Positions 1 to 45,523 are shown, numbered from the stretch's first letter. The stretch is 45,523 bases of DNA from an uncultured Alphaproteobacteria bacterium (GCA_913053235.1 CAJXFT010000006.1:1-45523), one strand, 5' to 3'. Made by a program: numbers and translations. Notes: generated by a model from the sequence alone, not told the origin.

Positions 1-51
1 AGAAATTATATTCGCCATGACGGATATGCGTAAATCAATATCAAAATTAGG

Positions 52-1089
52 CTAGATCCCGTCCCCGGTCTCGGGCTTCGCCGTTTGCTTCCTCTTATGC
101 ACCCTCTTGTCGATGATCTCGGATGCCGTGAGGACGGCGCGCACGACAAGGTCCGCCGCTTCATCTTCGCCGCGCAGCAGTGCCAACAACGCCTCGCCAT
201 GGACGCGCAGAAGGGCGAATAAATTTGCTTCCGATCGGCCTTCGAAGATCGCCTCGTCCATTACATTTTGCAGGGATTTCACCAGATCGCGAATTTCCGG
301 GCGCGAGTCATTTTCGGTTTGCCGTGCAATGTAGCGCGCCATATCCGACATATCCGACAACTCGTCGGCGGGGGTGATGCGGTCCGGATTTTCGTTAATG
401 AAGCGCTCCATGGTGGTGGCAAAACCGCTGAACTGAAGCGTCGTGCGGCGCAGCCGGTGTTCGACGACGATGGCATTGGCGCGTTCGATCTTTTCCAAAT
501 CCACTCTCGCCGATTCGTCGCCGGTCGCCTTGAAGCGCACGCCGTTGGGCACGTCGAAACCGACCAGGTCCGGTTCGTCGTCGCGGCCTAAATTGCGCCG
601 GTCGGGGCCGAGATAGCGCTCCGTGGCGATAAACTTCTTGCGGTTGGCGATGATGTTGTCGACGCGGTTGGTTACCGCGCCGATGGAAATCGGCATGACG
701 ATGATATCGTCGGCGCCGGCGTCGATGAATGTGCGGATAACGTCGTCACTCGGCTTCCAGGTAATGACGTTAATGACGAGAAAGGGATTGCTGCCGAGCC
801 GGCCGTGGCGAATATCGGCGATATGCTCGCGGACGGCTTCCAAATGCATCTTGGCTTCGAGCACGAGCATGTCAAATTCGGTATTGCGCAGCACTTGGCG
901 CAATTTGTCGATTGAAGTAACCACATCGACGCGGCGAAATCCCGCACCGTGGACGGCATCGCGGATGGCGCGGCGGGTGTTCTGAAGCGGGCTGAACAGC
1001 ACAACTTCGACATCCTCGAGATCATACCCGGCATTCTGATCGGAAGCGCCCAAAAAGGGCGACGCGCCTTGAGCACTAACTGGGCTCAT
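52..1089 (-). CDS. Atypical receiver (CheY-like) domain protein with C-terminal helical region
   Basis: ORF 52..1140; likely ATG at 1089 (MSPVSAQG...). Receiver-like fold pattern (VEVVLFSP, FDMLVLEAKM, VINVITW, GADDIIVMPIS) plus a YLGPDRRN motif; canonical phosphorylation residues missing. Confidence 0.6.
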   Translation of the reverse strand: MSPVSAQGASPFLGASDQNAGYDLEDVEVVLFSPLQNTRRAIRDAVHGAGFRRVDVVTSIDKLRQVLRNTEFDMLVLEAKMHLEAVREHIADIRHGRLGSNPFLVINVITWKPSDDVIRTFIDAGADDIIVMPISIGAVTNRVDNIIANRKKFIATERYLGPDRRNLGRDDEPDLVGFDVPNGVRFKATGDESARVDLEKIERANAIVVEHRLRRTTLQFSGFATTMERFINENPDRITPADELSDMSDMARYIARQTENDSRPEIRDLVKSLQNVMDEAIFEGRSEANLFALLRVHGEALLALLRGEDEAADLVVRAVLTASEIIDKRVHKRKQTAKPETGDGI

Positions 1090-1229
1090 AAATTCAGGCC
1101 TCTGTGATTGCATGTAAACGGAGAAATAAGACCTCCACACTGCATTTAGAAGATTAATTATTTGTCAACTTTGTTGGCGCATGCCTTTCGCGCAAGCGTG
1201 ATGCGGCCGGCCCATGCTATATGCTTGCC

Positions 1230-1955
1230 ATGGAGTGGAGCGAATTGGGCATTGTTCTGTCGGCGCGGCGGCACGGCGAAACATCTTCATTGGTGATGCT
1301 TCTCACCGAATTGCATGGCCGCCATGCCGGGCTCGTGCGCGGCGGCCAGGGGCGCCGCGCGCGCGGCCTCTATCAGGCGGGAAACCTCGTCAACGCGGTG
1401 TGGCGCGCCCGCCTCGACGAGCATCTCGGCAATTATCGCTGCGAATTGGTGAACGCGCGGGCCGCCGGGCTGCTCGACGATGCGCTTCGCCTGTCCGCCC
1501 TGTCTTCGGCCTGCGCCGTGGTCGAGGCCGCTTTGCCGGAACGCCACCCCTATCCGGCGCTCTATGCCGCTTTCCTGAGCCTCGGCGAAGCGATCGCAAG
1601 TGCCGCGGATTGGGGCGCCTCATATGCCCGTTTCGAGCTGATGCTGCTGGGTGAGCTCGGTTTCGGCCTCGATCTTTCGGCCTGCGCCGTAACCGGCGGG
1701 ACTAAGGATCTGCAATTCGTTTCGCCGCGCTCCGGGCGCGCGGTATCGGCGGCGGCGGGCGCGCCGTGGCGTGAAAAGCTGTTGGTGCTGCCGGCTTTCC
1801 TGTGGCGCCCGGATGCGGCAACGCCGGCGGCCGAGGATTTGCGCGCCGCGCTCGACCTGACCGGCTGGTTCCTCGCCGCGCATATTTTCGCCGGTGCCAG
1901 CGTGCCGCCGGCGCGCGAGCGCTTCCTCGAGCGGCTTGCCAAGTCGCCAGCGTGA
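1230..1955 (+). CDS. recO: DNA repair protein RecO
   Basis: MEWSELGIVLSARRHGETSSLVMLLTELHGRHAGLVRGGQGR is a typical RecO N-terminal OB fold; size and body consistent. Upstream ATG at 1221 also possible. Confidence 0.85.
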   Translation: MEWSELGIVLSARRHGETSSLVMLLTELHGRHAGLVRGGQGRRARGLYQAGNLVNAVWRARLDEHLGNYRCELVNARAAGLLDDALRLSALSSACAVVEAALPERHPYPALYAAFLSLGEAIASAADWGASYARFELMLLGELGFGLDLSACAVTGGTKDLQFVSPRSGRAVSAAAGAPWREKLLVLPAFLWRPDAATPAAEDLRAALDLTGWFLAAHIFAGASVPPARERFLERLAKSPA

Positions 1956-1961
1956 GCGGCG

Positions 1962-2870
1962 CTACTTACCGTCGGGTACGATCATGGTACCGGTGCCGTG
2001 GGCGGTGAAAATTTCGAGCAGCAGTGAGTGTGGAACGCGGCCATCCAGGATATGCGCCGCCTCGCAGCGATTGCCGAGCGCCGCCAGGCAGGTTTTTAAT
2101 TTGGGAATCATGCCGCCCTTGATGGTGCTGCCGTTCAGCAATTGGCGCGTCTCGGCAACGTCGAGGGTACTGATCAGCTCGCCTTCTTCGTCGAGCACGC
2201 CGGCGACATCGGTCAACAGGATGAGCTTGGCCGCCGCCATCGCCGAGGCGATGGCACCGGCGGCGGTGTCGGCGTTGATGTTATAGGTCTCGCCGCCGGG
2301 GCCGATGCCGATCGGCGCCACGACGGGAATGATGTGCGATTTTTCGAAGGATTGCAGGACGCCGATATTGACGCGCTCCGGCTCGCCGACAAAACCCAGA
2401 TCGCCGCCGCTTGCGCCCGTCGATCCGGCACTGGTGAGTTCGAGGCGCCGGGCTTCGAGCAGCTTGCCGTCCTTGCCGCTGAGGCCGACCGCCGTGCCGC
2501 CGGCGGCGTTGATGGTGCTGACGATCTGCTTGTTGATGGTGCCCGAGAGCACCATTTCGACGACTTCGATGGCGGCTTCGTCGGTGACGCGCAGGCCGTC
2601 GATGAAGCGGCTTTCGATATTGAGGCGTTCCAGCATGGTGGCGATTTGCGGCCCCCCCCCATGCACCACCACCGGGTTGATGCCGACCTGTTTGAGCAGC
2701 ACGACATCCTCGGCGAAATTCTCCGCCAGCGAGGCGTCGCCCATGGCGTGGCCGCCATATTTGATAACGAAGGTGCGCCCGGAAAAGCGCCGCATATAGG
2801 GCAGGGCTTCGGAAATGGTCCGCGCCGCGCGCAGCCATTTCTTGGTCTCGCTGATATTCTTGGCGGTCAT
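1962..2870 (-). CDS. argB: Acetylglutamate kinase
   Basis: FVIKYGGHAMG, VVVHGGGPQI, LLTDVAGVL and GGMIPKLKTCLAAL motifs of ArgB; likely ATG at 2870 (MTAKNISETKKW), ORF open to 2915. Confidence 0.93.
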   Translation of the reverse strand: MTAKNISETKKWLRAARTISEALPYMRRFSGRTFVIKYGGHAMGDASLAENFAEDVVLLKQVGINPVVVHGGGPQIATMLERLNIESRFIDGLRVTDEAAIEVVEMVLSGTINKQIVSTINAAGGTAVGLSGKDGKLLEARRLELTSAGSTGASGGDLGFVGEPERVNIGVLQSFEKSHIIPVVAPIGIGPGGETYNINADTAAGAIASAMAAAKLILLTDVAGVLDEEGELISTLDVAETRQLLNGSTIKGGMIPKLKTCLAALGNRCEAAHILDGRVPHSLLLEIFTAHGTGTMIVPDGK

Positions 2871-2880
2871 TCGCCGGACC

Positions 2881-3567
2881 TTAATGGATGGCGCCGTCGC
2901 TTGCCAGAGCGCCAAGATGGGCGCGCAGCTCGGCGATACCCTGGCCGCTGCGCGCGCTTGTCGCCAGGATCAGGGGATAGGCGGCGATATGGGCCTTCAG
3001 GGCGCTTTCGCATTCGCTTAACCGGCGCGCCAACGGCGCCGGCTTCAGCTTGTCGATTTTTGTCAGGATCACCAGATAGGATACCGCCGCCACGTCGAGC
3101 GCCCGCATGACCGCGAGATCGCTCGCCATGAAGCCGCGCCGGGCGTCGATCAGGAGGGCGGCGCGGCGCAGGCCCGGGCGCCCCTTGAGGTAATCCTCGG
3201 CGAGGCCGGACCACGCCTTGACGACGCCCTTGGGCGCCTTGGCATAGCCGTATCCGGGCAGGTCGACGAGCATCAGCCGCTGCTCCAGCTCGAAAAAATT
3301 TATCTGCTGCGTGCGTCCCGGCGTGTTCGACGTGCGCGCCAGCGCGCTATGGCCGGTCAAGGCGTTGATGACGCTCGATTTGCCGACATTGGAACGGCCG
3401 GCAAAGGCGATTTCGGGCAGCGCCGTGACCGGCAATCCGGCCATCGCGACGGCGCCGGTGACAAATCGGCACGGCCGGGCAAACAGCGTCCGTCCGGCCT
3501 CTAACGCCTGGGCGTCCGTTTCTTGCCCTTGGCCCGGCGCGACGGAGGTTTCTTGTCCTCTTGCCAT
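2881..3567 (-). CDS. engB: Ribosome biogenesis GTP-binding protein YsxC/EngB
   Basis: PEIAFAGRSNVGKSSVINALTG, NTPGRTQQINFFE, LVDLPGYGYAKAP, LTKIDKLK GTPase motifs. Confidence 0.92.
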   Translation of the reverse strand: MARGQETSVAPGQGQETDAQALEAGRTLFARPCRFVTGAVAMAGLPVTALPEIAFAGRSNVGKSSVINALTGHSALARTSNTPGRTQQINFFELEQRLMLVDLPGYGYAKAPKGVVKAWSGLAEDYLKGRPGLRRAALLIDARRGFMASDLAVMRALDVAAVSYLVILTKIDKLKPAPLARRLSECESALKAHIAAYPLILATSARSGQGIAELRAHLGALASDGAIH

Positions 3568-5870
3568 TTGTCGCTCTCACTCTTTACTTGCTTTGCTTGG
3601 CGCGCGCCGCCTGGCGCCGTGTCATCATTGTCGCGCTTCTCGGCACTCGCGGCGCGCCGCTGGCGGCGCGACAGCTTGGTCACTTTTTCGCTCGCGGCAT
3701 CCTCGGCCGGCGCTTCCTTGCGCTTGGTGTCGCCGCGTTTCTTGGCCCGCTTTTTCGCCGCGGCGTCCTGGATTTTGCGCTTTTTCTGGCGCAGCTTTTC
3801 GCGCCGCATCTCCTCCGCCTGTTCGCGGTAGCTTTTTTTGCGCTTGGCCTGTGGCGCCGCGCGCTTGGAAGATGGCGCCGTGCGCTTGGCGGATGGCCCC
3901 GTGCGCTCGCGCCGCGACGTCGCGCCGCCGCGTTCGCCGCGTTCGCCGCGTTCGCTGCGTTCGCTGCGTTCGCCGGCCGGGCGCTTCTTCTTGCGTGCGG
4001 ATGAGCCGCGCGAGCGGCTCGGCATCGGCAGGGTGCCGGCGGCGGCCTGCTCCTTGATCTGCTTGATGCGCGCCGCGTCGGCGGCGAGCGAGGCGCGGGT
4101 GATGCCCATGCGCCGCATGATCAGCCATTGCTGGCCGATCGAGAGCACATTGTTCCAGGTCCAGTAGACCACCAGTCCGGCCGGGAAGCGGGCGAACATG
4201 AAGAGGAACAGGAGCGGCAGAAACATCATGATCTTCTGCTGCAGCGGCTCGAGCGGCTGCGGGTTGAGCTTCATTTGCAGCAGCATCGTGGCGGCGAAGA
4301 CGATCGGCCAAATGCCGATCATGAGGAACTCCGGCGCCGGCCAGTCGAGCAATCCGAACACCGTGATGAAGGTCAGCGGATCGGGCGCCGAGAGATCCTG
4401 AATCCAGCCGAAGAACGGCGCATGGCGCATTTCGATGGTGGCGAAGAGGACGCTGTAGAGGGCGAAAAATACCGGGATTTGCACGATCATCGGCAAACAG
4501 CCGGCCATCGGATTGGCCTTCTCGCGCCGGTAGAGCGCCATCATCTCGGTGTTCATCTTGGCTTTGTCGTCTTTGTAGCGCTCGCGCAGCATGATCGTAT
4601 CGGGCTGCAATTTGCGCATCTTGCTCATCGAGGAATAGGCCTTGTTGGCCAGCGGATAGAGCAGGATGCGCACGCATATGGTGAGCAGCAGGATGGCGAG
4701 GCCGAAATTGCCGACATTGCGGTAGAAAAAATCGATCGGATAGTAGAGCGGCCGGGCGAGAAACCAGACCAGGCCGAAATCGACCGCGCTGTCGAGGTCG
4801 CGCACGCCGGTTGATTCCTCATAATCATCGAGAAGGTTGAATTCCTTGGCCCCGACAAAGAGATGGTTCGATACCGCCTTGCTTGTGCCCGGCTGGATCA
4901 CCACCGCATCGCGCCAGCGATAGTCGACCTCATAGAGGTCGCGCCCGTTCGGCGTGGTGAACTCATAGCTGGCGCTGATCGCCTGCGCCGGGTCGGGGAT
5001 AAGGGCGCTCAGCCAATATTTGCCGGTAATGCCGACCCAGCCGTCGGCGCTCTGGATTTCGGTTTTCCCGGCGTCCTGCATGTCTTCGTAGGAAAATTCC
5101 TGCTTCGAGCCCTGCAGAACGCCGACGCCGCCATGCGCGAACATGCCCCACGGAACGAATTCCTCCGAATTGACGGCGAACATGCCGGTCAGGCCGGACG
5201 CCGGCGTATCGAAACGCGCAATATGGCCGTAGGGGTAAAGGCTGACGGCCGCCTCGCTCGTGTTTTCGACGGTTTGCACGGTGGTGAAGAGAAAATTCCC
5301 GTCCAGCGAAATTTTGCGGCTGAACAGGAGGCCCTGGCCATTGTCCCAACTGAGCGTCACGCTTGAGCCGGTTTTAAGGTCGCGCCGGTCGGCCTGCCAG
5401 AGCGTATTGGCATCCGGCAGCACGTGGCCGGCGCCGGAATCCTGCGTCCAACCGATTTCGGCGAGATAGGGATGTTCGGCGTTGCGCGGCGAGAGCACGA
5501 ATATGTTGGGGCTGTCCGCTTCCTTCTGCTCGCGGTAATCCTTGAGCACGACATCGTCGAAGCGCGCGCCCTTCAGGAGGATCGAGCCGCGTACCCGATC
5601 GCCATCGATGGTGATGCGCTCTTCGGCGGCGAGCGCCGCCTGGCGCTCCATTTCGGGCACCACCGGCGCTTCGTCGATGCGCGCGCTTTCGCTTGGGACC
5701 TGCTGGGCGCCGGCGTCCTCGCCGGCCCTCTCCTGCTGTGCCGTCACCTCGCGCGGCGGCGGCGGCGGCGGCGCGGGAAAGAAAATCGGCATCAGAAATT
5801 GCCAGCCGATCAGGATCACCAGCACGGCGCCGACGACGAGGACGAGATTGAGTTTGCTTTCGCCGAACAT
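3501..5870 (-). CDS. yidC: Membrane protein insertase YidC with long basic C-terminal extension
   Basis: 789 aa; N-terminal TM, large periplasmic domain, YidC/Oxa1 core (MSKMRKLQPDTIMLRERYKDDKAKMNTEMMALYRREKANPMAGCLPMIVQIPVFFALYSVL), then a Lys/Arg-rich tail. Confidence 0.95.
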   Translation of the reverse strand: MFGESKLNLVLVVGAVLVILIGWQFLMPIFFPAPPPPPPREVTAQQERAGEDAGAQQVPSESARIDEAPVVPEMERQAALAAEERITIDGDRVRGSILLKGARFDDVVLKDYREQKEADSPNIFVLSPRNAEHPYLAEIGWTQDSGAGHVLPDANTLWQADRRDLKTGSSVTLSWDNGQGLLFSRKISLDGNFLFTTVQTVENTSEAAVSLYPYGHIARFDTPASGLTGMFAVNSEEFVPWGMFAHGGVGVLQGSKQEFSYEDMQDAGKTEIQSADGWVGITGKYWLSALIPDPAQAISASYEFTTPNGRDLYEVDYRWRDAVVIQPGTSKAVSNHLFVGAKEFNLLDDYEESTGVRDLDSAVDFGLVWFLARPLYYPIDFFYRNVGNFGLAILLLTICVRILLYPLANKAYSSMSKMRKLQPDTIMLRERYKDDKAKMNTEMMALYRREKANPMAGCLPMIVQIPVFFALYSVLFATIEMRHAPFFGWIQDLSAPDPLTFITVFGLLDWPAPEFLMIGIWPIVFAATMLLQMKLNPQPLEPLQQKIMMFLPLLFLFMFARFPAGLVVYWTWNNVLSIGQQWLIMRRMGITRASLAADAARIKQIKEQAAAGTLPMPSRSRGSSARKKKRPAGERSERSERGERGERGGATSRRERTGPSAKRTAPSSKRAAPQAKRKKSYREQAEEMRREKLRQKKRKIQDAAAKKRAKKRGDTKRKEAPAEDAASEKVTKLSRRQRRAASAEKRDNDDTAPGGARQAKQVKSESDKWQEDKKPPSRRAKGKKRTPRR

Positions 5871-5896
5871 GATCTAAAGCGTGCGCCCGGTTGCTC

Positions 5897-6169
5897 TTAG
5901 GGCCGCGTGCCGCGGCATTTGTGCGCGCGGCGGGAAAATAACGTTTCGGGCACCGGATCGTAGCCATGGCCGCCAAACGGGTTGCAGCGAAGAATGCGCC
6001 ACAGCGTCAGGGCGGGTCCGAACAAGGGGCCGTGGCGCTTCACCGCTTCCAGCCCATAATGCGAGCAGCTCGGCTCAAAGCGGCAGGACGGCGGCAGCCA
6101 CGGCGCTATCACCAGCTGATAGCCGCGAATGAGCAGCCACAATATGAAACTGATCGGATTCATCATCAA
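5897..6169 (-). CDS. yidD: Membrane protein insertion efficiency factor YidD
   Basis: GYQLVIAPWLPPSCRFEPSCSHYGLEAVKRHG...RILRCNPFGGHGYDPVP is the YidD signature; start overlaps the rnpA stop. Confidence 0.93.
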   Translation of the reverse strand: MMMNPISFILWLLIRGYQLVIAPWLPPSCRFEPSCSHYGLEAVKRHGPLFGPALTLWRILRCNPFGGHGYDPVPETLFSRRAHKCRGTRP

Positions 6170-6573
6170 TCCGCGATCTCTTTTTTGTCGATCCGCGACA
6201 ATTTTTCGTCGATCCGCGTCAAAGCCGTCTCCAAATCGCGCCGCAAATCCGCGAATCCGCGCTGCAGCGTCGCGGCTCTGGCGATAACCACATAGTCATG
6301 CCCGGCCTTGGCGTGCCCCGGCATAACATGCGCCACAGCCGCGCGCAATCGGCGCTTGGCGCGGTTTCTCGCCACCGCGCCGCCGACCCGCCGGCTGGCG
6401 GTAAAGCCGACGCGGATCATTGCTTCGCCACCGTCCGAGTTCCCCGCGCATGCCGGCTGGCCGGCTGTCCGAACGGCTTGCAGGACCAATCCCGGCATCG
6501 CCGCTTTGCGGCCCTGGGCCTGGGCATGGAGAAATTCGGACCGCCGCGTCAGGCGCACGATCCTGGCCGCCAT
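6166..6573 (-). CDS. rnpA: Ribonuclease P protein component
   Basis: IRVGFTASRRVGGAVARNRAKRRLRAAVAHV is the RnpA RNR motif; position between rpmH and yidD. Confidence 0.92.
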   Translation of the reverse strand: MAARIVRLTRRSEFLHAQAQGRKAAMPGLVLQAVRTAGQPACAGNSDGGEAMIRVGFTASRRVGGAVARNRAKRRLRAAVAHVMPGHAKAGHDYVVIARAATLQRGFADLRRDLETALTRIDEKLSRIDKKEIAD

Positions 6574-6574
6574 C

Positions 6575-6709
6575 TTATACCGACAGGCGTTTGCGCCCTT
6601 TGGCGCGGCGCCGCGCCAGGATACGGCGGCCGCCGACGGTTTTCATACGGGAGCGAAAGCCGTGTCGCCGCTTGCGCACAATATTGCTGGGTTGAAACGT
6701 TCGCTTCAA
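6575..6709 (-). CDS. rpmH: 50S ribosomal protein L34 (TTG start)
   Basis: [43 protein letters not shown] is full-length L34; the codon before Lys2 is TTG (minus strand, 6709-6707). Confidence 0.95.
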
Positions 6710-6787
6710 GGGTTTGTCTCCGACAAATCTCCGGCTCCGGGACAACGCTCCGGAGTGGATGGATGTGCCTGCTCTGGAAGAGCCCGC

Positions 6788-6816
6788 TCTATACGGATTA
6801 GGCCGCATAAAGTCAA
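6788..6816 (-). promoter_or_regulatory. Candidate sigma70-type promoter for the rpmH-rnpA-yidD-yidC run
   Basis: Minus strand TTGACT (6816-6811), 17-nt spacer, TATAGA (6793-6788), about 80 nt upstream of the rpmH TTG. Confidence 0.55.
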
Positions 6817-6996
6817 TGCCGGCGCCGATATTTGAGCACCGCTAAGCACTGTTGGCGGCATCGGCGGCGCGATCACATTCGCGCCGGATTGTTAACATTG
6901 CGGTGAGATGCCCTGGCATGGAGAGCCGGATCGCATATCTTGATACGGCGTCCTTGGCTTCAATTGTCCGGATCGAAAGCGGCAACCAATACCATT

Positions 6997-7791
6997 ATGT
7001 CTTCATCACTTCGTTCAACAGCAGGCGAAGAGACCGTTTCAGCGCCGTGCGCGCCCGATAGCGGTGAACTTCGCGCCGGCTTCTCGCCGCGCCGGCTGGT
7101 GCCGCTGCTGCTTCTGGCGGTCGCCGTCGGCCTCTTCTTCGGCCTCGGCCTGCATCAGCATTTGAGCTTCGATGCGCTGCAACACAATCGCGCCGAGCTC
7201 GTCGATTTCGTCTCGCGCTCCTGGTTGCTGGCGGCGCTGATCTATATCGCCGTCTATGCCGGGACCACCACCCTTTCGCTGCCGTCATGCTCGCTTCTCA
7301 CCCTCGCCGGCGGCTTTCTTTTCGGCCCCGTATGGGGGACGGTATTATCCGTCCTCGCCGCCACCGCCGGCGCCTTTGTGCTTTTCACCATCGCCAAGAG
7401 CGCGCTCGGCGATCCATTGCGCCGGCGCGCGCGGCGCGCGCTGAAGGCCGGCGCGCTCAAGCGCATCGAGGCGGGCTTTCAGGAAAACGCCCTCAGTTAC
7501 ATGCTGTTCCTGCGCCTGGTGCCGGTTTTCCCCTTCTTCGTCGTCAATCTGCTGCCCGCCTTCCTCGGCGTGCGTCCGCGCATCTATCTGTGGGGAACGC
7601 TGCTCGGAATCATTCCCGGTACGTTGATGTACGGTTTGGTGGGCGCCGGCCTCGGCAAGATTTTCGAAAGCGGCGAGATGTTTTCGCTGGATAGCGTCTT
7701 GAGCACTGAAATATTGGCCGGCCTTGCCGCGCTCGCTGTTCTGTCTATGATTCCCGTTCTCTACAAGCGCTGGCGCAAACGCGCGATCTAA
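6997..7791 (+). CDS. TVP38/TMEM64 (VTT domain) family membrane protein
   Basis: Multiple TM segments; YAGTTTLSLPSCSLLTLAGGFLFGPVWGT and FLRLVPVFPFFVVNLLPAFLGVR...GTLLGIIPGTLMYGLVGAGLG typical of the family. ORF open from 6940. Confidence 0.82.
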   Translation: MSSSLRSTAGEETVSAPCAPDSGELRAGFSPRRLVPLLLLAVAVGLFFGLGLHQHLSFDALQHNRAELVDFVSRSWLLAALIYIAVYAGTTTLSLPSCSLLTLAGGFLFGPVWGTVLSVLAATAGAFVLFTIAKSALGDPLRRRARRALKAGALKRIEAGFQENALSYMLFLRLVPVFPFFVVNLLPAFLGVRPRIYLWGTLLGIIPGTLMYGLVGAGLGKIFESGEMFSLDSVLSTEILAGLAALAVLSMIPVLYKRWRKRAI

Positions 7792-7823
7792 TTGGCGCCC
7801 ATAGCGGCGAGAGGAAGAGGCGG

Positions 7824-9197
7824 GTGGCACAAACCCTTCACTGCGACCTGTGTGTGATCGGCGCCGGCGCGGGCGGCCTGACGCTGGCCGCCGGCGCCAG
7901 CCAGATGGGCGCCTCGGTGGTGCTCATCGAACGCGGGCAAATGGGCGGCGAGTGCCTCAATACCGGATGCGTGCCATCCAAGGCGTTGCTGACGGCGGCC
8001 GCGCGCGGCGACAGTTACAGCGCCGCGTATGAACATGTGCAGCGCACCATCGCCGAAATCGCGCCGCAGGATTCACGCCAGCGCTTCGAGGGGCTCGGTG
8101 TGCGCGTCATCGCCGCCAGCGCGCGCTTTACCGGCGCACGGACCGTCAGCGCCGGGGATTTCGAGATTCGCGCGCGGCGCTATGTCGTCGCCACCGGCTC
8201 GACGCCGGTTATTCCGCCGCTTGCCGGCATCGACGATGTCGCGTTGCTGACCAACGAAACGCTGTTCACCGCGCGCCCCGAGCCGAGCCATTTGCTGGTA
8301 CTCGGCGGCGGCCCGGTCGGCGTCGAGATGGCGCAGGCGTTTCGCCGCCTCGGCGCGCGGGTCTCGCTGGTCGAGGAGCTCGATTTGCTGCCGCGCGACG
8401 ATCCCGAACTGGTCGCCGTCATTCGCGACCGGCTGCTGGGTGAGGGCATCGCCCTTTATGAACGGAGCAAAGCCGTCCGCGTCGCGCCCGAGGGCGGCGC
8501 TATCCGCCTCACCTGCGCCGGCGCCGGCGGCGAGGTCGAACTCACCGGCTCGCACCTGCTCGTCGCCGCCGGGCGCGCGGCGAATTTCGCCGGCCTCGGC
8601 CTCGATGCCGCCGGTGTGGCGACAGAGGGCGGCGCCATCCTTCTCGATCGCCGCCTGCGCACCACCAACCGGCGCGTCTTCGCCGTCGGCGACGTGGCCG
8701 GGCCCTACCGCTTCACCCATATGGCCGCGTATCAAGCCGGAATCGTGCTGCGCAACACTGTCTTCCGCCTGCCGGCGAAAGCCAATTACCGCGCCGTGCC
8801 GTGGGTAACCTACTCCGACCCGGAACTCGCCCATGTCGGCCTCGGCGAAGAAGCGGCGCGCCGCTCCGGCGTGAAATTCCATATCCTGCGCCACCCCTTC
8901 GCGGAGAACGACCGCGCCGTGGCGGCCGGCCTGACCGCCGGCCTGATCAAGGTGGTGGTGACGCCGGGCGGGCGCATTCTCGGCGCTTCCATCGCCGGCG
9001 CCGGGGCCGGTGAGTTGATCCATGTGTGGTCGCTGGCGGTATCAAAGCGGCTCAAGGTATCGGCGATGGCCCAGACCATCACACCCTATCCCACCCTCTC
9101 CGAAATCAGCGCCCGCGCCGCCGGCAGCTATTATGCGGCGAAGCTGTTCAGCCCACGAACCAAACGCATTGTCAGATTTCTCCAGCGCCTGGGATAA
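7824..9197 (+). CDS. FAD-dependent pyridine nucleotide-disulfide oxidoreductase (mercuric reductase / dihydrolipoamide dehydrogenase-like)
   Basis: GTG start; GAGAGGLTLA, GGECLNTGCVPSKALL redox CXXXXC, GGGPVGVEMAQAFRRLG, FAVGDVAGPYRFTHMA motifs. Confidence 0.87.
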   Translation: MAQTLHCDLCVIGAGAGGLTLAAGASQMGASVVLIERGQMGGECLNTGCVPSKALLTAAARGDSYSAAYEHVQRTIAEIAPQDSRQRFEGLGVRVIAASARFTGARTVSAGDFEIRARRYVVATGSTPVIPPLAGIDDVALLTNETLFTARPEPSHLLVLGGGPVGVEMAQAFRRLGARVSLVEELDLLPRDDPELVAVIRDRLLGEGIALYERSKAVRVAPEGGAIRLTCAGAGGEVELTGSHLLVAAGRAANFAGLGLDAAGVATEGGAILLDRRLRTTNRRVFAVGDVAGPYRFTHMAAYQAGIVLRNTVFRLPAKANYRAVPWVTYSDPELAHVGLGEEAARRSGVKFHILRHPFAENDRAVAAGLTAGLIKVVVTPGGRILGASIAGAGAGELIHVWSLAVSKRLKVSAMAQTITPYPTLSEISARAAGSYYAAKLFSPRTKRIVRFLQRLG

Positions 9198-9250
9198 TGC
9201 CGCCGGCGCGCCTATAGTGGCGGCCTGTGAAGCAAATGGATTAGATCAGG

Positions 9251-10675
9251 TTGGCCAAAACCTTCTTTTCTCTGCCGCCGCTGACGCGCAGCCTGTCGGC
9301 GCGATTGCTGGTGCTGACGATCATCTTCGTGTTGATCGGCGAGATTTTTATCTATGTGCCTTCGGTGGCGCGCTACCGCCATGTTTATTTGCAGGAGCGA
9401 ATCGAAGCCGCGCGGATCGCCGCGCTGGCGGTGGAAGCGGCGCCCGACCGCATGGTCACCGAGGAATTGCGCAAGATGCTGCTGGTGCATTCCGGCGTCC
9501 TGCAGGTCTCGCTCAAACGCGACGAGCGGCGCATTCTGATACTGGTCTCCGAAATGCCGCACCCCATCGGCGCCACCTTCACGATGGCCGAGGCAACGCC
9601 GTGGCGGCTTATAAAGCAGGCTTTCGGCGCCCTGGCGGGCGGTGGCGAGCGGGTCATCCGGGTGATCGGCACGGTGGCCGCGGACAGCGCCGGAACCTCG
9701 GTCGATATTCTGCTCTACGAGGCGCCGATGGTGGCCGAAATGCTCGACTATTCGCGCCGTATTCTCGAGCTCTCCCTGGTGCTCGCCGCGATTACCGCCG
9801 GGCTTGTTTTTCTCAGCCTGCATTTGCTCCTGGTGCGCCCGTTGCGCCGGATGAGCGAGAACCTCGTCACCTTCCGGCGCGCACCCGAAGATGCCACGAC
9901 GGTCATGGCGCGCAGCCGCCGGCGCGACGAAATCGGCGTCGCCCAGCGCGAGCTTCGCATCATGCAGCAGCGCGTGCGCGCGGCGCTCCGGCAAAAGGCC
10001 CGTCTCGCCTCGGTCGGCGCCGCGGTGAGCAAGATCAATCACGACCTGCGCAACATGCTGGCGACGGCACTGTTGGTGAGCGACCGCCTGGCGATGAACG
10101 AGAATCCCGAAACGCGCAAGGTTTCGGCGCCGCTTTTGGCGTCTCTCGACCGGGCGATTAATTTATGCACCCAAACCCTCAGCTTCGCCCGCGCCGAGGA
10201 GCCCGACGCCGAGCTCGACGAATTTCTCCTGGCGCCGCTGGTCGACGAAGTCGCCCTTGTTTTGCCCAAGGCCGAGATCGACAGCATCAAATGGCGCAAC
10301 GATGTCCCGGCGGATCTGCGCCTGCTGGCCGACCGCGATCAGGTTTACCGCATCCTCATGAATTTGACCAAGAACGCCATCGAGGCGGTGACCGCCCAGG
10401 GCCAAGGCGGCACGGTGCGCGTGAGCGGCCGGCGCGAAGGCGACAGCACCGTGGTCGAAGTCGCCGATACCGGCCCCGGCCTGCCGGAGCGCGCGCGCGA
10501 GCATCTGTTCGAAGCCTTTGCCGGCTCGGTCGGCGGCACCGGCCTTGGCCTCGCCATCGCCCATGAATTGACGCGCAATCACGGCGGCGAGCTGGAGTTG
10601 GTGAAAAGCGACCCGACCGGCACCGTTTTCCGCGCCATATTTCCCCATTCAGCCGAAGCCCTAAGGAAAGATTAA
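9251..10675 (+). CDS. Sensor histidine kinase
   Basis: TTG start; two TM segments, KINHDLRN H-box, NLTKNAIEAV N-box, DTGPGLP G1, GTGLGLAIAHEL G2. Confidence 0.87.
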   Translation: MAKTFFSLPPLTRSLSARLLVLTIIFVLIGEIFIYVPSVARYRHVYLQERIEAARIAALAVEAAPDRMVTEELRKMLLVHSGVLQVSLKRDERRILILVSEMPHPIGATFTMAEATPWRLIKQAFGALAGGGERVIRVIGTVAADSAGTSVDILLYEAPMVAEMLDYSRRILELSLVLAAITAGLVFLSLHLLLVRPLRRMSENLVTFRRAPEDATTVMARSRRRDEIGVAQRELRIMQQRVRAALRQKARLASVGAAVSKINHDLRNMLATALLVSDRLAMNENPETRKVSAPLLASLDRAINLCTQTLSFARAEEPDAELDEFLLAPLVDEVALVLPKAEIDSIKWRNDVPADLRLLADRDQVYRILMNLTKNAIEAVTAQGQGGTVRVSGRREGDSTVVEVADTGPGLPERAREHLFEAFAGSVGGTGLGLAIAHELTRNHGGELELVKSDPTGTVFRAIFPHSAEALRKD

Positions 10676-10731
10676 CCATCGCTTAGCACTCTTCGGTCAC
10701 AATGGCGGCTCCACCATTCGGGGACAGAATA

Positions 10732-11103
10732 ATGGCCGATGTGACCTTCGACCGGCCCAAACCGAGCCGCCACGTTGGGCGCCTGATGGAGAACTTGCCG
10801 GGCGAGATGCGCGACAGCTTCACCGAGGCGCAACGCGAGGCGCTCGGCGAGGCGATGCGCACCCGCACCTGGCGCCGCCAATCGGTGGATATACGCCTGT
10901 CGCTGCCACTCCTGTCCGAACGCTTCTTCATGACCGTGGTGGCGGGACGTGAGCGGCGCCCGGGCCAGCGCCGCAAGGCGGAGCGCGTTTTCCACCCTCT
11001 CGGCACCGTCGGCAACACTCTGTTCATGGGCGCCATCACCACCGTGATTTGCTCGGTGGTCCTGGTCATCGCTCTGGTCTACAGCTCGATCCTGATGCCC
11101 TGA
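10732..11103 (+). CDS. Small hypothetical protein with one C-terminal TM helix
   Basis: ORF 10702..11103, ATG at 10702 or 10732; hydrophobic segment TLFMGAITTVICSVVLVIALVYSSILM. Confidence 0.6.
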   Translation: MADVTFDRPKPSRHVGRLMENLPGEMRDSFTEAQREALGEAMRTRTWRRQSVDIRLSLPLLSERFFMTVVAGRERRPGQRRKAERVFHPLGTVGNTLFMGAITTVICSVVLVIALVYSSILMP

Positions 11104-11159
11104 CAAACAGCGGCGTGCCTGGTGTGTTCCGAGGGCTGGTGCCGGAGGGGCATCCGCGC

Positions 11160-11272
11160 GGGTCTCTTTTGTTTGTTCCCTCAAGCGCCGGGCGGGGGCA
11201 TCCGCCCCCTTGGCTACCTCGTATTAACTCGGGCGCGTAGTCACGCTTGCCGGAATGCTCGTCGCATTCCGG
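11160..11272. repeat. Intergenic repeat/hairpin element, copy 1
   Basis: TGTTCCCTCAAGCGCCGGGCGGGGGCATCCGCCCCCTTGGCT resembles a sequence at 14402-14443; includes GGGGGC-ATCC-GCCCCC and CCGGAATGC-TCGTC-GCATTCCGG (11250-11272). Confidence 0.5.
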
Positions 11273-11310
11273 TTGGTGTGCCGTTTGGAAGAATCTTTGT
11301 GGGCGCGCGC

Positions 11311-13533
<2,223 letters not shown>

Positions 13534-13632
13534 AGCATATGCGGGCGCGGGGAGTGTGTCCGCTTGAATAATTCACTCGGGAGGCACTAGGCTGGCGGCT
13601 CCACCTGTTCAAGAATTCAGAACGCCACCGCC

Positions 13633-14328
13633 ATGCCCTTTTCTCTACCAAGCTTCGCCCACTTCATCGCCGCTCCAAGGCGCCTGGCGGTGGCGGCGGC
13701 GCTCGCCATCCTGCTCTTTGCCCCGTTCACCCCGCCGGCTGTCGCGGATGAGCATTTGGCGGCGCGGCCCGGGGATCGGGTGCTTGGGACCGATCATGCG
13801 CCGATCGTGATGATCGAATATTATTCGCTCGATTGTCCCTTTTGCGCTTCGTTTCATGCCGAGACGTTTCCGAGGCTGAAAGCGGAGTATATCGACACCG
13901 GCAAGGTGCGCTTCGTGTTCCGCGATTATCCGCAGTCCTGGGCGGCGCTGGAGGCGGCGATCCTGACCCATTGCGCGCCGCCGGAACGTTTTTTCGCCGT
14001 GCACGAGGCTTTGCTCAAAACCCTCGGCCAATGGAGCAAGGCGGAATCGACGATACGCGCCGTCGCCGAGGTCGGCGAAACGCAGGGTGTCTCGAAAGAG
14101 ACGTTCAAGGCCTGCATCGATGCGCGGGTTTTGGAGCGCCAGGTGTTCGAGAGCCAGAAATTCGCGCGCGATGCGCTCGGCGTCAAATCGACGCCGACCT
14201 TCTTTCTCAATCGCGAAAGGTTGGTCGGAAATGTTCCCTTTGACAAGCTGTCGCTCGGCCTCGACATCCTGTTGGACGAGATCGCGCGGCGCAGCGGCGG
14301 CTTGACGAGCCTAGAGACCCCCCACTGA
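13633..14328 (+). CDS. DsbA-like thioredoxin-fold protein (CPFC active site)
   Basis: Signal peptide, IVMIEYYSLDCPFCASFH, STPTF cis-Pro loop. Confidence 0.82.
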   Translation: MPFSLPSFAHFIAAPRRLAVAAALAILLFAPFTPPAVADEHLAARPGDRVLGTDHAPIVMIEYYSLDCPFCASFHAETFPRLKAEYIDTGKVRFVFRDYPQSWAALEAAILTHCAPPERFFAVHEALLKTLGQWSKAESTIRAVAEVGETQGVSKETFKACIDARVLERQVFESQKFARDALGVKSTPTFFLNRERLVGNVPFDKLSLGLDILLDEIARRSGGLTSLETPH

Positions 14329-14334
14329 CTAACA

Positions 14335-14445
14335 AAATCCTCTCCCCAGCGGGGAGAGGGCTGGGGAGAGGGGAGAGTCAAAGCGCGATAACGCTTTTTG
14401 GTGTTCCCTCAGTCGCCGGGCGGTCGCATCCGCTCTCTTGGCTCG
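14335..14445. repeat. Intergenic repeat/hairpin element, copy 2 plus an additional palindrome
   Basis: CCTCTCCCC-AGC-GGGGAGAGG (14339-14359); AAAGCG-CGATAA-CGCTTTTT (terminator-like); TGTTCCCTCAGTCGCCGGGCGGTCGCATCCGCTCTCTTGGCT resembles copy 1. Confidence 0.5.
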
Positions 14446-14518
14446 GGCGCTATACCCTTCCGCCCGCTTTTGCTCTAGTTTTGCGGCTCCTTTTATCTCG
14501 CCACCGGGACACCGCCAC

Positions 14519-15130
14519 ATGCCGATTTCAACCCGCCGAATCCTATTGGCCCTGCCCTTTATCCTGATTCTCGCCGCCTTCATGCCGCGCCCGGTTTCGG
14601 CCGGCAGCATGGAGGCGCGGCCCGGCGACATGGCGTTCGGCGATGCCGGCGCGCCGGTCACCATGGTCGAATATTATTCGCTCAACTGTCCGCACTGTGC
14701 CGTGTTCCACAAGCAGATGTTTGCGGCGCTGAAGGCGGAATATATCGATAGCGGCCGGGTTCGTTTCGTGTTCCGCGATTTTCCGCTCAACTGGGCGGCG
14801 CTGGAAGCGGCGATCCTCACCCATTGCGCCGGGCCCGAGCGCTTTCTCGCCGTGCAGCAGGCTTTGTTCGACAGCTTCCGCCGATGGAGCGGCGCGCAAT
14901 CGACATTGCTGGCGGTCGCCGAGGTCGGCGAGGCGGTGGGCGTGACGCGGGCGGAATTCAAGCGCTGCATAGAGGCCGGCGAGCTCGAAAAGCAGGTCAT
15001 CGAAAGTTACGAATTCGCCCGCCGGGAACTCGGCGTCGAGGGCACGCCGACCTTTTTCATCAACGGCGAAAAACATGTCGGCGGGATTTCGCTGAAGCGA
15101 TTGGCGGAAATTTTAAAAGGCGCCGAATAG
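14519..15130 (+). CDS. DsbA-like thioredoxin-fold protein (CPHC active site), paralogue of the preceding gene
   Basis: VTMVEYYSLNCPHCAVFH, GTPTFFING; same length and many shared blocks with 13633..14328. Confidence 0.85.
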   Translation: MPISTRRILLALPFILILAAFMPRPVSAGSMEARPGDMAFGDAGAPVTMVEYYSLNCPHCAVFHKQMFAALKAEYIDSGRVRFVFRDFPLNWAALEAAILTHCAGPERFLAVQQALFDSFRRWSGAQSTLLAVAEVGEAVGVTRAEFKRCIEAGELEKQVIESYEFARRELGVEGTPTFFINGEKHVGGISLKRLAEILKGAE

Positions 15131-15191
15131 CGAATAAAATCTATTTCCCGGCGGGCAGGCATCTGTGTCGTTTGCCAAGGCGGCGTGGGGA

Positions 15192-16691
15192 TCAGAAACT
15201 CCGCACCCGGCGCACGGCATCGCGCCATCCGGCGCAGAGGCGCTCGCGCTGCGCAGCCGCGAGCGCGGGGCGGAACAGGCGCTCGCATTTCCAGTGCCCG
15301 GAAATATCGTCGATGGAATCATAAAACCCGGCTTTGAGGCCGGCCAGATAGGCGGCGCCGAGCGCCGTCGTCTCGCTCATAGCCGCGCGCTCGACCGGCA
15401 GGTCGAGAATATCGGCGAGGAATTGCATCAGCCAGTCATTGCCCACCATGCCGCCATCGACGCGCAGGCTGGACGGTTTGGCGATGCCATCCTGGGCCAT
15501 GGCGGTCATCAGATCGCGGGTCTGGTAGCACACCGATTCGAGCGCCGCGCGGGTGACCTGGGATATGCCGCTGTCGCGGCTGAGGCCGAGGATGGCGCCG
15601 CGCGCCGCCGCATCCCAATAGGGCGCGCCGAGGCCGGTGAAGGCCGGCACCAGATAGACCCCGCCGCTGTCGGCGATGGCGCGCGCATGGGCTTCCGATT
15701 CGCTCGCCTCGCCGATGATCCCGAGGCCGTCGCGCAGCCATTGCAGCGCCGCGCCGGCGTTGAAGATACTGCCTTCGACGGCATAGACCGGCTTGCCGCC
15801 GAGGCGGTAGGCGAGCGTCGTCACCAGCCGGTCGTCGGATATCGCCGCCTCATCGCCGATATTTTGCAGGATGAAACAGCCGGTGCCGAATGTCGCCTTG
15901 ACCATGCCGGGGCGGAGACAGGCCTGGCCGATAGCGGCCGCCTGCTGGTCGCCGGCGATGCCGGTTATGGCAATTTTGCCGCCGAGCAGTTGGCCTTCGG
16001 TGACGCCGAATTCGCTGCTGTTGTCGCGCACCTCCGGCAAGAGCCGGCGCGGGATGCGCAACAGGTCGAGCAGCGCATCGTCCCAATCCTGGCTGTGGAT
16101 GTTGAACAGCATGCTGCGCGACGCATTGGTGGCGTCGGTGGCGTGCACGCGCCCGCCGGTGAGGCGCCACAACAGAAAGCTGTCGACGGTGCCGAAGGCG
16201 AGCTCGCCTTGCTCGGCGGCGTGCCGGGCGCCGGGAATATTTTCGAGCAGCCAAACGATCTTGCTGGCCGAGAAATAGGGATCGATGACGAGGCCTGTTT
16301 TGCCGCGCACCAGCGCCTCGCATCCCTCACCCGCCAGCCGCTCGCAGAATTCGGCGCCGCGGCGGTCCTGCCAGACGATGGCATTGTGGATCGCCCGGCC
16401 ATCGGCGCGGCGCCAGATGATGCTGGTCTCGCGCTGGTTGGCGATACCGATGGCGGCGACGGCGGCGGCGCCGGCCGCGTCGGCCCCGCCGGCATGCTCG
16501 GCGATCACCTGGCGGCACAGCGCAACGGCCGTGCGCCAGATCTCTTCGGGATCATGCTCGACCCAGCCGTCGCGCGGATAAATCTGCGCCAGCTCGCGCT
16601 GCGCCCGGCCGCGCGGCTGCCCGTCGCGGTCAAACAGCATGGCGCGGGTGCTGGTGGTGCCCTGGTCGATGGCGAGCAGATATTTTTGCAT
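15192..16691 (-). CDS. glpK: Glycerol kinase
   Basis: [65 protein letters not shown] at 16691. Confidence 0.95.
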
Positions 16692-16693
16692 GG

Positions 16694-17449
16694 TCACCTC
16701 GCCAAGCGCTCCGGGTAATCGCTGATCAGCGCTTCGACGCCCCAGCCGTAGAGTGTCGCCGCGCGCGCCGCCCGGTTGACGGTATAGCAACGAAGAGCGA
16801 ACCCGGCGTCGAGCAGCGGGCGCGCCCGGCCGCGCGTGAGATGCTCATGGTCGCAATGGAGCGCGTTGCAGCCGAGATCGATGAGTTGGCGCTGCCAATC
16901 GCCGGGGATCGCCGAGACCAGGAGGGCGCGCGGGATATCCGGCGCGGCATCCCGCGCCGCCGTCAATGCCGCCGGGCTGAAGCTCGATATCAACGGCACC
17001 GGCAGCGCCGCCGGCCATTCGGCCCTGAGCCGTGCGGCGGTGATGCGCCCGGTTTCGCTGTCGCGTCCCGGAGCGGCTTTGATCTCGACATTGGCGCCGA
17101 GGCCGAGCTCGGCCAGCACGGCGATCGCCTGGTGGAGCGAAGGGATGCGCGCGCCCCGGAACGCGGCGCCGAACCAGGCGCCGGCGTCGAGGGTACTGAG
17201 CTCGGCCCAATCCTTGTCGGCCACCAATCCGCAGCCATCGGTGGTTCGCTCCAGCGTCTCGTCATGCAGCAGGACAACCTCGCAATCGCGAGTCAGCCTG
17301 GCGTCGAATTCAACCCAGCCGGCGCCGAGCGCCGCCGCCCGGCGAATCGAGGCCAGCGTGTTTTCCGGCGCGTGGCCGCAGGCGCCGCGGTGGCCGATGA
17401 CCGGCGGCACCGGGCAAGTCCTCGATTCCGTCGCCAATCCGCGCGTCAA
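16694..17449 (-). CDS. ugpQ: Glycerophosphodiester phosphodiesterase
   Basis: [56 protein letters not shown] is the GDPD signature. Confidence 0.88.
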
Positions 17450-17530
17450 TTTGCCTCCACCGATAAAGCGATCACATGGCAGCTAATATGGGCTACATTT
17501 CGGCTCTGGAACAGGCCTGAACGGGAGCAA

Positions 17531-18916
17531 ATGCAGATGACGGAGGCGGCAGCGGAATTGGCGGTGGCAATCGCCGCCTATCAGCAGGGCGAACGCGGCG
17601 AGGCGCTCAGGATCAGCCGCACCATCCTGGCGCGCGAGCCGGACAATGCCGGCGCCCATTATGTGCTGGGTATCGCCAATGCCGATGCCGGCGAATTGGC
17701 CGAGGCGCTCAGCGCACTCGAGCGCGCGGTCTCGCTGATGCCGGAGAAGGCCAATTTTCACGTCACCCTGGGCAATCTCTATTTAAGCCTGGAACGCGAC
17801 GCGGCGGCGGCGCGCGCCTTCCGCAAGGCGCTCGCCATCGCGCCCAATTCGGCGCCGGCACATTCCAATCTGGCGACCACGCTCAAACGCCAGGGGCGGC
17901 TCGAGGAAGCGGGGGCGGAGTTCCGCGCCGCGCTCGACCTGTTGCGCGACGCGAACTGGCGCCGCCCCGGCGCCGCCGGCGCCATTACCGATCCCTCCCA
18001 GCACGAGACTTTCCAATTCGTTTCGCGGGCCAAGCTCGCGCATGACATCGAGCAATATGAATATCTGCTGGCGCGGGGCGCCCTGCCGCCGGCCTTCGAG
18101 AGCGAAGTCGCCGCGCACCGTGAAGTGCTCTCAGAGCTGGAGGGCGCCGAGGATGGCGCCGACGCCGCGCAGCGCCACGCGCTTTCGGCGCGGCAACAGG
18201 CACGCCTTGCCGGCAGCTTCAACCGCCTCAATCATTTGCCGCCTGAAGCGGATTGGCGTGAGGCGGCGCTCAATCCGGCGCTCGATCTGCGGGATATTCA
18301 GGACCAATACCTAGCCGCTGAATCGCCGGCGCTGATCATCGACGATTTGCTCAGCCCGGCGGCGCTGGCGGAGATCCGCCGCTTCTGCCTCGAAGCCACC
18401 ATCTGGTTCGACTGCAAGGAGAATGGCGGCTATCTCGGCGCCTATCTGAACGACGGATTTTTCAGCCCGCTTTTATTCGCGCTCGTGCGCGAGCTCCAGC
18501 AGCGCCTGCCGGATATCTTCGGCCGCCACAAGCTGGCCCAGATGTGGGCCTTCAAATATAGCGCCCACAGCTCCGGCACCCGCCTCCATGCCGACAAGGC
18601 GGCGGTCAATATCAATTTCTGGATCACCCCCGACGCGGCGCTCGAAGATGAAGCGGGCGGCGGCGGCTTGCGCTTCTTCGATGTTGCCGCGCCGCCCGAA
18701 TGGCGCTTCGAAAATTACAATCACCAGGAAACGGCGCTGCGCGCCGAGATCAAGCGGCACGGCGCCAGTGCGCGCGACGTCACCTACAAATGCAATCGCG
18801 CCACCATTTTCGATTCCAGCCTGATCCACGAAACCATCCCGCTGCGCTTCCACGAGGGCTACGAGAACCGCCGCATCAACGTCACCATGCTGTTCGGCGA
18901 GCGCCGCGAAGTTTAG
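17531..18916 (+). CDS. TPR-repeat protein fused to a 2-oxoglutarate/Fe(II)-dependent oxygenase-like domain
   Basis: N-terminal TPR units (NAGAHYVLGIANADAGELAEALSALERAVSLMPEKANFHVTLGNLYLSL...); C-terminal RLHADKAAVNINFWI (HxD), SLIHETIPLRF (distal His), RRINVTMLF (2OG Arg region). Confidence 0.75.
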   Translation: MQMTEAAAELAVAIAAYQQGERGEALRISRTILAREPDNAGAHYVLGIANADAGELAEALSALERAVSLMPEKANFHVTLGNLYLSLERDAAAARAFRKALAIAPNSAPAHSNLATTLKRQGRLEEAGAEFRAALDLLRDANWRRPGAAGAITDPSQHETFQFVSRAKLAHDIEQYEYLLARGALPPAFESEVAAHREVLSELEGAEDGADAAQRHALSARQQARLAGSFNRLNHLPPEADWREAALNPALDLRDIQDQYLAAESPALIIDDLLSPAALAEIRRFCLEATIWFDCKENGGYLGAYLNDGFFSPLLFALVRELQQRLPDIFGRHKLAQMWAFKYSAHSSGTRLHADKAAVNINFWITPDAALEDEAGGGGLRFFDVAAPPEWRFENYNHQETALRAEIKRHGASARDVTYKCNRATIFDSSLIHETIPLRFHEGYENRRINVTMLFGERREV

Positions 18917-18919
18917 AAC

Positions 18920-20233
18920 TCAGTAAATCTTGCGGTAGGCGGCGATTCGTTCCGCCATGGTCATGTCGGCGATGAATTCGAGCTCGTGACGCTTGAGCGC
19001 GTGGTAGCTGCTCCACACTTCGTCGCCAAACCAGCCGCGCACGGTGTCGTCCCGGCTGGCGGCGGCGAGCGCCTCTTCGAGCGAGCCGGGCAGCGCCGCC
19101 ATGCCGAGCTGCTGGCGTTCGGCGGCGCTCAAATCCGCCGGGTCGCGGTCGAGCGGCGCCGGGGCGGCGAGGTTTTCGCGCAGGCCCTCAAGGCCGGCGC
19201 GCACCAGAACGGCGAGCAGCAGATGCGGCGATGCCGCCGCGTCGGCGGCGCGGAATTCGATGTTGAACTGCGCCCCGGCATCGAAGCCCGCGCCCTCGCG
19301 CCCGCGGCAGAGACGCAGCGCCGCCTCGCGGTTGTCGGCGCCGAAAGCCGCCGCCGCCCCGGCCCAATGGCCCGGCGCCAGGCGGCAATAGGATACCGGG
19401 CTGGGAGCGCCAAAGGCGGTCAGCGCCGGCAGATGGCGCAGAATGCCGGCGACGAAACTGCCGGCCGCCCGGCTCATGCCGGCGACGCCGTCGGGGTCAT
19501 GCGTGCGCGGCCTCCCGGCGCCATCGCGGAGGCTCATATGGACATGGACGCCGTTGCCGAATCCGACCTCGGCGACGACCGGCGTGAAGGTCGCCCGGTG
19601 GCCGAGGCGGCGCGCCACGTCGCGCACGATCTCGCGCATGATCAACGCCCGGTCGGCGCCGGCGAGGCCAAGCGCGGGCCGGCAATTCACCTCATACTGC
19701 GCCGGCCCGCCCTCGGGCTCGAATGTTTCGGGCTGCTGGCCGGCCGCGCGCAAGGCGGCGATCACCTGCGAGCCAAAATCAGCCGCCAACTGGTGGGCGA
19801 TCAGCGAATAGTTGGCGCCCGGCACCTCGGTCAGGCCGTCGAGATAGAATTCCTGTTCGAACGCCGAGAGCACCGAGAGGCCGAATTCTTCCCTGAGTTC
19901 GTCCAATGCGCGCCTTAAGAATTCCCGCAGGCAAGCCATCCACGGGCTGCCGTCGGGGTTGATGCCGTCGCACAGCATGAGGTTGAAAGGCGCCTGGTCG
20001 GGCCACAGATCGGCGCGCGCGCCGGCGGCCGGGTCGGGCAGCAGCCAGATATCGCCCATCGGCCCCCACGGGTTCGCCGCCAGGGTGGAGAACGGCGTCA
20101 GCGCCTGGGCCACCGGCACCCAGCCGATGCCGGTGGTCTTGCGCGCCTCCAGGTCGGCGACGGGAATGCCCCGGCCTCGGGTCAGGCCGGCGATATCCGG
20201 CCAGCCCAGGAACATCAGCTCCTCTCCGCGCAT
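18920..20233 (-). CDS. Glutamine synthetase family protein (GlnA/PuuA-like)
   Basis: SAFEQEFYLDG, AQYEVNCRPALG, GNGVHVHMSLRDG, FNIEFRAADAAASPHLLLAVLVRAGLEGL. ORF open to 20329. Confidence 0.8.
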   Translation of the reverse strand: MRGEELMFLGWPDIAGLTRGRGIPVADLEARKTTGIGWVPVAQALTPFSTLAANPWGPMGDIWLLPDPAAGARADLWPDQAPFNLMLCDGINPDGSPWMACLREFLRRALDELREEFGLSVLSAFEQEFYLDGLTEVPGANYSLIAHQLAADFGSQVIAALRAAGQQPETFEPEGGPAQYEVNCRPALGLAGADRALIMREIVRDVARRLGHRATFTPVVAEVGFGNGVHVHMSLRDGAGRPRTHDPDGVAGMSRAAGSFVAGILRHLPALTAFGAPSPVSYCRLAPGHWAGAAAAFGADNREAALRLCRGREGAGFDAGAQFNIEFRAADAAASPHLLLAVLVRAGLEGLRENLAAPAPLDRDPADLSAAERQQLGMAALPGSLEEALAAASRDDTVRGWFGDEVWSSYHALKRHELEFIADMTMAERIAAYRKIY

Positions 20234-20390
20234 GAGCGTTCTTTCGGCGATTATGGGCCTCGAATCGGCAGCGACCTTAATTGATCGGCGCGAGGCTGTC
20301 GACGCGCGGAACCGCGCCAGCCAATGCATGGACTCGCGCCGCTTCCATGCTTACCTTTGTAAATCCACGAGCAGTTGGCTGGAGGAAAAC

Positions 20391-21518
20391 ATGAGCAATC
20401 CGATATCAAGCGTCGATCCCGATGGGCTGCTTGAATATTCGGTGGTCTTCACCGACCGCTCGCTCAACCATATGTCTGAATCCTTCCAGGCGGTGATGCG
20501 GGATATTTCGGCGACACTGAAGAAAATCCATGGCGCCGAAGCCGTCGCCATCATCCCCGGCGGCGGCACCTATGCCATGGAGGCGGTGGCGCGCCAGTAT
20601 GCCGGCGGGCGGAAATGCCTGGTCATTCGCAATGGCTGGTTCAGCTACCGCTGGAGCCAGATATTCGAGGCCGGCAACATTCCGTCGGCGGAAACCGTCC
20701 TCAAGGCCCGCCTCACCTCTGCCGGCAACCGGGCGGCGTTCGCGCCGGTGCCGATCGAGGAAGCCGTTCAGACGATTGCAACGGAAAAACCCGATCTGGT
20801 GTTCGCGCCGCATGTCGAGACAGCGTCCGGCATCATCCTGCCTGAGGATTACATGCGCCGGATCGCCGACGCCGTCCATGCCCATGGCGGATTGTTCGTC
20901 CTCGACTGCATCGCATCGGGGGCGATTTGGGTCGATATGAAAGCGCTCGGCGTCGATGTGCTGATCTCGGCGCCGCAAAAGGGCTGGAGCGCGTCGCCCT
21001 GCGGCGGGCTGGTGATGTTGAGCGCCGCGGCGCGCGAAAGGCTCGATGCGACGGTCAGCTCCAGCTTCGCCTGCGATTTGCGGCAATGGCTTCAGATCAT
21101 GGAGGCTTACGAAAATGGCGGCTTCGCCTATCACGCGACGATGCCGACCGACGCCCTGGTCAAGTTCCGCGACGCCATGTTGGAAACCGAGAAATACGGC
21201 TTCGACAAGGTCCGCGCCGAACAATGGGAGCTCGGCGAGAAAGTGCGCGCCCTGCTGGTCGGCAAAGGTTATGAGAGCGTTGCCGCGGAAGGCTTTCAGG
21301 CGCCGAGCGTGGTGGTCAGCTATACCGGCGACAGCGAGATTCAAAACGGCAGGAAGTTTGCCGAGTTGGGCATGCAGATCGCCGCCGGCGTACCGCTCCA
21401 ATGCGACGAACCGGAGGATTATCGATCCTTCCGGCTCGGCCTGTTCGGTTTGGACAAGCTCAACAATATCGACCGCAGCGTCGACAATCTGGCCAAAATT
21501 CTCGATCGGTTCGAATAG
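20391..21518 (+). CDS. Class V aminotransferase (alanine-glyoxylate aminotransferase-like)
   Basis: IIPGGGTYAMEAVARQY, VFAPHVETASGIILP, LFVLDCIASGAIWVDMKALGVDVLISAPQKGWSASP with PLP Lys. Confidence 0.82.
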   Translation: MSNPISSVDPDGLLEYSVVFTDRSLNHMSESFQAVMRDISATLKKIHGAEAVAIIPGGGTYAMEAVARQYAGGRKCLVIRNGWFSYRWSQIFEAGNIPSAETVLKARLTSAGNRAAFAPVPIEEAVQTIATEKPDLVFAPHVETASGIILPEDYMRRIADAVHAHGGLFVLDCIASGAIWVDMKALGVDVLISAPQKGWSASPCGGLVMLSAAARERLDATVSSSFACDLRQWLQIMEAYENGGFAYHATMPTDALVKFRDAMLETEKYGFDKVRAEQWELGEKVRALLVGKGYESVAAEGFQAPSVVVSYTGDSEIQNGRKFAELGMQIAAGVPLQCDEPEDYRSFRLGLFGLDKLNNIDRSVDNLAKILDRFE

Positions 21519-21534
21519 TTCCGAAGGCCGCGTC

Positions 21535-22902
21535 CTAGCCGCCGTATTTTCGTTTCAGCTCGGCGGCCATTCCTTTCTCGGACAAATATTTGGTGCCGCC
21601 GAACCAGATTTGCCGCACGCGGCCGTCGCCGCCGCGCACCAGGCGGGCTTGCTCGGCGAAATTCGCCAGGCCGGTCGCCCGGCGGATTGTCCCGTTGTCG
21701 CGCTTGTTGACGGCGATCTCGCTGGCATCCGTGAACGGTACCGCTAATGCGGGATCGCCGACCAGCACGTGATCGCGCATCGGGACGAAGTCGAGGGTGC
21801 GCCACAGGCTCCACCAGCGGCCCGCCCAATCGCGCGTCTTGGCGGTGGCTGCGCCGCGCCCGGCGAAGGTCTGGAGGATATGGATGAGCGCATCGGACCA
21901 CGCCCAGGCGGGTCCATCGATGGCGTTGGTGAGGATCGAAACGGCGAGGCCGCGGCCGGGCACAACGATGGTGCGGCTGTGGCAACTCTGGAAGCCGCCG
22001 GCATGGCCGAACCACTCCCAGTCTCCGGCTTTGCCCATCATGATGCCGTGGCCGTAATGGCTTTCGGCACCGGCGTGAACGTCGCGCCACTGGCGGTGAA
22101 TCATTTCGCGGCGGCTGGCGGGCGTGAGGATGCTCGTCTTCGCCGCCGGGTCGAGGCTGGCGAAGAAGCGCGCGAGATCGCTCGCCGTCGACATGAATCC
22201 GGTTGCCGGCGCCAGCGCATTGGTCGGGTTGTCGCCGGGCACGATGAGCCGGCGGCCGAGCGGGAGGGCGCGGCTGTGCCCGCGCGCCACTTTGACGCCG
22301 CGCGCCGCCGGTCCGTCGGGCTCGGTTTCGCGCAGCCTGGCGGCGCCAACGATTTCACGCCTCACCCAATCGCAATAGGGCTCGCCGGTCACCGCCTCGA
22401 TGATCAGGCCGACCAGGCCAAAGCCGTGATTGGAATATTTGAGCCGCGTGCCGGCGTCGATCACCGGTGGCTCGCGGAGCGCCGCGCGCAGCTCCGATTC
22501 GCCTAGGAACGGCCGCCGGTCCTGCCATTGCCCGGCATCCTCGCCGTCGCGGATCAGGCCGGCGCCGTGCGACAGCAATTGGCTGAGCGTCGCCTCGGCC
22601 ACCACCGGGTGCAAGCCGTCGACATAGCGGCCGGCCGCATCGTCGAGGCGAAGCCGGCCGGCTTGGCGCAGTTTAAAGACGGCGGCCGACGTGAAACTCT
22701 TGGAATGCGAGGCGACGCGAAAGCGGTGGCGCGGCGTCAGGCGGCGGCCGGTCGAGATATCGGCAACACCGAACGCCTGCTCCAAGACGATTCGCCCCTT
22801 AAGGGCGACGGCGACGGCACAGCCGGGCTGGTCGGTGAGCCGCATCTGATATTCGAGCCATCGCGGGATGTAATCCAGTGCCGCCTTCAGCCAGTTGTCC
22901 AT
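21535..22902 (-). CDS. Serine hydrolase, beta-lactamase class C family
   Basis: RVASHSKSFTSAAVFKL (SxxK), YSNHGFGLVGLIIEAVTGEPY (YxN), GHAGGFQS. Confidence 0.85.
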   Translation of the reverse strand: MDNWLKAALDYIPRWLEYQMRLTDQPGCAVAVALKGRIVLEQAFGVADISTGRRLTPRHRFRVASHSKSFTSAAVFKLRQAGRLRLDDAAGRYVDGLHPVVAEATLSQLLSHGAGLIRDGEDAGQWQDRRPFLGESELRAALREPPVIDAGTRLKYSNHGFGLVGLIIEAVTGEPYCDWVRREIVGAARLRETEPDGPAARGVKVARGHSRALPLGRRLIVPGDNPTNALAPATGFMSTASDLARFFASLDPAAKTSILTPASRREMIHRQWRDVHAGAESHYGHGIMMGKAGDWEWFGHAGGFQSCHSRTIVVPGRGLAVSILTNAIDGPAWAWSDALIHILQTFAGRGAATAKTRDWAGRWWSLWRTLDFVPMRDHVLVGDPALAVPFTDASEIAVNKRDNGTIRRATGLANFAEQARLVRGGDGRVRQIWFGGTKYLSEKGMAAELKRKYGG

Positions 22903-22954
22903 CGCCTTGTCTCCTTTATGCTTTATGCGCTGTCCGCCGCGCCGGTCATGTTTT

Positions 22955-24562
22955 TCATCCGCGCGGCGGGTGGCCCAATATCATATCCGCCGCCTTTTCG
23001 GCGATCATGACGGTCGGCGTGGCGGTGTTGCCGGCGATGATTTCGGGCATCACCGAGGCGTCGACGACGCGCAGGCCCGCCACCCCATGCACGCGCAGTT
23101 CGGCATCGACCACCGCATCGCCGCCGTTTCCCATCTTGCAGGTGCCGACCGGATGCCAGACGGTGGTGGCGTTGGCGCGCAGCCAGTCATCGATGCCGTC
23201 ATCGCTGTCGACGCCGGCGCCCGGCGATATTTCGCCGCCGCGATAACGCGCGAAGGCGGGCTGGGCCATGATATTGCGCACCAGCCGCACGCCGTCGCGC
23301 ATCACCCGCCGGTCGGCCGCCTCGGCCATGGAATTGGGCTCGATGCGGGGCGGGGCGAAGGGATCGGCGGAGGCGATCGCCACCCGCCCGCGGCTCGCCG
23401 GGCGGGCCAGATAAAAATGCGTGAGGAAGCCGTGCCGCCCCTGCTTGGCGCGCGTCGTATCGAGCGAAAGGCCGGGGATGAAAGTGATCTGAATATCGGG
23501 AATTTCAAGCTCCGGCCGGGTGCGCAGAAAGCCGCCGGCTTCGAGGGCGACCGAGGCGGCGGGACCGTTGGCAAACAGCCAGACGCGGAGCAGGGCAAGG
23601 AGGGCGCGGTCGGCGCGGAACAGGCGGTAGAGGGTCACCGGCTCGAGGCAGTGGTTTTGCACATAGGCGCCGAGATGATCCTGAAGATTTTCGCCGACGC
23701 CGGGAAGCTCGGCGGTGAGCGGAATACCGAGCGCCTTCAGCATCGCGCCATCGCCGATGCCGGAGAGCTGTAAGAGGGCCGGCGAATTTACCGTGCCGCC
23801 GCACAGGATGATCTCGCGCGCCGCATGCGCCGTCTCCTTGCGCCCGCCCCTGCCGCCTTGGGCATATTCGACGCCGACCGCCCGCCCGCCTTCGACGAGC
23901 AGGCGCGTGGCATGGGCGCGCATGGCGGTCTTCAGATTGGCGCGCCGGCGCACCGGCTCGAGATAGGCGGTGGCGCTCGATACCCGGCGCCCCTTCTCGA
24001 TGTTGAAATCCTGCCGCCCCATGCCTTCCTGCCGGGCGCCGTTGAAATCGTCGGTCTCGCCGTGGCCGGCCTGGCGGCAGGCGTCGAGAAAAACGTCATA
24101 GAGGGGGTTGTCCGATTTCGCGCGGGTAACGGTGAAGGGGCCGTCATTGCCGTGATATTCATCGCGCCGTTCGCGGTGCCCCTCGGCGTGCTTGAAATAA
24201 GGCAGAACCTCTTCATAGGACCAGCCTTTGAGGCCGGATTCGGCCCAGCCATCGTAATCGCGCCGGTGGCCGCGCATATACATCATGCCGTTGATGGCCG
24301 AGGTGCCGCCCAGCACCTTGCCGCGCGGCCACGCGATGCGCCGGCCGTCCAGATGCGGCTCGGGCGCGCTTTGATAGTTCCAATTGGTCGATTTCACGAA
24401 ATAGGAAAGCCCCGCCATCATCGGAATCGGCAGCATCGGATGGCGGTACGGCCCGCCCGCCTCGAGCAGCAGAACCGAGACCCCGGCCTCCGCGCTGAGG
24501 CGGTTGGCGAGCACGCAGCCGGCGGTGCCGGCGCCGACGATGACATAGTCGAATTGCTTCAT
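22955..24562 (-). CDS. GMC family oxidoreductase (choline dehydrogenase-like)
   Basis: MKQFDYVIVGAGTAGCVLANRLS, RGKVLGGTSAINGMMYMRG, GGTVNSPALLQLSGIG, TVWHPVGTCKMG; ATG at 24562. Confidence 0.92.
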   Translation of the reverse strand: MKQFDYVIVGAGTAGCVLANRLSAEAGVSVLLLEAGGPYRHPMLPIPMMAGLSYFVKSTNWNYQSAPEPHLDGRRIAWPRGKVLGGTSAINGMMYMRGHRRDYDGWAESGLKGWSYEEVLPYFKHAEGHRERRDEYHGNDGPFTVTRAKSDNPLYDVFLDACRQAGHGETDDFNGARQEGMGRQDFNIEKGRRVSSATAYLEPVRRRANLKTAMRAHATRLLVEGGRAVGVEYAQGGRGGRKETAHAAREIILCGGTVNSPALLQLSGIGDGAMLKALGIPLTAELPGVGENLQDHLGAYVQNHCLEPVTLYRLFRADRALLALLRVWLFANGPAASVALEAGGFLRTRPELEIPDIQITFIPGLSLDTTRAKQGRHGFLTHFYLARPASRGRVAIASADPFAPPRIEPNSMAEAADRRVMRDGVRLVRNIMAQPAFARYRGGEISPGAGVDSDDGIDDWLRANATTVWHPVGTCKMGNGGDAVVDAELRVHGVAGLRVVDASVMPEIIAGNTATPTVMIAEKAADMILGHPPRG

Positions 24563-24619
24563 CGCGCCGATGCCTTCACTATCGCCGCCAATCTCAACCT
24601 TCGCGCGGCCGATTCCGTC

Positions 24620-26572
24620 ATGGCTTATCCCACGCTTTTCTCGCCGCTCCGCCTCGGCGCCCACGATTTGCGCAACCGCACCGTTCATACCGCGACGGTC
24701 ACCGGCTATGGCGCCAACACCAGGCCCAGCGAACGGCTGATCGAATATCACCGGGCGCGGGCGGCGGGCGGCACGGCGATGATTGTGACCGAGTTGATGC
24801 CGGTGCACCACACATCACTGGCCAATCCGTTCCTGGTGAGCGTTTTCGACGAGGGTAATCTCGATGCGCTCAAGCGCTGGGCGGCGGCGGTCGAAGAGGA
24901 GGATTGCCGCCTCGTCGGGCAGCTCGGCCATGTCGGGCGGCAGCAATTGTGGAGCCCGCTGGCGACGCCGGTGAGCGCCTCGGCGCGGCCCGACCCGCTG
25001 AGCTGGACGGTGCCGCACAAGATGACGCTGGGCGAGATCGAGGAAATGATCGAAAGCTTCGTCGATGCCGCCGAACGGCTGCAGCGCGCCGGCTTCAGCG
25101 GCGTCGAGCTGCACGGCGCGCATGGCTATCTGCTCACCCAGTTCATGTCGCCCTTCTCCAACGACCGCGACGACAAATATGGCGGCGGCCGCGAAGGCCG
25201 CCTGACCTTCGTGCGCGAGATGATCAGCGGCATCCGCCAGCGCTGCGGCGCCGGCCTGCTGATGGGCCTCAAAATGCCCTGCGACGAGGGCGTCGCCGGC
25301 GGCATCGACCCGGCCGAGGCGGAGCAGATCGTCAAGCTCTTTATGGCCGGCGGCGGGCTCGATTATTTCGCCTTCAGCCAGGGCAATTCCAGCCCCAGCC
25401 TGGAAAATCATTTGCCCGACATGCATTTCCAAAAGCGCCCCTATCTGCATCTCCATGCGCGCATGCGCAAACTGTGCGCCGGCGTGCCGACGGTGACGCT
25501 CGGGCGCATCGAATCGCCGGCGGCGGCGGAGCAGGCGCTGGTCGAGGGCTGCGGCGATCTGGTCGGCTTCAGCCGCGCCCTGGTGAGCGACGCCGCCTGG
25601 GCCAACAAGGCGCGTGACGGGCGCGAGGGCGAGATTCGCCCCTGCATCTATTGCAATTATTGCTGGGGCGAAATCCATGCCGGGCGCGGCATGATCTGCG
25701 TGCACAATCCCGAATTGGCGAGCCGCGATGAAATCGGCTGGGCGCCGGGGAGGGCAGCGAAAGCCAAACGCATCGCCGTCATCGGCGCCGGCGTCGCCGG
25801 GCTGGAAGCGGCGTGGATCGCCGCCGCGCGCGGCCATGAGGTGCATCTGTTCGGCGCTTCGCCTCAGCCCGGCGGCGGCGCGCTATGGGAATCCCGCCTG
25901 CCCGGGCGCGCCGACATCGCCGACGCCATCGATTTTCAATGCGCCCGCGCCGCCGATGCCGGCGTGGAGATGCATCTCGGCAGGCGTGCCGGCGCCGGGG
26001 AGATCGCCGCCCTCGAGCCCGACAAAGTGATTCTCGCCAGCGGCGCGGCGCCGGCCTGGCCGGCAAGCCTGGCGCCGGGCGCGGATGCGCACGACCTCAA
26101 AAGCGTCGCTTCGGGCCTGCTCGATTCGCAAGAAAGCCGCGATGGCACCGCCATCCTCTTCGATCAGGACCACGGCGCCGCGGTATATGCCGCCGCCGAA
26201 CTGTTCGCCGCGCGTTTCGAAAGGACGGTCATCATGACCCCGCGCCCGACGATCGGCTCCAAGGTCAATTATATCTCGCTGATCGGCGTGTTTCGCCGCC
26301 TCGCCGCGTTGCGCGTCGAGATCGTCCCGCTCAGCCTGCCAACGGCGCTCGACGGGACGCGCCTCACCTACCAGAACGCCCTCAATGGCGACGAAGGCGA
26401 AATCGGCGATGTGTCGTGCCTGGCCTATGCGACGCCGCGTGGAGCCAGCGCTGAATTGGCGGGTGATTTAGCCGCGCTCGGGCTTGCCGTGCACACGGTC
26501 GGCGATTGCCGGGCGCCGCGCAACATGGCCGCCGCCATCCATGAAGGGCATGAAGCGGGACTTTCGTGCTGA
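24620..26572 (+). CDS. NADH:flavin oxidoreductase / trimethylamine-dehydrogenase-like iron-sulfur flavoprotein
   Basis: Old-yellow-enzyme barrel (MAYPTLFSPLRLGAHDLRNR, GVELHGAHGYLLTQFMSPFSNDRDDKYGG), CIYCNYCWGEIHAGRGMIC [4Fe-4S] Cx2Cx2Cx11C (25643-25699), then IAVIGAGVAGLEAA dinucleotide fold; ATG at 24620. Confidence 0.9.
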   Translation: MAYPTLFSPLRLGAHDLRNRTVHTATVTGYGANTRPSERLIEYHRARAAGGTAMIVTELMPVHHTSLANPFLVSVFDEGNLDALKRWAAAVEEEDCRLVGQLGHVGRQQLWSPLATPVSASARPDPLSWTVPHKMTLGEIEEMIESFVDAAERLQRAGFSGVELHGAHGYLLTQFMSPFSNDRDDKYGGGREGRLTFVREMISGIRQRCGAGLLMGLKMPCDEGVAGGIDPAEAEQIVKLFMAGGGLDYFAFSQGNSSPSLENHLPDMHFQKRPYLHLHARMRKLCAGVPTVTLGRIESPAAAEQALVEGCGDLVGFSRALVSDAAWANKARDGREGEIRPCIYCNYCWGEIHAGRGMICVHNPELASRDEIGWAPGRAAKAKRIAVIGAGVAGLEAAWIAAARGHEVHLFGASPQPGGGALWESRLPGRADIADAIDFQCARAADAGVEMHLGRRAGAGEIAALEPDKVILASGAAPAWPASLAPGADAHDLKSVASGLLDSQESRDGTAILFDQDHGAAVYAAAELFAARFERTVIMTPRPTIGSKVNYISLIGVFRRLAALRVEIVPLSLPTALDGTRLTYQNALNGDEGEIGDVSCLAYATPRGASAELAGDLAALGLAVHTVGDCRAPRNMAAAIHEGHEAGLSC

Positions 26573-26648
26573 TTGGCAATCGCCGGCGAAGTGGATTATT
26601 GATGAGCGCGGCGGCGCCGATCGGGCGCCGCGCGGGGGAGCGCCGATC

Positions 26649-27617
26649 ATGACCAACATGCTGGAAGTCGAGGATCTCACCAAGATTTTCGTCATCGCCA
26701 AGGACGCCGACCTGATCGCGGTGAACAATATCTCGTTCAGTTTGAAGCGCGGCGAAACATTGGGCCTGGTGGGCGAGAGCGGCTCGGGAAAAACCACGGT
26801 GGGGCGCTGCATTCTGCGCCTCATCGAGCCGACCGAGGGCCGTATCATCCTCGACGGCGAGGACATCACCGAACTCGACGCCAAGCGTCTGCGCGATTTG
26901 CGCACCAATATGCAGCTCGTCTTCCAGGACCCGTTCGGCTCGCTCAACCCGCGCCTGACGGTTTCGCAAACGGTTGAAGAGCCGCTCACCCTGCACGGCA
27001 TGAAACGCGCCGAGCGCGCCGAGCGGGTGGCGGAGATGATGCGCCTGGTCGGACTGAGCGAGCATTTCTACCATTATTATCCGGCCGATCTGACGGCCAG
27101 CGAACAGCAGCGCGTCGGCATCGCGCGGGCGCTGGCGACCAAGCCCGAATTCGTCGTGCTCGACGAGCCGACCTCGATGCTCGACCCCTCGGCGCGGGCG
27201 GAAATTCTCGAGCTGTTGCGGAAAATCCAACACGAGCTGGGCACCGCCTATATTTTCATTTCGCATGATTTGACCTCGGTCGCCAAGATCAGCCATCGCA
27301 TCGCCATCATGTATCTCGGCCATATCGTCGAGCATGCGCCGACCGATATCATCATGCACAGCCAGCGCCACCCCTATAGCCGGGCGCTGCTTTCCGCCGT
27401 GCTGTTCCCGGATCCGGAACGGGCGCCGGACCCCTATGTCATCGAGGGTGAAATTCCCACCGCCATCAACCCCAAGCCCGAATGCCCGCTCTATGGCCGC
27501 TGCCCGATCCGCCAGGATGCCTGCATGAGCGAGGTTCCGCCGATGGTCGAGATCGAGCCCGACCATTTTTCCGCCTGCCGCCGGTGGCGCGACGTCGCGG
27601 CCAGCACCCAGGCTTGA
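26649..27617 (+). CDS. Peptide/nickel-type ABC transporter ATP-binding protein (DppF/OppF-like) with non-canonical signature motif
   Basis: GESGSGKTTVGR Walker A, LVFQDPFGSLNP Q-loop, LTASEQQR in place of LSGGQ, FVVLDEPTSMLD Walker B, FISHDL H-loop, C-terminal oligopeptide-type CPLYGRCP. ATG at 26649. Confidence 0.9.
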   Translation: MTNMLEVEDLTKIFVIAKDADLIAVNNISFSLKRGETLGLVGESGSGKTTVGRCILRLIEPTEGRIILDGEDITELDAKRLRDLRTNMQLVFQDPFGSLNPRLTVSQTVEEPLTLHGMKRAERAERVAEMMRLVGLSEHFYHYYPADLTASEQQRVGIARALATKPEFVVLDEPTSMLDPSARAEILELLRKIQHELGTAYIFISHDLTSVAKISHRIAIMYLGHIVEHAPTDIIMHSQRHPYSRALLSAVLFPDPERAPDPYVIEGEIPTAINPKPECPLYGRCPIRQDACMSEVPPMVEIEPDHFSACRRWRDVAASTQA

Positions 27618-27651
27618 TGGCGCGCCGCCGCCGCTGACCCGTGGCCGTTTG

Positions 27652-27730
27652 TTGACCGCTATTTTCCGAAGGTGATAGGTTTAGCTTAATAAAACAAATG
27701 ATCGTTCATTAGCGCATCGAACCGGTTCAA
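27652..27730 (+). promoter_or_regulatory. Candidate promoter/operator region of the peptide-type ABC importer
   Basis: TTGACC (27652-27657) -35-like; inverted repeat AATGA-TCGT-TCATT (27697-27710); perfect palindrome GAACCGGTTC (27719-27728); just upstream of the SBP ATG at 27758. Confidence 0.4.
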
Positions 27731-27757
27731 CAAAGCAACCAAGAGGGAGATCTAATC

Positions 27758-29422
27758 ATGAAGCTGGGAGTTCTCATTAAACGCGGCCTGTTGGGCGCCG
27801 CCGCCGCGCTCATCGCCGCCGGCACGTCTCTCGTGCCGGGCATGGCCAAGGCCGGCGAGGATACGATGGTCATCGCCATCGGCGCCCTGCCGCAGGGCAT
27901 CGATGTCGACAAGCATGTCAGCCCGCAAACCTGGAGCATGGGCGCCCAGGTGCTGGAGGATGGCATGAGTTGGGAGTGGATCGATTTTCCCTTCTCGACC
28001 GGCGACGATTGGGACCCCTCGACCATCCCCGGCTTCAAATATCCCGATTATATCGGGCAGAAGAAGCTGATTCCCGGAATCATCGAAAAATGCGATCTCG
28101 ACGCCGACGGCAAGCGCGCCGTCTACCATATCCGCGAAGGTGTGATTTCACCGTGGGGCAACGAGTTCACCGCCGACGATATCCTGTGGCGCATCGAGCG
28201 CGGCAAGGCGACCGGCGCGATCAACAATTTCCTCGAATTCCTGGTCAACATGCCGGGCCAGACGATCAACCCGCCGGAGAGCGGCGGCTACAGGAAGATC
28301 GACAAATATACCGTCGAGATCACCTCCTCGGCCGGCATGCCGCTGGCCTGCAAGGCGCTGACCAATTATTACAACCCCTGGCTCGATTCGACCGAGATGA
28401 AGAGGAACGCCACCGAGGACGATCCGTGGGCCAACAAATGGGTGGCGACCAATGGCGGCGGATTCGGCGCCTACCGCGTCACCGAATGGTCGCCGGGCAA
28501 GCGCGTTGTCATGGAGGCGAACGAGAATTACTGGCGCGGCGCGCCCGAGATCAAGAAGATCATCTATCTGGTGGTGCCGGAATCGGCCAACAGGGTGGCG
28601 CTCCTGCAACAGGGCAAGATTCACATGGCCGAAGGGCTGACGCCGGACGAGATCGTGGCGCTCGCCGCGTCGGACAAGGCGCGCGGTGTCGCCGTGCGCG
28701 GCAACCAATCGATGTGGGTGATGATCAACAATGAGATGGCGCCCTTCGACAATGTCAAAGTGCGCCAGGCGATCAACCACGCGATCAACCGTGAGGCCAT
28801 CGTCAAAAACATCTATCACGGCATGATGAACAATTGGCAGGGCGTCATGCCGAGCACCTATCCGGGCTATGAGAATTGGCTCAAATATGATTTCGACCCG
28901 GCCAAGGCGAAGCGGATTCTGGCCGAAGCGGGATTTCCAAACGGCTTCGACGCCGAGCTTTCATTCTGCGTCTGTGACGCCGCCCAGGAATCCATCTCGA
29001 TCCTGCTGCAGAGCGATTTCAAGAAGGCCGGCATCAATCTCACATTGAAGAAACTGCCGACCGCCGCATGGTCCGATACCGTGCAGAGCAAGAAAGGCTC
29101 GCTGGCGCTGTGGACCGATATGCCGATCCAGCCCGACATCAACTATGCCTTGAAGCTGGTTTGGCCGACCGGCGCCCTGGTCAACTACCATAATTTCTCC
29201 GATCCCAAGGTCGATCAGACCTTGAAGGACGGCGAAGGTGTGGTCGAGCCGGGTGCGCGCATCGCGGCGCATGAAGGCATCCAGGAATATATCCACGACC
29301 TGGCCCCGCTCGGCTGGATCGGCGAGCATTATTTCGCCGTCGGCCTGTCGCGCAAGGTCAGCGGGTTCCGCTGGTATACGACGCAATATTACCACGTCAA
29401 CGAGATGACCATCGCGGAGTAA
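27758..29422 (+). CDS. ABC transporter substrate-binding protein, family 5 (peptide/nickel type)
   Basis: Signal peptide; ALPQGIDVDKHVSPQTW, GAYRVTEWSPGKRVVMEANENYWRGAPEIKKI, VRQAINHAINREAIV. Confidence 0.9.
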   Translation: MKLGVLIKRGLLGAAAALIAAGTSLVPGMAKAGEDTMVIAIGALPQGIDVDKHVSPQTWSMGAQVLEDGMSWEWIDFPFSTGDDWDPSTIPGFKYPDYIGQKKLIPGIIEKCDLDADGKRAVYHIREGVISPWGNEFTADDILWRIERGKATGAINNFLEFLVNMPGQTINPPESGGYRKIDKYTVEITSSAGMPLACKALTNYYNPWLDSTEMKRNATEDDPWANKWVATNGGGFGAYRVTEWSPGKRVVMEANENYWRGAPEIKKIIYLVVPESANRVALLQQGKIHMAEGLTPDEIVALAASDKARGVAVRGNQSMWVMINNEMAPFDNVKVRQAINHAINREAIVKNIYHGMMNNWQGVMPSTYPGYENWLKYDFDPAKAKRILAEAGFPNGFDAELSFCVCDAAQESISILLQSDFKKAGINLTLKKLPTAAWSDTVQSKKGSLALWTDMPIQPDINYALKLVWPTGALVNYHNFSDPKVDQTLKDGEGVVEPGARIAAHEGIQEYIHDLAPLGWIGEHYFAVGLSRKVSGFRWYTTQYYHVNEMTIAE

Positions 29423-29534
29423 ACGAGACCGCGCCACCCGCGGCCCGACAGCGCCGCGGGCGGCGCGCCTTTTCGACAATCCCATTCACGCGCTCCTACG
29501 CACGCCCATAGTTTAGCCGCCGGGAACAATCTGA

Positions 29535-30569
29535 ATGCGTTTTGCCGCCTATCTCGGCCTCAGATTTGTCTTTCTGATTCCGCAGATCGTGCTGATCTCT
29601 TTGATCACCTTCGTGCTCGTCCGCATGTTGCCGGGCAACCCGGCGCGCATGTCGCTGGGGCCGCTGGCGCCCGAATCGGCGGTCGAGGCGCTGCGCGAAA
29701 AATGGCTGCTCGACCGCCCCATATTCGAGCAATATGGCGCCTGGCTCGAAAAAGCCTTCACCGGCGACCTCGGCGAATCCTGGGTCAACAATACCTATGT
29801 GCTCGACGACCTCATTCAGCGCATTCCCGTCACCATCGAAATCATCACCCTGGCGCTGATCCTGGTTTTTCTGTTCCTGGTGCCGCTCGCCATCATCACC
29901 GCCAGCCACACCAAAAACCGCATCGTCAGGTTCTTTCAGAATATCACCTTCGGCTACGGCATGCTGGCCGGCGCGCTGCCCGACTTCCTTCTCGGACTGG
30001 TGCTTATTTTTGCATTCTTCACCCATGCCGGAATTCTTCCAGGGCCGGAGGGGCGGCTCGGCATTCTCGATTTCGAATCGCCCTTCGTCACCGGCTCGGT
30101 GCTCATCGATTCGCTGATCGCCGGCGATATCGATAATTTCTGGTCCGGCGCCTGGCATTTGGTCATGCCCGTTTTCACCCTCGCTTTCGTCTATGGCGCG
30201 CCCATCTTCAAGATGCTCAGGAGCCAGATGGAGGGCGCGCTACAGGCCGATTACACGGTCTATGCCGAGGCCGTCGGCATCAAGCCGCGCACCGTGTTTC
30301 TGCGCGCCGCGCGGGTCGCTTCGGGGCCGACCATCGTCATCACCGGCGTCGTGGTGATGTTCCTCTTGGGCGGCGCCGTGCTGGTCGAGACGGTGTTCAA
30401 CCTCACCGGGCTCGGGCAATATGCGGTACAGGCGATCGTCACCGCGGATTACGCGCCGCTGCAGGGCTTCGTCTCGTTCGCCGCCATTTTCACCATGCTG
30501 GTCTATCTCGCCGTCGACCTGGTGCAGTTCGCCATGGACCCGCGCATCAAGGCGGTGGGGTCGCGATGA
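29535..30569 (+). CDS. Peptide-type ABC transporter permease (DppB-like)
   Basis: LRFVFLIPQIVLISLITFVLVRMLPGNPA N-terminus, six predicted TM helices, VETVFNLTGLGQYAVQAI. Confidence 0.9.
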   Translation: MRFAAYLGLRFVFLIPQIVLISLITFVLVRMLPGNPARMSLGPLAPESAVEALREKWLLDRPIFEQYGAWLEKAFTGDLGESWVNNTYVLDDLIQRIPVTIEIITLALILVFLFLVPLAIITASHTKNRIVRFFQNITFGYGMLAGALPDFLLGLVLIFAFFTHAGILPGPEGRLGILDFESPFVTGSVLIDSLIAGDIDNFWSGAWHLVMPVFTLAFVYGAPIFKMLRSQMEGALQADYTVYAEAVGIKPRTVFLRAARVASGPTIVITGVVVMFLLGGAVLVETVFNLTGLGQYAVQAIVTADYAPLQGFVSFAAIFTMLVYLAVDLVQFAMDPRIKAVGSR

Positions 30570-30595
30570 CCGGCCGCCAAGCGCTGTAGCGGCAT

Positions 30596-32338
30596 ATGTG
30601 GCTGCGCATCAAACGCACGCTCAGGAGCCTGCCGAAATGGCAGCTCGGCGTGCTCGGCATCTTCTTCGGCATCCTCTTTCTGACCATTTTCGGCCCCTAT
30701 CTCGCGCCCTTCCCGACCGAGACGGCGGACCCGTTGTCGCGCCTCCTGCCGCCGGGCGGAAAACATTGGCTGGGCACCGATGAAAACGGCATGGACATCT
30801 TCTCGCGGGTGCTGGCGGCGCCGCGCACCGATGTCGTCATCGGCGTCGTGGCGACCTTCATATCGGTCGTCCTCGGCGCGCCGCTGGGCGTTCTCGTCGC
30901 GCTTTACGAGAGCCGCGGCAAGGCCGGCGCCACGGCCTTCGCCGAAACCTTCATGCGCCTCCTCGAAGTCATGCAATCCTTTCCGGTGTTCGTCTTCGCC
31001 ATGGTGCTGGTGGCGGTGTTCGGCGGCAGCATCACCAACATCATCATCGCCATCGCCTTCGTCAACACGCCGGTATTCATCCGCCTGGTGCGCTCCGAGG
31101 TGCTCAGCCTGGTGCAGCGGCCGTTCTCCGAGGCGGCGCGCGCCGTCGGCAACACCGAGATGCGGCTCGGCTTCCGGCATATTTTTCCCAACGCCTTTCC
31201 GGTGGTGATGGTGCAGGTTTCGGTCACCGTCGGCTTTGCCATCCTGTTGACGGCGGGGCTGAGCTTCGTCGGCGCCGGGGTGCGGCCGCCGACGCCAGAG
31301 CTCGGCGCGATGATCGCTTCCGGCGCCAAATACCTCATCATCGAACAATGGTGGCCGGCGCTGTTCCCGGGCGTGGCACTCGGCCTTACGGTGTTCTCGT
31401 TCGGCATATTCGGCGAGATACTGAACCTGGCGATGGAGCCACGCGCGGTGCGCAAGGATGTCGACCGCCGCCGCACCGCCGCGCTCGAAAGTGGCCGCGG
31501 CGGCGGCGAAACGGCGGCAGCGGCGCTACCGAGCGCTTTAAGTGCGGCGCCGGGCGGCGAAACGCCGGTCCTCGCGGTGGCGAATCTGCGCGTCGCGGTC
31601 GGCGATGCCGGCGGCCAGGAATTGATCAGCGACATCTCGTTCTCGCTGGCGCCCGGCGAAAGCATGGCCATCGTCGGCGAATCCGGCTCCGGCAAATCGG
31701 TGCTGGTGAAAGCCGTCCTGCAGCTGCTGCCCTATCCCCTCGAAGTGACCTCCGGCACGGTGCATTACGGCGAGACCAATCTTGTCGGCATGGAAAAGCG
31801 CGAGATGCGCAAGCTGCGCTCGCGCGAAATCGCCGCCATCCTGCCCAACGCCAAATCGCAACTCAACCCGCTGACCACGGTCGGTGCGATGCTGGTCAGC
31901 GCCCTCCAGGCGCATGAGAAGATCGCCACCAAGGCGGCGCTGGCGCGCGCCATCGAATTGCTGGAAATGGTCGGCATCACCGACCCGGAGCTGCGCCTCG
32001 GCGCCTATCCGCATGAATTGAGCGGCGGCATGGCGCAGCGCGTCTGTCTCGCGCTGGCCCTGATGTACCGCCCGCGCCTGTTGATCGCCGACGAACCCAC
32101 CGCCGGGCTCGACGTCACCATTCAGCGCCAGGTGTTGGATCTGACGCGCAATCTGGCGCGCGAATCAGGCACGGCGCGGCTCGTCATCACCGGGGATTTC
32201 GGCATCGCCGCGCATTATTGCGACCGCGTCGCGGTGATGCAGGCGGGGCGCATCGTCGAGGCCAATCAGACGCAAGCGCTGTTCGCCGAGCCGCGCCACC
32301 CCTATACGAGGCACCTTCTCTCCTGCGTGCAGGTTTAA
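30596..32338 (+). CDS. Fused ABC transporter permease (DppC-like) and ATP-binding protein (DppD-like)
   Basis: DppC-type permease (HWLGTDENGMDIFSRVLAAPRTDVVIGV...TAGLSFVGAGVRPPTPELGAMI) continuing in frame through an Ala/Gly-rich linker to an NBD (GESGSGKSVLVKAV, LSGGMAQR, LLIADEPTAGLD). Confidence 0.92.
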   Translation: MWLRIKRTLRSLPKWQLGVLGIFFGILFLTIFGPYLAPFPTETADPLSRLLPPGGKHWLGTDENGMDIFSRVLAAPRTDVVIGVVATFISVVLGAPLGVLVALYESRGKAGATAFAETFMRLLEVMQSFPVFVFAMVLVAVFGGSITNIIIAIAFVNTPVFIRLVRSEVLSLVQRPFSEAARAVGNTEMRLGFRHIFPNAFPVVMVQVSVTVGFAILLTAGLSFVGAGVRPPTPELGAMIASGAKYLIIEQWWPALFPGVALGLTVFSFGIFGEILNLAMEPRAVRKDVDRRRTAALESGRGGGETAAAALPSALSAAPGGETPVLAVANLRVAVGDAGGQELISDISFSLAPGESMAIVGESGSGKSVLVKAVLQLLPYPLEVTSGTVHYGETNLVGMEKREMRKLRSREIAAILPNAKSQLNPLTTVGAMLVSALQAHEKIATKAALARAIELLEMVGITDPELRLGAYPHELSGGMAQRVCLALALMYRPRLLIADEPTAGLDVTIQRQVLDLTRNLARESGTARLVITGDFGIAAHYCDRVAVMQAGRIVEANQTQALFAEPRHPYTRHLLSCVQV

Positions 32339-32351
32339 TGCCAAGAAGCCG

Positions 32352-34175
32352 TCAGGCGCGCATTTCGGCGCGCAGCGCTTCGGTCGCCGCACCATCCACC
32401 GCCAGGCTGTCATCGGCGACCTCGCCGGTGATCACCACGCCATAGATATCGCGCGCGGTCTCCGACGAGACATAACGCTCGGCGACATCCATGAGCACGC
32501 GTTCGACCTCGCGCTCGAGCGGATCGCCGTAACCGCCGCCGCCCTGATCGTTGGCGCGCAGCCTGTCGCCTTCGGCAAGCTCGCAGATCATCACGGCGGG
32601 GTATTTCGTCTCCGTACCGTCCTTGGCGATTTTTACATTGCCGCCGAGCTTCGAGCCGGTGCCGCCGCGCACGCCCTTGGGCGCACTGGCGAGGCCATTG
32701 CAGACATGGAGAATCTTCATCTCGTCCTTGCGCGGCCCCATGATCACCTGCGTCGCCGGCCCGCCGCGGCGCCGGCCATGGCCCATCGAATCGGTGCTGA
32801 TGCCCATCGCATCGATCTTGATCGGAAAGCGCTGCTCGTTGATCTCGACGCTGTCGCGGTACAAGAGGCCGGCGGCCACCGGCACGAAGAGATAATGCAT
32901 GCCATCGCAAGTCGCCGAGGCGCCGCCGCCGCCGCCCATCATGAACATCTGATTGATATAGGCCTCGCCGCCGCGCCGCCAATCGGTGCCCGAGGCGACG
33001 CCGGCGGCGGCCGAGTTGCAATAATTGCCATGCGCATAGCCGTGCCCGTCGCCGAGCTCGGCGAAGGCGGACTGGGTGACGTTGACGATCAGATCCGTCA
33101 GGTTGGTCGTCGCCACCGAGCAGCTATGCGGGAATTTCGGTATGCCGACGACGCAATTCTCGCGCAGCAGCACATCGATTCGCCTGAGGCTGCCCGAATT
33201 GGGCGGCAGATCCTCGCCCAGACAGGTCAGGATTCCCTGCGCCGCCGCCATCGTCGAGGTGCTCTCGGTGAGGTTGAGGCCGGCCGGGATACAGTCGATA
33301 TTGTCGCGCAGATCGACCGTCACCTTGGCCGCGTCCGGATCGATATCGATGGTCAGCCCGACCGGTATGCCCTCCGGCACCCAGGGCTCCATCGGATCGT
33401 GGGTTTGCTGGCCGCGAAGCAGCCCCTTGGGCAATTTTCTGATGGCGTCGATGCAGCGCCGTTCGGAATAGTCGAACCATTCGCGGACGAAATCGCGCAC
33501 CGTCTCCATGCCGTATTTTTCGACGAATGCCTTGAGGCTGCGCTCGCCGATGCGGGCCGCGCCGACGGCGGCGAGATAATCGCCATACCATTGGTCCGGC
33601 ACCCGGATGCGGCGCTTGCACATGCGGATGATGTCGTCGATATCGGCGTATTCATCCTGCACCTGGACGCAGGGAAAAATCAGCGCCCCCTCGTGATAGA
33701 CATCGGCCGCCGGCGCCATATAGGTGGTCGGCAGGCTGTTGCCGATATCCGCCTGATGCGCCTTGACGGCGACCGAAAACATATGCTCGCCGCCGAAAAA
33801 GACCGGCACGATGATGGTGTGATCGGCGGCATGGGTGTTGCCGAGATAGGGATCGTTGTGCAGAAAGGCATCGCCTTGCTTGAAATCCGGATGCAGATCG
33901 CACATCGATTCGGTCTGGATGTTCATGCCCCAGACGTGGATCGGAAAACCTTCCGCCACCGCCAGGATCTCGTTCTCGGAAGTGATCACCGCGCAGGAGA
34001 AATCGCGCGCCATGCCGATCACCGACGAGCGCGCCGCCAGCAACATGGTGTTGGTCATTTCCCGGCACACCGCTTCCATGCGGTTGGCCATCACCGCCAG
34101 CAGCACGGGATCGAAACGGTTGTCTTGGCTCGGCTTGGCGCCGGTCCCGGATTTTGCTTCGGAATTCGCCATCAT
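32352..34175 (-). CDS. hyuB: Hydantoinase B / oxoprolinase family protein
   Basis: FDPVLLAVMANRMEAVCREMTNTMLLAARSSVIGMARDFSCAV, FLHNDPYLGNTHAADHTIIVPVF, GGGGYGDPLERE. Confidence 0.92.
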   Translation of the reverse strand: MMANSEAKSGTGAKPSQDNRFDPVLLAVMANRMEAVCREMTNTMLLAARSSVIGMARDFSCAVITSENEILAVAEGFPIHVWGMNIQTESMCDLHPDFKQGDAFLHNDPYLGNTHAADHTIIVPVFFGGEHMFSVAVKAHQADIGNSLPTTYMAPAADVYHEGALIFPCVQVQDEYADIDDIIRMCKRRIRVPDQWYGDYLAAVGAARIGERSLKAFVEKYGMETVRDFVREWFDYSERRCIDAIRKLPKGLLRGQQTHDPMEPWVPEGIPVGLTIDIDPDAAKVTVDLRDNIDCIPAGLNLTESTSTMAAAQGILTCLGEDLPPNSGSLRRIDVLLRENCVVGIPKFPHSCSVATTNLTDLIVNVTQSAFAELGDGHGYAHGNYCNSAAAGVASGTDWRRGGEAYINQMFMMGGGGGASATCDGMHYLFVPVAAGLLYRDSVEINEQRFPIKIDAMGISTDSMGHGRRRGGPATQVIMGPRKDEMKILHVCNGLASAPKGVRGGTGSKLGGNVKIAKDGTETKYPAVMICELAEGDRLRANDQGGGGYGDPLEREVERVLMDVAERYVSSETARDIYGVVITGEVADDSLAVDGAATEALRAEMRA

Positions 34176-34183
34176 ATGCTCCC

Positions 34184-36274
34184 TTACGCGCTTCTCTCGG
34201 GTTCGGTTTCCAGCACATAGTTGCGCCGCTCCGTCACCCGCGCCGTGGCGCCCGGATAGACCACGATGGTCGTGGTCGGCTCCTCGATGATCGCCGGCCC
34301 GGCAATCTCGGCGCCGGGGTTGAGATCGGTGCCGACATAGACCGGCGCGTCGACGGCCTCGCCGCCGCCGAAATGGGTTTTGGAAATGCGCTTGGCCTTG
34401 GCCGCCTTGTCATCGCCCGCGGCTTCGCGCGGCAGTGTCGGCTTGTCGAGAATGGCCGTCAGCCGGCCCTTCCAATTGACGCATTCGATGGCGCCGCCCT
34501 CTTCCTTGACCGCATAGCGGCGAAAATGCACGTCGTGGAATTGGTTCACCAGCGCCTCGACATCGGCGGCATTTTCGATCTTCTCCAGCGGCATGGCGAA
34601 TTCCATTTCCCACTGCTGATTGATGTAACGCGCCTCGACGAAAAATTCGCTCTCGAATCTGTCGACGCCGCGGCCGCGCAGCTGGTCGCTGAATTCGGCG
34701 ATCTGGCGGCGGATGCCGCCCAGGGCACGTTCCACCCCGGCGAAATCAAAATTGCCCGAATGGGTATATTGGCTGGCGCTGAATTCGGCGGCGATATTGG
34801 AATATTGCCCGCCGCAGGCGCTCAACGCCCCGGCGGTACTCGGCACCAGCACCTTGGCGCAGCCCAGCGCCTTGGCGATGGGCAGGATGTTGAGGCCGGC
34901 GGCACCGCCGCCGGCGACGAGAATGCTCTCGGCCGGATTGACGCCGTCCTGCACGGTGATTTCCTGGATCGCCTTGATCATCTGTTCGCCGGCGATGGTG
35001 ATGATGGCGAAGGCCGCCTGCTCGGCGCTCATCTCGCTTTGGGCGGCAATGGCGCCGATGACGCTCTTGGCCGCCGCCACATCGAGCGCCATGCGCCCGC
35101 CGAGGAAGAAGTCGGGATCGATATAGCCGAGCACCACGGCGGCATCGGTGACCGTCGCATCGGCGCCACCCTGGCCATAGCAGGCCGGGCCCGGAACGGC
35201 GCCGGCGCTCTTCGGGCCGACGCGCAACAAGCCGCCCGAATCGATCCAGGCGATGGAGCCGCCGCCGGCGCCGACGCTCCTGACATCGACCGAGGAGAGG
35301 CCGAGATTGTGGCCGATCCATTCGCCGAGCAGCCAGGTCTCGCGGGTGAATTTGATCTGCCCGGCGCGCACCAGGCTGACATCGAAAGTGGTGCCGCCGG
35401 TATCGACGATGATGACGTCATTGCCCTCACCCTCGGCCTCGGCATAGGCGATACCGGCCAGGGGCGCCATCGCCGGCCCCGATTTTACCGTGTAGATCGG
35501 CTTCTCGACGACATCCTCGACATGCATGACGCCGCCCGAGCAGGCGCTGACCAGGATCTCGCCGCGATAGTTGGCGCCGCGAAGGTCGCTCTCGAATTCG
35601 CTGAGATGGCTCTGCATCAGCGGCTTCAGCGATGCGTCGATGGCGGTCGAGGAGGTGCGCGGATATTCGCGGATGATCGGGTTGAGCCGGTGCGACAGCG
35701 TATAGGGAATGCCCGGCATGATTTCGCCGATCAACTCGCCGAGCCGCGTTTCATGGTCGGGATTGACGATCGACCATAACAGGCTGACCGAAACGGCCTC
35801 GATATTCATCAATGGCAGGCCTTCGATGACGGCACGCGCCGCCGCCTCGTCGAGCGTGGTCTCGACGCCGCCCTCGGCATTGATGCGCTCGGGAATCTCG
35901 AAGGTGAGGCGGCGCGGCACGTAAGGCGGCGGGAATTCCATCGCCAGATTGAGCGGCTCGCGCTTGCCGCCCTGGCGGTAGAGCAGGGTATCGGGAAAGC
36001 CCTCGGTCACCAGCAAGGCGGTCTTGGCGGTCTTGTTCTCGATGATCGAATTGGTCGCCCGCGTGGTGCCGTAGATCAGGACATCGCTGTCGCCGAGCAG
36101 GCTCTCGACCGGCACGCCGATATTCTCCGCCGCATTGGCGAGCGCGCCGGAAAAACCGTCATAGGTGCGCTCGGGCGTGGTCAGCGCCTTGCCGACGGTC
36201 AAGCGGCCGTCCGCATCGGCGACGACGACATCGGTAAAGGTGCCGCCGGTATCGACGGCAATGCGGTAGCTCAT
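34184..36274 (-). CDS. hyuA: Hydantoinase A / oxoprolinase family protein
   Basis: MSYRIAVDTGGTFTDVVV, RATNSIIENKTAKTALLVTEGFPD, VDTGGTTFDVSLV, VGAGGGSIAWID. Confidence 0.93.
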   Translation of the reverse strand: MSYRIAVDTGGTFTDVVVADADGRLTVGKALTTPERTYDGFSGALANAAENIGVPVESLLGDSDVLIYGTTRATNSIIENKTAKTALLVTEGFPDTLLYRQGGKREPLNLAMEFPPPYVPRRLTFEIPERINAEGGVETTLDEAAARAVIEGLPLMNIEAVSVSLLWSIVNPDHETRLGELIGEIMPGIPYTLSHRLNPIIREYPRTSSTAIDASLKPLMQSHLSEFESDLRGANYRGEILVSACSGGVMHVEDVVEKPIYTVKSGPAMAPLAGIAYAEAEGEGNDVIIVDTGGTTFDVSLVRAGQIKFTRETWLLGEWIGHNLGLSSVDVRSVGAGGGSIAWIDSGGLLRVGPKSAGAVPGPACYGQGGADATVTDAAVVLGYIDPDFFLGGRMALDVAAAKSVIGAIAAQSEMSAEQAAFAIITIAGEQMIKAIQEITVQDGVNPAESILVAGGGAAGLNILPIAKALGCAKVLVPSTAGALSACGGQYSNIAAEFSASQYTHSGNFDFAGVERALGGIRRQIAEFSDQLRGRGVDRFESEFFVEARYINQQWEMEFAMPLEKIENAADVEALVNQFHDVHFRRYAVKEEGGAIECVNWKGRLTAILDKPTLPREAAGDDKAAKAKRISKTHFGGGEAVDAPVYVGTDLNPGAEIAGPAIIEEPTTTIVVYPGATARVTERRNYVLETEPERSA

Positions 36275-36308
36275 ACTTGCTCTCCCGGTTTCTTGTGATT
36301 GGCGGTGA

Positions 36309-37541
36309 TTACCACGCGCCTTTGAGAAGCTCGATGACCTGGTCCCTGGATTCGACCTTGCGCGGATTGGAGGCGACGATCAAATCCTCCAGCGCATCCT
36401 TGGCGATGCCGTCGAAATCCTCTTCGCCGACGCCGACATCACGGAGCCGCCACGGCAGACCCAGATCGTCGCGCACCAGCTTGAGCACTTCATCGGCGGC
36501 GGCCTTGGCGGCCTCTTCCTCGCTCATGGCGCTGATATCCACGCCCATCGCTTCGGCTACCCAGGCCTGCTGTGCCAATGTCTCCCGGCGGTTGAAGGCC
36601 ATCACATTATGCATCATCACCGCCGAGGTCTCGCCGTGCGGCACGTTGCAGCGCGCCCCCAATTGATGGCCGATGCCGTGGCTGAGGCCGAGCGTCACGC
36701 TGGCAAGACCGCAAACAGACATCCAGGCCGCCACCATTGTTTGCCCGCGCGCCGCCATATCGGTGGGGTCCGCTTTGGTCTCGCGCAAATAGCGCACCAG
36801 CATGGCGAGCGAGCGATAGGCCAGCGCGTCGGTAAATGGCTGATGGGTCGAGGAGCACATCGCCTCGATGCAGTGATCGACGGCGCGCATGCCGGTGCCG
36901 AGCCACAGGCGCTCCGGCGTCGCCAAGGTCAGGTCGGGATCGAGAAAGACGCTCTTCGCGGTGATGCGCTTGTCGAGATAGAGATCCTTCACCTGGCGCG
37001 CCCGGTCGGTGATGCCGACGAAAAAGGTGAACTCGCCGGCCGAGAGCGTCGTCGGGACGGCGAACATCGGCAGCGGGTCGGCCGAGAGGGAGGGAATCTC
37101 GAGCTTGTCGGGATATTCGAACTTGATGCGCACCGCGTCGAGGCCGTCCGGCTCGGTAATGCCTTCGGCGATGCAGATGGTCACCGCCTTGGCGGTGTCG
37201 TTGGGCGTGCCGCCGCCGAAGCTGATGATGGCGTCGGCATTCTTGGAACGGGCGAAATCGGCCGCCGCAATGACCGTCTCGCGCGGCACATGCTGGCTCG
37301 TCGCGCTGAACACACCGGCCGCGCGCCCGCCGGCGGCGCTTTCGACGCGCGCCACCAGATCGGTTTTTTGCGCCAGGCTGTTGCCGGTGACGATGACGGC
37401 ACGCTCGACGCCATATTGCTCCAACGCCGGCGCCAGCTTGGCGACGCTGCCCGCGCCGAAATGCACCTCGTCCATGGGCAACATGGCGAACTGGCCATTC
37501 AATTCCTGCTTAGGAACGGACAACATCCCCGCACTCTCCAA
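36309..37541 (-). CDS. Iron-containing alcohol dehydrogenase
   Basis: FGAGSVAKLAPALEQYGVERAVIVTGNSL, ISFGGGTPNDTAKAV, MRAVDHCIEAMCSS, LSHGIGHQLGA. ATG at 37541 or 37526. Confidence 0.9.
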   Translation of the reverse strand: MESAGMLSVPKQELNGQFAMLPMDEVHFGAGSVAKLAPALEQYGVERAVIVTGNSLAQKTDLVARVESAAGGRAAGVFSATSQHVPRETVIAAADFARSKNADAIISFGGGTPNDTAKAVTICIAEGITEPDGLDAVRIKFEYPDKLEIPSLSADPLPMFAVPTTLSAGEFTFFVGITDRARQVKDLYLDKRITAKSVFLDPDLTLATPERLWLGTGMRAVDHCIEAMCSSTHQPFTDALAYRSLAMLVRYLRETKADPTDMAARGQTMVAAWMSVCGLASVTLGLSHGIGHQLGARCNVPHGETSAVMMHNVMAFNRRETLAQQAWVAEAMGVDISAMSEEEAAKAAADEVLKLVRDDLGLPWRLRDVGVGEEDFDGIAKDALEDLIVASNPRKVESRDQVIELLKGAW

Positions 37542-37580
37542 TTATTGCTGTTTGCGGCCCCTGCCGGCCCGTGCGCTGAC

Positions 37581-37607
37581 CAAACACTTGTTTGAATTTC
37601 ATGTCAA
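37581..37607 (-). promoter_or_regulatory. Candidate promoter with embedded palindrome upstream of the Fe-ADH/hyuA/hyuB run
   Basis: Minus strand TTGACA (37607-37602) followed by a palindrome, plus strand CAAACA-CT-TGTTTG (37581-37594), that overlaps the spacer/-10 region. Confidence 0.45.
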
Positions 37608-37657
37608 TCCCCGGCCTCACTCCGATGGGGCCGAGGCCCGCGCGGCGGCGCGGCGGG

Positions 37658-38953
37658 TCAATCCGGCATCTCGGGATCATGCGCGTAGGACAGATCGGGC
37701 GGCACATTTTGGCCGAGCGCCGGGTCGGTTCCGGCCGGCTGGTAGGGCGCGCCGAGGGTGCCGATGGCGAGCGGCGCCGGTAATTCCAGGAGCGCGCGCG
37801 CCATCACCAGGCGCTGGATCGAGGGCGTGCCTTCCTCGGCCAGATTGATGCGCGCCTCGCGGTAGATGCGCTCGAGCGGATAGGGATAGTCGCTGAAATA
37901 GGCGCGCCCGCCGACGACGTCGAGCGCCTTGTCGGTTACCCGCATGACCGTCTCGAGGCCGCTCAGCTTGGCGATCGAGGCTTCGAGGGCGCAATCCTCG
38001 CCGCGGTCGATCTTGCCGGCCACATCTTCGAGAATGAGACGCAGCGCATAGACGTCGCGCGCCATCTCGGCAAGCTCGGCCTGCACCGAGGGCCGCGCCG
38101 CGATGCGCTTGCCGAACGTCACCCGCCGCTTGGCGAAATCGAGCGCGATCTCGAGCGCGCGCTCGGCGGCGCCGAGCGAGGAGGCGGCGACGAAGGCGCG
38201 GCTCGGCTCGAGCTCGCCGAGGAATATCTCGAGCCCGTCGCCTTCGCCGCCGATCATGCTCGCCGCCGCCACGCGCGCATCCTCGAAATGGAGGATGCCG
38301 TGGTAGGGGCCGTTGTTGCCCATCAGGCGCGGCATCGGTTCGATGGTAAAACCCGGCGCGTCGGTGGGGATTATCAATGCGCTCAGGGCGCGCCTGTCGC
38401 GCCTGTCACCGGAGCCGTCGGAGCCGCCGGGGGCGCCGGTGCGGCAGCACACCAGGTGCAAATCGGCGAATTCGGCGTTGGTGATGTAATGCTTGGTGCC
38501 GTTGACGCACCATTCGTCGCCGTCGCGTTGGGCGCGGCAGGCGACATCCATGCCGCTGCCCGAATTGGGCTCGGTGATGGCGAAGGTGAGCGAGGAATCG
38601 CCCCGCGCCAGGGCCGGCAGCAGCGCTTCTTTCTGCGCCGCGCTGCCATAGGCGGCGACGGCACGGGCGCTGGTGTTGTGAACATGGAGGAGGACGCGGA
38701 CGGTGCCGGCGACCTTCGAAAACTCGGCCAATATGGGCAGATATTGTTTGGTGGTGAGGCCAAGCCCGCCATGGCGGCGCGGTATGAGCAACCCCCACAG
38801 CCCGAATTCGCGAAAGCGGGGGAACAGCTTGTCGCGGGGAAATTCTCCGCCGCGCTCGATTTCGCCGGCCAGCGGCTCCACTTCGTGCCACAGGAAATCG
38901 AACAGGCGGCGCCGGTAGGCCTGGTAATCGGCATCGTTTTCAATCTCGATCAT
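37658..38953 (-). CDS. Acyl-CoA dehydrogenase family protein
   Basis: GSGMDVACRAQRDGDEWCVNGTKHYITNA, RVTFGKRIAARPSVQAELAEMA, ALDVVGGRAYFSDYPYPLERIYREARINLAEEGTPSIQRLV. Confidence 0.9.
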   Translation of the reverse strand: MIEIENDADYQAYRRRLFDFLWHEVEPLAGEIERGGEFPRDKLFPRFREFGLWGLLIPRRHGGLGLTTKQYLPILAEFSKVAGTVRVLLHVHNTSARAVAAYGSAAQKEALLPALARGDSSLTFAITEPNSGSGMDVACRAQRDGDEWCVNGTKHYITNAEFADLHLVCCRTGAPGGSDGSGDRRDRRALSALIIPTDAPGFTIEPMPRLMGNNGPYHGILHFEDARVAAASMIGGEGDGLEIFLGELEPSRAFVAASSLGAAERALEIALDFAKRRVTFGKRIAARPSVQAELAEMARDVYALRLILEDVAGKIDRGEDCALEASIAKLSGLETVMRVTDKALDVVGGRAYFSDYPYPLERIYREARINLAEEGTPSIQRLVMARALLELPAPLAIGTLGAPYQPAGTDPALGQNVPPDLSYAHDPEMPD

Positions 38954-38976
38954 CGCTGTATTTCCTTCTCACAGGC

Positions 38977-39426
38977 TCATTCAGCCCGGCCGCGAGCCTT
39001 GCACGAAAACGCTTGCGGCCGTTCGCAGGTGATTCGCAAATGGGCGCGCTGGCCGCCGCGCAGCTCGGCAAGGTTTAAATCGGCGCGGCTCGCCTGCCAA
39101 TTGCCGGCCAGCCCGCAGAGTATATTTTCCACCGCCATGCGCCGGCCGCCGCCCGGCCGGTAGATCAGCGTGCCATCATCGGCATCGCGCCGGAGCTCGA
39201 TGACGGCTTCATCGCCGGCGCCGATCGGCGCCAGGTCCTCGGTCACGAAATGGGCCAACACGAGCCGGCACAGCAGGTGCGGTGCCGCCGTCGCGTTGAC
39301 GATTTCAAGCCGCACCGGCGCGCTCGGCCCGGTTGGCTCGGTCGCCAGGCCGGCGCCCGGCATCATGGCCAGCGCCATCATGGCCAGCGCCATCAGCCCG
39401 ATTTGAAAAATTGCTTTGCTGAACAT
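38977..39426 (-). CDS. Hypothetical exported protein
   Basis: N-terminal signal-peptide-like MFSKAIFQIGLMALAMMALAMMPGAGLATEP; no recognised domain. Confidence 0.5.
   Translation of the reverse strand: MFSKAIFQIGLMALAMMALAMMPGAGLATEPTGPSAPVRLEIVNATAAPHLLCRLVLAHFVTEDLAPIGAGDEAVIELRRDADDGTLIYRPGGGRRMAVENILCGLAGNWQASRADLNLAELRGGQRAHLRITCERPQAFSCKARGRAE
39362..39391. repeat. 15-nt tandem duplication in a signal-peptide-coding region
   Basis: ATCATGGCCAGCGCC x2 followed by partial ATCAG; encodes the repeated MALAM segment. Confidence 0.8.
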
Positions 39427-39520
39427 GGCAACAAATTCGCCTTGATCGGATCGGATAATGGCTTACCCGGCGCCCCGATGCACGGTATATTGGCGCCCGG
39501 CACAGAAGAGGAACCCGCGC

Positions 39521-40699
39521 ATGGAAAATTCACCCATCAAGGCGCCTGTCATGACCTTGACTTCCGGCCCGGTGGCGATTTATCCGCGCGTTCAGGAAGC
39601 ATTGTCGCGGCCCGTTCCCTATCACTACGACCCCTATTTTCTAAACTTCTACGAACAGGTCTGCGTCAAGGCCGGCCGGGCGCTGCGCAGTGACCGCCCG
39701 GCGCTAATTTTGCAGGTCGAGCCGGCGGCGGCGATCGAGGCGGCGGCGGCATCGCTGATATCGCCCGACGACGTGGTGCTCAATCTGGCTTCCGGCGTCT
39801 ATGGCAAGGGCTTCGGCTATTGGGCGGCGCGCTATTGCAAGCGGCTGACGGAAGTGGAAGTCGCCTACAACGAGGCCATCGATGCCGGGCAGGTGGCCGA
39901 GGCCCTGCGCGCCAACCCGGATGTTACGATCGTCTCCGCCGTCCATCACGACACGCCGTCGGGCACCCTCAATCCGATCGACGAGATCGGCGCGGTGGTC
40001 AAGGCGCACGGCGCCCTCTTTCTGGTCGACGCGGTTTCCTCGTTTGCCGGCATGGATGTTCACCCGATTGATGCTGCCACGGATATATTCATCACCGGAC
40101 CGGGAAAATGCCTCGGCGGATCGCCGGCGCTGTCTGTCCTCGACGTCACCGAGGCGGCCTGGACGCATATGGAGAGCAACGAAAACGCGCCCCGGGCATC
40201 GATTCTCAGCCTGCTCGACTGGAAGAATGCGTGGCGCAAGGAGGAGGGGTTTCCGTTCACGCCCTCGGTGTCGGAAGTGCACGGCCTCGATGCCGCCTTC
40301 GATCAATATTTGCAGGAGGGGCCGGAAACCGTGTGGCGGCGCCATGACCTGACGGCGCGGGCGTGCCGCGCCGGCATCAAGGCGATGGGGCTTGAGCTGT
40401 GGCCGGCGCGCGAATCGATCGCCGCGCCGAGCACCACGGCGGTCACCATCCCCGGCAATTTGACGACCGAGCAAATCATCTCCGCGGCGCGCCAAACATT
40501 TGGTGTGATGCTCTCGGCCGGCCTCAAGGAGACCTACGACAAGCTGATCCGCATCGGCCATATGGGGCCGGTGGCCGAGCCGGTTTACGCCGTCACCGCA
40601 ATCGCCGTGTTGGGCGCCGCCGTGCGCCAACACGGCATCAAAGCCGATGTCGGCGCCGGCATCGAGGCGGCGCTGGCGGAAATACCGAACGGCGCTTAA
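39521..40699 (+). CDS. Class V aminotransferase resembling pyridoxamine-pyruvate transaminase
   Basis: ASLISPDDVVLNLASGVYGKGFGYWAARY, HHDTPSGTLNPIDEIGAVV, VDAVSSFAGM, TGPGKCLGGSPALSVL (PLP Lys), PFTPSVSEVHGLD; resembles my recollection of the Mesorhizobium enzyme. Confidence 0.75.
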   Translation: MENSPIKAPVMTLTSGPVAIYPRVQEALSRPVPYHYDPYFLNFYEQVCVKAGRALRSDRPALILQVEPAAAIEAAAASLISPDDVVLNLASGVYGKGFGYWAARYCKRLTEVEVAYNEAIDAGQVAEALRANPDVTIVSAVHHDTPSGTLNPIDEIGAVVKAHGALFLVDAVSSFAGMDVHPIDAATDIFITGPGKCLGGSPALSVLDVTEAAWTHMESNENAPRASILSLLDWKNAWRKEEGFPFTPSVSEVHGLDAAFDQYLQEGPETVWRRHDLTARACRAGIKAMGLELWPARESIAAPSTTAVTIPGNLTTEQIISAARQTFGVMLSAGLKETYDKLIRIGHMGPVAEPVYAVTAIAVLGAAVRQHGIKADVGAGIEAALAEIPNGA

Positions 40700-40704
40700 C
40701 CGCC

Positions 40705-41640
40705 TCAACGTTCCCCCCGGTGATAGGGAAGGCCGAGCGCCGGCGGTAAGTAGCTGTGCCGCGCGAACAGCACCAACACGACGATCACCATCGCGAAGGG
40801 CAGCATCTGCACGATGTCGGTCGGGATGTTGAGCCCGGCCACTTGCAGCGCCGTGGTGAGCGCCAAGCTGGCGCCGAACAATGCCGCGCCCAACAGAACC
40901 CAAAGCGGTTTGCCGCGCGCCAGCATGGCGAGAACGATAGCGATAAAGCCGGCGCCATGGGTCATGAACGGCACGAACAGGCCGGCCCCGACATCAGCCA
41001 TGAAGGCGCCGCCGATGCCGGCGAGCAGGCCGGTGGCGAGCACGGCAAGGCTGCGCGTCAGTTTGACGTCGATGCCGGCGGCATCGAGCGCCGCCGGATG
41101 GTCGCCGGCGGCCTGGAGATTGAGCCCGATATGGCTGCGCCGGAACAGCCAGGCGATGGCGACGACCAGCACTATGGCGAGATAGACCAGCGGGTGGCGC
41201 TCAAAGAGGGCCGGGCCGATCACCGGGATATCGCTGAGCCCGGCTATATCCAGGGTCGGCACTTCTGACAGGCGCGGATAGCTGCGGCTGAACTGGAAAT
41301 GGTGCAGCAGCGCCGTCAGCCCTTCGGCACCGATGGTAAGCGCGATGCCGATGACGATTTGATTCATGCCGAGAAGAACGCAGAACAGCACCATCAGCGC
41401 CGCGACGGCCATGCCCGAGACGCCGCCGGCGAGGAAGCCGAGCCAGAAGGACTCGCTGTAATAGGCCGCCACGAAGCCGCCATAGGCGCCCATCAGCATC
41501 ATGCCCTCGATGCCGATATTGAGCACCCCGGCCTTTTCCGAGATCTGCTCGCCGAGGCCGGCGAGCAGCAGCGGGATGCCGACGGTCACGGCGCCGAACA
41601 GCAGCGAGGCGATAAAGGTCTCGGTGAGAAGCCCGCCCAC
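40705..41640 (-). CDS. BMP/nucleoside-type ABC transporter permease (second)
   Basis: EKAGVLNIGIEGMMLMGAYGGFVAAYYS, GMNQIVIGIALTIGAEGLTALL; family-typical. Confidence 0.9.
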   Translation of the reverse strand: MGGLLTETFIASLLFGAVTVGIPLLLAGLGEQISEKAGVLNIGIEGMMLMGAYGGFVAAYYSESFWLGFLAGGVSGMAVAALMVLFCVLLGMNQIVIGIALTIGAEGLTALLHHFQFSRSYPRLSEVPTLDIAGLSDIPVIGPALFERHPLVYLAIVLVVAIAWLFRRSHIGLNLQAAGDHPAALDAAGIDVKLTRSLAVLATGLLAGIGGAFMADVGAGLFVPFMTHGAGFIAIVLAMLARGKPLWVLLGAALFGASLALTTALQVAGLNIPTDIVQMLPFAMVIVVLVLFARHSYLPPALGLPYHRGER

Positions 41641-41643
41641 CGC

Positions 41644-42666
41644 TCAGGCCTTTTTGCGCCGGCGCGACAGATGGTCGAGATATTCGACCAGGGCCAGAAA
41701 TATGAGCAGCAGGGCGACCAGAACAAGGACATAGAAATTGGGCACGCCCAAGCGCCGCGACGCGCTCTCGCCGCCGATCATCAGGATGGCGAAGAACAAA
41801 GTCAGTGCGATCACCGCGATGCCGTTGAAGCGGGCGAGAAACACCAGCGGCACGACGAGCAGTCCATAGGCCGGATTCCAATCGGCGCGCATGGTTCCCC
41901 ACACGCCGAGAATCTCGACCGCGCCGCCGAGGCCGGCAAGGCCGGCGCTGAGCGCAAACGTCGCGTAGGTGAGGCGCCCGACATTCAATCCGGCATGTTT
42001 GGCGGCGCGCGGATTGGCGCCGACGATTTGTAAGCGCAGCCCGAACGCCGTTCGCGTCATGACGAAGTGGGTGATGAGCACGGCGACCAGGGCGATGATG
42101 ATGCCGCCATGGATGGTGGTGTCGAACAGCCGCCCCAAACGGTCGGCCACCGGCAGCGTCATGGTCTGCGGCACCGTGTTGTCGGGATCGTTAAACGGCA
42201 GTTTGATCAGCACATTGGCGAAACTGATACCGAGGAAGGTCATCATCAATGTGGTGATGATTTCGTTCAGCCCGTATTGCGTTTTCAGAAATGCCGGGAC
42301 CAGCGACCACGACATCGCCACCAGCACCGAGACGGCGCAGCAGATAACGATGGTCAGCCAGGACGGCAGCGCAGCGATGAGAAGCGGCGCCAGGGCGGCG
42401 GAGGCGACCGCGGCGAGCAGAAATTGCCCGTCGACGCCGAGGTTCCAGATACCGGCGCGGAAGGCGACGATCAGCCCGGCGGCGATCAACAGCAAGGGCG
42501 CGGAACGGATGATGGTCTGTTGCAGGCCGCTCCAGCTTAAGAGGCCGCGCTGCACGACGAAATCGTAATAGGCGAGCGGATCCTTGCCGAGGGCGAGAAG
42601 AATCAGGCCGCCGGCGACGAGCGCCAGAACGATCGGAACGACAACGCGTAAAGTGGAAAATATCAC
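41644..42666 (-). CDS. BMP/nucleoside-type ABC transporter permease (first)
   Basis: RAGIWNLGVDGQFLLAAVASAAL, YGLNEIITTLMMTFLGISFANVLIKLPFND, VGANPRAAKHAGLNVGR. Confidence 0.9.
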   Translation of the reverse strand: MIFSTLRVVVPIVLALVAGGLILLALGKDPLAYYDFVVQRGLLSWSGLQQTIIRSAPLLLIAAGLIVAFRAGIWNLGVDGQFLLAAVASAALAPLLIAALPSWLTIVICCAVSVLVAMSWSLVPAFLKTQYGLNEIITTLMMTFLGISFANVLIKLPFNDPDNTVPQTMTLPVADRLGRLFDTTIHGGIIIALVAVLITHFVMTRTAFGLRLQIVGANPRAAKHAGLNVGRLTYATFALSAGLAGLGGAVEILGVWGTMRADWNPAYGLLVVPLVFLARFNGIAVIALTLFFAILMIGGESASRRLGVPNFYVLVLVALLLIFLALVEYLDHLSRRRKKA

Positions 42667-42679
42667 GGCGCCAAACCGC

Positions 42680-44260
42680 TCATGCCGCCTTCGCCCCCGT
42701 CATCAGGCGCCCGATCCGCGCCTCGGCGCCGGCCTGATTGTCGACGATGCCGCGGAGCTCGCCGGCGAACATGACGCCGATGCGGTGGCAAAGCTCGAGC
42801 AGTTCGTCGAGCTCGGTGGAGATGACGATTGTGGCGATGCCCGATTCCGCCGACTTGACAATGCGCTGGCGCGCCAGGCGGGTATTGTGCAGGTCGAGCC
42901 CATGGGTCGGTTTGTTGAAGATCACCACCGAGGCGTCGGTGGATATTTCACGCGCCAGCAGCAGCTTTTGAATATTGCCGCCGGACAGCCGGCCGAGCAG
43001 CGTATGTTCCGACGGCGTGCGTATGTCGTGCTCCTCGATGACGTGGCGGGCATGGCTGAAAATGCGCCGCCATTGGGTCATGCCGTCCCGCCAATAGGGC
43101 GGCGCGCCGATCTCCTTGAGCACCAGGTTGGTGGCCACGGAATGTCCGGCAACGGTTGCCTCGCCGAGCCGTTCGTCGGATATGTAGCGCACGCCGAGGC
43201 GCCGGCGCGCCGCAACGCCGCCCGGGCCGGCCGGCTGGCCGCCCACCTCGATGGTGCCGGAAAGTGCCGGGCGCTGGCCGGCGAGCAGCTCGGCGAGATG
43301 CTTCTGGCCATTGCCGTCGACGCCGGCGATGCCGAACACTTCGCCCGGCCTGACCGAAAAACTGACGCCGCCGAGCGCGCACTCACCCGGCGCCGCGGCG
43401 GTCACGACATTCTCTAGCCCGATCGCGGCTGGACCCGAGCGATCGAATTCGGCGCGCGCGCGCCTGCCATGCCCCTCGCGCACCAAGGTCTTTGCGTCGG
43501 CGCCATCCGAATCCTCGAACATCAATCGGATGATTTCGTTTGTCGCTTCCTCCTCACCCATGGCGCGCAAGCGCTCGGGCGCGATACCGCCGACCAGGCG
43601 GCCGCGGCGCAACACCGATATGCGGTCGCCAAACGCGTAGGCCTCGCGCAGCTTGTGGGTGACGAAGACGATCGCCACGCCCTCTTCGGCGAGGCGCCGC
43701 ATGACGCCGCCGAGCTCCTCCACGCCTTGTGGCGTCAGCATCGATGTCGGCTCGTCGAGGACCAGCACATTGCCGCCATGCCACAGCGCGCGGATGATTT
43801 CGACCTGCTGCTGTTGGCCGAGCGACAGGCGGCCGGCCGGCACGTGCGGGTCGATATCGACGCCGAGCAATTGCGATATTTCGCCAAACCGGCCGAGCGC
43901 GGCGCGGCGGTCATGGCGGCGCCACCAGGCACCGCCGAGCATGAGATTTTCAATCACCGTCAGGCTGTTGACGAGCAGCACATGCTGAAAGACGGTGCCG
44001 ATGCGAAGCCGGAGGCTGTGGTGCGGCGAGTTGATGCGCACCCGTGCGCCGGCGATCTCGATATGCCCCTCATCGGGCTGTAGCATGCCGGCGAGAATGC
44101 CGATCAGGGTCGATTTTCCGGCGCCGTTTTCGCCGAGCAAGGCATGCACCTCGCCGCCATGCAAGGCCAGCGAGATGGCGTCATTGGCGAGCACCCCGGG
44201 AAACCGCTTGGTGATTCCGCGGAGCGCCACCGCGGGCGCACGCCCGGCCGCCGGAGTCAC
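42680..44260 (-). CDS. BMP/nucleoside-type ABC transporter ATP-binding protein (two NBDs)
   Basis: First NBD GENGAGKSTLIG, LSLGQQQQVEI, VLVLDEPTSML; second NBD LSGGNIQKLLLAREI. Confidence 0.92.
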   Translation of the reverse strand: MTPAAGRAPAVALRGITKRFPGVLANDAISLALHGGEVHALLGENGAGKSTLIGILAGMLQPDEGHIEIAGARVRINSPHHSLRLRIGTVFQHVLLVNSLTVIENLMLGGAWWRRHDRRAALGRFGEISQLLGVDIDPHVPAGRLSLGQQQQVEIIRALWHGGNVLVLDEPTSMLTPQGVEELGGVMRRLAEEGVAIVFVTHKLREAYAFGDRISVLRRGRLVGGIAPERLRAMGEEEATNEIIRLMFEDSDGADAKTLVREGHGRRARAEFDRSGPAAIGLENVVTAAAPGECALGGVSFSVRPGEVFGIAGVDGNGQKHLAELLAGQRPALSGTIEVGGQPAGPGGVAARRRLGVRYISDERLGEATVAGHSVATNLVLKEIGAPPYWRDGMTQWRRIFSHARHVIEEHDIRTPSEHTLLGRLSGGNIQKLLLAREISTDASVVIFNKPTHGLDLHNTRLARQRIVKSAESGIATIVISTELDELLELCHRIGVMFAGELRGIVDNQAGAEARIGRLMTGAKAA

Positions 44261-44286
44261 GATATGCTCCCCGGTGGAGCGCTGCC

Positions 44287-45351
44287 TTATTCCGCCGCCG
44301 GCGCCTCGACGGAGGTCATCAGGGCGCGCACATCCCGGGCATCATAGACTTCGGCGACGGGAACGGAACCGTCGATGATCTGCTGGCGCACCTTCATCAG
44401 GCTGTCCCAGATGGCGTCGGGAATATGCGCGGTCTTGAGCAGGCGCACGGAATCGTCGGCGAGGCCGATCTTGTAGCCGACGGTGCCGAACCTGCCGGCG
44501 TTGAGATCCTCGACCATGGCGCTGTAGACGGGAATCATGTCCCACAGGACCGAGGACAGAAGATGGCCCTTGTCGAGCCCGCTCTTGTCGCCGATCACAT
44601 CGATGAACCAGGCCTTGCCGCCATCGACCGCACTCGTGGTTTCGACGGCCTGAATCATGCCGAAGCTGGAGCCGTTGCCCTGGCCGAAAACCACGTCGGC
44701 GCCGGCCGAAATCACCGATTCCGTGACCCGCCGGCCGCCCGCCGCATCGGCATAGGCGGCCGGGCCGATCACCGCGTAAACGATCTTGGTGCCGCTGCCC
44801 GACGCCCTGACGCCCATGGCGAAACCGGCCGATTGCGAGTTCCATGACGGCGGCTCGCCGGAGACGACGATGCCGACGGTGCCGGTGCGGCTCATTTTGG
44901 CGGCCAGCATGCCGGCGAGATAGGCGCCGTCATGGCCGCTCAGCGTATAGTCGCCGACCAGGCCGGCGACCAGGCCGTCGGGCTTGTCGACGATGGCCAC
45001 CGGGACGCCGGTCTCGGCGGCGATTTCCGGCGCCGCCGTGTTGTAACCGCTGGCATGGGCGATCATCAGGCTGGCGCCCTCATCGGCCAATTCGCGTAAC
45101 GTCGGGCGCACGTCGCCGTAACCGAGCCCCTCGGCGGGCAGGAATTCGAGATCATATTTTTCGGCGACGGCGCGCGCGGCATCGACACCCTGCTGGTTCC
45201 AGCCGTAATCGGTGCCCTGTTCGGGCACCAGCACGGCGATTTTCTTGACCGCATCGCCGGCCCCGGCGCCGGCGCTTATCGCCACCAGGGCGCCGAGTGC
45301 CAACCCGGCAATGGCGGCGCGCTGCATCGTCTTTCCAATAAATTCACGCAT
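44287..45351 (-). CDS. BMP family ABC transporter substrate-binding protein
   Basis: Signal peptide; VKKIAVLVPEQGTDYGWNQQGVDAARAV, VVFGQGNGSSFGMIQAV, LSSVLWDMIPVYSAMVEDL. Confidence 0.9.
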   Translation of the reverse strand: MREFIGKTMQRAAIAGLALGALVAISAGAGAGDAVKKIAVLVPEQGTDYGWNQQGVDAARAVAEKYDLEFLPAEGLGYGDVRPTLRELADEGASLMIAHASGYNTAAPEIAAETGVPVAIVDKPDGLVAGLVGDYTLSGHDGAYLAGMLAAKMSRTGTVGIVVSGEPPSWNSQSAGFAMGVRASGSGTKIVYAVIGPAAYADAAGGRRVTESVISAGADVVFGQGNGSSFGMIQAVETTSAVDGGKAWFIDVIGDKSGLDKGHLLSSVLWDMIPVYSAMVEDLNAGRFGTVGYKIGLADDSVRLLKTAHIPDAIWDSLMKVRQQIIDGSVPVAEVYDARDVRALMTSVEAPAAE

Positions 45352-45461
45352 TTGTCGATTGCCTCCGCTGTTTTTTAAGGCGCCCTATTGACGAGCCAAC
45401 CTCGCACTGTGTAACGCGCGGCGCGGCGGGTCAACGGCGCGACACCGGGCACGGCCGTGCC

Positions 45462-45523
45462 TCACACCACCCAGCGCGAGGGGCCGAACGGGTCGGTGGA
45501 TTCATCGTCGAGCAGCGGCACAT
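45462..45523 (-). CDS. Partial CDS, C-terminal 19 residues only (VPLLDDESTDPFGPSRWVV*)
   Basis: Open frame running off the window end and terminating at TGA (plus strand tca 45462-45464), upstream of and in the same direction as the BMP operon. Confidence 0.35.
   Translation of the reverse strand, partial: VPLLDDESTDPFGPSRWVV

Follow-up and report, generated by a model that had tools for sequence, protein, structure and literature searches.

The window, a stretch of 45,523 nucleotides from an uncultured Alphaproteobacteria bacterium (GCA_913053235.1, CAJXFT010000006.1:1-45523), carries on its plus strand the genes for an Opp/Dpp-type importer. These encode an F-like ATPase, a substrate-binding protein, a DppB-like permease, and a fusion of a DppC-like permease with a DppD-like ATPase; the two ATPases are referred to below as F and D.

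26649-27617, plus strand: DppF/OppF-like ATPase, 322 aa, signature LTASE; ABC_tran and oligo_HPY domains, best NCBIfam matches of the DppF/OppF type
27483-27578, plus strand: candidate [4Fe-4S] ligands in the C-terminal four-cysteine motif of F (C279, C285, C292, C310), by analogy with E. coli DppD/DppF
27758-29422, plus strand: substrate-binding protein, SBP_bac_5 (Pfam)
29535-30569, plus strand: DppB/NikB-like permease (Pfam/NCBIfam)
30596-32338, plus strand: DppC-like permease fused to DppD-like ATPase, 580 aa (Pfam BPD_transp_1 at residues 95-284, ABC_tran at 345-503)
32352-34175, minus strand: HyuB-like hydantoinase/oxoprolinase subunit (context)
34184-36274, minus strand: HyuA-like hydantoinase/oxoprolinase subunit (context)

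A binding protein of family 5, two BPD_transp_1 permeases, and two ABC ATPases are encoded together, which is the component set of an Opp/Dpp-type (peptide/opine/nickel) importer. That the D-like ATPase is part of the same polypeptide as the DppC-like permease is a point added here to the preliminary description of this DNA. In E. coli, DppD and DppF carry a [4Fe-4S] cluster (PMC12136057), and the oligo_HPY C-terminal region with its four cysteines is present on F. The D part matches only the first 25 positions of oligo_HPY, below the cut-off, and stops before the cysteine tail.

Motifs of the two ATPases and assignment to composite sites

In ABC ATPase dimers, a composite ATP site consists of the Walker A and Walker B motifs, the Q-loop, and the H-loop of one ATPase together with the signature of its partner (PMC7756269). 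Translation of the two genes placed the motifs as follows, where the canonical site is the one built on the Walker motifs of F and the degenerate site is the one built on those of D.

26772-26792, plus strand: F Walker A, GESGSGK (canonical site)
26919-26933, plus strand: F Q-loop, VFQDP (canonical site)
27090-27104, plus strand: F signature, LTASE replacing LSGGQ (degenerate site); identical in all 13 F orthologues
27159-27176, plus strand: F Walker B and start of the D-loop, LDEPTS (canonical site)
27261-27272, plus strand: F H-loop, SHDL (canonical site)
31676-31696, plus strand: D Walker A, GESGSGK, intact (degenerate site)
31841-31855, plus strand: D Q-loop, LPNAK, with a Pro codon for Gln at 31844-31846; Pro in all D orthologues
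32018-32032, plus strand: D signature, LSGGM, intact (canonical site)
32087-32104, plus strand: D Walker B, ADEPTA, catalytic Glu present
32189-32200, plus strand: D H-loop, TGDF, with a Gly codon for His at 32192-32194; Gly in all D orthologues

The readings given in the preliminary description for LTASE, for the Pro and Gly substitutions in D, and for LSGGM were borne out by translation, with coordinates exact to the base. The two Q-loop regions align without gaps (IAAILPNAKSQLNP versus IAMIFQDPMTSLNP). The Walker A Lys and the Walker B Asp and Glu are intact in both F and D, as are the Q- and H-loops of F and the LSGGM of D. In exporters, a degenerate site is usually marked by the absence of the catalytic Walker B Glu; D of the window keeps this residue.

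Under the standard site rule (PMC7756269), the signature of F lies in the same site as the Q- and H-loops of D, and the second site is canonical; the losses thus lie on both subunits of one composite site. A structural model of a fused relative agrees with this assignment, which the preliminary description had put forward. The relative (L118) is a naturally fused D-F protein from the same clade as the window's pair, and its model (mean pLDDT, 71.9; pTM, 0.59) aligned with the ATP-bound M. tuberculosis DppD chain 8wdb_D over 531 columns with a target TM-score of 0.86, a match long enough that both ATPase domains superpose together. By way of this fused relative, the model provides indirect structural evidence for D-F pairing with one degenerate and one canonical site. 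For the C-D fusion of the window itself, modeling gave a low-confidence result (mean pLDDT, 42).

Conservation and ancestry of the altered site

D orthologues, all of one family, were found in 14 genomes, the window's included, and F orthologues in 13 of these; in the exception (G007), D lies on a 4.7-kb contig. Every D orthologue has ILPNAK and ITGD and every F orthologue has LTASE, at identities down to 66 to 69%. Codons within the motifs differ synonymously between species, and dN/dS among the orthologues was 0.03 to 0.26 where dS was unsaturated, indicating purifying selection; the altered motif residues are kept by selection. It could be argued that the motifs reflect sequencing or assembly error or a decaying pseudogene, since many members of the wider clade described below come from draft metagenome assemblies and in one of them, from Cupriavidus sp. 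KK10 (L179), the F gene carries an internal deletion. This is hardly credible for the motifs and was rejected: the residues are identical in every orthologue found, across 14 separate genomes, while the motif codons vary synonymously, which excludes chance or sequencing error, and clade members also occur on complete plasmids of cultured strains. The altered motifs are real and not an artifact that resequencing would correct, a proviso made in the preliminary description.

The gene order F, binding protein, B, C-D is a conserved block at most of the orthologous loci. In two genomes, F lies about 13 kb away from the D fusion, which might be taken to mean that D and F are not partners and that each has a different ATPase partner or belongs to a different complex; the motifs still agree in both of these genomes. 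This alternative is very improbable given the block conserved elsewhere, the co-occurrence of F and D orthologues by genome save for the one fragmentary contig, and the existence of fused D-F relatives. Moreover, a canonical site arises only when D pairs with F; neither homodimer, D-D or F-F, would contain one.

The preliminary description had asked whether the LTASE-side change and the Q- and H-loop changes in D co-occur in homologues. They do so without exception in 126 distinct Opp/Dpp D/F pairs (distinct meaning less than 96% identical), most of which were sampled by homology to clade members: both subunits are changed in all 33 degenerate pairs, neither is changed in the 93 canonical pairs, and there are no one-sided pairs. 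One-sided pairs were likewise absent among the PF08352 loci of four genomes, which were chosen by family membership rather than by likeness to the clade. The affected site is always the one formed by the D Walker motifs and the F signature, and F never loses Q, E, or H. The substitutions outside the window's group were as follows.

Group B: D Q to P and H to R; F signature FSAGE
Group C: D Q to P, E to D, and H to R; F signature mostly LSAGQ
Fused groups D and E: D H to Q, Walker B Glu present; F signature LSAGQ, MSAGR, LGASA, LGAST, LGAGA, or LSAGA
L156: D Q to T and E to D, His kept; F signature LTAGE
L183 (Aminobacter sp. SR38; C-D fusion as in the window, 51% identical): D Q to S and H to R; F signature LSPSE
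L191: D Q to S, E to D, and H to R; F signature LSPGL

Three pairs have LSSGM instead of LSGGM in D. The D-loop Asp of F is also missing in seven degenerate pairs and that of D in none (first 101 pairs). The window's genome contains a second degenerate system (C164:1038-2849). The members found belong to Alphaproteobacteria, with the sole exception of one Cupriavidus plasmid; when 399 genomes from the phylum were searched under stringent cut-offs, none turned up beyond Alphaproteobacteria. Some members are carried on plasmids, in part complete sequences, of cultured Aminobacter, Mesorhizobium, Bradyrhizobium, Agrobacterium, and Roseomonas.

It is possible that the altered site has been rewired, so that both sites hydrolyze ATP and the role of the lost residues is taken over by the retained Glu, by a neighbor such as the Gln of SQLN, or in relatives by the Arg or Gln at the H position. 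The Walker B Glu is indeed present in D of the window's group and of the fused groups, and the odd residues are strictly kept within the window's group, as if functional. Across the clade, however, the residues vary (Gln to P, S, or T; His to G, R, or Q; and F signatures including LTASE, LSAGQ, FSAGE, LGASA, LSPSE, and others), and Glu is replaced by Asp in D of 14 of the 33 degenerate pairs; this replacement occurs in group C, L156, and L191. The variation and the Glu-to-Asp change look more like loss than like a single new way of catalysis, and we therefore consider a rewired site unlikely.

In a tree built without the motif columns, the 33 degenerate pairs formed one clade (ultrafast bootstrap, 99; SH-aLRT, 89), which was recovered again in D-only and F-only trees (SH-aLRT, 93 and 77, respectively). 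One shared origin suffices to account for a single clade, and the 33 pairs cannot be counted as 33 events; a single origin of the degenerate pairs is likely, and many independent co-evolution events find no support. The preliminary description had spoken of co-evolved asymmetry. The perfect co-occurrence stands, but because the degenerate pairs form one clade it says less for co-evolution than it would seem to, and the apparent single origin limits its statistical weight, which counts against the explanation that we favor. Lasting asymmetry is more strongly indicated by the later changes: inside the clade, a minimum of 23 residue changes was counted at seven positions of the degenerate site (Q, E, and H of D and signature positions 2 to 5 of F), compared with 1 at the seven equivalent canonical-site positions. 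Nearly all degenerate pairs have lost the first glycine of the F signature, whereas L156 lacks Gln and Glu in D and keeps His, and the fused groups lack His and keep Gln and Glu. The shared loss in F and the contrast in D suggest an early change in F followed by separate losses in D, an order that long branches leave uncertain.

Proposed mechanism and comparison with known transporters

It is still debated how many ATP molecules each import cycle takes and whether both sites have to hydrolyze. A design with one degenerate site is known mainly from exporters, e.g., CFTR and TAP. We put at roughly 0.7 the probability that the window's importer belongs to a distinct Opp/Dpp-type subfamily in which the two sites of the ATPase heterodimer differ by design, one being hydrolytic and the other having a binding or structural role. 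The canonical site, composed of the Walker A and B motifs and the Q- and H-loops of F with the LSGGM signature of D, would carry out hydrolysis. The degenerate site, composed of the corresponding motifs of D with the signature of F, would bind Mg-ATP and hydrolyze it slowly or not at all, acting as a clamp in which ATP binding holds the dimer together. In D, the Walker A Lys and the Walker B Asp are retained, which suggests that Mg-ATP can bind there, and some residual hydrolysis may occur since the catalytic Glu of D is kept in the window's group. From the motifs, we infer that about one ATP would be spent per import cycle.

For ATPase activity, E. coli DppABCDF needs just one of its two catalytic Glu residues, whichever of the two it is (PMC12136057), and hence one working site can suffice in the Opp/Dpp family. 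Both ATPases of that system, DppD and DppF, are described with functional motifs, yet in the resting translocator an ATP analogue was found only in DppF (PMC12136057). The site built on the F Walker A motif, which is the one occupied at rest in E. coli, is also the one left canonical in the clade, and the clade may have fixed a resting asymmetry that was already present in E. coli Dpp. The absence of analogue from DppD in spite of its intact motifs would also fit a degenerate site that holds no nucleotide, with the importer using a single ATP bound and hydrolyzed at the canonical site. This is improbable: both E. coli ATPases bind and hydrolyze when DppA is present, and all 31 degenerate pairs scored retain the Walker A Lys and the Walker B Asp in D, two residues whose loss would be expected if the site had no nucleotide role. 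A site that retains ATP as a clamp remains the favored explanation. It seems reasonably likely that the clade is a subfamily of type I importers, mainly of Alphaproteobacteria, with a permanently asymmetric dimer of one hydrolytic site and one nonhydrolytic clamp, a counterpart of CFTR, TAP, and TM287/288 that arose within Opp/Dpp.

The closest solved relatives by sequence and fold are E. coli DppABCDF and OppBCDF and M. tuberculosis DppABCD and OppABCD, which share the architecture and protein families of the window's importer; the motifs of the M. tuberculosis Opp and Dpp chains are canonical on alignment. The window's importer differs from these in that one composite site is without its Gln, its His, and the normal partner signature, and in that D forms one polypeptide with permease C and has no C-terminal cysteine tail. 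It thus has one canonical site, not two as in the solved relatives. This does not exclude it from Opp/Dpp, because two canonical sites are common in the family but do not define it and the assignment rests on the components: by its parts the importer is a member of Opp/Dpp, and by its motifs it would work like the degenerate-site transporters.

Degenerate sites are well known in exporters, and in Pdr5 both the H-loop His and the partner signature (LNVEQ) are changed, a comparable pattern (PMC7756269). TM287/288, BmrCD, TAP, CFTR, and Pdr5 likewise have changes from two subunits in one composite site that are kept among orthologues. These exporters and channels, however, have the exporter fold and usually lose the Walker B Glu, whereas the window encodes a binding-protein-dependent type I importer with Glu kept; it probably works like the degenerate-site exporters but is not one of them. 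Among importers, one degenerate ATP site has been reported for type II sugar and nucleoside importers with fused ATPases of the RbsA/NupO type (PMC11466899), which belong to another importer class and ATPase family and whose second domain loses the Walker A Lys or Walker B residues, in contrast to the intact Walker A of both ATPases in the window. In the open-access literature, to which our search was confined, we found no report of a degenerate site in Opp/Dpp importers, nor was one seen in the solved relatives examined, in keeping with the preliminary description, which had not known it as an established feature of this group. What is new is the degenerate site in an Opp/Dpp importer subfamily; degenerate sites in importers as such were already known.

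In this clade, evolution appears to have disabled one defined site of a heterodimeric importer, and sister systems in the same genomes keep both sites, which permits a direct comparison of the two designs. Within the clade there is also a natural series in which D loses His, Gln and His, or Gln, Glu, and His, each with a changed F signature. The routine label "dipeptide ABC transporter ATP-binding protein" probably hides a mechanistically distinct subfamily.

HyuA/HyuB-like genes adjoin the transporter on the opposite strand in two genera, followed by a gene for an Fe-alcohol dehydrogenase, and two plasmid-borne systems of group C are also found near hydantoinase/oxoprolinase genes. Our guess would be that the substrate is a cyclic amide or a peptide-derived compound, the HyuAB linkage being just a pointer. 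An FMN oxidoreductase is encoded upstream of F.

Cysteine tail and D-loop of the Opp/Dpp ATPases

The C-terminal cysteine tail is absent from the fusions of permease C with the DppD-like ATPase (D), both in the window (30596-32338) and in Aminobacter sp. SR38 (L183:2293-4005), and is present on the window's DppF-like ATPase (F; 27483-27578), so that any Fe-S cluster would be confined to one of the two ATPases. In the related degenerate systems of groups B and C, D has retained the tail.

In the groups in which D and F are naturally fused (loci L118, L110, L146-L149, and L182), F carries another residue in place of its D-loop Asp (reading SALS, SALT, or SVLA); D retains its own D-loop Asp without exception.

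On plasmid p1 of Cupriavidus sp. KK10 (L179, about 6002-6434), the F gene that comes after a D gene of group C has lost a large internal segment, its matches being confined to the N-terminal and C-terminal parts.

Other degenerate importers in the window and genome

40705-45351, minus strand: BmpA/PnrA-type importer (Bmp binding protein, two BPD_transp_2 permeases, and a double ATPase)
42680-44260, minus strand: the double ATPase of this importer, 526 aa
G000:C164:1038-2849 (same genome as the window): second degenerate Opp/Dpp system, L146, D-F naturally fused

The sequence of the second half of the double ATPase reads GVDGNGQK at Walker A, FNKPTH at Walker B, and STEL at the H-loop, a degenerate site of the same kind as that already described for RbsA/NupO. 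Together with the degenerate Opp/Dpp site, this places two degenerate-site importers of different classes in one window. In the fused L146 protein, the H-loop His of D is Gln, and the signatures read LSAGQ in F and LSSGM in D.

Other genes in the window

32352-36274, minus strand: HyuB/HyuA-like genes, convergent with the Opp/Dpp transporter operon
39458-40699, plus strand: aminotransferase

The linkage between the HyuB/HyuA-like genes and the transporter operon is kept in two genera. The nearest NCBIfam models for their products are caprolactamase subunits, with scores far under the model cut-offs. The aminotransferase falls just under the cut-off of the NCBIfam pyridoxamine-pyruvate transaminase model (596 bits versus 600).
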